Position numbers and translations under genes: made by a program | Part shown: in pieces, positions 1 to 64,000 of the stretch | Layout: the number at the start of each line of letters is the position of its first letter | Position numbering within the stretch: the stretch's first letter is position 1 | The notes under the pieces: generated by a model | What the model was told of the DNA's origin: nothing | The model's database searches: none | What the model saw: only the letters and a program-made list of their open reading frames with translations | Source: Capitulum mitella | Taxonomy: Eukaryota; Arthropoda; Thecostraca; Pollicipedomorpha; Pollicipedidae | Assembly (NCBI GenBank): GCA_030062745.1 | Contig: CP099839.1 | Coordinates: forward strand, 44,528,796-44,592,795 | Reading direction: 5' to 3' | Length of the DNA: 64,000 bases

Positions 1-342
1 TATTGAGATTGGCGGGTCTGGTTCGGCGGTTTTGAAATTTGAAGATACACTCTGAAGCTTCTGACATCCTTTTGCATGCGCAACTATGCCTCTCGACCTG
101 TGGCCTGGTGTCAGGTCACCTATAATACCGGGTTTTCGGATTCGCAACCGAATAATTCACCCAAATACAATAACTATAATAATAATTCACCCGTGAACAG
201 TCTTCGAAAGTTTATCTGACGTGATATGCTATTTAGTGCCAATAATGTTTTATGAACTTGCTGTCCAATGTTCATGTTTTCCAATTTGGCCCAGGCTGAC
301 CCTATTTGCAATATGCCGTCTGTTTTCGATGCTAACGCACTA
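1..342. other. Non-coding flank, nothing recognised
   Basis: This is AT-rich sequence before the first TTAA-flanked element. I see no coding signal, structured RNA or terminal repeat in it. Confidence 0.5.
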
Positions 343-346
343 TTAA

Positions 347-1557
347 CCCACCCCAGACTGGAGGAAAGAGGCGGTTGACCGCCCCCCCCCCAGAGATTTT
401 TCTAGGATTGCGAGAGAACGAACAAACACAGCGTCAAAAAACTTGGTATACCTTTTGCTTCATCATTTTTACACCTTGTGTCAAAATTTTGACCTCAGGT
501 CAAGTTATGTATCTGACCTAGGTCAGGTCAAACGGACCTATGTCCAAAAAAGTTTAGCGCCCTTTAACTTTTTCGCAAAACAAGGTATCACAATAACACT
601 TTCAGGGATTAGTGATTTTGACAGACGCAACAAATCTGCTATCTCAGATTTTTCGGAATTTTCCGGGTCATTGACCTAAGGTCAAGCCCATTTTTAAGAA
701 TTGCCGTTTTTCGGAAATTGGCGGAGTTTTTTTATAACATTTTTAGTGTGGAGCAAAGCACACATCTAGTTACCGTCTTTGGGCAAAGTATCATTGACAT
801 CGAGCCATTGACCTGAGATCAGGCCGCGAATAACTGTTGTGAGCCAAACTGTACCACCGTTAAAATCTACGATGAACTACTCAGAATGTGTAGAAAATGG
901 CAGAACTAGCTTGCACAGACGTAAGAAATACCAAGAACCTCAAAAATTGTAAAAATTGCATATTTTGGTAATAAGCAGGCTCTCGCGAATAAAGTCGCGC
1001 CAGTTGTGTACATTGGTAACTAATCAATTTTTCCAAAACTTAAGCAAAAGAAATCATCATGATAACCATTAAGATCACCACCATTTACATGCATAGACTT
1101 ATGTCGCAAAAATAAAGCAACGCTAAAATAAGTTCCCGTTAATTTCTTACTGCGATCGGCTGCAGCGTCCGCCGAAAAACGGCGTGAAAATTGCCGTGTC
1201 TTGAACTCAACGTTTCGGCGTATGTATTGAACAAATCTGAGAAATTAGACGTGTATCGGCATCTGCGGACCTTTACTTGTGCGCTGGTGCTTATGCCTCT
1301 GCGTTATTAGTCACAGCCCTTGAGACTCAGGCCATTTCTCGGTCTCATGCAGTCGGCTGTGGGAAAACATATTTAAGACGTAAATTGCTTACATATTATC
1401 TAGAACTAAAATGAGACCAGTTTCAAGCTCTACTCGTCACAAGCTTTCCAACGGTGTGCTTATTTTTATCGTACGACCAACCGTTCGTGAGTCAGAGCGG
1501 GACGGTGAACCCCCCCCAGTCGGGCTTGATCGCCGCCGACCCGCGGTTGTACGCTAG
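347..1557 (-). mobile_element. TTAA-flanked piggyBac-type non-autonomous element, copy A
   Basis: The left end is TTAA (343-346) followed by CCCACCCCAGACTGG and a GC-rich inverted motif around GGCGGTTGACCGCC. The interior is the reverse complement of copies B and C: shared stretches include the run near the CTCTCGCAATCC-type end and the TGACCTAGGTCAGGTCA block near 519-535. The right end is degenerate, with a TTAA at 1558-1561. It holds no transposase ORF. TTAA target duplications with CCC-starting ends are the hallmark of piggyBac-mobilised elements; assigning this family to piggyBac is an inference from the ends only. Confidence 0.7.
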
Positions 1558-1561
1558 TTAA

Positions 1562-3373
1562 TTACCAGAATTCATGAGAACTACTTCCATTCTTTCTTAA
1601 TGTACAGTTTGTTGACCCTCAGCACTCTTATTTTTGGTTGTCGAAGTATTTTTTCCGTTTTTTTCGCGCGAAACTTGTCGCGAAAATTTTCTTTCATTTT
1701 TTTGCGATTTTTTCATCGCGAAAATAACTTTCCATCAAATATTAGGATCATTCGTAGTGGTCACGCCCGCCGCTCGGTGTCAGACAGACAGACACTGACA
1801 GTGACAGTGACAGTGACGACTGCTCTGCAGTCGGAGAGCAGGTGTACGTGCAGAGTGCTTTGAATGAATGAGTTTGATGATGTAAAAGGGGTTTGACTTT
1901 GGCCCAAGATGATGTCTGATTAATTTAGTATTGACCTGATTGCAAATTTTGGATGCTCTCGTTTAGTTTTGCTAAGGTTGTTGCTACGGCTGCAGTGATC
2001 CATTTACTGCATTGCCACGCGGTCACTAGGATTATACTTTGGTCACAATTACGCGTCTATATGATAGCAGGTCCTGTGACCGCGAAGGCTGTGCTGGTAT
2101 TTCTTAAGAGCTATGCCAATGCTACGCTCGTAAGCACTACGTTCGTAAGTACGTAAGTACTACAGTAAAAAGTTTTCCTCGTATGCAATACCATCAGCCA
2201 ACAGAGAATTTGTATAGACCTTCGTTACGCCCACGTTATTAAAGCCGCATCGTTTTCGCGTCACGTGACCAGCAAGGTTTGCTTTTGCAAACACGCAAAC
2301 GTTTTAGGATTCCAAGCAAATGATCATCCTCGTAATTCATCACTAGCATAAACATCCACAACTCTGCGTTAAGAACATAGCGTTCCTAATTTGTTGAATC
2401 GGTTTACAATGTAGGAAGGACACAGGCTTCTCCTGTGCCTTGCATAGTGCCATTTGTTTCTGGGTTTCATCCCGTAAAATACAGAAATACAGCCGCATAC
2501 CTCGAGCTATTGATATGACAACGTAATCCGTGCATCCCTTTACATCATGTCGTAAATTTTTATCAAAATTGTACTTGATTAGTCAATCTGAGCGCTTTCT
2601 GTCTCCAAGAAACACAGTATCATCACATGCAGTTATCTTGCCTCGACATTTCATAGGTTCGTTCGCTTAGAAACTTCGAACCAAACGTTGGTACGCGACT
2701 TTGCTGTCAACCCAGCGCAGGTTAGGTTGTCAACAACCAGTTGGTCGACAGATCAAAAGTACCGCACGTCTTGGTCCAGAACTGTATTCAGTGGCTGATA
2801 TCTTCTCAACACGAACGATTATCTTGGCACTGATTGGGGTATTCCGCCACCTTCTGTCTGTCTCGAGAACCAGTCGCCCCACTCGGCTGATTCAAACGGC
2901 AATCGATAGCGCCGAACAACTCATTCCTATGACGTAACATTGTTTTTACTGTTGGGTCACTGAAGACGTCACTGGTCAGGTCAAACACGAAAAAAATGGC
3001 CATGTTCTCCTGAGTCCCGAACCACAATGAAAAGCAGACATAGACTAAAGTTAAAGAGGCAACATGTTCCAGGCAGCTGAACCTCATCTTGTGACAACAT
3101 GCGTAGGTCACATGTCGGGCCAGATTTGACCTCCGTTATAACGAGTCATGCAATGCGTGTTTTCTGGCCGATTTGACACGAAAATTCAGAAGAAAGACAA
3201 TTTCAAAAAGTCTTGGGCGCAAGAAAATCTTTAAAATGGCTCCAATTTCCGTGCACATGCAATATTGTAGCACTTTGTAGCTTCAAACTCGAAGTACTGA
3301 CGCTAGTGATCTCCATCTGACATCTGTGAACTACCTTACAAGTAAATTCGTCCAATGTTGCACATTTTCACAG
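1562..3373. other. Non-coding stretch, nothing firm
   Basis: It contains a short GACA/GTGACA-rich run near 1785-1817 and several short ORFs that resemble no family I know. No transposon ends or RNA genes are visible. Confidence 0.4.
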
Positions 3374-3536
3374 GATGTTGCAAAAAAATCGTTAGGTGGA
3401 TATGTCCACATCGGTTATCCAGAACGTCAAACAGACACCACTAGTTTACTCGCTGAGTTAAAATCTATACAAAACCGCCAAAAGTCAAACTACGAAAAAA
3501 ATGTTGCAATGTTGAGAAAAACTGTTGAGCAAATTG
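3374..3536 (+). other. Orphan exon-like coding fragment
   Basis: A pyrimidine-rich acceptor (ATTTTCACAG) precedes an open stretch that reads like real protein: charged and helix-prone, including GGYVHIGYPERQTDTTSLLA and then LKSIQNRQKSNYEKN. It runs up to a GTACGT donor-like hexamer. The surrounding frame stays open to a stop at 3566-3568. The amino-acid make-up differs from the nonsense ORFs around it. I do not recognise the family; a fragment of a domesticated or decayed transposase, or a stray exon of an unseen gene, are both possible. No partner exons were found nearby. Confidence 0.3.
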
Positions 3537-3853
3537 TACGTTCAGTGTATTGCGCGAAAATTCACTAATCTATCTGGCGGCATCCAAAAAACAATTTATT
3601 CCGTTCATTTCCAAAATGTAGTCATTCTTACTGAACCCGGGAAATGGAAAATTTGACATCTGATCAAAATTCACATTTGACCTACGATGACCTAGCATGA
3701 GATCAGAGGTGCTCCATATTTAACTTTCAGGTCACGGTGGTATGTACTACAAGCCGCAGTCACCACACATTGCAAAAACACCAACAATATTTCGGAGAAG
3801 TAAAACTGAACGTCGAATGGCAAAAGATGGTTCTTTTGCGGGCACTTTATTAA

Positions 3854-4668
3854 ACTACGCCCGACCGTGGGTCGGAGCCATGCACGCCGACTGGGGGGAG
3901 GGGGGCGGTTGGCCGCCCCTCTAACTTGCGAAATATCCGTTTCCAAGTGTTCTTTCTTGATGCTAGTGGTTCTTGCGATGGTTTCTCGTGCTAAAATGTC
4001 GAAACATTCTGTGGTTATTCAACTGCACAATTAGTGGAGGTTTATTCGCGGAAGCCTGTTTATTTTCAAAACTTGCAATTTTTTTTTAACTTTTTGAACT
4101 TCTTCGTATTATCGCAACTGTGCGAGCCAGTTCTGCCATTTTCCACTAGATCTGAGTCATTCATTGCCGATTTTGATGGCAATAGTTATTTGTGACTTGA
4201 CCTTGGGTCAGTGGTTGGAGGTCATCATTGCAAGTTTGTCCACTGACGGCGAGTGGGTGCCTGGATCTCCCGACACTCAAACTGTTGCAAAAAGTTTCTT
4301 CGGTTTTCCAGAAAAAACTGCGAGATGTGCTGAAAACGGGCTTGACCTTAGGTCAATGATCCGGGCATTCCTGAACAATCTGAGCCAGCAGATTTGTTCC
4401 GTTTATCAAAATATCTAACCATTGAAAGTTTTTCTGTGGATTTTGTGTTTTGCGAAAAGGTTGCAGGGCGCTAAACTTTTTTTGGACATAAGTCCACATG
4501 ATCTGATCTAGGTCAGACACCTTGCTTGGCCTGAAGTCAAAAATTTGGTACAAAGTTAAAAACAATCAAGCGAAAAGTACATAAAGTTTCGTGGTGCTGC
4601 GTCTCTTTGTTCTCTCGCAGTTCCAGAAAAACCTCAGGTGAGATGGTCAAACCTCAGTCGCGGATGGG
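3854..4668 (+). mobile_element. TTAA-flanked piggyBac-type element, copy D (internally deleted)
   Basis: It is bounded by TTAA at 3850-3853 and 4669-4672. The start carries the family's GACTGGGGGGAGGGGGGCGG and CGGTTGGCCGCCCCTCTAAC motifs; the end carries CCAGAAAAACCTCAG and a GGGTTAA terminus. Compared with copies B and C (about 1.2 kb) roughly 400 bases are missing just after the first ~90 bases, so this is an internal-deletion derivative. It has no coding capacity. Confidence 0.7.
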
Positions 4669-4672
4669 TTAA

Positions 4673-7490
4673 GATGTAGCCTAAGATGACCTCATTTCCA
4701 AATTGTTGTCAATATGTGTGTAACTGATGGAAAAAAATATTGAAGGTTTCAGAATGGTGCATTCATGATGCGTTCATTTGTTGGGGAGGTATTTAAAAAT
4801 GCGCCAGAGCGAGGGCGTTAAACGCTTTTCCCTCAGTCAATGGCGGGTTGTATAGACAACACCTTACGTCATCCAACCAGTCGGCACTGTCAGTTCATGA
4901 AATTAGCGAATAAAACATTTACTGAACAAATGCCGATGTCCAACAAACGGTAGGCATCGCACAGAACAAATGTACACCAACGCACTTAAAAGCCCAAAAT
5001 CGCGTAAACTGGCCGAAAAAAATCAATGTGTCGAACAACGCTGACAGCGGCTGCGTTGAACGTCAAAACGGGTGACGTGGGCGCGGTGTGGCGCATGATG
5101 GCGACCAGAAGACAAAGCCCATGCTGAACATCGGCTGGCCGAAAATGATGAAGGGATCTCCTTGCAGACATGCTCGTTGCATCGGCACCGACTGCCAAAC
5201 AGGCAGGGCAGACGCCGAGGCCGACCTGAACTAGGCTGAGGCTGGGGACCGAGATGGACCGTGTAACCAGTCCTAGCCGCAAGGAGGCTGACAAGCTCCA
5301 GCGTCGGGTCTAGCCGCAGCCAGTCGTTGTCGGCGCGCGCCCCCACTTCGCAGTCCAGCGTCTCACTTGCCCTTGCACAGGACAACTTTGGCAGCATGGC
5401 CAGCGCCAACTCGGCAGCGTAATCCTTCAGTTACGCCATTTACAGCGGCCTGGCTTTCTTTGTATTTCGGCGGGACGGCCAGACTTTGTTGCATTGACAG
5501 ATTCACCCATACTGCAGTACGTACAGACAGACACGGAACAGACAGAGCATAACCCAACGAAAGAGAGAGAGAGAGAGAGAGACTCCTGTTTTACGTGTGG
5601 CTGTGATCTTCGACTGCAGGTCAGCAGAAGGAACCCGGGATAGTATGTCGCCAGGGCACTGGTTGGCCGGTAGCTGCCTACGGGGAATGGAGCACCTACG
5701 GCCACTGGCCACCGGCCAAGTGGGCGGGGGTTACGGTAGAGGGCGTGGGGAAAGAGCAGCACCCGGGAGGCGGCCGGACGCCCCTGCTCGCCTGTCCACG
5801 ATGCGGAGGGGCGATACTCGACGGAGGCCACTCCATGGCATAGGGGTCTGGGATGAGCCTGGGTAGGCGATCATCATCTGACCCATCGTTGATAACGAAG
5901 TTCAGCGATATTTCTCGCCGCGCGATCTTTTAAACCATTAATGGCCATTATAGACAAGCATCCCGGCTACTTGGGACAGGGATGGGGAGACGGAATGCCG
6001 AACATACGGACCATAGTGCGAAGCGACCAGAGGCCCCAGACTGAACTGACTTTATATGTCAGACATCAGGGGTTGCGACAAGCAATCTTAGTTGCTGGGG
6101 GACAGAGACGGGTTCAAGCATGACTAACCTCAGTCTCAAATAAAAACCCCACCGATCACTTAATTTTCGTGTTGAAAGATCGTTTCACTTCTAGTACTCT
6201 CCAAGGTAGAGGACCCATTAGTTGGTGAATTTCGTACACTATCACCATCATTTCTTTCCGTTTCTGTTTTCTTCTGAAAAGGGTCTGATGTGACGTGAAG
6301 ATATCCCGGCTCGCCATTTCTTTGGCAGTCTGTTGACGTTGTGGTGTAAGTCTATGCAACTAACACAGCCTTTGTTAGTGTAAACCAAGTTCTTCGAAGA
6401 ACGGTAGCTAGTTGCCCAGCGAGGCCTCGTTTGCTTGCTGGCATGGCTCTGGGGCTGGTCCTGTCGGCTTGACTTCAACACGGCAGGACGGAGAAACTGC
6501 CGCTGACCCGATGTCGATGGTTCATGTGAACCTCAAAACAGGTTTGAAAGCCTTCGTAACAGGTTATGAATGCAGGTAATTCTCACCATTCTTTTGAAGA
6601 ACGTCCGGACGTCCATACTGGCGTCCGTGGAACTAAGCAGGCTGGCGCGCCTGCAGCTTGAGCGGATACTATTGAATTCCCGTGAGATGGACTGCCGAGA
6701 ACCGTGGGAAATACGGCGAACAACGGACGCGGCGAATGCACGTGCTATTCTTCGGCGTCTGCAACAGTCACTTTCAGTTGTGAGGATTTGCACTGTGAAA
6801 AAAACGTAGTCAGGGACGCGGGAACCCCTCCATAGTTGGAGGGACGTTTTCTTTGGGGGGGGGGCAAGGAAGTACTTTGGGACAATTCATCCCAGCCAAA
6901 GCACATAGAGTCAATGTCAATTTTCAAAAAAAATAAGGGGAGAACAGCTGTGTCACCACCCCTCCCCCTTCCCGTCTCCCACGTGCCGGGAAATAGTTGC
7001 GTGTACAATAGGTAGTCAGCTGCGTCAGGCACTGCAGTTATGATCACATATGAAGTGAATGCGGTGTTCGATGCATTCGCTTTTTCTCCGTTTCGGCAAC
7101 AATTGCTGTTTATGAGCTATCTGCTGCATCCACGTTCATAGTCAAAGTGCGCCATCAAACAAGAATGTAAACATCTCTCTAAGGTTGTCGGGGACCGTTC
7201 CTTGCCCTCCGAAGGCTGTGGAGGAAGCGTCCTTCAAGTTCCCCATGTCGCCATTCCTGGTCCTGAATGTATATTTATTGCTTATTAGCGCTCATATGTT
7301 TTTTAGAACTTTTTTGTTTTTGCAACAAACACTCGAAAAGCTATTGATGCAAAGCAGTAGCGTCGGAATCTCTGTGGAGACTGGGGGAGGCACACGTGAT
7401 TTATGCCTCGTTTCTTTCCATGCACCGTCATAGGGTTAATGTTAAATGTTGCCCAAAGTTAGCGGCAGCTGCTTCTGTACTACCCCCAGG
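4673..7490. other. Non-coding stretch with a GC-rich block at about 5000-5870
   Basis: ORFs of up to 134 codons occur on both strands of the GC-rich block, but they overlap, contradict one another and show no domain. A (GA)n microsatellite lies near 5561-5582. A poly-G run lies near 6856-6865. Nothing here can be called a gene. Confidence 0.4.
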
Positions 7491-7771
7491 GACGTAGCCA
7501 AGGGGGCCATGGGGGCCACGCCCCCCCCCCCTGAGCCAAGCGGTCTACACTAGATACATGGCGATTTCGCATGAATACGTAATAGTGATGATATATATGT
7601 TGCAAAAACAAACGTTATATGTTTTCCTGTACATTAAATATGCGGTAGATCGCCTAAAATTGCTGCCTTTTTGTGAATTTCGTCATAAGCCTATGGCCTA
7701 TGACAAAGTTTGACATTTGGCCCCCCTGAAGAAAATGCTGGCTAAGTGCCTGCCCACCCCCCTGTTCCTAT
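7491..7771 (+). repeat. Dispersed repeat, copy 1
   Basis: About 280 bp, sharing with 8040-8342 the ordered blocks GAGCCAA, ATGGCGATTTCGCATGAATA, TTGCAAAAACAA, ATGTTTTCCTGT and TTTGACATTTG, between C-rich ends. The spacing of blocks is the same in both copies, so they are members of one family that have diverged by point changes. No ORF or clear terminal repeats are present, so the class is unknown. Confidence 0.75.
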
Positions 7772-8039
7772 ACCCCTGTGCAAGTACATTATAACTTCAC
7801 AGAAATGACGTTGTGATTAAGTTGTCTGGGAAGGGCATGGGAGTATGCATATCACGTACCCATTTTGAAACATTAACGCTAATGTGTATGCACGAAAAAA
7901 GCATCCAAATACCATAAAAGCTGCCTATTGGCGTTCATGGCATTTCTTTTCATTTGCAGACAATCAAGTCCAATCTGTCAGAGACGAATACCGTAAGAAG
8001 AAACACAGAGCAGCCTTGGAATCAATCCACAGTGCAGGA

Positions 8040-8342
8040 ACGTAACCAAAGGAAGTCGTGCCCCGCCCCCTCCCCCCCCCGAGCCAAACGATCTATGCTA
8101 GAGATATGGCGATTTCGCATGAATACGGAATAGTGATCATATATATCTTGCAAAAACAATCATCGTATGTTTTCCTGTGCTTTAAATATGACGTAAGTCA
8201 TATACAGTTGCTGCATTTTCCTATGAATGTCGTCAAATGCCAGTGGCGTAAAACAAAATTTGACGTTCGGCCAGAGGTCTATGACAAAATTTGACATTTG
8301 CCCCCCCCCCCCCTCAGGAAAATCCTGACTACGAGCCAGTCA
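8040..8342 (+). repeat. Dispersed repeat, copy 2
   Basis: This is the second copy of the repeat at 7491-7771, in the same orientation and about 550 bp downstream. The C-rich ends (CCCCGCCCCCTCCCCCCCCC and a second poly-C run near 8300) match those of copy 1. It could be a small non-autonomous element or a local segmental duplication. Confidence 0.75.
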
Positions 8343-8429
8343 CAATGCACCGGCTGAACTAGTGAAAACCCTCTAAATCTGTTAAGACTAATCCAAGTCG
8401 GCTTGTCTCGACCCAGTCGTCCAACCGTA

Positions 8430-8800
8430 TTGGCGTGGACCATGAAAACGTTGCGACGCGGCAGGAGGAAGTCCGTATCGTTTTATTGCGAAAATGGCGC
8501 CAAGAACCGGAGCTCGGTCACGCAACGTCGCACGAACCTCCCGTCAGACGATCGTACGATGTGACGTCACGAGAACGTGGCGAAACGAGGGCTGGAATAG
8601 CACTGAGTCATGGCACCACGTGGGTCCGTCGCCACGCGTCCGGCCACCGCTGCCGCGGGACGGCACGATGACGTCATGACTGCACTGCGCCTCCGAACAG
8701 TTCGATTACCCGGCGAGGTTATTCTGATCTATAGTGTGCGACGTCAGGCCGACTACACGGATGGCGGCGATGACCGACGCCTGATGCGTCTGTGAGGTTC
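8430..8800. promoter_or_regulatory. CpG-rich block with two TGACGTCA palindromes
   Basis: This is a small GC-rich island in otherwise AT-rich DNA. It contains perfect CRE/ATF-type palindromes at 8562-8569 and 8669-8676. No TATA box or following exon is evident, so its role as a promoter or enhancer is only a possibility. Confidence 0.25.
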
Positions 8801-10381
8801 TTTCCCGTAGCTTCTTCGGAAACAGATCGGTTAAAGCTTTTTTACCGAAATAGCTGTCGCGCAAAATCGTCTGAAAGCGACGGACGGGCTGTGCTGATTC
8901 TCGGAACGGAACATTCGAGATTCCCTAGCCTGCTCCGTTCTCAGATGTTCTACGAATGGACTATGTCGGCAGGAGTCGATGAATTCACAGAAACGTGGAC
9001 AAACCGAGCTCGTTGTATGTTTTGAATTTGCCTCGCGATCCTGCGTGCCTTGTGGAGGATTCTTACATATAGAATGAACCGGGCGACAATTACGGATCAC
9101 GAAGATAACGATACATCTTCTCGTGAAGCTCTGGCTGTATAAAAACTGGACGACATTGCATAAAAGCAGACGACATTGCAGACATTGATGTCGTTTTTAC
9201 CTAGCGTTTTAAGGGAGCATTAAAAAAATGTTCAGCGTATGACACGAGAAGCAATTCCAACGTACTCTTGTTTTATTTCAATGAATACTTTTGTTAAACC
9301 TAGCCAGCAAGGGTTGGTATGACCCCCTAGCCTTTTCTAAATCTGGCGTACTAAAGCAACGAAACAAAAGTTAGCGTATAGTTTGTTCTTTTAGCTGCCC
9401 AGTAGTTTCCCGTTTGACTCTTAAAGCCACACCCTCACCTTACAGGCGAGCTTAATTGGGATCATGTCACTGTATTCCGGCTTTTATTGGATCCTATTAA
9501 ACGTAACCTTTAGGGGACTTTTAAGGTTTCCGAAACGACTTTGGACAAAAAGGAACGACTCAAACTATTATTTATATGCAAATCAATGTCTCTGATTACA
9601 TTGCCACCCATCTGAAATCGACAAAAGGTCCAAAGGTCGACGACATTAGTTCACGATTTTGACCTTAAGTGACCTTGGCCCAAATAAGGACTGCAGTGCA
9701 AAGATCGTTGACGCCATGGGTGGCTCTCATTTATAAGATCTTGTAAGACTGATGATAATGAAACGCATCACGCTTGCTATCCGATGACGACGGACGACGT
9801 AACGTGATTTCTCGGTGGCATATCCTCGAGAAAGTGATCATGGGCCAGTGACTTATCAAGGAACTGACCTCGAATTTTCAGGCAATGTGAGAAAGCACCC
9901 AGTACTCAGCTCTGCAAAATTTCGGAGTTATCAGAATAGTCGTTCTGGGGAAACTTACAAAAAAAAAACGAGGGAGCTGTACCCACCCTCCCTGCACTGG
10001 AGGGGCAAAATGTTTTTTACTGAGAAAATCCTTCAGGAGAGCGGCATCCTTCATGTTGCATGCGGTAAATTTTGAAATCAGAAGGCCAGGCTGTACCAAA
10101 AAGACGAGTCATCGCAGGGGTATCGGTTTGTAGTCTTTCGAGAGGGCCCTGGCCCACCCAAATGTTGATTTGGGCCCACCTAATTTTGGCCCCACAATAT
10201 ATTCTGCTAGGTTTAAAGGGAAATGAGTAATAATAACGAAAAGATAAATAATAACGGCCGCAATAGATAAGAATTAGGCAGAGAGTAAAGAATAAAATCT
10301 AAAGCGAAATGTCTTTTTATCCTTTTTGTTTTCTGTTTTCATATGTACCCGTATACATGGAATAAATACAATTTTTATTTG
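8801..10381. other. Non-coding stretch, nothing recognised
   Basis: AT-rich sequence with short ORFs only and no recognisable family. Confidence 0.4.
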
Positions 10382-10385
10382 TTAA

Positions 10386-11622
10386 CCCGCGCACAACCGT
10401 CGGTCCGTTTCGAACATGGGCGACTGGGGGGGGGGCAGTTGGCTGCCCCCCTCTAACTCACGAACGGTTGGTCGCACAATAAAAGTAAGCACACCGTTGG
10501 AAAGCTTCTGACGAGTGGAACTCGAAACTGGTCTCATTTTTGGTTTTAGATAATATGTAAGCCAATTTACGCCCTATATATGTTTTCTCATAGCCGACTG
10601 CATGACACCGAGAAATGGCCTGAATCTCAAGGGATGACTGATAACGCTTAGGTAAAGGCACCAGCGCACAAGTAAAGGTCCGCAGATGCCGATACACGTC
10701 TAATTTCCCCAGATTTCTTCAATATATACGCCGAAACGTTGAGTTAAAGACAAGACAGTTCTCCCGTCAGCTGTCGGTGTGCGCCGCTGCCGTATGCGGT
10801 ACCAAATTGACGGGAACTAATTTTAACGTTCCTTTGTTTTCGCGAAAAAAGGCGATTTATGTAAATTTTATTGATCTTAGTGATTCTTGTGATGGTTTTT
10901 TATGCTTTAATTTCAGAAAAGTTAATTGGTTACCAATCTACATAATTGGCGGAGCTTTATTCGCGAAAGCCTATTTATTTCCAAAATATACTACTTTTTC
11001 AAACTTTTTGAGGTTTCTGGCATTAATTACGTCTGTGCAAGCTAGTTCTGCCATTTTCTACTCATTCTGAGTAATTCATCGTCGATTTTGACGGTGGTAC
11101 ATTTTGGCTCACTACAGTTGTTCGTGACCTGACCTCAGGTCAATGGCTGGAAGTCATTGATACTTTGCCCGATGACGGTAACTAGATGTCTGCTTCACTC
11201 CACACTAAAAATGGTATGTTAAAAAATGTTAATGTTAAAAATTCCGCCAATTTCCGAAAAAAACGACGACATGTATCAATAATGGGCTTGACCTTAGGCC
11301 AATGACCCGGAAAATTCCGAGAAATCTGAGATAGCAGATTTCTTGCATCTATCACGTTCGCTAATCCCTGAAAGTATTATTGAGATATCTTGTTTTGCGA
11401 AGAAGTTGCAGGGCGCTAAACTTTTTTGGACATAGGCCTGTTTGACCTGATCTATGTCAGGCACCTGACGTGACCTGAGGTAAAAATTTTGACGCGAGAT
11501 GTAAAATTCATGAAGAAAAAGGTACTCAAAGTCTCGTGACTTTGTGTTTGTTGGTTCTCTCGCAATCCCAGAAAAACCTCAGGGGGGCAGTCAACTGCCT
11601 CCCACCCTCAGTCGGGGACGGG
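10386..11622 (+). mobile_element. TTAA-flanked piggyBac-type element, copy B (best preserved)
   Basis: It is 1237 bp between TTAA at 10382-10385 and TTAA at 11623-11626. The termini read CCCG... and ...CGGG and are imperfect inverted repeats; subterminal inverted motifs are GGCAGTTGGCTGCCCCC near 10435 and GGGGGGCAGTCAACTGCC near 11582. There is no transposase ORF, so it depended on an autonomous partner. The interior has several TGACCT/AGGTCA motifs. The intact TTAA pair and terminal match make this the reference copy for the family here. Confidence 0.8.
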
Positions 11623-11631
11623 TTAAACAGT

Positions 11632-11730
11632 AACAAAAAAAACTTGTAAGTTTCGGTTGGTCGAAAAAGTGGGCTAAATCCGTTGAGAACCCCACATTTG
11701 GAAGGGCGTTAGGCTGTCGGGCCCTTGGCT
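11632..11730 (+). repeat. Short dispersed repeat, related to 17770-17915
   Basis: The block containing TTGGTCGAAAAAGTGGGCTA, then AATCCGTTGAGAA, is found in reverse orientation near 17845-17900. It sits immediately after element copy B. The class is unknown. Confidence 0.55.
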
Positions 11731-13908
11731 CGGCCCCTCAATTGTTTACGGAAATCGACATCCCTGAGTCGACATCACCATGACAAAATAATCTGAATGC
11801 TAAAAGAAGGGACTGGACGGCAAAATTGCACCTACAAATACACCCTGTCAGCAGGTCGAAATATCCAGTTAAACAACAAAAGGTCAGGTCTTATATATAG
11901 TCATATCGGATCAAACTGTTCATTTGGTCACAAACCCTCTTACGAACATCAAATCCGCGTCCAGCTTTATCCTCAAGTACACATTGCCCGACCACACCGT
12001 GGACTGCTGCAGCCGTATTCCAATTTGTTTGTGCTGACTATTTCGGATCCCAGTCAGTACCTAGGCCAACCGCGATGGTCGAGCGGGCCTTTTGGAGCGG
12101 GACGGCAGCACATTTTGGGACCTGTGAGCGCATAGAACGCGGGACATTGATATTCCATCAGTAATTTTCCAGCCATCTCGGGAAACCAAGAACCAGTCTC
12201 ATTACATGTCGAACGAAAATGTATTGTCAATGCGCACTAGGCGCGCAGAGGCAATTTGGCGGGACGAGCAAGGATACCATAAACCGTGTAAAAGTCAAAC
12301 AACGCAATGTTGCTGTCATTGTTTCACTAGGCTGTCCCCAGCTTCAAAGAAAAAGTTTGTTGAAGGAAATAGTATGACATGTAATAGCCTGTTTACTGAT
12401 ATTGTAAATATGGTCAGTTTAAGTCGATACACTAAATGAGTTCATAATATATTCTTTATGGTTTATGATTTCATATTGTCCGTTATTTTCTAAGTGTATA
12501 ACAGTGAGATGATCAATGACCTTCATTCATTCATGTCTGTAATATGCTGTTCATATGTAATATGTTGTAATTGCTGACCAACAATATAATTGTCGGTCAT
12601 ATTATATCAGGATGTAAAGAATGGTCTTTGATATTAAAACCGATTTTCATTGCGTTACTTTCGACATCCAGACAATGACTGATGAGCTTCCAGCAGGTGC
12701 GTCACCAGGAAGCAACGGAGAAGGGAGAGGGGAACCTCCTGGATTAAGGTTTCTATAAGTTTTGTCACGGCATTAGAGATACTCCGGGCCTATCATGGCC
12801 TCATCAAGTATGTTTCCTGATCTAGTACTAAGCTGGGTTGCCGAAAGAAATGTGGTATGAGTTGACTAATTTGTTGACATCACTGGCCGATGGTCAATGG
12901 CCACTTTACAATTTGAAATGTAACTCGAAGCAGAACACAATGGGAAGTGGGCGAGACTCCGGGATAGCCGAGCATCAGCCAGGTTACAAATTGTCCCGCC
13001 GTTGCTGGGTGGACTCAAGAATTCATGAATGAATGATCGAACAGTAGACGTGAAAATCACATCAGACACGAGCCTGGCAGATTTAAGCAAAACTGAGTAC
13101 GTCTACAGTGGCTTGACAACAAGCATCACAAGTTTTTGGGCCAATTCCAGCTACGAAACGACTAATCTTAAAACGGATGATGATTCAAACGCCCTATTAA
13201 ATTCTTAATGGACGTCTGAGCACCGTGAAAATAGCTATTCGGAGTAGCAAAGGTAGAGTCTGGATGCGTTGTTTTGATCGGCTACCGCACCTGCATTCCT
13301 AGTGCTTTGTCAGCCACGAATCACTGCGAGAAGTAGCTCTGCCCTCAGTACGTATTGCTAACCGGTTCAGCGAAAGCGATGTTTCTCATTTGCTTAGCAC
13401 ATACTATAGACTGCACTCCTCTATCTGGAAGATAACCACGAGTTTAAGTGTCAGGTCAAAAGTACGTTGGTAGATCAGGTCAGAACAGAATATTAGCAGG
13501 TATGCACTGCCTTTCTTCGTATCACCTCGCTGAGCCAAATCGACCAGAATAAGCCGACTTTGATTTGAAACCCGATGCGTGTTAGTGATGTCAACCGCTC
13601 CTATCACAAAACGCAGTCTTGGCTCACACGTTGTCCAAAATACGACAACAGCTATCATTAGCCGTTATTTGCGTTTACAGCAATATATGCTATGAGGTGG
13701 TCAAAATTTGCGCATAAATCCAATGGGCAAGTTACCTTTATGTCGTTGCTTTAGGCCTGATTCTCCATATCAGGTAAGGTCAGTTGATATGTTTCTAGAA
13801 CAAATAATCTATTTTCATCATTCATTCGGTTTTCCTTCGGTGACGTGAGCTGCTGCCAGACAGTAGTGATTGACCAAAGGTTCATGTAGCACGTTGTTTC
13901 ATTACTGA
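11731..13908. other. Non-coding stretch, nothing recognised
   Basis: Several ORFs of 60-112 codons occur here; none shows a domain, splice context or homology that I can recognise. Confidence 0.4.
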
Positions 13909-15125
13909 CCCGCGCCCGACTGGCGGCCAGCGCCGATCAAGCCCGATTGGGGAGGGGATGGTTCGCCGCCCCACCTCCCTCCTCTAACTTACGAACAGTT
14001 GGTCGCACGATAAAACTAAGCACACCGTTGGAAAGCTCGTGACAACTAGAGCTCGAAACTGGCCTCATTTTTTAGTTTCGGACAATACGTAATCCATTGA
14101 CGCCCTATATACGTTTTCTCATAGCCAGCTTTCTGAAACCGAGAAACGGCCTGGATATCAAGGACCGTGAATAATAAAGTCTAGGTGCAGTCACCAGTAA
14201 ACATACTGAAGTCCGCAGATGCCGATACGCGCCGAGTTTCTCAGAGTTATTTAATATATACGCCGGAACGTTGAATTAGACACGGCGATTTTCACGCCGA
14301 CTGCCGGAGGGCGCCGAAGCTGAACGTGGTGTGAAATGAATGGGGATTGATTTTAACGTTTCTTTATTTTTGCGGCATATATCGCTGCAATAGGCCTTTT
14401 GATGTGATGTTTCTTTATCCAAGTGGTTCTTGTGGCAGTATGTCCAAAAATGTATGACAGTATGCAAATAATTTTGGATAATCTGGATAATTGGATCCAA
14501 CATAAGTTTGGAAAAAATTCGGTAGTCATCAGTTTACAGAACTGACTGAGCTTTATTTGCAAAAGTCTGTTTCCAAAATGCGCAATTTTTTACACTTTTT
14601 GAAATTCTTGGTATTACTTGCAATTGTGCGAGCCAGTTCTATCATTTTCTACCTGTTCTGAGTAATTCATCGTCGATTTTGAGGGCGACGCATTTTGAAT
14701 CACGACAGTTATTCTTGACCTCACCTCAGGTCAATGGCTGGAGGCCATTGGTACTTTGTCCACTGACAGCAAATGGATAACTGCATCATCCCACACTAAG
14801 AAATGTTACAAAAAACCGTCAAAGTCCGGGAAAAAACTTTGTTGATTTGTTGCATCTATCACGTTCACTAATCCCTGAAAGTAATATTGAGATATCTTGT
14901 TTTGCGAAAAAGTTACAGAGCGCTAAACTTTTATTGACATAGGTCTGTTTGAGCTGACCTAGGTCAGGCACCTGACGTGACGTGAGGTCAAAATTTTGAC
15001 ACGAGATGTAAAATTGATGGAGCAAAAGGTACACAAAGTTTCGTGACTCTGTGTTTGTTGGTTTTCTCGCAGTCTCAGAAAAACCTTAGGGAGCAGTCAA
15101 CTGTCCCTCCCCAGTCGGGGACGGG
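13909..15125 (+). mobile_element. TTAA-flanked piggyBac-type element, copy C
   Basis: About 1.2 kb and collinear with copy B. It begins CCCGCGCCCGACTGG and ends ...GACGGGTTAA (TTAA at 15126-15129). The left TTAA has mutated (CTGA at 905-908 of the 13-kb block). Mid-element shared blocks include GATGCCGATACGCG and ATATATACGCC. There is no coding capacity. Confidence 0.75.
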
Positions 15126-15611
15126 TTAAATATCCTAATGTTGACGCTGGTTAGTTTGCCTTGGTCCCTACAGCATAATAACTAGAAGAGAAAATGACTT
15201 ATGTTTGTTTGGGACATAGAATAACAACACTACGCAAGACGTACGTCGTTTTACTGTCACATCGAAACGCATCTCCTCATATGTTTATGATCCGCTCTCT
15301 TATCCTCGTCAGTCGCGATCCCCATCCTCAAAACTCCTGCTTTTCGGCTCAATCGTCACTCTTGCTTTTGTCCTTTTATCTCATAGCTCCTAAACCAACC
15401 AGCACTGGCCGAAAAGCTCTATCCACCACCGCCATACATGCAAGCAAATGATGCATAGTTTTTCTACACGAAATATTAGTATCAGTGCACGAGAACGAAT
15501 AGAAAATTATGATTTTTTTTTCAGGTGTGCCCGGGCGTTTAGCACCATGCGCTCTTGTCTCACACCGAAAGGGTGTGATTTAATCCACACCCTTTCACTG
15601 GTCTCGCTTAA

Positions 15612-16814
15612 CCCTATTCCCGGCAGGGGGGGCTGAATCCGCCCCCCGTCGGATTTTTTGCTTGCCAATTCTAGGCTTTTTAACGCAGCTTTACGAAACT
15701 TGGTGAATTTTCCTAGCTATTCTTTCTACGTGCTGTGACAAAATTTCAAAATCCTATTTTGCTCAGGGGCGGAGCCAGGCAACGTTTTTGGGAGGCACCT
15801 CATGCCATTTTTGGCCATGTTAAGGGTAAAAGGAAAATGTCTGCCAAAAACAGCGTTTTTAAGATAGAACTTAAAACTTTATATGGATGTATAGCTAAAT
15901 AGTTCGGCAATGTGCAGATATAGTTTTGTTCACCCGATGTCATTTTACAAGGTCAGTTCAAGGTCAAAAGTCAAAATTTGTTGTTTTTGCAATAATTTCG
16001 GTGTCATGTTTTCAAATGCCAAACCCGGAATATATATGACGTAGAAGGGTGCCTTCTACTTGTGTACCAAGTTCTAGCTTGATATCAGGTCGGGTCACGG
16101 AGCTATGACCTAAAATGTCAGTGATCATACCCTATATCGCAATAGCCATAAAATGATATTTTTGAAATAGAGTGAAATCAAATGATTGAAAACGTTTAAA
16201 GATAATCTTAAATGCACAGGAGATCATTCCAAGTGACCCCAAGGTCACAGGAGGTCATTTAAGGTCAAAGGTCACAAGTTGATCTAAGAAACGTGTGACC
16301 ATGACAGTTCCCCCTTTTTCATGTCCCTGGCTAACATTATACAAACATTGTAATGCGATTTGTACTTTTTTAGTATAACATGACTAGCAGAAGCCAAAAA
16401 AGAGTGTTTGCCTCTTTTGTTCATTCAGTTGTTAGAAAACTAATCCTCCTATTTTTGAAACCCTGTGAACACCCATGAATTTTCTCAAAATTTCAGATTT
16501 GTGGACCCATGGTAAAAGCCTTATCCATAATCTCTCGATTCATGCCAGTTTCATCGAAATCGGTCGATAAACAATGGAGTTGTAAGAAGTCCAAAAGTAC
16601 CCCCCATTTTGAGATTTTTTCCCCCCCCCTGTATCCACAAATTTCAAAATTTTGAGAATTTTTCTTTCTAGAAATGTAGTTCACGTGACGGCAAATCGAT
16701 TGCCGTTTGTTGCGATAAAATCGGACTAGTAGTTCTCGAGATCTCAGGGGGGGCCGAATCCGCCCCCCCCTCTGCCGGGAATCGACCATACCGTCTAGCC
16801 CTCCGGGAATAGGG
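15612..16814 (+). mobile_element. TTAA-flanked piggyBac-type element, second subfamily (copy E)
   Basis: It is 1203 bp between TTAA at 15608-15611 and TTAA at 16815-16818. The terminal inverted repeats are CCCTATTCCCGG...CCGGGAATAGGG, with inner motifs GGGGGGGCTGAATCCGCCCC and the matching GGGGGGGCCGAATCCGCCCC near the other end. The sequence between the ends differs from copies A-D, so this is a separate family using the same target site. Its interior is rich in AGGTCA/TGACC motifs. It contains no transposase. Confidence 0.8.
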
Positions 16815-16818
16815 TTAA

Positions 16819-19600
16819 GAGCTTTCCACAGATGACGAAAATAACAGAATGAGAAATCCATTTTACCACTCTTCAAAAGCGAAAAATATGCAGCTAGTGT
16901 GCACATTTAAATTGCGAGTAGAGGTCTCTGTCTCACGCATTATTGACTGGCGAATAACCGTTTCGAAGTTTAAAAACGGCAGAGATAAATGAAATTGTTT
17001 ATTCTATGTGATGAAGTGGTGTGGACAGGTGTATCAATGGCAGATGTGCATTTTACTAGACTATGGGGCTGGGTCTCACCAATAACCAAATCTGTTACAT
17101 AGAATGCAAAAAAGTCGTATCCAAACGTCTACAGCCGTGCTGAAAATTCGTCACGAAGTACTTTGCGCTTGCCACAACATACGCGTAAAACGAGCGTAGC
17201 CAGGGGCGTTGGAACCGGGAGGCAGGGGGAGGCAGTTGCCCCCCAACTTTGGGAAACATTTACCATGAACCCTATTGCATGGAAAGAAATGAAGCAGAAA
17301 TCGCTTTTGCCCCCTCCCCCATCTCTTCAATGGTTCCTTCGCTCCTGAGTGTAGCCTTCATGTGTATGATTCAGAACTGGCATTGATGTTTTAAAAAGAA
17401 AATAATAATAAATTTCTTGAGGTAGTGATAAGCGAACCCTTGTTAATATCTGTTTCCGTGCCCTCGGTGACCAGGTGCCCATTTTTGCGTGACCAGGCTT
17501 CTGTTTCGGCGGACTTAGCGTCCATTTGGACGCCAAGTTAACATGTTAAAATACGCCTTGTTACGAAGTGCATTTCAGGCTCAACAAACCGGGCCATTTC
17601 CAGGACTCGGCATGATGTCCAGTGGCTCGTCTCCCTTTCAGCAGTTGGCAGGTCCCGTAAACAGAGCGAACCCGCATTGAAACCAGAATTTCGCCCAGTG
17701 GCCAGCAGTGACGGCTGCGCAGTGGACTCCGAGCGTGAGACGCGGAAACACTGGACATGGAATGACTCCGAGCAGGGATGTCGATTTCTGTAAATGACTG
17801 GGGGGGGGGCGAGCTGAGGGTCCGACAACCTAACCTCCCCCAAAAGTGGGTTTCTCGACGGATTTAGCCCACTTTATTTCGACCAACGGAAATTTATTTT
17901 TCTGTTACTATTTATGAAACAAAACATTACATATCCCCAAACGTATTGGTATATATAGGTGGACGATAGAAAGATAGACAGATACATCGCTTTAGACTTT
18001 ATTCTTTACCTTCTGCCTATCTCTAATATATTGAGGCCGTTCTTTGCGTCATTACTATCATATCCCCTTAAAACTGACAAAAAATATGGGAGAGGGGGAG
18101 CTTCCAACCTTGGGTGGGCTCACATCAACACTGGGTGGGCCAGAGCTCTCTCAAAAAAATACAAATCGCCACCCCTAGCTCCGAGCGTAAAAGTGCTGCG
18201 CCGAGGACTTGCGAACTCGATGCATCTCGAAAAGGGGATGGGAGGCACGGCTACGCCTTGGGTGGAGTATGGCGACTTGCTGATAAGGTTTGTAGCGTGA
18301 CCAACAAGTTATGTTTGTCATTCGCAGGCACTTGAATATTCACACGGATTTTTCCGAGCCGGCGACCTGAGACTGATCTTCTACCACTTTACCTAACCTC
18401 TCTCGGCCATGCAGGGACCTGCTAATGACAGCGCTCATGCGCAGAAACTAAGAATCGTGCCCCGCGAGGTTCCGTATGGGGATTCGGCGGGTGACGATTA
18501 TGTGTGTACGCCAGGACCAGAAAACATGTTATGATCAGTTTTCTGCATGGATGACTGTCGATGTGCCGTTGCTTTTGGATTTCAGCGAATTACCAGATCA
18601 ATGGTCTACAAAACTCTGCCAACATTACCAGCCTTGTGGACGTCTGCTTGTTATTTTTAACGGGGTACGTACTGCTTGAGAAACAACTGTTTTATTCAGG
18701 TATTGTGGAGTACTGCAATAATTTAGTTTAAAACGTCTGTTTGCCGAAAACTGAGGCCTAAAGCAGGCCAACGCCATTCTTTGGCCACGGTATGTGCTTC
18801 ATTCAGTGCTGTGTTAGCTACGCGTTCCTTCTCTGACAGTCATGGTTGAAAATGAAACGAGGAAGTGGGATGTAAGCTGAGGTGCTGCCATTGACTTTTG
18901 AATGGGTGGTATATAACAGCCGATCAAGACCCATCTGACAATCAAAACCCATGCGTCCTCGAATTCTTTTTTATTTGGGATACTAGCCACTTTATTTCTC
19001 AATTTCAGCGGAAAGGAATAGATAGATGTAGATCACTAGACAAACGAACATACAGGAACCAAAAATACGGGGTACAGGAACCAAAAATACGGGGTAAAAC
19101 ATGTACTTTGTATCTCCGCTCTAGAGCGAGTACTTCAACCCCCCTGAGCTCCCAGTCGCAGCGCCCATGGATGCGCGTGCATCCAATTCTTACGGGAGAA
19201 TATCATAGGCGTCGGAACGGTAGGGAAGGGGGGGGGGACGGGACCACCGTGCACCTCTTAACTGACGAAATTTTACATTAACCATGTGCCGTTGCTCAGA
19301 GAGAATTGGCTCGACACGTACCCGTTGCCTTCCCCATCTATCGGAACACGTTCCGCCGCTCCTGGTGAATATTTCGTGACGTGAATGAATTTACCGTTTG
19401 GTGACACATGCAAAAGCTTAATTTCAAAATGGCAGTGGCACCCCATAAATCTCAGCAAAGTTCCGCCCCGATGTGGAGATGTGGAGACTCGGTGATGTGG
19501 ATTACCGAAATTTCAACGACAAATACAGTTTGCTTTCAATGTACAGACAAAATAGTAGTGCACCGTCCTTTTAACCAAATATGTAGTATGGTTTAGTCAG
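16819..19600. other. Non-coding stretch with repeat debris
   Basis: It contains a GGGGCG-rich repeat-like block near 17195-17345 and the reverse copy of the 11632-11730 repeat near 17770-17915. A 22-bp direct duplication (CAGGAACCAAAAATACGGGGTA) lies near 19053-19096. No gene was recognised. Confidence 0.4.
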
Positions 19601-19919
19601 CCAGCTTAAATCAATGTACGCCATCTCCTCCACAAATTCGACGCACAGGCAACCATCCGTTGTGTCAAAGACTCATTTTTCTGTTAGATCTGAACGGGTG
19701 ACCGTCCGCTGCCGTCGCTACCCACATGGCAGGCCGCCGGCCACCACGTGGATGGGGGCACATCTGGTTGAGCCCGTCTACGATCACGCCACTACGGCGG
19801 GCCAACGCGCGCGCGGCCGGCGCGGCGCGCGACGGCTCAGGTGGCCGGCCGTCGGTGCGGCCAGTCAGTGCCCGCCGCCCTGTGAGGTCGCCCGCCAGTT
19901 GCCCGCGCCGATCAGCCCG
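19600..19919 (+). promoter_or_regulatory. LpR: CpG-rich 5' flank / 5' UTR of exon 1a
   Basis: The sequence shifts to CpG-rich GC composition immediately ahead of the exon 1a start codon. No TATA box at a useful distance is visible, which fits a CpG-type, possibly dispersed-start promoter. The frame remains open upstream of the chosen ATG back to 19614. The ATG at 19920 is preferred because it alone gives a clean signal peptide. The transcription start cannot be placed from sequence. Confidence 0.4.
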
Positions 19920-19998
19920 ATGGCCGCGCCCGTCCTGTCCCGCCTGCTGGGCGGCCTGCTGCTGCTGACTCTGGCGCTGCACCTCCAGCCTGCCCTCG
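19920..19998 (+). CDS. LpR: LpR exon 1a: signal peptide (upstream promoter form)
   Basis: It begins at ATG 19920 and encodes [12 protein letters not shown], then a Leu-rich hydrophobic core and LHLQPALG: a standard cleavable secretory signal. The GTGAGT donor follows at 19999. The exon ends in phase 1, matching the phase-1 start of the LDLa-1 exon; the joined codon is Gly. It lies in a CpG-rich setting. Confidence 0.88.
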
Positions 19999-22900
19999 GT
20001 GAGTAACTGCCGCTCTCGAGAGCCACGGGAACGGGAGCGCCAGCGCTGAGGACGGCCCGGTCCGCCCCGCTCCCCGGGTCACCTGAACTCGCAAGTCGGG
20101 CTGCCGCTGTGCGCCGGCGACGTCCCCTGCAGTGGAGCCGTCCCGTTGTAACCCGGTGGACGCGGCGTGGCCCCGGGCCGTATCGGGCAGGGGAACCGGT
20201 TTTCGCGCGGCCGGCGAAAAGGCCGCGCCGCGTGTGACGTCACGTCGGGGGCGCGGCCGGCGGCCACGTGTCGGCCGGTGCCGGGCCGACCTTGCCAGCC
20301 CCGCCGTGGCCGGCCCACGGGACGGCCCGGCCGCTGGCTCGGTCTTCACTCGCCGCCGTCGGGCCCGGCCGCCGTCTGCAACTGGCGCTGTTTATCGGGC
20401 GGCAGCGGCTATCTAAATAGACCCGGCGTGCCATAGGCATTACGGCCAATGCCGGTGCGCGCCAGATCCGCGTACCGACGTGCGGAGCGCGGGTTCGGGG
20501 GAAGGGGGTGCCGGGCGGCGCTGCCGTTGCTGCCCCGGGCCGCCTGTCCGGGCCGCCTGTCCGGGTCGCTGCCGCCGCTGGCCCGCGCGCAGCCTGGACA
20601 GATTTGGGGGGAGGCTGTCGCGTATCTCAGCGAGCCGACAGCGGCGCCCACGTAGCGGCCGGGCCTCGGTGCTCCCGCAGGAACCGTTGCGGATGAATGC
20701 CCTCAGGAAACGCGCTGCCACTTTCGTCTAACCGGATCAAGGCGGCCATAGCCGTCTGCCGGCGGGCCGCAGCGCAGTCGTAAAGCGTGCTGCGGAGAGG
20801 CGGCCTTGGCACGATGCGTCCGGTCCCGCCCTCTCCCCGCCAACGCGACCCGTCGGCCGCCAGAGGCTAAATAAAAAGCTGGCGAGGACTGTGAGGGAGG
20901 CCGGCGGCGTCAGCGCGGGCCTGCCCGGGCTGACGTCGATTGCCGGCCGAAAATAAACAGGCATCCAACGCGGCGCGGTCCCCGCAGCCTGGCATGGCTC
21001 GCACGGTGGCGCAACGAAACCTCGCTGCCCAAATGGACTCCTCGCCGGCGTGTGTTGTCTGCAGCAACGACCTCGCTGTCTTCATCGCAACGAACTCTTT
21101 ACGACCCCCGTGCCAGACTGCCATAGGTATGTCGCTAAATGGAAAAAGGTCGCTGCTCTCTGCTCGCTGTTGCCACGTTCAAATCGATGCCCCTTTTATT
21201 TTTCGATCTAGGTGGTTTTGCATGACTGTAATTGTTTGAAAGTTGGCACCACACGCTTACGTTGTTGTTTACGCATTGTTTACATGCTACGGACAAGAGC
21301 ATTCTCCCCTGCCTGTGTGCTCCGCCGGGCCCCGGAACCCAGGCGCCGTCCGTCGTTCAGTCGGTGCAGACTGACTGCAGACTGCAGACTGCAGCGACCG
21401 GCGGCCACGACCAGCTGGTGCGGTTTTGTTCCCTGGTCTGGCTGCGGCCATCTGTCGGCGACTCCTGCCGACACCCGCTGACCCTGCTGACCCTGCTGAC
21501 CTCTGGATGACCCCTGCCGCAGGTCAGGCCGTCTGCTCGTCGATGCAGTTCTCGTGCGCCAACAAGCGGTGCATCCCGCGCTCGTGGGTCTGCGACGGCG
21601 AAGACGACTGCGGAGACAAATCAGACGAGCTGACTGCCGACTGCGGAGGTGAGTGGCTGCCTCACGGCTGGGTAAAACACGACAGGGCGGGAGCTGGGGT
21701 GACGACGGCGAACTGGGCTCCGAATTGGGCGGAGAGGGGGCAGCCACTACATCCGCCAGGAAACGGAATTCCGCGGACGTGGCCACGGGTGCGATTAAGC
21801 AAGAGATCCCACTGGAACGTCGTGGACTCGCATTGAAAACGCCTGAGGGAAAGGTTCCTGCGGGAGTTAGAAGTAAAGGGGACGCGTGTTTTGGAGATAC
21901 CTCTTGCACTTTTCCGGCACTTTTGTGCTGACTTCAATAGCTAAGTTTTCCCAGTACCGTTCTGTTGTTTTTTCGGTTTATATTGCAGGGTATTCTGCAT
22001 TTGAATTGGAATTTTCGAGGTGTCGTTTACCAGCGCAAATCATTGTATATACGATGTGTGACACTGATGCTGTACAACTTTCTGTAGTAGTTGGATTCAT
22101 CAGGCATGCAGTGTGCCCAACATCACGAGGTCTATTTTGCTTTGAACTGATCTTCACGACTTGGAAGCCCACTGAGCCTATATTAGTTACGGCTTCCTTC
22201 TGGTCGTCCACGTCAGACATCGTTTGACGTCCGGTGTCGCTATGATTATGATCGCGCCGGTTCCAATGTATACGCACCAGTAGTGCGTTGACCCTGAGAC
22301 TGATAGTTACTTCCCGCAACCATAGCTCTGCCCAGATAGCTCCCGTCCCTCCACGTGAGTTGGACAGTCCCTCCACGGGAATCGGGCCGGCGGTTGAATG
22401 ACTCCTGCGGTCGGAGTCGGTATCCCTTCCCTGCCCGTGAGTCGGACCGGCCGGATCGGCTCGCCATCCGGACCAGCGCCGGTGGAAGAACCGTCCGGCG
22501 AGACGTGATCCGCGCCTCGGAAACCGGACTCACCAGTTCCGGCGCCTGGTTTCCCGTCTCCTGGCCGGCCCCGGGTGGATCGCGCGCTGCTCTCCGCACT
22601 GCCGGACTGCGCGAAGCCTGCAGGGAGCGGCTCAGCACGGCGGGGCTCGAGCGGGCTTCTCAATCAGTGGGATGCCGACTCGGAAGTTCCTCCGCGTTGA
22701 TCAATCACGAACAAGTAGCCTTTAATTACGCCGGATAGCAAAAGCTCGAGCTATCTGGAAACAGTGTGACGCTCTTGTCTCCGTCAAGCCCCCGTCGCCT
22801 ATCACTCGGTCGGTCGAGAGCCATCATTGAAGGAAACAAGTTTCTTATTGATAAAGTGAAGTTTCCTGCTGTTGAAGTTGCCGCTGCTCTCAGGCAGGCT

Positions 22901-25900
22901 GTTGACTGGATTACTGTGACCTACAAACGTTGGGACTTTTCACACAACGTCCGGTGACGACTTCGTATTGGAACGGGCCGGCTAACCTCCGCGTCGTCGG
23001 CGATCAGCGGCGTCAAGTGGCAAGCCGCCGTTATCAGGGACGGCCAGCCGCCGCCGCCGCCTCCGACAGGCCGTAATGCCGCCGGAACCGTCAGCGGGGC
23101 TCGTCTCAGTCGACGGAGCTGACCAGCGGCCGAGGGTGACAACCCTCAGGGTTTGAAGTCCAGGCGGCCGGCTCTCAAGCTGGCGGTATCTGCGGTGACC
23201 ACCGCGCCGGACGGCGGCCCTTCGGCCCGGAGCGCCCTCGCGGACCTGGTGCGCGGCTCACCGCGGACGCGGCTGAGCCCGTCACGTGGCGACGGCTCCG
23301 ATCTGCGCGTCGGCGGCGACGTTCTGGGGCGCGGCCAGCCGGCGGCGGCCAAGGGTGGCGGGGACACGTGAACGGGGCGCCGTACGGTGGCCGCTAATTC
23401 TGGACTGGCGCCGCGGGCGCAGCCCTCCCGAGGCTGCGAGCTGGCGCCGGCACAGCGGGCGGAGGGCGCGTTCAGCGGAGACTGTGAACGCCGCGAGTCG
23501 GCTGAAGCAGAAGAGCAGACGCCGAGAGGAGCGTACCCCGGGGAGCCGGCCGAATATAGGGGACCTGCCGCTTAACAGTTCTTAGACGTCACTGCTGGCA
23601 GGGTCGATTCGTCGGTAATGATCTGGGCTGCCGGTGCGAATGTAGGTCGTTTACTTGCTTGTAATGTCAGGAGCGTGACTCACGGTGCTTATCGGGAGAT
23701 TTTCGGGATCGCCGGACGGCTATTCGCCACGTCATCTTCGCGTAATCTGAACGCTCATTTGCTCGCCACGTACCCATTCTGCTGGCAGATGGCGCGTCAT
23801 TGCCCAGGAAATGGAGACGAGGCCGTTGCTACGATTATCGTAATTGTTATCGGTATTCGGAAGTAGAATGACATACGAACTCTTTTGCCTGCGTGTAGAT
23901 AGCCCTGTATTACCGTCTGCTTATCACAGCGGGGTTGAAGCGGTATGTCGGGAAATGTTACGCATAAGGTATCGTTAATCCTTGCAACGAGAAAACGCAA
24001 GAACTGGAACCACAGTAGGGTCCATAACGTCTGTGCATTGTGTTGGCGTTTTACTACAGAAGGGCGCAGTTTCGGCTACCTGTCCCCACAGACACGTAGT
24101 CGATGATCTGTTCGTGGCCGCCTCGTGTGACAGAGGTGACTGCATTCTGCCACCGCCGCGCCGGATTTGCCGGGCCGCGGTTCCCGGCAACACCCGTCTG
24201 GCCGCGTTGAACCCGCGCCGAATCCATGGCAGGCCGCCAGCTCACCGCCGCCCGCCACACCGCGCGGCCAATTGACTGGTTGCGCGGCCAGCTCGGCGGC
24301 CTCTGATTGGTCGACGACGGGTCACACCACCGCGTGACGCTGGCGGCTGGGCCGACGGCCGCCGCTCTGCACCTGGTGACGTCACGGAGGCGCACCGTCA
24401 GCTGATCCTCCCCCGCCTGGCGCGGAACGCGACGTGGCGCCGACGTGCGTGGCTCTCGGCAGTATAAACGAGGCCACTCGGCCGTCAGGAGGCGGCCTTC
24501 GAGTTGTTTACAGAAGCGAGGATTCCCCGGCTATCGCAACTGGTCGAGCGGCGCCGCGCGGACGGCCGGAAGATAAACGCCGAGAAGCCTCTCCGCCTGA
24601 CTCCGGAAAATGCACGTCTGCGGACTGGCGCCCGCCTTCACGGTCGGCCAGAAGCTGGCCGGCGCCCAGCCGTCCGAGGTCGGCGCTCGGCGGCGGCTCC
24701 GTGTGGCGGCCGGCGTCCGCCCTGCCCGCGGGCGGGGCAACACTTGTCCGAGCCGGGCGCCGCCCGGCCGGGGGCGTCCCCGCCTCCGCTCGCAGCTGGC
24801 CGGCGCCGAGGCCGATTGGCAGCTTTGTTGAGCGGCAGTTTGTGCGCGGCCCAGCTGCTAAGCAGGCAGTGCGCCCGATGATTGGAGATCGATAGAGAGC
24901 CGGGGCGGCGTGGCGCGACGTTGGCAGGCGTCGCCGGCGACGCAGTGGTGCGCTGCGTCGCCTCCGTCGGACCGTCTTGTCGTCCGCCGCAGATCTGTCA
25001 TACTGAAACTGGCAAGCGGCGGGTAGGCGGGGGCGGGGAGGGAGGGTGGAGCAGTGGGCCCGTCCAAGTGGAGCGGCGGCCGCTGCGCGTCAGAGGCGGC
25101 CGTCCGTCGGTCCTTATCGCCGTGGCGGCGGCGACATCCGCCGGCCGTCGGTGCCGACGCGGCGCCGGCGGGGACCGACGGCGGACGTCGGACGCGAGCC
25201 GTCCCCCGCCGAATCGATCGCCCCGGGGAACGTCCGGGTGACGTCACGTGGCGCCACCGGGCCCCGGGGTCGTGCAGACCTCCCCCCGCGGCTTGACCTC
25301 GCCAGTCGGCCGGCACGCACACCGTGCACTGCCTGCGTCTGGCTATCGACGGGAGCAGGGAACGGTGCACGGTGCCCGAAAAACAATGATGGCGGCGATG
25401 ACCATGGATGTTTGTTTTTTTCTTTTCCGTGTGTCGGGTGACGCTCAAAACAAAACGAAAATTCCAGTCATGTGAGACTGGCTTTCTGTCCCAGAATGCG
25501 TGCAATAACAAATAGGGCCTTTGAGCTGGCGTACGTCTGCGTATCCGTCTGTTGAGAACGCATGGTTCTTGTCGCTCAGTTGATGAGCGCGTACTCGAGC
25601 CCTGTTGTGATCTTTTCACGGCGCTGCCATGACACCAGAGACGCGTCACGTGATTGGGCCGGGACCGCACGTGTTGCCAGAGTGACGCGAGCCGTTTGTG
25701 GTCGGGATCTGTCGCTCCTGGCGACAGACTGTCCTGTCTTAGCCCCCGCATCGTTTACAACATACCGGTGAGCTCTTGGAAACGGAGGTCCCGCCCGCTG
25801 ACAGTTTCGAAGCATAAAAAACGCTACGAGAAGTCTTGTAAACTGATCGCTACCGAGAATTCCGGTTGCTACGTGCTTAGTTTCATGCCCAAGAACGTGC

Positions 25901-28900
25901 TGATGTGTCAGTCAGCGGGATTGCTTGGACGGTTCCAGTTGGTTACCGACTGTACACTAAATGGTCAAGCGACAGTTCAGTGATTACGCTGGTGTAATTA
26001 CGGGCACCGCTAGCGTTTAGCGCTGATGCTGAACAAAGCTCCCAGCCCTGCTCGGCGTTGGGTCAGATCATGAGGTCTCCGCGGGAATGCTGTCATGCCA
26101 GTCGGCCCGGAGGGGATGAACTCGGAATCTGAGCAGGCGCCGGTCGGGCCGTCGAATCAAGGCGGTGTCGAGCCTGGTTTCCGGCCGCTTTACTGCCGGA
26201 CCCTTATCCCGTCTCCAGCCGCTCCCGTGTCTTGTTTCTAGTCCGTCGATTCCGCCGTATTGTTCCCTTATCGGCGGCTACCGCTGAGGTGTGCAGTGAC
26301 TGGGCCAGTTTCTGGCGAAATGTGACGTCCGCAGTGTGACCGGCGATGTTGACTGGATAAGCGCAACGCGGCGCCCGTCTCCGCTGGGTCAGCCGTGGTC
26401 CTTCCGGGCAGTATTGGTGGCTGCATCGCGTCTGATCGTCGGCCACCGCGGGCACGCAGTCCAGACGCATGCAGGGCACACCGCAGGAGGACATCTGCGT
26501 GGTCTCGGAGCCTGTCGGTCGCGTCACTGGAGGCCCACGGCCCAAACGGACGCCAGCCGAGCAGACCGCCGATCTCGCCACACCTTGTGTGGTTCCAGAG
26601 TTGGCGGCAGCGATACTGTTGAACTTCTGTCGCACTCAGTTTGTGTTCTTTGATGACACATGCGGTCAAAGGCGACCGGGATTTTCCAGCACCGGAGCTG
26701 CAGGCGTCTGGTCCATCATCGTCAGACGAGTTCTCATTTGCCGGCAGCGATAATGTTTAACTTCTGTCGCATTCAGTTTGTGTTCTTTGGTGACGCACGC
26801 GGTCAAAGGTGACGATTTCTCATCCCCTGTTCCACAAGCATCTGGCCCCCATCGGCTTCCATCATGACAATCACGCCGTCGTAAGTGGTCGTTTGTGTGT
26901 CGCGACAGTGCTGCGCCCCGACCTCTTCCAGTTCGTTTAATCCTGTCTCGCTTCATTCGGCGCCGTTTCGCGTCTATCGACGTCCGAGTCCGGCCTGTTG
27001 GGGGCCTTTTCTCCAGCGGCCCGACCGCTGAAGTTGATTTCGTTTCTCGGCGCTCTGTTTACGATGTTTTCGGCTCGGCTGCCGCGTCTGTCCGGACGAA
27101 CGCTGCGCACCTTGCGCGCTTTTTCGGCCACGTCCATCTCTCTCGCAGGGCCCCCGCGCGGCCCTGCTCGACACCAGCGACGGCCATCCAGTCGCCAGCG
27201 CCGGGGGGGGAGGGTGGAACGGCGCCGGGGAGAGAAGCAGATAACAACGGCACCCTAGGGGATGGGATTGAACGACAAGTTACTGGACGGACTGGCGGCG
27301 TTAGCGGTTGCCCCAGCAGTGGCGCGCTGTGCTGTTCCCGGTTATCTGAAGTGGCGTTCGGCGACGGGAAATCACGACTACCGGCCGCCGCCAGCTCTGC
27401 AGCCGCGCCCTGGCCCAGTGTGTCTGAATGACGCCTTTTGTGTACGGAATTGGAAAGACGAACCTGCAATCAAGGACAGAGATTTTGATGGGGCGGGGGT
27501 GGGGAATGAGCTGAAGAGCTCTTCGAGCAAGACACGAGGCAGGATTTGGGTCTTCAGGAATCCTCTAAACAGGCCCTCACAGCCTGATATTTAAATCAGC
27601 GAACACCTTCGAAGAACCCAGAACGTTTTGAGAAAAGCCGGGGGCCGAATCCTTGAAAAGCCAAGCTCCCCTGTGTTTTACTGACGAATCCCTGTGTTTT
27701 ATTACCCTAGTGAAGTGTTAATTGCGATGATTGTTCGCCAAGCAAATAAATCTCCCATCAGTCATAAAACACACCCACATTCCGGTTTGGCACCAACCCA
27801 GTAGTGAATTAACAATCAAGTGTTAGTTCTACGTGTGCCGCTAGATGACAGTACTGCCAGGTTAGGAACAGTAGGCAGCTTTAATAATAAACAATGTATT
27901 GTGCCGGGGCATCCCTGTTACTGGCGATAACCCAAAGGGTTAAATGTAGTTGATTTCGACTACATTTCATGAAAGTGAAGGCAGCGCCTGCAAACGTCTA
28001 TGCTTGTATGCATTGTCCATGAAATCTGTAGCCGTTTTGAGACTTATATTCAATGCTCATTGAACTAACCGTAGCAGCCGTTCCGAAGCGCACCTGTCAG
28101 ACGAGTTAAAAATGTGGCGAAAGAGCACTTATTTAACCTCATCGAAAGCATGCCCGTTTCAGGTTTTTCAACTTCTTAAAATTCTTCGACATTGTGTATG
28201 ACAGCGCATTAAGAAGTACTTTCTGGCACAAATCGTTTGTGCGCACCTTTCACAGCCGGTCGTCAGCCGCAGCCGACAGGGCTGTTGAGGGTAGGGATGC
28301 ACCGGATCGGGATTTTCGTGATCCGGCCGGATACCTGATATGCCAGATCGGGGTGCCGGGTATCCGGCCGGATATCCGGCCGGATACTGGATATTATGTT
28401 TACATGTTTTTATTTACTATTTCTATTGAAAACATGAAACCGAAAAGACTGAATAGAAAAGAAAAATATGGGAAAGTGAAAAAATTAGTAAAAAAATGCC
28501 CACAGCTTGTAAGTCGATATCTTCAAGGCCAGATGAGGTGGAAAAGGTCAACTTTGGACACTTTATTGGCCTGTACAGACCATTCCGTACAACTTTTCGA
28601 ACGAAACGGGTTGTTTGTTGGGCCGTTAAAACGTGGAATTAAATCAAATTAAATTAGAAATTAAATTAAAACTTCTATTCATTTGGCGTCTTGACTGGGG
28701 ATTTTGGGTCGAGTTCATGCCAGGTCAGTGACCTGTGACGTCATTTTTTCATTTTTTACAGATCAGATTTTGAACAACACGGGACAGTTTGAGAGTAAAT
28801 GAGGGCGCAACATGTATCTTTTGGCGTATTTTCAGTGACGGTAGCTAACATCGGTACATCTGGTCGCTGGATAGCTATGTACGTATATACATGTCAGTGT

Positions 28901-31900
28901 CAGTATGCCAAACGTGTTTTAGAAGGGTCTTTGAATGCGTATTTCACACAAATCGATGTATTGCAAAACAAATCTGGACCAGGTCACAAAAACCTGCCCT
29001 TGACATTTCATGACTGACCTGAAATGACTCTGGCATATATATAAGCGTCTGCATGTGCGCACACGTGTCTTCATTAGGGTCTTTGAATGCATATTTCATA
29101 CAAATCGACATGTCGCAGAACAAATCCGAGCAAGGTTACAAGATATTTGACCTTGGCCTTTAACGACCTTGACCTTCACTGACCTTGGAATATGTCAGCG
29201 TATCAGTGTGCGCACACGTATTTCTATTAGGGCCTTCGAATGCATATTTCATACAAACTGACATGTTGCAAAGGAAATCTGGATCAGGTCACAAACCTTG
29301 ACCTTTGGTGCCCTTAACCCTTGTTGACCCTGGCTGTGGCCTTGGTACGTCCGTCACTTATGCCCGAATGACATCGCCCGACTGTGTTCAAACAGCAGTC
29401 TTAAGTAGAACGCCAGTTCTTTCACAAAGTTCCCACAGCGACAACCGTCGTTTTCGTGATGTTTGTCTGACTTCAAATGCCTGGAACTTCAACATTTTTG
29501 GCAGATTTCCAATTTTTCTACGCCATTCGACGAGTTATTCAGTTGCCATAAATGTCACAAAGTAACAGCAACCAGCTCAGATGCGTTCTCGAGATATTCA
29601 AGAAGAGCAGGTGGGGGCACAAAAAGATCCCCATTCCAGTGCGCGTGTTAAAAGACAGCTGTAGCTTATTCGAGCTGTAAAAACAACGGGTGTCATAACG
29701 CGTTCCGGCTGGAAGGTTTGGAATCTCCAGGACGTACGTGACAAGAAAATATTGGTGGCAAACAAGGTTCGGTACCGAAAGAGCAAGAGGTCACCCCAGG
29801 TCATCCAAAAACAAGAGGTCGCCCAAATGACCCGCATCCGGAAACTGTCCCGCGTATCACATGAAATCGGAAAGATCGGGGCATTGCCATGGACGACGAA
29901 AGCTACTTCACCTACCATGAGAGGTATATGTCAGGAAACCTTGGGTATTCTCTTGGAGCACGTCCAGCAGAAGTCCAGCAAAAGTACAACTGAGGCCAGA
30001 GAGCAAGTTTCCCCGTAATCTTTTCGTGTGGCCCGCCATCCCTCTCAGGGGTGTGACAAAGCCGGCTATCATGCCGGGTATGGGTAATGTTGATGGTAAC
30101 ATGTACCGTGAGAAGTGCGTAGGAGATGTGCTCATCCCATATTTGGATGAGTACGGTTTCGAGAGGGACATGTTGATCTGGCCAGACTCGGCCAGCGCTC
30201 ATTATGCGAAGAAAACGCTCAAGTTGCTGGAAGAGGCCAGAGTGCCGTATGTAGTGCGTGACAGCAGTCCCCCTGTGTGCACCAGGTGTGTCCTACTGAG
30301 GACATCTGGGGCATCATCAAGCAGAGGATGTATCAGGGAGACTGGTACGTAACATCCAAAGTCGCCTTAAAGCGCTTGATGAGCCAGGTGATCGCTGCTC
30401 TGGACCTAGAGATACCGCGTAAAATGCTGGTGCGCGTACCCAGGCGCGTGCGTCTTGCCGACAGATGAGAGGTGATGGAGATGATCCATTAAGCAAAAAC
30501 TGGCCGCAACGGTTATGACTACATTCCTGCAAAGTTTAATGTTCATACAGTAATAAATGTGCTTACGGTATGAATTTAAATACGGTCTCATTTTCCAGTG
30601 CTCACAATTTATATTTTTCCTTGATGCATTTGTGTCAGAATTTGAGAAAGATAAGAAATATTTCGAAAGAAGGAAGATAATAAATCATAAGATGGGTTAC
30701 TGACCGCATGCTGGCTATTGTTTCACAGTTTTGAACTTGAGTCCCATTCTTGCAAAGATATGTCCGAACCCTCCCGGACCAATACAGAAAAGAATTGGTC
30801 CCAAGGTCTCTACACCGACTTGGAACTGCCAGTTACATCGACAATCTAACACAACAAGCCACGTTTCCCCTGAAACGGTTTTGGACGCAGACATTAGAGC
30901 ACCGTCTCGATTGTACACCGGGAGGTTAAATATCCGGCAGTGTCCGGCCGGATCACAAAAATATCCGGCCGGACCGGATATCCGGTGCATCCCTAGTTGA
31001 GGGTACTGTGATTGGTTTTTGTGCATCGTACACGGAGGCGACAGCGTCCAGATCAGGCTGTCAGATGCGACCTGTGCTGCTCTCGGCCGGTGAGTCCGTG
31101 CCGGCTTGGGGTTCGTCAGGACGCTGCTGCGTGTGGCTGTGACGCGCGCTGCCGCGTAGTGACCCTGTGGGTGTGCCCGTTTTTTGCCGACACATAAAAC
31201 AGTGCACGTGACTGCTGGCCGGCCATACGGGCGTGCTTCTGCCCAGAGGAGTTGTCACGGCCGACGGCAGCTCAGGGCCATGACAGCGAGGCGGCGACGT
31301 CATGTTGAAGAGCTGGTCCTGGGATGCCTTGGGATCTTTGCTTTTTCTTGCGAAGAAACTCAGTGAAAACGGTCCCGAAAGCGACTGAAGAAGCCCCTAA
31401 ACATCATGTCTGAGGACAATAGGATCTTCCGGTTTTGCTGGCATCTAGCGTCCGGAAGGCGCAAGGCTGCCTTACTGTAGAGCTTCCTGCGGACAAGGAC
31501 CACTGTCTGTTTCCCAACGAAGGAGCATGGTTATTGTGTTTCTCCCACTCTTTCCAAGGACCGTAGAGAGCAAGGACCCTGACAGACGCGTGGAAGGGCC
31601 TTACACGCAGACGGACGGACGAGTGCAAACGATGCAGGATGTGCACGACAGTTGCTGAAGAACACTGAAACGGGCTCGTAACTTTGTTCATATGTTCTTT
31701 CCATGTATGCAGTGCTGACAACTAACGGTCTTTCAGGCCAGTGCAGGTTGGTATCGGACTGTATGCGTCACTAGCAAATGTCGCTGCCCTCGCGCTTTTG
31801 CTGCTAACTCTTGATTGAGCTCATGATTCATTCGTCAGAGATCAACTGACAAATAATGACAACGTGCGGTGCATGGGAGAGTGGTCCCCCTCCAAAAGTC

Positions 31901-34900
31901 AGATTCGACATGGCGTCTGACTCTGTGTTCGGGCGTGCGGCGTACGAGAGGTGGCCGGACTTTGTTCCGGTGTGTGCGCGTCGCGAGCGGCGGCCTCGCC
32001 GGGCCTTTGGCCGGCCGGAGACCCGCTCTGCTCGGCGCGCCAGACCGACCCCGGCTGGCGCCCGCGGCCGCGTGCCGGCTGCCTTTCTGCTGTCCTCTTT
32101 ATGGCGCAATTTATTGTCGCTGCGGCCGAGCCGTAGGCGGGACCGAGCTCAATCTGGCGTGCGCCGGTCGCCCAGTTTGCCCTTGAGAGGCTGCGTAGCG
32201 CGCGCTACGCCGCCGGACTTCGGACGCCGTCCGGCCGCCGCCGGCTGACGCGCCGCCGCGCCATGACGCCGGCCGATCCCGCCCGCTGACGCCACGGACG
32301 TCAGGCGGTGACGGCGCGTCAGCCGGACGCGGCGTTTCCGGCCGGCCCCGGCGCAGGGCAACGGCGCGTGACGGACGGGTTCGTTCGGACGCCGGCTCGG
32401 GTCGCGATTGGCTGGATCGATGTCCGTGCGGGGCACGGAGTATCCTGAGCCGGCCGCCCTGAAAATGGCCCCAGCTCTCCGTCAACACGGACGGGGATCG
32501 TTTAACTGGCTCAGCACTGTGCGGAAATTTTGTGACGCGATGCGTACATGTACGGACGCAGAATATCACGCCGGATACGAAATTGGAAAGCTGGCCGGAA
32601 ACGGTTCTGATCGTGTCTGTATTACATTCCATATGTTTTGTTTTTGAAAAAGAAAATGCGCTATAGGGGCACCGGTCAGGAAAGGGCTTGTGATACAGCC
32701 GTAGGAGACGTACCTTTCGGCACTCTGCGAGTGGTAATGGAGTGGTCGTTTCTTTTGTTGTTATTCAGCGCTTCATGCGTTGTGTTTGAGACGAGTGCAC
32801 CAGGCTTATTTTTCTCTTGAATGTTTTCACACGAAGCCCTCAAAATATGCCGAAATAAATGCGAGCCGGACCATCGGCGGTCGATTCCAATCTGTAGCAG
32901 GCACAACATTTTTCAACGTTCTATGCACGTATGAGATTGATGGCGCAGATTCTGATATTCCGCGTCACTGAAAATATACGAACACCTCCGGCGGGAAATA
33001 CGATGCCATGACTCAGATGAAAAGGGTTATGGCATTGTGCTTCAAGAAAAAGACCTCTCCTGGAACTCCTATCGTCGACATTACCTCACTTTTTTCTCCA
33101 ACTTCGTAATCAGTAATTAAATGTTGGAAAAAAACAATCATTTATTAAAACTGGCCGTCAGCGGGGGTTCTGACACGTCTTAAGCTGACTCATCAAACCT
33201 TTCTTAAATGGCGTTTGTGCATAGATCCGGGACCATATTTCGTTCTGACATTATTGGCGTGGTTATTGGCCTACAACTCTGATGAAGCTCTACAATGTTA
33301 CGAATAATCCATTTGAGTGGCCAAAAATTCTCGACGGTCCGCGAAATCTTGTGTCCTCAAGGGCAAAGGCAGAACGTAAAGGTGACGGGGATCTTCATCC
33401 TTGTAACCTGACATACCCCGTAGTGTTGATATCATCCCGGATTTCGGCCACTTTGTTTCGCTATTCTCAAAAGTTGACATGTATAAAAAATGTTTCGAAA
33501 ACGAAAAACGCTATAGTACGAAGAAGTGCCAAAAGACACGTAACTCCCTCTTCCAGTAAGTGGGAGGGGGTGTGGACATGGCTTTGAACCCCCTGGATCC
33601 CCCAGTGTGTGCCATACGCTGCTCGTTAGAGCCTGAATAGCCGACTGCTTTGGAACTTTGCGGAGATTAGACTCATGGGCTGATTTAGTATTCAAAGAGC
33701 TGAACAGCTTCCGTTGTTTCGCTGAAAGCTTTAAAACTTTGTGAAGTTTGCTCATTTCTCATGAATGTTGTTATCACGTCTCATTTACCGTAAGTGACCT
33801 TCATCTGTCAATTCTTGTGGCTAAAAAGGTCGTAGGAAAAGTTATTCATCCTCATTTAATTTGAATGTTGCATGAATGCGATCATTTAATTGTAAAATGA
33901 ATGCAAATTCCCTTAAATGCATTCTTAGGGGATATACTGTTATGGTTCATAGTGGACTCCCGCCACTGATCATAATTGTACGAAATTCAACAATCTTTTA
34001 GTCAGCCACTCGTATTTTCATTGTTTCGGCACAGCCTACCTGGGGTTTCTGTGTGACGCCAGTCATCACGTCCTCGCGTGTTTGCCGTCAGCTGACTGAA
34101 AGCGGCAGTGGCCGCCTGCCAGGTTCGTGATAGACTGGTTCGCTATACTCTGGATCCGTGACCGTGGGGGCCGGCGCGATGAACGAAAGTGGGGAACTTA
34201 CTGACTCGCCGACTTCTTTGTGACTTTCCGCCGAGAGTAATGCTCGTTAACACTTCTTCCAAGCCCGTGACGACCAACCTGTTCTTAAATGGTGGGCACG
34301 TCGCTGTGGTCGTGAAACAGTCGTTTGACTGTCGATTCGAAGCTGGTTGATTTTCCTATCCCACCCGCAACGTAAATCGGGTCCGGTCGTTTCGACTCAG
34401 CTCTCTGTTGCCGACTGCTCGACTCAGCTTCTGGTTGGGGAAGCGGGCTACGGGGCACCAGGAATTGCACCGTTTGTAAGCCATGTGCCTCGACGCTGCT
34501 AGTAAATATTTGCAACGGTGATGGTAAATCGGCGACGTCCGCAGTGCCGCCGCCGATGCGAAGTAGGGGTCCAAGTCGTCGTCTGACCTGGTCAATACCG
34601 AAGAGCGTGGGTGTACCAAACTACTCTCGGGCCACTTTTTAAACCATGCTGTCTCCGAAATCAGGCCAGGTAACGTCAGTTTTCAGCGTGTCATACGGCG
34701 TGCTCTCGGAAAGTTTTCAGTGAAAGCAGATGGCGTTGAAATGCATGGCATCTAGACCGGGTCTCTGTTTTTTTTTTATGCCGTCGACGTACTATGCAGC
34801 ATTCCGTTCGCGAAGGGGTCATGGCGCCTGAGAACCATGCTCGGCGTGGTGTGGCGCCCATAGACCGTCCCGGACCACATTCCGGACCTGTTTGTATCCT

Positions 34901-37900
34901 GCGGATCACACTGCGGACCTGGGTGTACCCCCGGATCACACTCCGGACTCGTGTGTACCTCTTAGATCACACTCCGGACCTGGGTGTACCCCTGGATCAC
35001 ATGCCGGGTCTGGATGCACCCTGGGATCAAACTTTGGCCTTGGGTGTCCCCGCGAACCACACTCCGTACCTGGGTGTACCCCCAGATCACACTCCGGACC
35101 TGGGTGTACCTTCCAGATCACACTGAGGACCTGGGTGTACCGCCGGATCACACTCCGGACCTGGGTGTACGGTCGGATCACACTCCTGATGTGGTTGTAC
35201 CCTCAGACCACGCTCCAGACCTGGGTCTACACGTCACAGGCCCGAATCACAGTCAGCGGCTCTTGTTGTCAGTCACTGGTCGGGGCGCTGGCAGGAAATT
35301 CTGGCGCCACGCCTGGTCTTCGGGCCCGTGCCGGTATCACTGTATCACTTGCGACGGTTCCCCAGGTATTGTCGACTTTCGTTGCGGTTTTCGGCCCCAG
35401 GGTAGAGTGATCATTTCTAGTTTGGCCGTCTGGGTGGTGGTGTTTCCAGCTTCTGCTGAAGAATTTGGGGACGTGGTTCTGCATTCCTGCCGATGGTTTC
35501 CGAACGTGAGCGCGTACGTTCTGCCACCCCTCGCGTCTGTTCGCGATGCAGAGGCCGACTTCCGGCGGCGTTTCCGGGGATTTCCGTGGATCGACCGCGT
35601 CCTGCGTCCGCCGCCACGTCGGCGCCGGATGAGCGGGCCATTGCATCGGGGCGGCGCGCTATCGCCGACTTCCGGGCCTTTCCGGTTACGGACGGCTGTG
35701 TGCCGCCGGACGGGCGCGCCAACCCTCTGGCGACTCGATTTTCCCATATCCATGTAGGCCAGATTCTGCCGGATTCCGGCCAACATTTTGCCGGATCTGT
35801 TTCCACATTAAGCCCGGGCTGGAGGCTGGACGTGACCGAGATGCTCAGACGGCCACCTGACATTTGGCGCTCTATCTGGATGCTATAATGCCGCTATCAC
35901 GGCCTGACAGGCGGCAGCGAGTGGCTGATGGCCGTTGATTAAACAGCTGGCGGTTTTTTTCGGGGCAAAGTGCCTGGCGGTCCAGTCTGTCTCCGGGCGT
36001 GCTGCGGCCGCCGGTCATGGGTCCGGAGGCCGTTCCAGGACGGGACGGCGGCCGACCGTCCCGCGACTTCCAGTCTCGTGAAGCCGAGCGCTGACTCGAG
36101 CCTGGCTGGCGGACTCGAGCCACGCGTCACGCCGAGCAGGATCGGGCTCCGCGGAATGTTTCTGGGCGGGCTCTGTTTCGTGACTGATGGAATCCCCTCG
36201 TGAGTGCACGACGCACGCCTCGTGACGTCGGCAGGGACGCTGTCCGGTATCGCGCCCCTCGGTGACGTGTCCGCGTGCGACACGGTCCGTGCTGTGAGCG
36301 GATCCATCGTAGAGCAGGGCTCTGCCCGCTCGGCCTCGGTTGTCCATCGTCGCGTGTCAGGTGGTGGCGTAGGTCGTGCGGGTATTTTGTATTCGCCGCC
36401 GGTCGTGACGCTGGCTCGCAGGCCTATCGAGCGGCCTGCCTGTTGGAGGCGAGGTCAGGTCAGACGTTTCGAGCCGCGCAGTCGGTCTGCGCCAGCACAG
36501 ATGCGCGGCTGCACCGGGGCCTTCTCTGTCCGCCGGCGGCAGGCTTAGTCACAGTGATCTGGGAAAACGAACGGTGACCATCTGAGAGGGTCGCGGGGAA
36601 GGGAAACACCACGCCACTCTGGAGGTTGGACGGCGAAGCGGGATGCCCGGATTGAGGTTGTGGCTGCAGACGTTGTGATTGGTGTATAATGTTGGCTGTG
36701 CAGGCGGTGGCGGGGCGTTCTCGTGATGGACAGCAGGTTTACTGGCGCGAGACTCGGCCGTCACATCACCAACCTCCAGCGGAGCGTGGCCGCCTGGTGA
36801 TGCTGCCGGCTGACGAGATTTGAAACCAGGCGGCCGTCGGGCAGCAACAGATTCCTTTGGGAGGTCTTTCTGGGAGGGATGAGGGGCGGAACCACCCCGG
36901 CAGGCGTTCCGTTTGTTTACCGACTGGGGGCAGGCACGCGCCGGACCGGTATAAAGCCTCCGAGCGGTTTACGACGACGTTAAACCGTCGCAGGTCCGGG
37001 CGTCGTCCACCCGCTGCTCGCCGGCCGCCGTTGCCCCGCGCGGCCCCAGTTTTGCCTTTCCCCGCCCTGGTCAGTCGAGTCTGTGTGTGGGTCGGCGCGC
37101 CAGTTTTGCCTTTCCCCGCCCTGGTCAGTCGAGTCTGTGTGTGGGTCGGCGCGTCAGCCCCGCACCGCCAGTCAACATGGCGGCGGCGTCATTTCTGCTC
37201 CTGCTGCTGCTGTTGGTCGCATGTTCGTCGTCGACGCCGACCGTCACTGGTCTCAGTCTTGTCGCACGTAAGAGCCGCAACGTCCCGTTCCTCCGCTTGC
37301 GGAGGATCTCAGTTACCCGGCGGTCCGTTGCAGCTAGTTTTTGTAGATTTGGTACCCAGAACAGTTCTGCTCTGCATAAATGTTTTTGGGGTGTGGCTTT
37401 ATGGTTTGGAAACTGCGTTCCGGTATGCACCGTGCCCCCCTGTCTGGTAATGTGGAATGCTAGGCTCCACGGTATAGCTTTAAAACATAGCCACACATAC
37501 CGCTGTTAGCGTCCATTTTCCTTGGACTCAATTTTACACAAATTTTTGTGTGATGTGAGTGCGTTGAGAAAAATAAAAAAATCCACACATTATTCACTGG
37601 TGTGTGTTTATTTTCAAGTTCACAGAAATGTGACGTTCTGTGATTTGCCAGTTCCGACTTCCTGCCTTTTGTGCGTGCGTCTCAAGGGCGCGTGAAACGG
37701 GGGGCAGGGGCAGCGCCCCCCAATTGTTTGAAATTTAATATTGACCCTATGGGCGTTGACTGGAAAGGAAAGGACCCAGAGACCCTCTTTGCCTCCCCCC
37801 CTAACCGTGGGGGTGTTTTCGTGCCCCTGGTGTGTCTTGTTGAATTTTAAGTAGCACTGAAAACATTGGGTAATAATTAAAATAACTCCTCCTCGCTCAT

Positions 37901-40509
37901 ATGCCAACCTGTTTTGCCAGTGCCTGCTATAACCATTGTCAATAAAATTGTTGTTTGTTGGTGTTACGTCTCGTTTAATGTATCACTTCGTTTTAGAATC
38001 ATTTGTGAGATGCATCGGGTCATAATTTTTTGGGCGCTGTCGGGCTCATTAGTGTGCATTAGCAGCGTGCATTAGCGAAACCAGTTTGGACAGGCAAAGG
38101 GCTGGCAAAGGAGACGTGATTTTCGGTGGCATAAATTCGCAAAGCGTCGCATCCCCAGCTTCCGGCCTGTCCGCACGATTCCTCGGCCTGTTGCTGAAAT
38201 GTCCGGCATCTGTTTCCTGAGCCTGCTGTCAGATAAAACCAGAGCAGAAAGGATGTTCCTTCGTCAAGGCTTTGCGATGCTTGCGCCCACGAGCCACACC
38301 GACGTGAGATTTGAGCTCTCCTGTGCTCGCTGGTTGCCACAATGTAAAATCGTGAGCCATTTATTTTGTCGCGTGCAGTGTCGCCTTTCGGAATTCCAAG
38401 CAGTTCCGAATTGAATCAGACAGAAATGTAAGCTTTGGTGACAGTTGCCAGTCGTAAAGTTGAAATGACATCGCCGGCGGCCCGCTGCCGCTGCAGTGGG
38501 AGCTATTTGGCCGCGGGGATTGCAGTCGAGAAGTCGAGAAGGGAAGCACCCCTGTCGAGAAGCAGCGTCTGGCGGGCTTCGGCCGGTAAGCCTCTAAGCC
38601 GGCTGCCAGTTCCGCCGGCACGAGCAGTGTACCGTTCAGACCACCCAGCCACGCCTCCGCGCCCAACCCTGATAGCGTTTCGCCGCTCGGGCTGGCGCCG
38701 CGTCCGCTCGGAGGCGGACGTTAGCAGGATGCAGGGCCCGACGTGAGGGCCTTTCGGGGTTACAGGAGATCCGTGTGGTCGCCAGCGGCCGGCGCCTGTG
38801 TGGGTCGGCTCGCCCGCTGGCCGGGCGCGCACGACGCGACGGCCCGTCGCCGTCCGTTGCGCAACTGAGGCCGCGCCGTGTGAGTGACCGGGCCGCCGTG
38901 TTTGGGTTTGGCGGGATGCACGCGAGGGTCTCGTGCGATGCGTGAGGCGCGGGTTGTCCTGCTGCGCGCCGGCCCAGTGTGGCCTTGCAAGCGGCGGCGT
39001 TCTGCCGGCTCGGTCGGGGGAGCCGCCGGGCGCGGAGGCCGAGTCCAGTCCCGGTCCCGGCACGGCTGCCGGCGCCGCTCTTCGCCGGGCAGCGGTCGCC
39101 CTGGCGACTGAGACCTCAGCATGCCGGAGACGCGGCGCTTTGACCCCGCCTGACTGACGGGTGCAGTAGCCCGCAAATGTCTGTCAGTCCCGTATTTTTC
39201 TCGACGGGGCCGTGTTTGTCATTTAACTCACTGCGCTCGGCGCTCCTGGTATAACAGAGAGTAAATAGATCGGTGGAGTTCGGGAAATTTCAGCGCTCTT
39301 CTGTCATGCCATTTTAGGATGCCATTCGTGCGCCGGAAAAAGCCTTTTTTCAGAGACTCGTGCTTCTTTGATACAACTGTGGTCTCTGCTTCTGGAGTCT
39401 GCAGGACTGTAGGATCAGAAGAATCTGCAGGAGCGCTGTAGGATCTCTGGAGTCTGCAAGAGCTTTGCAGCGTCTCTGGAGGCCACTGGGAGCTTTGCAG
39501 CCTATTGGGAGTGTGCAGTTGCTCCGGATGCTCTCTGAATGCGTGGAGGCTGCAGCGAGTGTTTGGTGCGGGAGAGGGTGACCGGAGCCGGGCCTGGGTG
39601 ACCGCCGCGCCATTTGTCTCTGGGACAGCGGACGACTGCGGCCGATCGAAGCCCGGCCGGGGTCGGGTCGACCGCTCGTCGGGTCGCTCTCGGCCGCTCA
39701 GGAGGCCCGCTGGGGGCTGTGAGCCGCGCACCAACGCCGTCCGACTTTCAGCGCTAATGGCGGCCGCGCGCCGGCGAATCCGCGCGCCGCCGCTCGATAG
39801 CCGGGTCTGCCGCCGGCGGCCGGCGTTCTGCCGGCGCTCTGCTGATGCTTGGCAGCCGACGCGTGACATTCTGCTGGTTTTCTGCGATGGTCCGCCGGTG
39901 TTGTGCTGACGACCTGCTGATGCCCTGCTGATATTCTGCAGCCGACGCGTGGTGCTCTGCCGGTGCTCCGCCATCCTGGCGCCTGGTGTACTGCAGCCGG
40001 TGCTGGTTTGTGTTCTGACGCTGGTGCTGGGTGGAGGCCATCGGCGATGGGGCTTCGTCACTTTGGTAACATTTTGATGATTGCTGCAGTTCGGGTCATG
40101 GTTTGTTTCCGGCCGAGGGGTTTCTCAGAGGTCATTTGTTTCTGCGGCCGAATCGGATGGGAATATGACATCGTGACGTAGTGACATGAATTCCAGACTT
40201 CTGTATGATTCGACTGGGGGGGGGGAAGCTCCGTTCCGAATCATACTCTGTTTGCTGAATGGATTTTGTTTCTGACTCAACGCAGTTTCCCAAAACTGAA
40301 TCGAAAATGAAGCCTGTTCCGGGATTGATTTCACTAAAATCCACCAATGAAATAAGCCATTGGGATCGATTCCAGGTCTGAAACGTACGTGCATACGTAC
40401 GTACATATAATGCATGCATGCGTGCATGGATACGCGTATACATACATACAGACATACATACACAGACACATACATACATACATACATACATACATAACGC
40501 ACGCACATA

Positions 40510-40554
<45 letters not shown>

Positions 40555-43500
40555 ATCTACTCTGTATCTACACACAGTGGAGGCGGGCATTCCGTTGGCG
40601 GCTAAAGCCATTAGTCCATTCTCGGCAGGCAGAGAGCAGTGGTGCGGTCTGAGCGGCGTTGCCGTTCGAGAGTGATCCTCGGCGGCCGCTGCAGTTGCCG
40701 GGTCCGTACCGCCGGCTCGGCTGAGGGTGGTCCCGGTCGCGGCCGGCTGACGCGCCTCGGCGTCGACACGCGCTGATTGCCGGTAACGGCGGCGGCGGCG
40801 GCACGCTCGCTATTGGGTCGGCCGGCGGCGGCCAGGGGTCGGGCCGGTATGTCGCGCCAATAGCCGCGATGGCAGTTCGCGTCGGCGGCGACGGTGACGA
40901 CGGCGCCGTCCGTTGCGACCGCTCCGTCGTATTGCGACGGCGGAAAATTGCCGTTTGCCCGCGATGACAAACGACTGTGCTTTGGGCGGGCAGGCGACGG
41001 AATTTTCGAGCGGAGCAGTCTCTCTCAGCTAACGGATCAATGGGGTTTTTGAGGAAGGAATATAGCGTAAGATATTCTGCGATTTGTGACGCAAGTTAGG
41101 GGTGTGTGAAGAAAAGGAAGCCTACTTCTTTGCCCGATGTCTGTTGTGTTTTCAGTGAAGCATGTTTCTGCAAATTGAACGGTGTACTTAAAACGGCAAG
41201 TTTGCTCAGGAGATGTTACGGCAACATTTGGGCTGACATTATGTTTTAACTGATGGACGGCAGCCGGCCTGGCCCGTCCGCTCAGCTCTGGCTCGGCCGG
41301 CGCCAGCGGCCTCCTGAGAGCAGCAACTGTTTGGAGCTTCCCTGAATCGCCCGCGGGCTCCGGAAACAGCTCGGAAACTTTTCCCCTCGGCGGGAAGTTA
41401 GCGCGCCGTATTTCTGCGCCGGCCGGGAGCGGGTGAAATGACGGACCGGCGCGTCGCTGCCGTCAGATAGTTTGCCGCGGTCCGAGCTGATTTCGAATGG
41501 GGTGGTCGGAGCAGAATCGCTTGCCGTGAACGTGAGCCGGCCTCAGTGCTCAGCACCTCTGGCCGCTGGGACCTGCTGTGTCCGCCCGATGCCCATGTGC
41601 GGTGGATATGGCCGCAGGGGTCTGGACCGGCCCCGGTCGTAATTTTGCGCGACGTTTTACCGCCCGCGGTACGACTTTCGACTGCGCACTTTGCGAACCG
41701 GGAGCGGTACTTTGCGACTGATTCGGTCGATTTGGCCGCGCTCTAATAAGTGGCCCCGGGATGAAGCGTCGGCCTTGACGACTGGGGCAGCGACACGGTC
41801 TCAACGTCGGAAGCAGTAAAACTAGTGAACGCGTTGGTATTGCCTCAAGAAGGCGTCTTTTTCTTCTTCATTAACACTGGAAGGCAGTAGGGTCTTCTTT
41901 GTCGTTGGCTGTTTTCAGAAGCTTTGGGAAAACACGCCCGACGCTTTTCTTAGTAGGTCTGGTGTTTGGCAGCCAGACGAGCCTTTGGTGTTTTATCAGC
42001 TGAGGGTATTCTGTGTTGTTGCACAGTGGGTGGTTTGCGACGGGTAATTTCGCGCGGCCTGAGCCTCTCATAGACCAGCTGCGTGTTGGCTCTAACCGCA
42101 TTAAGCCGTCTGGTGTACTTGGCTCGTCCATTGCCGAGTTTGCGGAACCACTCGTTTTCTGGTGCAAGACGTCTGAAGGTCGCTTGTTGTCTCCAGTCTG
42201 TTACGTTGCAATGAAATACTGGAGAGCTGCTTTTCACCTGAACAAAGTGACGTTTTTGGAATTAACAGTCTCAGATCCGTGCTGTTAATATGGGTTGCCC
42301 AAAGGGTCGGACTGTCCGTCGACGGCGATGGTCGTTTTCCGATTCGGCGCAATTATCTGCACCTGTAGTGGCCATCGGGCCGCCGTGCGCGATCCAGCGC
42401 CGCAGCGGTAGCGTCCGTCCGCTGCGTCCCGGCCGCTCCGCCGGCTCACGCGAGCTCTGCCTCCGTTCCAGCCAGTCGGAGCTGCGACGACACCCAGTTC
42501 CGCTGCAACAACGGCCGCTGCATCATCTCGCGCTGGCAGTGCGACGGCGACGACGACTGCGGCGACGGCAGCGACGAGAACCCGCAGCACTGCGGTAGGT
42601 CGCCACAGTGTCGGCCGCGCCGGGCCCGGCGACGGCGGCGCGGAGGCGTCCGGTTTCACCGCGATGCAGTCATTGGTTTCCGTCCATCTTCCCCCTCCAC
42701 CCCTCCCCCACGACGGTGCTGTCTCCAACAGCACCGCAAATCCCGAGGGGAAATATCCTGTCAGCTTGCCCAGTGAGTCCTGCTCCAGCAGTGCTTCGTT
42801 TACACAGTATCACAAGTTAAGTAAATCGAATCCGAAAATGTTTTAAAACGCAGAACCCCAAAGTTAGACGTTACATTAACGACTCTGAGTTGTTGACTCA
42901 GAGCTTCCCCGCTGTTTGGCCTGGTCGGAGCAGCGCCTCTTGCTGACGGGACGCCCAGCCTCACCGCCGTCTCTCCCGCTGTGTTTCCGCGGGTGTGACG
43001 GTGCCGGCCGGCGCAGTGGGGCCGCCGCCGAGCCGCCTGGGACCGGCCTGCCTGCGTCGGCCGGACCGCCTCAGCCGCCCCGAGATGACGACCCGTCAGC
43101 TGCGATGATGTATTGCGGCTCGGCGGGCGTCGTCTGCCCCCCCCCCCCTCCCGGGCGCGCGGGCGTCGGACGCAGGCCGGCCGATTTTGCGGGGACGGCC
43201 CGCCGGCCGGAGGTCCGGAGCCGTCGAAGGCCGTCCGCCGGCGCCCTTGCGTCCGACTTCGGCCGGGTGCTCTTTGTCAACAGCTCCTGCGCCGGTCGCG
43301 CCTGGCAGCCGCGAGTCCCGGCCAAACCTCCCGTCCCAGACGCGCTCCCGCCGCCGTCGGCTGCCTGCCGGGCATTTGTGTGAGCGCGTATTGAGCTGCG
43401 TCGGGCGCGACCGGCGGCGTGGGCGACTGGGTGGCGGGCCGCCCCGCCCCCGCCCCCGCCTTCGCCGCCGCCCATCTCTGACGCTCGACTACACGGTCGG

Positions 43501-46409
43501 CCGTCTGTTACAGCCGAACGCGATTGCCCGTCTGATCATTTCCTCTGTGGGAACGGCACGGCACTGGCGTGCGTGCCCACGCACTGGGTCTGCGACGGTG
43601 AAGTCGACTGTCCGGACGGCTCGGACGAGCGCAACTGCTGTAAGTGCGGGCGCTGCGTCGCGGGCGGCTAACGTACTAACCCCCCTGTGGTTTGCCTACA
43701 GCCGCGCGGACGTGCGCTGACGACCAGTTTGCATGTAAAAACGCGTCCGGGGAGTGCGTGCCCATCACCTGGCTGTGTGACGGTACCGCCGACTGCAGCG
43801 ATTCCAGCGACGAGGCCAACTGCAGTAAGCATCCCCGGCTAATGTAGTTCCCCGCCTGTACTACCGCCGCTCACTCTCGGTGGCTTCTCTTCTGCGCATG
43901 CTGGCCTGTCCCTTGCTTTTCAGACATGTGAGATTGAAAAGGTAGGCGGTGCGCATTTGTGTCTGCTTTCTGGCTCTGCAGATAATTCGAAAGAACCGTG
44001 TGTCAGCTATCTGTAATGGGTGCCAGTGTTTCCGACTTTCAATTCTTCCAGCTGGTCCATTTTCGTTCGGAAACTCTCAAGCCCTTTTCAACAATCCGAA
44101 CGTTTCTCAAAGTTTTGTGCATCACGTTGTGATTGACAAAACTTATTTACTGAAGTTTCCGAAAATGGGATTTTCTAAGTTTCCCATCGACGGAAAACAT
44201 TTTCGGACACCGCTGTTGGTAGTTGATGGCGTTTTCAATTCTTTTCGAAACAACTGAATAACTCTTTCTCCTCTTCAACTAATGCTCAGGTAACTGATGG
44301 CCCGGTGAGCTTAATTTTTCATCCGAAATGCCCGTGGCCATAGCAATCGCGTTTGAGCACTCCATTTTGCGCCAGTTAATCTGGAAGTGGGCCTGAATTG
44401 AACGAATGGGCGGCCGTCTCCGCTGGTCGGCGCCGGTCGGACCCGAGCCGCGACGCCGTCAGCCGGAGCGGCACGGCCCGGACAGAGGGTGTGAGGCTGC
44501 CAGGACGGCCCGGACAGAGGGTGTGAGGCTGCCAGGACGGCCCGGACAGAGGGTGTGAGGCCGCCAGGACGGCCCGGACAGAGGGTGTGAGGCCGCCAGG
44601 ACGGTCCGGACAGAGGGTGTGAGGCCGCCAGGACGGCCCGGACAGAGGGTGTGAGGCCGCCAGGACGGCCCGGACAGAGGGTGTGAGGCCGCCAGGACGG
44701 TCCGGACACCAGTACCGTCACCAGCTGGACTGATGGCCCGGACAGAGGGTGTGAGGCCGCCAGGACGGTCCGGACACCAGTACCGTCACCAGCTGGACTG
44801 ATGGCCCGGACAGAGGGTGTGAGGCTGCCAGGACGGTCCGGACAGAGGGTGTGAGGCCGCCAGGACGGCCCGGACAGAGGGTGTGAGGCCGCCAGGACGG
44901 TCCGGACACCAGTACCGTCACCAGCTGGACTGATGGCCCGAACAGAGGGTGTGAGGCCGCCAGGACGGTCCGGACACCAGTACCGTCACCAGCTGGACCG
45001 GTGGTCCGGACAGAGGGTGTGGGGTCGGCCGGGACTGGCGCGCCGCCGGCTCGTTGCGGCCCGATGAACGCTGCGGAGGACGGCGGCGCCGGCCGGCCGC
45101 TCTCTTGCGGGCCGTGTCGGACAGCGGGTCGTGGTCCCGGCGGACCGGCGGCCGACGGGTGATCGCGCCGCCGCGGCGGCGGTCGGCTGGCCGAGGTCGC
45201 CGGCTGGCTGCCCGGCCCACCCGGCCCGCCGCCGCCGCCGCCGCCGCCGGCGTCGGAACCTGCACCCAGCGACCGCCAAGAGCGGGCTTCGGTGAAGAAG
45301 TCGCTCGTATTGGTCCTCTGGGGCGTAGCTCAAACTGGTAACGTCTGGGAGACATCCAGGGAATGAGGTGAATTAGACTAGCTGCGCAGAAGGCCTTCTC
45401 AGAGGATTTACTTTGTCAAATTTACTTTAGTCAAAATAGTCCTTTACTTAGAATTAGTACATATTTCCGTGCTTATAAAAATTTTCCGTGCTTTTTATTT
45501 GTAAAATGATTATCAGTTAGAAAAATGCGGTTGGTTTCAAGTCCCATTCATTGAAGGACTCTAAGCCCGATTATTCATTTAGGTTGCTGTGCACTAGTTT
45601 ACAACAGTTACTGCAGTGATTATGTACAGACCGTCCATTGCGACATGGCCAGGAATAAATGTACAATAGGCTGAAAAGAAAGCCGTTTGACCATACTCAG
45701 CGAAGGAATTGTACATGCTTGTGAGCGCCACTGGTGCGCTTTTTGCATCATTTTTACGTATTTCTTTCCAAGCTGTCTGGTAGGTAGGTGGTAGCCAGCA
45801 CAACTTCATACCGCTTGGGATGCATTGCAAATGACCTAACGGTGACTAAATACATTGTCGGGAAGAGAGTGTTCTCTTAGGACCTTGCAGGGGCGGCGCC
45901 ACGGATTTGTGACGGTGGAATACTACCAGGGGCGCGGCCCTCTTGAAAGGCACTTCATTTTACGATTAACGATCTTAACAATAAAAAAACTCGTCGCTTA
46001 TCTGGCCGAAAAGACGGTTCGCAAAAATCCAAGAACCAGTGGTATGCTTCACCTCGTTTCACCTCACAATTTACGATAATGGTGTGGTATTGTGTATAGG
46101 CAGTACCCCACAAGCAAATGACTGTGGGGTGCTGATACCTCACGTACGACACGGGGGCGCTGCCCATTGTACCTTGATACACATCCAAATTGTGCCGTAA
46201 GTCGCCGCATTAGACTTCCAACAACTGGCATTACAGTGCCACAAATCAAATGTCGTCGTCGACCGGCACTCTCCTACGTAGATACGTAGTTTTGCATGTC
46301 GCAAGCCTTTTGTGTATGAACAAATGCATTACGGTGGACAAAAAAAACCCAGTTGTTCGTTGATAATTGACGAAAGGAACTGTCTACTCTCTCGCCCCAC
46401 TCTGAAACA

Positions 46410-46467
<58 letters not shown>

Positions 46468-49400
46468 TGTTTTTTTACCTCAGTCATGAGGACTCAGTGT
46501 TGTTCGTCTTTCTGCTGTCTCAAGTTTCTCTCGCCGGCGGTTGGAAAAGGGCTGCTGTTCCACTCTTCTCTGCACATACCCTGTTCTTCCCTGCAAGGGA
46601 CTTTCTTTTCCTGATTTCGTATAGTGTCCTGCTTTCTTGTGCATTTTAGCCGTTATCATGGCACGGCGTACGGCACGTTGTATGATATATGATTATGATA
46701 TGATTATGATATGAATATGAATACGAAATATTAATCAGTGTTCTTTTTGTCATTTGCCTGAAGTTCCGCACATGCCGAATTCTAGCTTCGTGTGACCTTA
46801 GGCCTTCGTGTATCTTACACGTGCAGCTTCTGAAGACGTATGGTCAATGTTTGTTACGTCTCTGCGGGATCGAATGCTCCGACAACGCGCTTGTTGCCAG
46901 TCTACGTCGCCCAGTAGACCTAATCATGATCGTGATGGAAGATCTGAAAGGGACCAGTCTTCAGGCAGCTTCTCCACTGAGTTGTTCCACTTGTCCTCGG
47001 CGTCGTCCTGCCCGCGACAGGGCGCGCTTCGGGTTTGAGTGGCCCCAATCGTGCGCGTGGCGGAGACGAGCGGCCCTGACGGCCGCCCTCTGTCCGCAGC
47101 TCAGACGTGTCCGGCCGAACAGTTCACGTGCGACGACGGCAAGTGCATCAGCGGCCGCTATGTGTGCGACGATGAAGAGGATTGTGCCGACGGCTCTGAT
47201 GAGCGCAGCTGCCAGGTACGCCGGTACGGGACGGGGTGGGATGGCGTCCCGCTGATTGTGACCAGTGGGTGGACCCCGTCGCCGTTATGACGGAATCACT
47301 GATCGACCAGACGAAGACCAGGTCATCGATTGTCGACATTTGTTTGTCGTATTGTGCACCGGCTTGTTTGTCGTACGCAGCTGCACCACCTTGTTCAGCT
47401 GCATACACTACGATGCATGCGCCGGACATCAGCTCGCTCTGCTTTTGTAGCAACTTGGCGAGACTGAAAACACCACGCTCTGTGTAATTTCATTATCTTC
47501 ATTTCTCTTCTGGAAAAACAAGACTGCTCATAATGAGAACTGAGCCCTTACCCCGCGAACGAACAGTTTCTTTGTATTCATTCTCCACGTTCTCTGGTGT
47601 TTCTGAAAACTTGGAAAAGCTAAGTGGTCTTTAAATTCGGTCCAAATGTCATCCGCTGAGTCGTGAACTGCTAGTAAGGCGTCCAACTCGTCGCGGCGAA
47701 TTTAGAAATCTCCGCGTATGCAAAGCTGGCTCCTTCCTGGGTATCTCCGAAGCGCCTATTTGCATCCGGCGCTGGCAAATTGGACTCGGCGAACGTCTGC
47801 AAAATGGCGGCGGTACCGGCCGCTGGAGCTCGGCGAATTGGTCTGCCGACGTCGGTGGGGCGGCGGGGGCAGGGCGGTCGAGCTGGCGTCTCACCGCTCT
47901 CTGTCGTGTTTCAGCGTCCCACGTGCAGCCCGGAGTCCCAGTTCACGTGCAACAGCGGCGAGTGCATCAGCCTGAGCGCGCGCTGCGACGGCGACCGCGA
48001 CTGTCACGACGCCAGCGACGAACAAGTGAGGCCGCTCAGCGACGGCGGCGCGCGGGCCCTGCGACCGGACCGCGCGAGGCGCCCGACAAAGGGACCAGGT
48101 CCGCGTGCGATGCCCGACAGAGGGACCAGGCCCGCGCGAGGCGCCCGACAGAGGGACCAGGTTCGCGTGAGACGCCGGACAGAGGGACCAGACCCGCGCG
48201 AGGCGCCGGGCAGAGGGTCCAGGCCCGCGCCAGGCCGCCGGGCAGAGGGTCCAGGCCCGCTCGAGGCGCCCGACAGGCGGCTCCGAGCTGCCGGACCGAG
48301 CACTCAGAGACGCGTTGCACGCTGTCTCCGGGGAGCTTCCGCCGCGGCTGCCGGCTCGACGCGCGGCGGCCTGGTTAAAGGGAGTTGAGGCATCGACTGA
48401 CAGCGGCTGTAATTAGGTTTTCGCCGGCGGCGGACGCGTTTCGGGCGGAGGACGGCGCGCTCCCGGGGGTCGGCGCGCACCTGCCGCCGTGGATTGAGAA
48501 CGCTGGCCTGGCCAAGCCTGTTTGTCGGCCAAATTAAATTGCAGCCGGGCTGGAGGCTGCCTCCGAATGAGAGAATTTCCTGCTGCTCTCAGCCTTTTCC
48601 GTTAAGATGTATCCGTTAGAGAGGCGTTTTTACACTTCTTGTTTACGTCGTGTGCTATATATATGCTTGTAGTAAGCTTTCTAAATTTTTGCTGTGGCGT
48701 TTTTCACGCGTATTTTCGGGCCTACGGTTGTTATTCATTGCCTTGTGTAATCTATAGTTTCCAGCTTAACCGATGTGTATGTTGCCCGTAAACTCAGAAG
48801 TTCCGTGCCTGTCACAAGAGTCAGGTCGATGTCTGGTAGATGGAGAGCGAGGGGGGGGGGAACAGATGAGACGGGCAGAAAGGTGGTCTAAAACAGTTCA
48901 GCTAATCATGGTGCGATGTCGCCTCAACTTAATCGTTCCAAAGTTCTTAAATGGAGGTCGTGAATTCGCCTATTTGCATACTTGGCGTCATCTTAACGAC
49001 CATCAAACGTCAAACGACCAGAAAAAGGAAATTATCCAATTAGTCAAAATGGCGCTGCGTGTGGCGGCAGGCGATTGGTGGCGAATTTCGCCGCGACTGT
49101 GTGCTCGTCAGACGGCTTTCAGCCGCTCTTGCTCCGGTCTGTATAAGCGGAGCTGACCGGGCATACGCCGCGTGCCGCAGAACTGCCTGACGGAGCCGCT
49201 GGCGCCGACCAGCGTCTGCGCGCCGGGCGAGGTGGTCTGCGGCGACCAGGTGACCTGTATCTTCCGCCGCTGGATGTGCGACGGCGACAGGGACTGTCCG
49301 GACGGCTCCGACGAGGACCCGGCCAAGTGAGTGCCGCGCGCCGGCCGACCGCTCTCCCTGGTCGGGTCCAGCGGGAGCGGCGGTGGCCGTTGCCACCGGG

Positions 49401-52400
49401 CCTGTCCGCCTTAATGCTGATGTACGGTCGTTTTTATGCTTATTGAAGGAAAGAGGGTGTGGCTGCAGTTTATTTTCTTTTTGTGGGTGCACTCGCGCTG
49501 TCGTTGCCATTTTCGATAGTGCCACAAAGATGTGTTTGGACGTCAATGTGGTCTTTATGCATAATTTCGATTGCGTTTGTATTTAAACGCACTGGGGGTG
49601 CTCACGTATTCGATGTATTGCGGGTTCTAAACGCCGGGGTATTTGGAACCCACAATACATCGAATGCATCAGCACCCCCAGGGCGTTTAAATACAAACGC
49701 AGTCGAAATTATGTATAGAGGCCACACTGACATCCACCCACCACTGCGGCGCTAACTTTGTGGACGTGGTTAATGGTATTTACAACTTCGGTGGGGTTTT
49801 GCGAAGTTGTTCTTTTGAGCTGCGGGGGACGCGGTCACCATGGTTCCAGCTCCAAGCAAAACTTTTGCGTTATGTCAACCAATAGGACCCTATTGCAGAA
49901 GATTGTACCCTGAGGCAACCGAGTTTCCGGTCATTCCGTGAATGTGCTGGGACAGTGCTGCAGACAGCTTGAGTGGATCTAGTCCCCTGGTATCCCGTTG
50001 TATGGGTAGACCGGAGCAAGTGATGCTTTAGTTCGGTAGATGATTTAGTAGCATCGCTTCCCAGGGAGAGAAAGAGTGTCGTCGCGAAACGTATCCGGAA
50101 GCGTGCCGTCAGTGCTTTACGTACCACAAGGGTTTTGCCTGATGACCATACATGTAATGCATTCAGGCTGGCTGGATTTAGCCATTTGGCATACGTGTGC
50201 AAAGCGTCCCTCCTGTAGCTCGTCCCTGTGGAGGGCCGGCTAAGTGACGGCCCCGCCGCTCATCAGTGTAGCCAGAACTTTGGGTCCCGAGGCGATGGGG
50301 GACGTCCCCATATATTCATGCGGTCTCAAATAAACCAGTTAGCGTGGCCGTATTATTCAGATTAGGTTCGGGTTTGGCCCGCCGCCAGGCCGTTTATCTG
50401 TTTTGAATGGCGCCGTCTGGCGGCGGGGCGAGGCGTCCCGCTCGCCAAATCCAGCCTGATAAAGTTGTGCTGACTCCGGAGATGCTGTCGGGTTCCGCTC
50501 TAGCCTGTAATTGAAGAACTTCTCCAGCTGTCTGCGCAGCTTGCGTATCGCGTGTTTTATGCCGTCGCGGATCTTGGTGAAGTTTGTTGTTACAGGTGTA
50601 ATGAAAACAACTCGCTGCAGCCAAACAACATAAGCCCCGACTCCCTGAAAGCGCTGCTGCTGCTCACTTGAACAGGAATTGTGGTCTACGTCTCATGCTG
50701 TTCTGCAAAGATAGAGCTTTTCTGTCTTGTTTTCAGCAAAGTTGTTGGTATTCCAAAGTGTGTCTCAGTTGATCGGTATCAGCTTTGCATTGTTATCGTT
50801 TTCTTTGTGTGGGATGTCAAGCAGATGTGCTGCAAGGTCTGCAGTAATGTATGGTGTCTGCGGTAGTGATATGACACACGCCTGCCTTGCTGCCTGATCA
50901 GAGGCTGACCTGCCTGTCGCCGGTTCACCCTGACCCCAGTCTCCTCGCCGCCAGGTGTGAACCGCCCTCCTGTCGGGAGGACCAGTTCCAGTGCGGTGGG
51001 CTCGGTGAGTGCGTCTCGCACCAGCTAGTCTGCAACGGAGTGACCGACTGCCGCGACGCCAGCGACGAGGCCAATTGCAGTGAGTCGGCACCGACGCCGT
51101 GCGCGACACGGGCCACCCGTACACGTGGCGCGTCGTGTGAAGCCGTCCAGTGGCGCCGCGGCTAATTCGGGCGTGCCGGCGTTATTGGATGTCGCCCGCG
51201 CGCCCGTGCCTGTCTCAGATCGGCGCGGCGAGGTGTCTGCTCGGCCGCCGTCCGGCCGTCCGGGCTCGTCTGATTATTAGTCATGCGGGAGGGAGGCTGC
51301 CGTCGGCCGACGGCCCGCGCTGGTCCTCCGACGGCGTCAGCGGCGGCGCGGCCCCCGCATGATAACGAGGGCCGCCGGGCCGACAGATGGCGGCGGGGCC
51401 GAGTCTTTGCGACGTGCGGCCGGGCGGGGGCCCCTGCGGACCGGCGCCAGACTCGGCGCCCGGCTCACGTCAGCCGCGTAATGGAGCGGAAAATTCGGCC
51501 AGCGCGGCGCCGAAAACAAAGGCGTCACGGTGCCGGCTCTGGAACGGTGGCCGGAGCCGGCCTTTAATGAAAGCTCCCTAATGATGGAGGTATCTCGTCG
51601 CCAGCCGTACGCCCGGTAGGAGGGGGTGGTGGGCACAGAGGCGGAGGGGGGTGGGGCGTCATTACTTCCGGTGCCGTGAGAACGGTAAATGGTCTGGGGC
51701 CGACGGCCCATGCATGCCGATGAGCCCTGGAGTTTTCTGCGCTGTTTCTGTTTTTTTTTTCTGTTTGCGCTGTTTCTGTTTGTCCTGTTTTCTGCGCTCA
51801 CGGCTGTGTTGTTCAAGGGAAGGCTGCAGGGAGTACGGGGCTCTGTCACGCTACCACTGCCTTGCTCTTTGGAGAAGGGTTGACATAGGCGTGTGGCAGT
51901 TTGCCAGGCCATGACATTGCTGTGTGGAAGAGGGCTGAAACAGGCACGCGCATTCGACCATGTCAGGGCTTAGATGCTTCGCTGGAGCTTTGAAAAGGTA
52001 CACGTAGCGACCCTGTTGTTCTGAAGGAGGTATCAGCATGTACGCTTCATTCTGCCAGGAGGGAAGTTTGGAGAGACGCTGCCAACATGTAGCCGACTGT
52101 CCGCAGTACTTGAGGACCGCGCTGCTGAAATTCTCGGCAGAGGTGCCAGTACGCTGCTTTGGCCGGGGACCGGCCCCTTGTCTGTTGCCGCCTGTCTGCG
52201 CTGCCCCTGCGGCGTGCTGACCGTGACCTGACCCCTGAGCGTGCGATGACCGGCGCCGGAACCTCTGCCGCAGCCGTGACGACCGCCTGCGACCCGGAGC
52301 ACCAGTTCACGTGCGCCTCCGGCCGCTGCGTGGCCGCCGAGCTGGCCTGCGACGGCTCGGACGACTGCGGCGACGGCTCCGACGAGGCCGCCCTCTGTCA

Positions 52401-55400
52401 GCTCAACGAGTGCGCGCAGGAGAACGGCGGCTGCAGCCACGGCTGCCGCAACCAGCCGGTCGGCCACCGCTGCTTCTGCCCGCGCGGCTTCCAGCTCATG
52501 GACGACCGCAAGACGTGCGAAGGTAGGTGGCGGCGCAGCCCGGCCGCGGCGGCGGCCCAGTTCAGAGCGCTGGCCGCACACACCCGGCGCCACGGTCTGG
52601 CCCGAGCGGGACCAGCGATGCCGCTCTCTTCGCAGGCTAGCGTTTCGAACGCTGGAGGAATGTGGTCATAGTGCTGACTTCTGGGAAGGCAGCCATGCTG
52701 TGTTGTACCTTCTTGCTGATCTGACGTATTGTTTCGAAATTAAATCGCTTAATGGGGTAGGTGGGGATAGGCATGACTGCTTCCGTCTCAGGCACAGATC
52801 ATCTATTTCATACACATCGCTAGATGGTTGTCATGTTCCCCGATTTAATAGCATTTTTTCCCTGGCTCCCATCTAATGAATATCAGCCGAGCACCGTGCC
52901 TCCTGGCTTTTGACGGCGTGTATTGATGCCATCAAGCCACCGAGGCGGACCCTTTCGAGATCGACTCGGCTGTCTCCGGTAACAGACGTCATACCTCTGA
53001 GCTGAACACTACCGCTGCGTCCACATTCCTCGCCGGCCGGCCAGCGCGTGACCCGCCACCCTGTGCCGGCAGACATTGACGAGTGCCAGATCCCGGGCAC
53101 ATGCAGCCAAACGTGCATCAACGAGAAGGGTTCGTTCAAGTGCGAGTGCTTGGAGGGCTACATGCGTGACCCGGCCGACCATACCTTCTGCAAGGCTGTC
53201 GAGGTGCACGCCTCGCTTCTGCTGACGCACAGGTCAGCATTGATCGCTTCGTTGCTCGTGTGATATGGCTTAGGTGATATCACGCATTAGTCGGGACGTT
53301 ATCATTTCGCGCATGTGTATCGAGGGTTGTCTGCAACGTGCTGTCCAGTTCTGTCATGCGAACGGACACGCTGAACAGCGTATTTGAAGTGGCTGAATCT
53401 GATTACGTTATTTATTTGCTGAAGCTCTCGGCCAAGGTAGCCGTTTGGTGTTTATTGCCACCCAGGATTTAGCTTGAAGCACCCCAAGGTTTCAAGGAGG
53501 GAGGGTGTAAGCTCATCGCCTTCAGTGTTCGTCGACTAAACTCCTTCACTGTTTGTCTCCGTCGCGCCAGTATCTCCTACCACCCCCGGTGTTGAGTGCA
53601 TTTCACGGGCGGTTCGGCGCTTTGCGCCGCATGGACCCATCGAGGACAATGCTTGGTTTGAGTGTATTCCATCTCCCTTATTTATTACCGCAAGCCTATT
53701 TATTGTATGGTATTGCTGTTCGGTTGAAAGTGCTGGTGACGCTTGCAGTTTTTTTTATAGTGTTGCATCTTTACAGAAACCGGCATAATGATGCATCAGA
53801 ATGAGGTGTGCTGGAGTGAATGCTGCTGGCATTAGAGCCAGAACATATATCATGCCCAAATGGGTCGTTTTGCCGCGTTCCAAGACCTGAATCGATGTGG
53901 CTGCTGCACTAATTTATATTTCTCTTGTTATGATGTGACACAGTATTATAACAACAGTATCCGTCGCCAAACTCCTGACTGGGATCCCTTTGGTCCCGTC
54001 ATTTCTTGATGCGATTCGGGCGCCCGACCTCCGAAACTTCCGTGCCGGTTCGACCGAGATCGATGCAGTCTGGATTATCGGGCCCGAGCGCAACTCACGA
54101 CAGATCCCGGCCCGGGACGGCGGCGTGGCCTTTGACCGCGGCATGTGGACGGTTTATTCTGATTTCAAATACGACTCCGGCCGTCGGCCGTCGGCGGACA
54201 AATGCTCAAACTTTGATCGAGTGTCCTATTGGCCCGACCGACTCGGAGGAGAATCGATCTCTGGGACGCCGCGGCCATGACGAGGCTTCTGCCACGGTCG
54301 CCGGACCGGCCGGCGCCCGCCGACCGATCGGGCGGCACGGGCCTGTCCAAACACCGCCGGAGAAACGCCGATGAAGAGATCACGTCCAGATACGTCTGTT
54401 ATGTCCCTGCAAGCGCCACGGCTTCCAAAAGCTTCTCTGTGGCTCCAACAAGGCGTGGCTGTGTCGAAACGCCGCCCTGTGGCCCGAACAAAACGGCGGC
54501 GTATCCAAACAGTCTTTTTTGCCCGTGGTGAAGCGGCAGAATGTTTGAACAGTACCTCGTAACACGGCGTCCGAGCGACGCTGCCCTTAAACGGAGGCTG
54601 CCAGCCGGCCTTGAGACCCAGCAGCCGGCCCTGTGCTGTGTGACCGCTTCCGTGAAGGAGCATCGTTAGCGGGGCTGGCCCAGCCGTGGAATTAGCGTGC
54701 CGGAATGGAGGTCCGGCCACAATCAGACCGTGATTAAACCTGAGCTGCCGACGCTCGTCGGCCGCGGCGTCGGCCGGCTCCCGGCGTCAAAGGCCAGTAA
54801 TAGACACTCATAAATTGTCGTGTTTCCGCTGCAGCGTGCTCTCGAGGAGCTCGGAGCTCGGAGCTTATTGGCTTTGCCTTCCTCGTCCGAGTAGTTATGA
54901 GAGTTCTAGAGCGCTCGACCCGCGCATAGGCTTTGCTCGGCTGCACTGGGGCTTAAGATCTTTTGTCTTTCAAACGTTGCTAAGAGCTCCCACATGAGCA
55001 GCTTAAAAGTTTAAATGCGTGACGGCGTTCTGAAATGTCGGAATGATCATTGCAATATGTGAGACTGGTGGCTTTATATTGCTAATATGCTCGGAGTACA
55101 CCAGCTGCTCAGCCGGCGGACCATTCTTGAGACCGGCAGATACGGACAGACATACTACTCAGACAGACTGAATGCTGCCTGGTCCGTTTGAAAAGCTGCC
55201 TCCAAGGCATGAAACATTCTTCGAATTTTGCGAGTGAACATGTAATGCCACTATCTGCAGTGAAAAGTTGGGAGAATGTCGAGAGGAGCTAGAGGAGGAG
55301 ATGGCCGTCAGTGTCCCGAGAGAGTCTCCGGGACTCGAGGTTCACGGCTCCGGGTAAAGTAAATTACCTTCTGAAGTTATGTGACTCGGAGCGTCAGGGC

Positions 55401-55623
55401 TCTGGGTCTCGCGGCTGGGAGTCATACGACTCCGAGTCGTTCGACACCACAGTTCATACGTCTTCGACCCGCGTCCCGCCAAGTGGTGATTCTCCGTGTC
55501 ATTCGATCGGTCCTGCTCAGTCGCCCTGGGTCGACCCGCTTCCAGCTGTGCCCCCCGTCCGTGGCCGCTCCCCTCAGCCTGCCCCGCCGCGACCCTGTCC
55601 CTGCGGTCAGTCACGCCGAGTCG

Positions 55624-55656
<33 letters not shown>

Positions 55657-58600
55657 TCTGCTGGCTGAGCGCCGCTCTCGCAGGCCGTTTCTCTCGCTCG
55701 GTTCAGCTGAACTCGATTGAGTCGTTTGCTCCGGCCGAGACGGTCCATGGACGGCCCCCGTAGAGGCCCGTTGCTCGTCTGGTGGTATCAGCATCGGCGG
55801 CTGCGGCGGCCGCGCCGCTGGGGACTACGTTACTGCCGGATCCTCTGATTAACTGCAGCGGGGTCAACTGGAGCCCGACTATCTGTTGATCGTCCGCGCG
55901 GTGGAATGGTGATGAGCACGGCGCCAGACAATGGGGTGTCTGACGGGCGCCGAAACGGGGGAGTTCTGAGCCCCGGGGCTTCCGGAGCCAGCCTGACGGC
56001 CCCTCCCCATCCGCTGCAGGACGGACATCCGCAAGGTGGGCCTGTACCAGCGCGAGATGACGGCCATAGTCAACAGCACCCACACGGCTACCGCAGTCGA
56101 CTACGAGTTCCGCACCGGCATGATCTTCTGGTCGGACCTCGGCGACCGACGCATCTACAAGTGAGTGGCGTGGACCGTAGGGCGGCCGGCGCCGGACGGG
56201 CCGCTAGCGGCGCCCACTGCTCCGTCGGTCGTCGGCCAGGGTCGTCTCCGGGCTGCGAGACTAGACAAATCGCGCGCCGGCCGCCGCCGCCGCCGCCTCC
56301 GCGGCGCCGCCGTCCGGCCGGCTCGGCTATCGTCGGCGCCGACGGGACGGGCCGTTTGTGGGCCGTTGGTCGCGTGCGGCCGCGCCGCTGCTAAGAGGAT
56401 TACCGACATCTCCTGCCGGGCGCGGCCGGGCGAAGAGCCGGGGGATTTGGGACCGCAGGGCCCGCGGCCGGGGTATTTGGGACCGCAGGGCCCGCGGCCG
56501 GGGGATTTGGGACCGCAGGGCCCGCGGCCGGGGGATTTGGGACCGCAGGGCCCGCGGCCGGGGGATTTGGGACCGCAGGGAGAACGCGAGAGCGTGGCGG
56601 AGCGTCTTATTGTCGAGGTTTCTGTGATGCTACCTAACCAATCCGGGTGCTGGCCCCAGGCCTTCTTGTCACACTGACGCACTTTCTTGGCCGGTTGAAG
56701 TAAATGCTCAAGGCTCAGATGGGACGACCTATTTCCTATTTGTGGGCAAGTGGCTGAGCTCCCTCTAATTACGCTGGATTGCTACGGTCGGTAACGATCG
56801 TGTAGCGAGCCTTCGCGGCGTTTCTGCCGCTGTGAGCGACGCAGTCCTGACAGTCAGTCATGGGGTGTGGGAGTTTCTGAAGCTGTGAGCGACACAGTCA
56901 ATGGCTTGCCGCTCGGTCGAACGCTCGCCGGCGTCGCCGGGAATAGGAGCGGCGGCTGCGGCGCCCGATAGCTCCGCTGTCGACATTAATTGAACTAATT
57001 GGCCCGGCTCCAGCGATGGCGTTCAATAGCAGCCCGGGGCAATCGGTATCATCGTCCGACGACGACGAACGGCGCGGCGACGGCGGCGCGGCCAGTCGTC
57101 AGCCGGGCTCGGGTGTCGTCTTCTGGTGGGCCGCGCCCTGGTGGAGCGCCCGCGTGGTCACGGAGCTCAATTTCCGACGGGCCGTCCGATTTTTGCGCGC
57201 CCCGGCCCGGTAGCGTAATCCTTGAGACCGTGACGGGCCGGGGTGAGGCTAATAAGACGCGGCGGCGTATATATTGCCGGCGGCGGCGCCAGGCTGACGC
57301 CGCGCACCCCGGCAGCCATCCTTTTGATGGATCGGACCGGCTTTGATCTGCGCCGGCCTCCTAACTCAGCCCGCCTCGTGCCCGGAGCGCATTAGGGCCT
57401 CTCGCGGCCTATCCGGCCCGCCGGATCCGGGCCGTCCGACCTGGCCGCCCGCACGCCGCCGCGAATGACGGGCCTGAGCCGCAGACGTTGCCGGCTGTCC
57501 GCTGGGTCTCCTCGGAGTGACGCGAATAGAACAGCACACGTTCTCCCGCAGTACGTGAGGCTGCTGTCGTGGCGCAGCGAGCCGCAATCTTCCTCCACCA
57601 ATGAGAGAATTCTCCTTAGTCGTCATCCCCCCAGGGACGTGACGAAATGTCCGTATCTTTGGCCGTGAATTTGGTTGCTGCGCGGGGTGCACGTTTTGGT
57701 GTGGTGTGCGCCCTTTGGTATAATTTAAAAGTTCTCCGTCTCTGACTGCGATGTGGTCTGTGTGATGCAGCGGTTCGGCCGCCGTCTGACCGCCTCCCCG
57801 CTCCGCCGCAGGGCACCGATCGACGAGGGCTCGGAGCGAACCGTGGTGGTGCGCGACGTCAAGGCCGAGGGCATCGCCGTCGACTGGCTGTACCGGCACC
57901 TGTACTGGATCCGCGCCGAGAGTGGCCGCAACAGCATCGAGGTGGCCGACCTGAACGGCAACTATGCGGCCACGGTGGTGGGCACCGACCTGCTGCAGCC
58001 GCGCTCCATCACGCTGGACCCCGGCCAGGGGTGAGTGACGCCGCCGCTGCCCTGCTCCGCACCAGACCGTCCGGCGCCCCTGCCGACCGCCCTGACCCCA
58101 CCCGACACTCGACCCAGCGCCCGTCACGACTGGGCGGCGCTGGGAAATGGGGCAGCGTTGTGCGACATCGCTCCAACGCTCGCCTCGAGGGAGTTACCGT
58201 GTGTCTTGCTGACATTGTTTAATGTAACTTTGCAACTTTGATGTTGCCAGTGCCATCCTGACGCTGCGCCAGCTGAAATTGCTTGAGTGACGCTACCACT
58301 CTGAGACCTTATCAACTGGATGTATTGTTCCGACTGGAGTGGCAGGCGGCAGGTGAACTGTGAGTGACGGTGCTGTTGTGACGCCGTTTCAGCTGGATGT
58401 ACTGGTCCAACTGGGGAGCCAGGCTGCAAGTGTACCTTGTCTGACGGTGCTGTTGTGACGCCGTTTCAGCTGGATGTACTGGTCCGACTGGGGAGCAGTG
58501 CAAGTTCCTTTCTGACGGTGCTGTTGTGACGCCGTTTCAGCTGGATGTACTGGTCCAACTGGGGAGCCAGGCTGCAGGTGTACCTTGTCTGACGGTGCTG

Positions 58601-61600
58601 TTGTGACGCCGTTTCAGCTGGATGTACTGGTCCAACTGGGGAGCCAGGCTGCAGGTGTACCTTGTCTGACGGTGCTGTTGTGACGCCGTTTCAGCTGGAT
58701 GTACTGGTCCGACTGGGGCGCCAGGCCCAGGATCGAGCGGGCCGGTATGGACGGCAGCCACCGCCAGACGATCGTCGACACTCGCATCGAGTGGGCGAAC
58801 GGCCTCACGCTGGACTTCGTCAAGATGCGGCTCTACTGGGTGGACGCCAAGCTGAAGCTGATCGAGAGCGCCGACTTTGACGGCACCAACCGGCGCATCG
58901 TCATCAGCAGTCCCGTGACGCTGCTGCACCCCTACAGCATCACCACCTTCGAGGACTCCATCTACTGGACCGACTGGGACAAGCGGAGCGTCTTCAAGGC
59001 CAACAAGTTCACCGGCGCTGGGGTGACCAGTGTCGCTCCCATGGGCAAGGTAGGCAGCCGGCGGGGCTGGGACTCAGGGGCCACGGCGCCGGAAATTGTC
59101 TCAGGGGCGTGGGTTTCTGCGGATACGATAAAGTAGACTTGCGAGTGTTTCAGAACGTATGTGAAACCAGGAAATTATTCGTGCCCGGAGGAATGGCAGT
59201 GGGCGTTTTTTGTCAGTTTTCGTTTTTTGTCGACGATGGGCCACCTGGACAGTTTCTGACGAGGGATTGTTCTGATGAAGTCCTCTCGAGCGTGTACACT
59301 TCTAGTCCGTCATGCCCTGATGCCTCTGTTCCACAGCTGAGATTCCCGGTAGAGGTGCGCGTTTACCACCCGTACCGGCAGCCGAACGCCACCAACCACT
59401 GCCTGCCTATCAACGGGCAGTGTTCGCACGTTTGCCTGCCGGCGCCGGCGGTGGCCGGCAGTCGGAGGCGCACAGGGTGCGCCTGCCCGGCCGGGCTCAC
59501 GCTGAAGCAGGACGGGCTCACTTGCACGGAGAGAGGTGAGCGCCGCCTCGCTGGACGGTGGCGACCCAGCAGGGGCGCTCCGGCGCCGAGCCGGTCTCAA
59601 CCGGGACGGGGACGGACTGGAACGGGATCGAGGATGTGTATGGACTGATTCTGCCCGAAATGCATGAGATGGGGAACGCTTATATGGTGTCCGATGCTCC
59701 TTCGTTTTGTGCTTCTTGGTGAACAATCGCGTCATTGTGTCTATAGCGTAGCTGGGGTGTGCATGAGCTGCGGTGTGATTGCTGCATTGTGTTTTGGCTT
59801 ATATTCTAACATGGCATGACTACGCTGTTTGTTCAGTGAGAGCACGCATCTTGAGCATCCGTAACTCAGAGCTCTCATGGTCTCTGCTGCTGTATGTTTT
59901 CTCAATGCGCACGTCCACGGATGACCCGCATGCATCCTGCGTCCCAGAGTCCGGTATCCGTTCTTCCGAAGCATTTCGGTTTTACATTTCCTTTCATCGA
60001 GCATGGTCGAATATACGGCTTTCGTCCTTACGCCCGCTGGCATGCTTTCGCAGGGAAGGCTATCCATATAGAGTGGCGTTTCGCACCCCCCGCACGCAGA
60101 CTGGCGGCTCCGGTGCCCCCTCATTTTGCTGTCTTTCCAAACGGAACCGAGACACCTGGCTACGAAGCCAAACGCATGGAGCCGACTGTAACACGGAATG
60201 GTATGACTGCCGGTTCGACGTCGCCTGTTGCAGACAGACGTCATCCCGTCTTTGACTAACTTTGTATTTGCTCTGTTGTCATACTATTTTTCGTTATTTT
60301 TTCAAGAGGCCACTTCCGTTAGACGCTCAGGTAACTTGATCACGCGGATTCAGATGGGATTCATCCCTTAACTCATTTTTGTTACTGTAATAAACTGGCG
60401 TTCAGCAAGAAAATGAATTGTCCTATGCATTCTAGTCTGCTTTGCCCGAGCATTTGTCATTTGGGCGCTTAAAGGAAATAGCGTTTTGAAAAAGAAACGA
60501 ACTATACCAGCGGGAATTGGCTTGACACGGCACCATTCACATTATGATGCCCCTTTTAAGCAGTACGCTTTATGTCGTGTCGCGGTCGCCGCGTGTTGAG
60601 CCTTCAGTGCTGTTGAGACTGAGCCTGTCCTGTGTTCCTCAGCGACCACCAGCTCTCCGACTACCCGAGTCGCCGACCCCACGGAGCACAAGACCTCGGC
60701 CGGCGCCGACGACGGCACCATCGCCGGCGTCGTTATCGGCTCCGTCATGTTCGTGGTCATCATTGTGCTGGTGGTAGGTCGAACGAGGGGCCGATCCCCA
60801 CAGGCCAGAGGTGGCCTGCGTATGCGAATGGGGCATGTGTCGTAGAAGTGTTTTGTGAGTAATGCAGCGCCGCCAGAAAGATTCAGACATGTTATGTGGC
60901 CACTGTTCAATGTCGGAATACACAACATCATGTGCTGTGTTCTTCCGCAGCTTGGTTACTGCGTATATCGCCAGTGCCCCAGCCAGGGCTTCCGGAACTT
61001 CGACAACCCCATATATAAGAAGACCACCGTGGATTCTATCAAACTGGAGAAGTCCAGGAGTCCGTGCGAACGTGGCAGAGGGAACGAAGAGGTGAGCAGG
61101 TTGGGGATGTCAGAGTACGGACGTCGCACAGATGCCGCTTGATCACAGCTTCAGGATAGATTAACCACGCGTGGCTGATAGGAAATCACTGAAACGCTCG
61201 TGCGAGCACGCGTCTAACACCAGCTCTAACGTGGTCAACGCCTGCTACAGCTTTGAGCTGGCAGTCTTGGCCGGGCTTGGATGCACTCCCTCAGTTCAGG
61301 CTTGACTGGTCTTCAGTGCCTTTCCGATCTCCTCTGGAACCCCCGTCCATCCACGTGAACTCCCCAGACAGCGGTGTGGCCCGCCTGACGTACTCTCACC
61401 GCCCCACCAGCAGCCGATAGCCGAACAGACGCTGGTCAGTCACGTGTGCTGAGCGCCACTGGCCCCGGTACGTGGGCCTTTTCATCCGTGCATGGCAGCG
61501 GCCCGCCCGCTTGATGTTTGCCATATGGTGGCGGGGCACGAGCAGCAGTGAGGTCTCGTCCGTCGTTATGGTTTTCGCCGACTTGTTTCTGGTGACTTGT

Positions 61601-62278
61601 CATTATACCTTCTATTTTGAATTCAAAGAATGTATGCACGTGCGCATTTTCCGAATCATGTTTGAGTTTATTTGAATTCTGTTGCTGGCTGAGTTAAATG
61701 AGAATACCATCGGTGCCAAGTGGCAAATTTACGTCTATGTGGCGAACGGCTTTGAAAGTGGCATTGCCCTTACTATTTTACTTACATTTATTCCCCCATA
61801 TACGTTTCCAGTGCATGCTCTTCGGCGTCACAAGTAGTGATCTTGCTTGTCTGGTTCATACGTTGTTCGAGGTTCGTTTTAAGCGCAGTCGTAGCTCTTG
61901 GGGCGGTACGAAACACAAGAGTGATTTGTCCATGGATACGTTTTCGTCATGGGCTGTCACACAAAACCGTTGTGATGTCACAGAGTGACCGACGTCATGT
62001 AATCCATCCCCCATCTTCTCGAGCCCGAAGAGCTATCGAGTCTTAAGCTGAGCGCCAGCTGGCTGGGAGCTCTGTCTGTGCCGTGTCCGCGCCGTGTCCG
62101 CGCTGTGTCCGCACCACCGCGCCCGCGCCGTCTTTGCCCCAGTTGACAGGGCTGTGTCGGCGCTGTGTCCGCCTCCGCTGCCGGCGCTGTGTCCGCGCTG
62201 CGTTGGTCCCCATTAATGGCGCTGTCGTCTGTCCGGCAGAGTCTGCAGCCGCTGAACCGGGCGCACCTGGCGGTGTGA
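19920..62278 (+). CDS. LpR: Lipophorin receptor / VLDL-receptor-like endocytic receptor (whole gene, spliced)
   Basis: A type I membrane receptor of the LDLR family, expected at the cell surface to bind and internalise lipoprotein (lipophorin in arthropods). Eighteen exons join in one frame to 2709 nt (902 aa plus stop). Order: signal peptide (1-27), nine LDLa modules (~28-400), EGF-A (~400-442), EGF-B (~442-480), one six-bladed YWTD beta-propeller (~485-740), EGF-C (~755-800), a short Thr/Ser segment, one transmembrane helix (~825-850), and a cytoplasmic tail with NFDNPIY. One propeller and one LDLa cluster separate it from vitellogenin receptors and LRP1/2, which have several. Seven-to-nine LDLa modules and the tail ending fit arthropod LpR; a plain 'LDLR-like' name is the conservative alternative. 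Introns run from 62 bp to 20.8 kb. An alternative first exon (37177) gives an 864-aa form. Confidence 0.95.
21523..21648 (+). CDS. LpR: LpR exon 2: LDLa repeat 1 (only in the 1a form)
   Basis: The acceptor CCCCTGCCGCAG is followed by a 126-nt, phase 1-1 exon and a GTGAGT donor. It encodes CSSMQFSC...CIPRSWVC and [12 protein letters not shown]: six cysteines with the full acidic calcium-binding motif. It lies upstream of the alternative promoter, so transcripts from exon 1b cannot include it. The 40 bases ahead of the acceptor are a short TGACCC-type tandem repeat. Confidence 0.93.
21649..28283 (+). other. Intron 2, 5' part: CpG-rich, no exon seen
   Basis: GC-rich sequence with many mutually overlapping ORFs on both strands. 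None has LDLa, EGF or other domain signatures. A ~70-bp direct duplication is present (26605-26675 and 26741-26813; shared CTTCTGTCGCA, CAGTTTGTGTTCTTTG and GCGGTCAAAGG). Perfect TGACGTCA sites occur at 24377 and 25239. Confidence 0.5.
24440..24500 (+). promoter_or_regulatory. Candidate TATA promoter inside intron 2
   Basis: TATAAA at 24463-24468 sits in a CpG-rich block about 80 bp after a TGACGTCA site, with a TCAGG initiator-like motif near 24485. The first downstream ATG (24610) opens a 73-codon ORF without a signal peptide or an evident in-phase donor. It could be a third receptor start, a non-coding transcript or chance. Confidence 0.22.
28284..28291. repeat. Left 8-bp target-site duplication of hAT-type element
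   Basis: GTTGAGGG, repeated exactly at 30996-31003 directly outside the other end of the element. Confidence 0.9.
28917..29340 (+). repeat. Three tandem ~150-bp repeats inside the hAT-type element
   Basis: The repeats start near 28925, 29077 and 29229, each with GG(T/C)CTT(T/C)GAATGC, ATATTTCA, CAAAT and then TGACCTT-rich sequence. They are internal to the element and non-coding. Confidence 0.75.
29700..30468 (+). pseudogene. Decayed mariner/Tc1-type DDE transposase
   Basis: Pieces in different frames show the family's landmarks: a [11 protein letters not shown] block near 29890 (first catalytic Asp), [20 protein letters not shown] near 30178-30238 (second Asp), and [17 protein letters not shown] near 30292-30345 (third acidic residue), ending at a stop at 30466-30468. 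At least two frame changes and one in-frame stop separate them, so it cannot make a working enzyme. It sits wholly within the hAT-type element; its own terminal repeats and TA duplication were not identified. Nested insertion is the simplest reading. Confidence 0.75.
31004..34860 (+). other. Intron 2, middle part: no exon seen
   Basis: Contains a very GC-rich CpG block at about 31940-32440 and AT-rich sequence after 32640. ORFs occur on both strands but show no domain or credible splice context. Confidence 0.45.
34868..35225 (+). repeat. 30-bp minisatellite in intron 2
   Basis: About twelve imperfect copies of a 30-bp unit built on GATCACACTCCGGACCTGGG followed by TGTACCCCCG. Because 30 is a multiple of 3, all three frames can stay open, which creates the long spurious ORFs seen here on both strands. 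Confidence 0.9.
36950..36955 (+). promoter_or_regulatory. LpR: TATA box of the downstream (exon 1b) promoter
   Basis: TATAAA in CCGGTATAAAGCC, inside a CpG-rich block and about 225 bp before the exon 1b ATG. A start near 36980 would give a ~200-nt 5' UTR, with no intervening ATG in a better context. TATA identity is directly visible; its use is inferred. Confidence 0.5.
37047..37153 (+). repeat. 54-bp tandem duplication in the predicted 5' UTR of exon 1b
   Basis: Two adjacent copies (37047-37100 and 37101-37153) are identical apart from the last base. Each contains CAGTTTTGCCTTTCCCCGCC and GTCAGTCGAGT. Near-identity points to recent origin. It lies between the TATA box and the ATG at 37177. 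Confidence 0.9.
37177..37267 (+). CDS. LpR: LpR exon 1b: alternative signal peptide (downstream promoter form)
   Basis: ATG at 37177, in an ACATGG context, opens [16 protein letters not shown], followed by a Ser/Thr-rich stretch ending LSLVA: a strong signal peptide. The exon stops at a GTAAGA donor at 37268 in phase 1, the same phase as exon 1a, and fits the phase-1 acceptor of LDLa-2 at 42472 (joined codon Pro). The coincidence of signal peptide, donor, phase, TATA box and CpG setting makes a true alternative first exon likely. The resulting mature receptor would have eight LDLa modules. Confidence 0.7.
37268..42471 (+). other. Intron downstream of exon 1b: no exon seen
   Basis: It contains CpG-rich blocks (38450-39180, 40610-41010), a TCTGGAGTCTGCAG-type degenerate tandem repeat at about 39360-39490, and microsatellites at 40385-40555. 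The 277-codon antisense ORF at 39228-40061 has no recognisable domain and is rejected. Confidence 0.45.
40385..40555. repeat. (CATA)n and (AT)n microsatellites
   Basis: An ACGTACATACATA-type tract is followed by a pure AT dinucleotide run at about 40512-40552. Confidence 0.95.
42472..42594 (+). CDS. LpR: LpR exon 3: LDLa repeat 2
   Basis: Acceptor CTCCGTTCCAG, 123 nt, phase 1-1, donor GTAGGT. Encodes [20 protein letters not shown] and [12 protein letters not shown], with six cysteines and all acidic calcium ligands. This is the first LDLa shared by both transcript forms. Confidence 0.95.
43514..43639 (+). CDS. LpR: LpR exon 4: LDLa repeat 3
   Basis: Acceptor GTCTGTTACAG, 126 nt, phase 1-1, donor GTAAGT. 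Encodes [20 protein letters not shown] and then [16 protein letters not shown] three-residue insertion (TAL) lies between cysteines 2 and 3; the calcium motif is intact. Confidence 0.95.
43702..43824 (+). CDS. LpR: LpR exon 5: LDLa repeat 4
   Basis: Only a 62-bp intron separates it from LDLa-3. Acceptor TTTGCCTACAG, 123 nt, phase 1-1, donor GTAAGC. Encodes [20 protein letters not shown] and [15 protein letters not shown]. The asparagine in KNAS forms a possible N-glycosylation site. Confidence 0.95.
44475..45030. repeat. 32-bp minisatellite with higher-order units
   Basis: The basic unit is GGCCCGGACAGAGGGTGTGA followed by GGCCGCCAGGAC. From about 44699 it alternates with a ~36-bp block (GGACACCAGTACCGTCACCA...), giving compound ~68-bp units at 44699, 44767, 44899 and 44967. 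It lies in the LDLa-4 to LDLa-5 intron. Repeat-encoded ORFs on the minus strand here are artefacts. Confidence 0.95.
45031..47099 (+). other. Rest of LDLa-4 to LDLa-5 intron: no exon seen
   Basis: GC-rich up to about 45340, then AT-rich, with a repeat-like GGGGCGGCGCC block near 45890 and a pure AT microsatellite at about 46412-46464. No cysteine-rich exon is hidden here that I can see. Confidence 0.45.
46412..46464. repeat. (AT)n microsatellite
   Basis: An uninterrupted AT dinucleotide run of about 50 bp. Confidence 0.95.
47100..47215 (+). CDS. LpR: LpR exon 6: LDLa repeat 5
   Basis: Acceptor CTGTCCGCAG, 116 nt, phase 1 to 0, donor GTACGC. Encodes [20 protein letters not shown] and [16 protein letters not shown]. 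Here the exon phase pattern changes from the symmetric 1-1 of LDLa 1-4, so this exon cannot be skipped alone without a frame shift. Confidence 0.95.
47915..48025 (+). CDS. LpR: LpR exon 7: LDLa repeat 6
   Basis: Acceptor TCGTGTTTCAG, 111 nt, phase 0-0, donor GTGAGG. Encodes [20 protein letters not shown] and [13 protein letters not shown]. The sixth cysteine is supplied by the first codons of the next exon (NC), so the intron cuts within the module. Confidence 0.94.
48060..48282. repeat. ~31-bp minisatellite next to the LDLa-6 donor
   Basis: About seven degenerate copies of GACAGAGGGACCAGGCCCGC followed by GCGAGGCGCCC, starting only ~40 bp after the exon-7 donor. The core GACAGAGGG resembles that of the 44475-45030 array. 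Confidence 0.85.
49181..49326 (+). CDS. LpR: LpR exon 8: LDLa repeat 7 with linker
   Basis: Acceptor GCGTGCCGCAG, 146 nt, phase 0 to 2, donor GTGAGT. It begins NC (last cysteine of LDLa-6), then a linker [10 protein letters not shown], then [20 protein letters not shown] and [16 protein letters not shown]. The sixth cysteine falls in the next exon. The longer inter-module linker makes a natural hinge in the ligand-binding arm. Confidence 0.94.
49538..49734. repeat. Near-perfect ~197-bp palindrome (foldback element)
   Basis: Two ~95-bp arms mirror each other across about 49636. The left arm has CATAATTTCGATTGCGTTTG, TATTTAAACGC, GGGGGTGCT and TTCGATGTATTG; the right arm has their reverse complements in reverse order. 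Mismatches are few. It would form a long hairpin in single-stranded DNA or in the pre-mRNA. It lies in the LDLa-7 to LDLa-8 intron. It is probably a small foldback or MITE-like element. Confidence 0.88.
49740..50954 (+). other. Rest of LDLa-7 to LDLa-8 intron: no exon seen
   Basis: Mixed-composition sequence with no domain signatures, transposon ends or RNA genes that I can identify. Confidence 0.4.
50955..51079 (+). CDS. LpR: LpR exon 9: LDLa repeat 8
   Basis: Acceptor CTCGCCGCCAG, 125 nt, phase 2 to 1, donor GTGAGT. It starts with the final cysteine of LDLa-7 (KC), then [20 protein letters not shown] and [15 protein letters not shown]. It restores the phase-1 pattern for the rest of the ligand-binding region. 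Confidence 0.95.
51080..52273 (+). other. LDLa-8 to LDLa-9 intron: no exon seen
   Basis: The first half is very GC-rich, with long overlapping ORFs on both strands that lack domains. A T-rich tract lies near 51740-51790. Confidence 0.4.
52274..52522 (+). CDS. LpR: LpR exon 10: LDLa repeat 9 plus EGF-A
   Basis: Acceptor CTCTGCCGCAG, 249 nt, phase 1-1, donor GTAGGT. The LDLa is [20 protein letters not shown] with [12 protein letters not shown]. It runs directly into an EGF-like module, [20 protein letters not shown], ending MDDRKTCE. LDLa and EGF-A in one exon is notable, since these modules usually occupy separate exons in vertebrate LDLR genes. Confidence 0.95.
53073..53232 (+). CDS. LpR: LpR exon 11: EGF-B and propeller entry
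   Basis: Acceptor CTGTGCCGGCAG, 160 nt, phase 1 to 2, donor GTCAGC. It opens [20 protein letters not shown], a calcium-binding EGF (DxxEC with the aromatic FKCEC). It then gives [14 protein letters not shown], the segment that leads into the propeller (compare LLFTNR in vertebrate family members). Confidence 0.95.
53233..56019 (+). other. EGF-B to propeller intron (2.8 kb): no exon seen
   Basis: Non-coding. A GCC trinucleotide tract lies at about 55622-55655. ORFs on both strands have no domain. Confidence 0.45.
56020..56160 (+). CDS. LpR: LpR exon 12: beta-propeller blade 1
   Basis: Acceptor TCCGCTGCAG, 141 nt, phase 2-2, donor GTGAGT. Encodes (R)[18 protein letters not shown], then [20 protein letters not shown] and RRIYK. 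FWSD is the blade-1 form of the YWTD motif. VNST offers an N-glycosylation sequon. The propeller governs acid-triggered ligand release in this family. Confidence 0.95.
56434..56583. repeat. 30-bp minisatellite, five copies
   Basis: Five almost identical 30-bp units of GGGGATTTGGGACCGCAGGG followed by CCCGCGGCCG, starting ~270 bp after the blade-1 donor. High identity indicates recent expansion. Confidence 0.95.
57812..58030 (+). CDS. LpR: LpR exon 13: beta-propeller blade 2
   Basis: Acceptor CTCCGCCGCAG, 219 nt, phase 2-2, donor GTGAGT. Encodes [20 protein letters not shown], then [18 protein letters not shown] and [14 protein letters not shown]. The canonical YWTD is replaced by YWIR, keeping the aromatic pair but losing the Thr-Asp. 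Confidence 0.95.
58316..58694 (+). repeat. Five tandem copies of the exon-14 3' splice site and exon start
   Basis: Copies of the exon's opening (CTGGATGTACTGGTCC(A/G)ACTGG) begin at 58316, 58393, 58470, 58541 and 58618; the true exon starts at 58695. Spacing is 77 bp except one of 71. Four of the five copies are preceded by the same GTGACGCCGTTTCAG acceptor as the real exon; the first is degenerate. After ~30 nt each copy leaves the exon sequence and returns to GTGTACCTTGTCTGACGGTG, which in the 37-nt reading would offer a GCAG/GTGTAC donor. Including one 37-nt copy would shift the frame. Confidence 0.95.
58695..59049 (+). CDS. LpR: LpR exon 14: beta-propeller blades 3-5 and start of 6
   Basis: Acceptor GCCGTTTCAG, 355 nt, phase 2 to 0, donor GTAGGC. 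Encodes [20 protein letters not shown] (blade 3), [20 protein letters not shown] (blade 4) and [20 protein letters not shown] (blade 5), then [12 protein letters not shown]. Each blade has its aromatic-Trp-x-Asp motif. Vertebrate relatives split this region over more exons. The exon start is fixed by the unbroken frame with exon 13; the upstream decoy copies do not extend the frame. Confidence 0.94.
59337..59535 (+). CDS. LpR: LpR exon 15: blade 6 end and EGF-C
   Basis: Acceptor CTCTGTTCCACAG, 199 nt, phase 0 to 1, donor GTGAGC. Encodes [20 protein letters not shown], then [20 protein letters not shown] and [16 protein letters not shown]. This matches the family's YHPxRQP...NxC...CSHxCLPAP...CACP pattern, the EGF that closes the propeller. 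NAT is a probable N-glycosylation site. Confidence 0.95.
59536..60642 (+). other. EGF-C to transmembrane intron: no exon seen
   Basis: No Ser/Thr-rich exon corresponding to the O-linked sugar domain of vertebrate LDLR could be identified here. The 121-158-codon ORFs on both strands show no domain. Confidence 0.45.
60643..60773 (+). CDS. LpR: LpR exon 16: juxtamembrane and transmembrane segment
   Basis: Acceptor CTGTGTTCCTCAG, 131 nt, phase 1 to 0, donor GTAGGT. A short Thr/Ser-bearing stretch ([18 protein letters not shown]) may be a vestigial O-glycosylation region. The helix [20 protein letters not shown] starts here and is completed by LGYCVY in the next exon. Confidence 0.93.
60951..61091 (+). 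CDS. LpR: LpR exon 17: cytoplasmic tail with NPxY endocytosis signal
   Basis: Acceptor GTTCTTCCGCAG, 141 nt, phase 0-0, donor GTGAGC. Completes the helix (LGYCVYRQ), then [20 protein letters not shown] and [20 protein letters not shown] is the FxNPxY motif bound by phosphotyrosine-binding-domain adaptors (ARH/Dab type) for clathrin uptake. Failure to splice here would read on to a stop at 61140-61142. Confidence 0.94.
61092..62239 (+). other. Last intron, with a possible alternative 3' exon
   Basis: An alternative acceptor at 61263-61264 (GAGCTGGCAG) would open [20 protein letters not shown] in phase 0 and end at TAG 61418-61420 (51 codons). It is possible as an alternative tail but has no family likeness. 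Near 62070-62210 the intron is rich in TGTCCGCGC-type tandem sequence. Confidence 0.35.
62240..62278 (+). CDS. LpR: LpR exon 18: terminal coding exon
   Basis: Acceptor GTCGTCTGTCCGGCAG, then phase-0 [12 protein letters not shown] and TGA at 62276-62278. Joined to exon 17 it gives ...[16 protein letters not shown]. That resembles the conserved tail ending I recall from insect lipophorin receptors (EEAQEPL..., hydrophobic C-terminal Val); this comparison is from memory. Splice phase, pyrimidine tract and likeness together favour it over the 61265 alternative. Short length keeps confidence moderate. Confidence 0.6.
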   Translation, partial: SLQPLNRAHLAV

Positions 62279-64000
62279 GCCGCCTCCGGCGCTCGTCTGT
62301 GATATGGGGCGGCGGCTCCGTCCCACCGCGCCGCGCCCGGCCAACACGGCAATGTCTAGTCCACGTACACACCGCTAGGGGCGCTGCGGGACGGGCCGCG
62401 CGCACTTCATTGTCGTTCCATTTGTTGTCGGCGCCGCGTGTGGAGTGCACTGAGCGCGTGCGGCGTGTCTGGACCGGGCCCGCCGGCGGAAGAGCGAGCG
62501 GCGACGGCGCCGACCCGCGGCTGTCCTGTGTCCGGCGTGTTCATCTCAGTCCGAGCGTCGACGCCGGCGCCAGGCCGAGCCCTGACCGACGACCTCTGTG
62601 TTCCTAAGCGGTGTTCGCCGACGGGCGCGCTCGTGCGTCCGGTCGGCCCGAAGGCGGCCGCGAGCTGGGTCTTCCGGCCGATGCTAGAGCTCTCAGTCTG
62701 TGTGTTGTTGGGCGCCAGTGTGGCGTGCCCAGCCGAGGCGACGACCCGCGACCGCCGGCGCCCGATTTTCAGCCGCGCCGTCGCGTCTTCGAGCCGTCCT
62801 TTACCCGGCGCAGGCCTCTACTTGAAGCCGAACGGAATCTCGTGTTTGATGTCTTCCCCGGCTCAAGAATGACGGGCGACTCGGACCGCATGGGTCCACG
62901 GTCCTATTTATTTGCTCCCCGTATCTAGCGGCTCGCTTGTTAACGCTTCGTTCCGGGCGCAGGCGGGCTTGTGTGGACACGCAGTCCGCTGGCGGTAGCA
63001 GCGCCGCAATAGGATCACTTAGGTAGACACCCGGGAATTGTGATACACGCTAAGTCGATGTCGCTGGCTGTATGGCGACAGACTCGTCTGTGTTACAATG
63101 GAGGCTTTCGTTGCCCTTAAATCCATGTGTCGTGCATGGTAGCTGATATTATTGTCAGTTGAAGTCAACTTCAGTTAGCATGATTACCATCATTTTGCTG
63201 CCAACTGCTTTGCGGAGTGTGGTTAGGCCGGCAGGTAGAAGAGCTTTCGCTGTGTTAATGTATGAATGTTTTCGTCAGATGTTGCCACCCGCGGTGGATC
63301 CATATTTATTTTGTACATATCGATTAGCGTGGGGCGCCGCACGCCAATGCACCACAAAACTGTCGTATGGAGCGGCCCCTTGACGTGCGCCTCATATAAA
63401 GTGGGCAGTGACCATCATCCATGTCCGTGCTGGGAGCATGATTCGTAAATAGACAATTTTCGATGACCGATTATGTTTTTATTCATGTTGTTCGTGAAAC
63501 GTATCGCCAGGCAGAAGAACCGAAAGCTAGGTCACCGTGCTTCACATTCTCATGTTTCTAAACCAGACTGCGTTGCCGAACCAAGTGGACGAATGCAACT
63601 GCCTGAGTGTGAGACCGAGATCCAAAAGCCCCCGAGACTGTCTTCCAGAATCACTGCTGAATGGCTGGACTATCTCCTAGAAACAAATTTTTGGCATCTA
63701 TTTAGATTTTAGACTTCATTGTTTTTGGCCACTACTTAAAGATATCTATATTAGGGTAAAAGTGGGGTTTAACGCCATGAACCCACATTGAGGGTCAAGA
63801 ACGCAATGCCAGGAAGACCTGGAAACCTGCAGCAGTCCCAAAAAAGCTAGTTCGCATGTACCTACGGCTTAGGTGCTACCAACGGAGAGTGGACCTACGG
63901 ATTGGGTGCGATAGAAAATGACGTCTACGCGAAATCGTGGTAGCCTAGAAAAAGCTCACAGCAAATAGGCAGGCGCATGAACTTGCCGGAATAACTGGCC
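62279..64000 (+). other. Probable 3' UTR and downstream flank
   Basis: GC-rich until about 62900, then more AT-rich. I found no AATAAA in a convincing place, so the transcript end cannot be set. Short ORFs (for example 63473-63712) have no recognisable family. Confidence 0.35.

Follow-up and report, generated by a model that had tools for sequence, protein, structure and literature searches.

A tandem array of intron end and exon start before an LDL-receptor class B exon of Capitulum mitella resembles the mirage minisatellites of amphioxus

Several acceptors competing at one exon are familiar from tandem NAGNAG-type alternative acceptors, which lie a few nucleotides apart. Repeats that copy a whole splice boundary are known from amphioxus, where so-called mirage minisatellites have been described at Adh3, the globin genes BflGb6 and BflGb9, PGBD5 and TnC (PMC3087553, PMC3902484). 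In these reports, tandem units span an exon-intron boundary and many of them keep its splice signals, inner units are homogenised while the edge of the cluster is not, several genes per genome are affected, alleles differ in length and, according to the authors, regular splicing is undisturbed. In human factor VII, whose intron 7 contains 37-bp repeats, the exon-side site alone is normally used, a behaviour termed 'oriented scanning' (PMC6627357).

The array described here, from a 64,000-nt stretch of the C. mitella assembly (hereafter the window), is most likely a passive, boundary-spanning minisatellite of the kind published for amphioxus. As in the mirages, tandem units span a boundary (the exon being assigned by Pfam, the boundary placed by reading frame and GT/AG), here in the same form as in BflGb6, i.e., the 3' end of an intron plus the 5' part of an exon; the splice signal is kept in many units, namely in four decoys and the true site, and lost in the leftmost unit, A; inner units are homogenised and the edge has diverged, with 0–1 differences among units B, D and E and 12–13 between these and A; and several loci of the genome are involved, i.e., five of 26 distinct PF00058 exons, two of the five being weaker cases. 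The array differs from the mirages in unit size, which is 77 bp as against 150–160 bp in BflGb6 and 10–72 bp in Adh3, and in its arthropod host; moreover, in amphioxus alleles were seen to differ in length and splicing to be normal, whereas the present array is known from the sequence of one assembly. Factor VII intron 7 is alike in having a variable number of homologous repeats of which the first holds the real splice site, and unlike in that the repeated signal is a 5' splice site rather than an acceptor and was functionally tested, in human. Compared with NAGNAG acceptors, the spacing is 71–77 nt and the whole intron end and exon start are repeated. Searches of the open-access literature returned no arthropod mirages, no case of mirages recurring at the same intron position of paralogous exons and no report of a minisatellite in a barnacle intron.

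Judged from its domain content, the host gene is a member of the LDL-receptor family: class B (YWTD, PF00058) repeats occupy two stretches of the array's exon region and another in the preceding exon, class A repeats were identified in five of the nine stretches examined upstream, and modules of EGF type lie at 52129–52671 and 59340–59537. The preceding coding exon (57810–58030, plus strand, as are the intron, the units and the true exon, start approximate; Pfam Ldl_recept_b 3.4e-08 on 57810–58034) is followed by the donor GTGAGT, read from the sequence at 58031, and by an intron of 664 nt (58031–58694), the 3' part of which is the array. The true exon (58695–59049, its approximate end set at a GT donor) starts with WMYWSDWG and carries class B repeats in two stretches (Pfam Ldl_recept_b 1.9e-26, 58684–59067), and its first 32 nt (58695–58726) are the coding part common to the units.

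TRF delimits the array at 58312–58726, with a period of 77, 5.5 copies and a score of 662. Five units of 77, 77, 71, 77 and 77 bp, each combining about 45 nt of intron end with about 32 nt of exon start, are designated A (58316–58392), B (58393–58469), C (58470–58540), D (58541–58617) and E (58618–58694), the last of which ends at the true acceptor. The head-to-tail copies, mostly of 77 bp with one of 71 bp, that the preliminary description had placed before the exon are thereby confirmed. The repeated identical acceptors that it reported are present at 58393, 58470, 58541, 58618 and 58695, each directly preceded by the same 15 nt (GTGACGCCGTTTCAG), while unit A reads TCAA at the acceptor position and its acceptor is dead. 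The four decoys share nearly all of the exon start as well, being identical to the true site from -28 to +16, and in unit D the exon-like part agrees with the true exon in 30 of its 32 positions. The GCAG-GTGTAC junction ascribed to the copies holds for units D and E only, unit B reading GCAA-GTGTAC and unit C GCAA-GTTCCT. A search of the whole assembly (16 contigs, 477 Mb) for a 28-nt intron pattern, tolerating three mismatches at most, yields five places, all inside the array, and the true exon is preceded by one of these.

The copies are freshest beside the exon and decay with distance to the left, since units D and E are identical, unit A, the oldest recognisable full copy, has accumulated 12–13 changes, and a still more decayed half-copy lies beyond it. 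Unit B differs from both D and E at one of 77 positions, and the differences of unit A all fall within its first 49 nt (pairwise counts over the four 77-bp units). The half-copy, of the intron part of the unit (58284–58315), is identical at 26 of 37 positions when the next 5 nt are included (58284–58320), a value reached by none of 43,412 other windows drawn from position 20000 to the end of the 64,000 nt, and, in four anchored tests of 300 shuffles each, by no shuffle; without its last 8 nt it is identical at 19 of 29 positions and is equalled by four background windows. To the left of the array it is the sole decayed copy that stands: alignments of 58031–58264 were no better than those of shuffled sequence (392 and 217 of 500 shuffles as good), and local alignments of 58031–58311 were likewise not significant (137 and 61 of 500).

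The last 28 nt of the unit are invariant in five copies, while unit A changed 12–13 times elsewhere. If columns are independent, this has a P of 0.0014–0.0025; with nine variable columns (the six missing bases of unit C plus three) P is 0.013, and with three to four variable columns it rises to 0.16–0.25; special conservation of the acceptor segment was not concluded. The invariance could be explained by selection or by the edge of homogenisation, and identical acceptors need no constraint beyond homogenisation of the array.

Similar arrays were sought at 30 PF00058 loci, which represent 26 distinct open frames (two additional PF00058 matches had no locus), with 30 kinase and eight fn3 loci subjected to the same test, which is blind to arrays lying wholly within an open frame. 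A survey in which a copy had to overlap the matched domain flagged two of 60 loci, L015 and L019, and one in which one copy had to lie in the open frame and the other outside it flagged ten of 60. From the latter, five were kept after self-comparison and reading, so that 5' edge arrays are found at five of the 26 distinct class B exons, three of them strong and two weaker. The strong cases are the array of the window (L019, 58312–58726), L015 (C12:24510727), with 28-bp units bearing CCCCAG-GTACATG, and L029 (C12:24486635), a composite of 29, 43, 56 and 203 bp bearing CGCAG-TATCCTGATGTGGACC. L030 (C6:27817741; 70 bp, 3.2 copies) and L044 (C12:24485761; 42 bp, 20.7 copies, with 18 decoy-like acceptors) are the weaker cases, with exact sharing limited to the first 7 exon nt. 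Four of the five arrayed exons have one common intron position and phase.

The other flagged loci were dropped: L034 is the same exon as L019, L022 and L027 show single matches of 22–23 nt (L022 is perhaps a decayed array), the array of L036 stops short of the exon, and L073 is a short match in C-rich sequence. Three of the eight fn3 loci were also flagged (L077, L082 and L084) and dropped by coordinates alone, their matches being few, non-tandem and of 71–82% identity. No array was kept at the kinase or fn3 loci under this test, the kinase loci being an imperfect control in that long open frames are frequent among them, with exon edges that possibly lie outside the locus. Repeated AG sites also occur in loci without a kept array, e.g., L027, L040, L056 and L080, the last having a 24-bp array that stops some 80 nt short of the probable exon start and so does not reach the exon; among the further loci of this kind that were read, L048, L054 and L058 resemble repetitive coding sequence. 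Three comparisons, each picked after the data had been seen, gave P values of 0.009 (arrays in 5/26 class B exons against 0/38 kinase and fn3 loci), 0.006 (3/11 against 163/4436 AG sites) and 0.08 (4/11 against 1/15).

Eleven exons with the same intron position and phase allowed a swap control, in which the last 15 intron nt plus the first 20 exon nt of each boundary were sought in the upstream 420 nt of its own and of the ten other introns. The own intron scored above the best of the others for L015 (27 against 23), L019 (35 against 20) and L029 (33 against 19), and less clearly for L030 (24 against 20) and L022 (24 against 21); it never won for the remaining six exons, which include L017, a paralogue on C8. 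The best scores in the six array-free introns were 18, 20, 19, 20 and 20 for L015, L019, L029, L030 and L022, respectively. When the 20 exon nt were used on their own, the own intron won for L019 (20 against 16) and L029 (18 against 12), barely for L015 (17 against 16), and not for L030 (13 against 14) or L022 (14 against 14). For L015, L030 and L022, the higher-scoring rival introns themselves contain arrays or possible copies, the strongest for L015 being those of L019 and L022; when only the six introns lacking an array serve as rivals, exon-only scoring gives 17 against 12 for L015, 20 against 12 for L019, 18 against 11 for L029, 13 against 12 for L030 and 14 against 13 for L022. On the strength of these scores, the shared intron position appears to hold three strong arrays, one weaker array and one possible array.

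The suggestion, made in the preliminary description, that an exon edge seeded a neutral minisatellite is supported by the existence of a published kind, by recurrence at other exons and by the position of the oldest copies farthest from the exon. Under this explanation, a segment of about 45 nt of intron end and 32 nt of exon start would have been tandemly duplicated and then expanded and homogenised via slippage or unequal exchange, with the rightmost copy remaining coding and the left copies dropping into the intron to decay. The gene would tolerate the array because the spliceosome mostly picks the acceptor adjoining the full exon, presumably through exon definition, and the decoys are probably ignored for the most part. 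Clean discrimination is not guaranteed, however, because the decoys equal the true site over the 44 nt around the junction given above.

If decoys were used, each one, read straight on, would give WMY..S[N/D]W... and then TGA after 15–17 residues, in the 71-bp unit as in the others and however far it lies from the true site. An early in-frame stop is thus the simpler predicted product, not the frame-shifted transcripts proposed earlier. Regulated decoy use, in which this stop leads to nonsense-mediated decay and copy number tunes receptor level, would fit these stops and the identity of the decoy acceptors. Of the 33 decoy-like sites in the five arrays, 32 run into a stop ahead of the true exon, but 18 of these 32 come from a single repetitive array, L044, and a few sites are probably due to chance. 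Translated intron sequence is, however, expected to hold stops anyway, and the sole decoy of L030 stays open. The amphioxus mirages are reported to splice normally (PMC3087553, PMC3902484), and the C8 paralogue has the same intron and no array. Nor does the array show a fold signal: the idea that RNA structure conceals the decoys was rejected (z -0.58 for 411 nt), as was a DNA fold of one unit (z 0.32). We therefore regard such control as unlikely, and no positive evidence was found for the splicing-based lowering of receptor output that had been put forward.

Less likely still are serial microexons of 37 nt, one per unit, as the GCAG-GTGTAC junction had suggested. In units D and E, 37 nt do lie between an AG and CAG-GTGTAC, but units B and C carry CAA before the GT, the GTGTAC donors look weak, GTGTAC being a poor fit to the donor consensus, and the intervening introns would measure only 34–40 nt, which is very short for animals. 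It is also quite improbable, if less so, that the assembly is partly wrong in the copy number or in unit C. The six bases missing from unit C, which is otherwise unit-like, align as several small gaps within about 21 nt, resembling noisy long-read consensus in a repeat, and may be a real loss or a consensus error; an artefactual origin of the array as such is unlikely, because units also differ through base substitutions and similar arrays exist at other loci.

Returning to the passive minisatellite, boundary arrays with unlike units are present in three (the strong cases), perhaps four to five, of the 11 paralogous exons, at one phase-2 intron position just before an h-M-Y-W-[ST]-D-W motif. 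It is conceivable, and we propose it tentatively, that the YWTD exon start is a recurrent seed, in which case this arthropod lineage would commonly bear mirages, and these would steadily supply decoy acceptors and new introns; seeding is perhaps due to W-x-x-W-x-x-W codons, which space CTGG 9 nt apart next to a tolerant intron. The five arrays in one arthropod receptor family suggest that mirages are not confined to amphioxus. Arrays of this type are natural experiments in the choice of the spliceosome among near-identical acceptors, L044 presenting 18 decoy-like sites before one exon, and paralogues with and without arrays are material for testing intron gain and decoy splicing. Among those without arrays, L017 may be an ohnologue, since a whole-genome duplication has been reported in barnacles (PMC11331182). 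The assembly in general is arthropod in character: TTAGG arrays are abundant (2807 forward and 2922 reverse matches), and Chitin_bind_4 yields at least 150 scored matches.

A second strong boundary array, that is, a tandem series of copies of an intron's 3' end together with the 5' start of the following exon, was found at locus L015 of the domain-exon survey (C12:24510727; 28-bp units at positions 1274-1514 within the locus), where it occupies the same intron position as the 77-bp array of the window, and older copies lie further upstream. A composite boundary array is present at L029 (C12:24486635, about 1062-1507), and this locus carries an additional 20/60-bp array past the exon end (1716-1883). 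Sequence likeness suggests that decayed boundary copies may also lie upstream of position 1500 at L022 (C12:24535071), whose own edge scored 24/35 there versus at most 21 in the other introns of the swap control, with a tie when the exon part alone was used.

At L044 (C12:24485761), a 42-bp array of 20.7 copies (562-1433) extends up to an exon start, and a stop lies behind every one of its 18 decoy-like acceptors.

On the donor side, the exon end and donor of L030 (C6:27817741, 1702-1753) resemble a downstream stretch (2066-2118; 79% over 53 nt), perhaps representing a 5'-side boundary duplication. At L027 (C9:8753747), a tandem array (about 1776-2117) begins shortly past a likely donor site.

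Further minisatellites of the window, with periods of ~30-32 bp, lie in the same gene region as the 77-bp array (34869-35230, 44473-45021, 48063-48276 and 56437-56580). In the assembly (G000), contig C1 carries internal TTAGG arrays at many places, the first 100 matches listed falling at 2.5-10.8 Mb of its 45.5 Mb.
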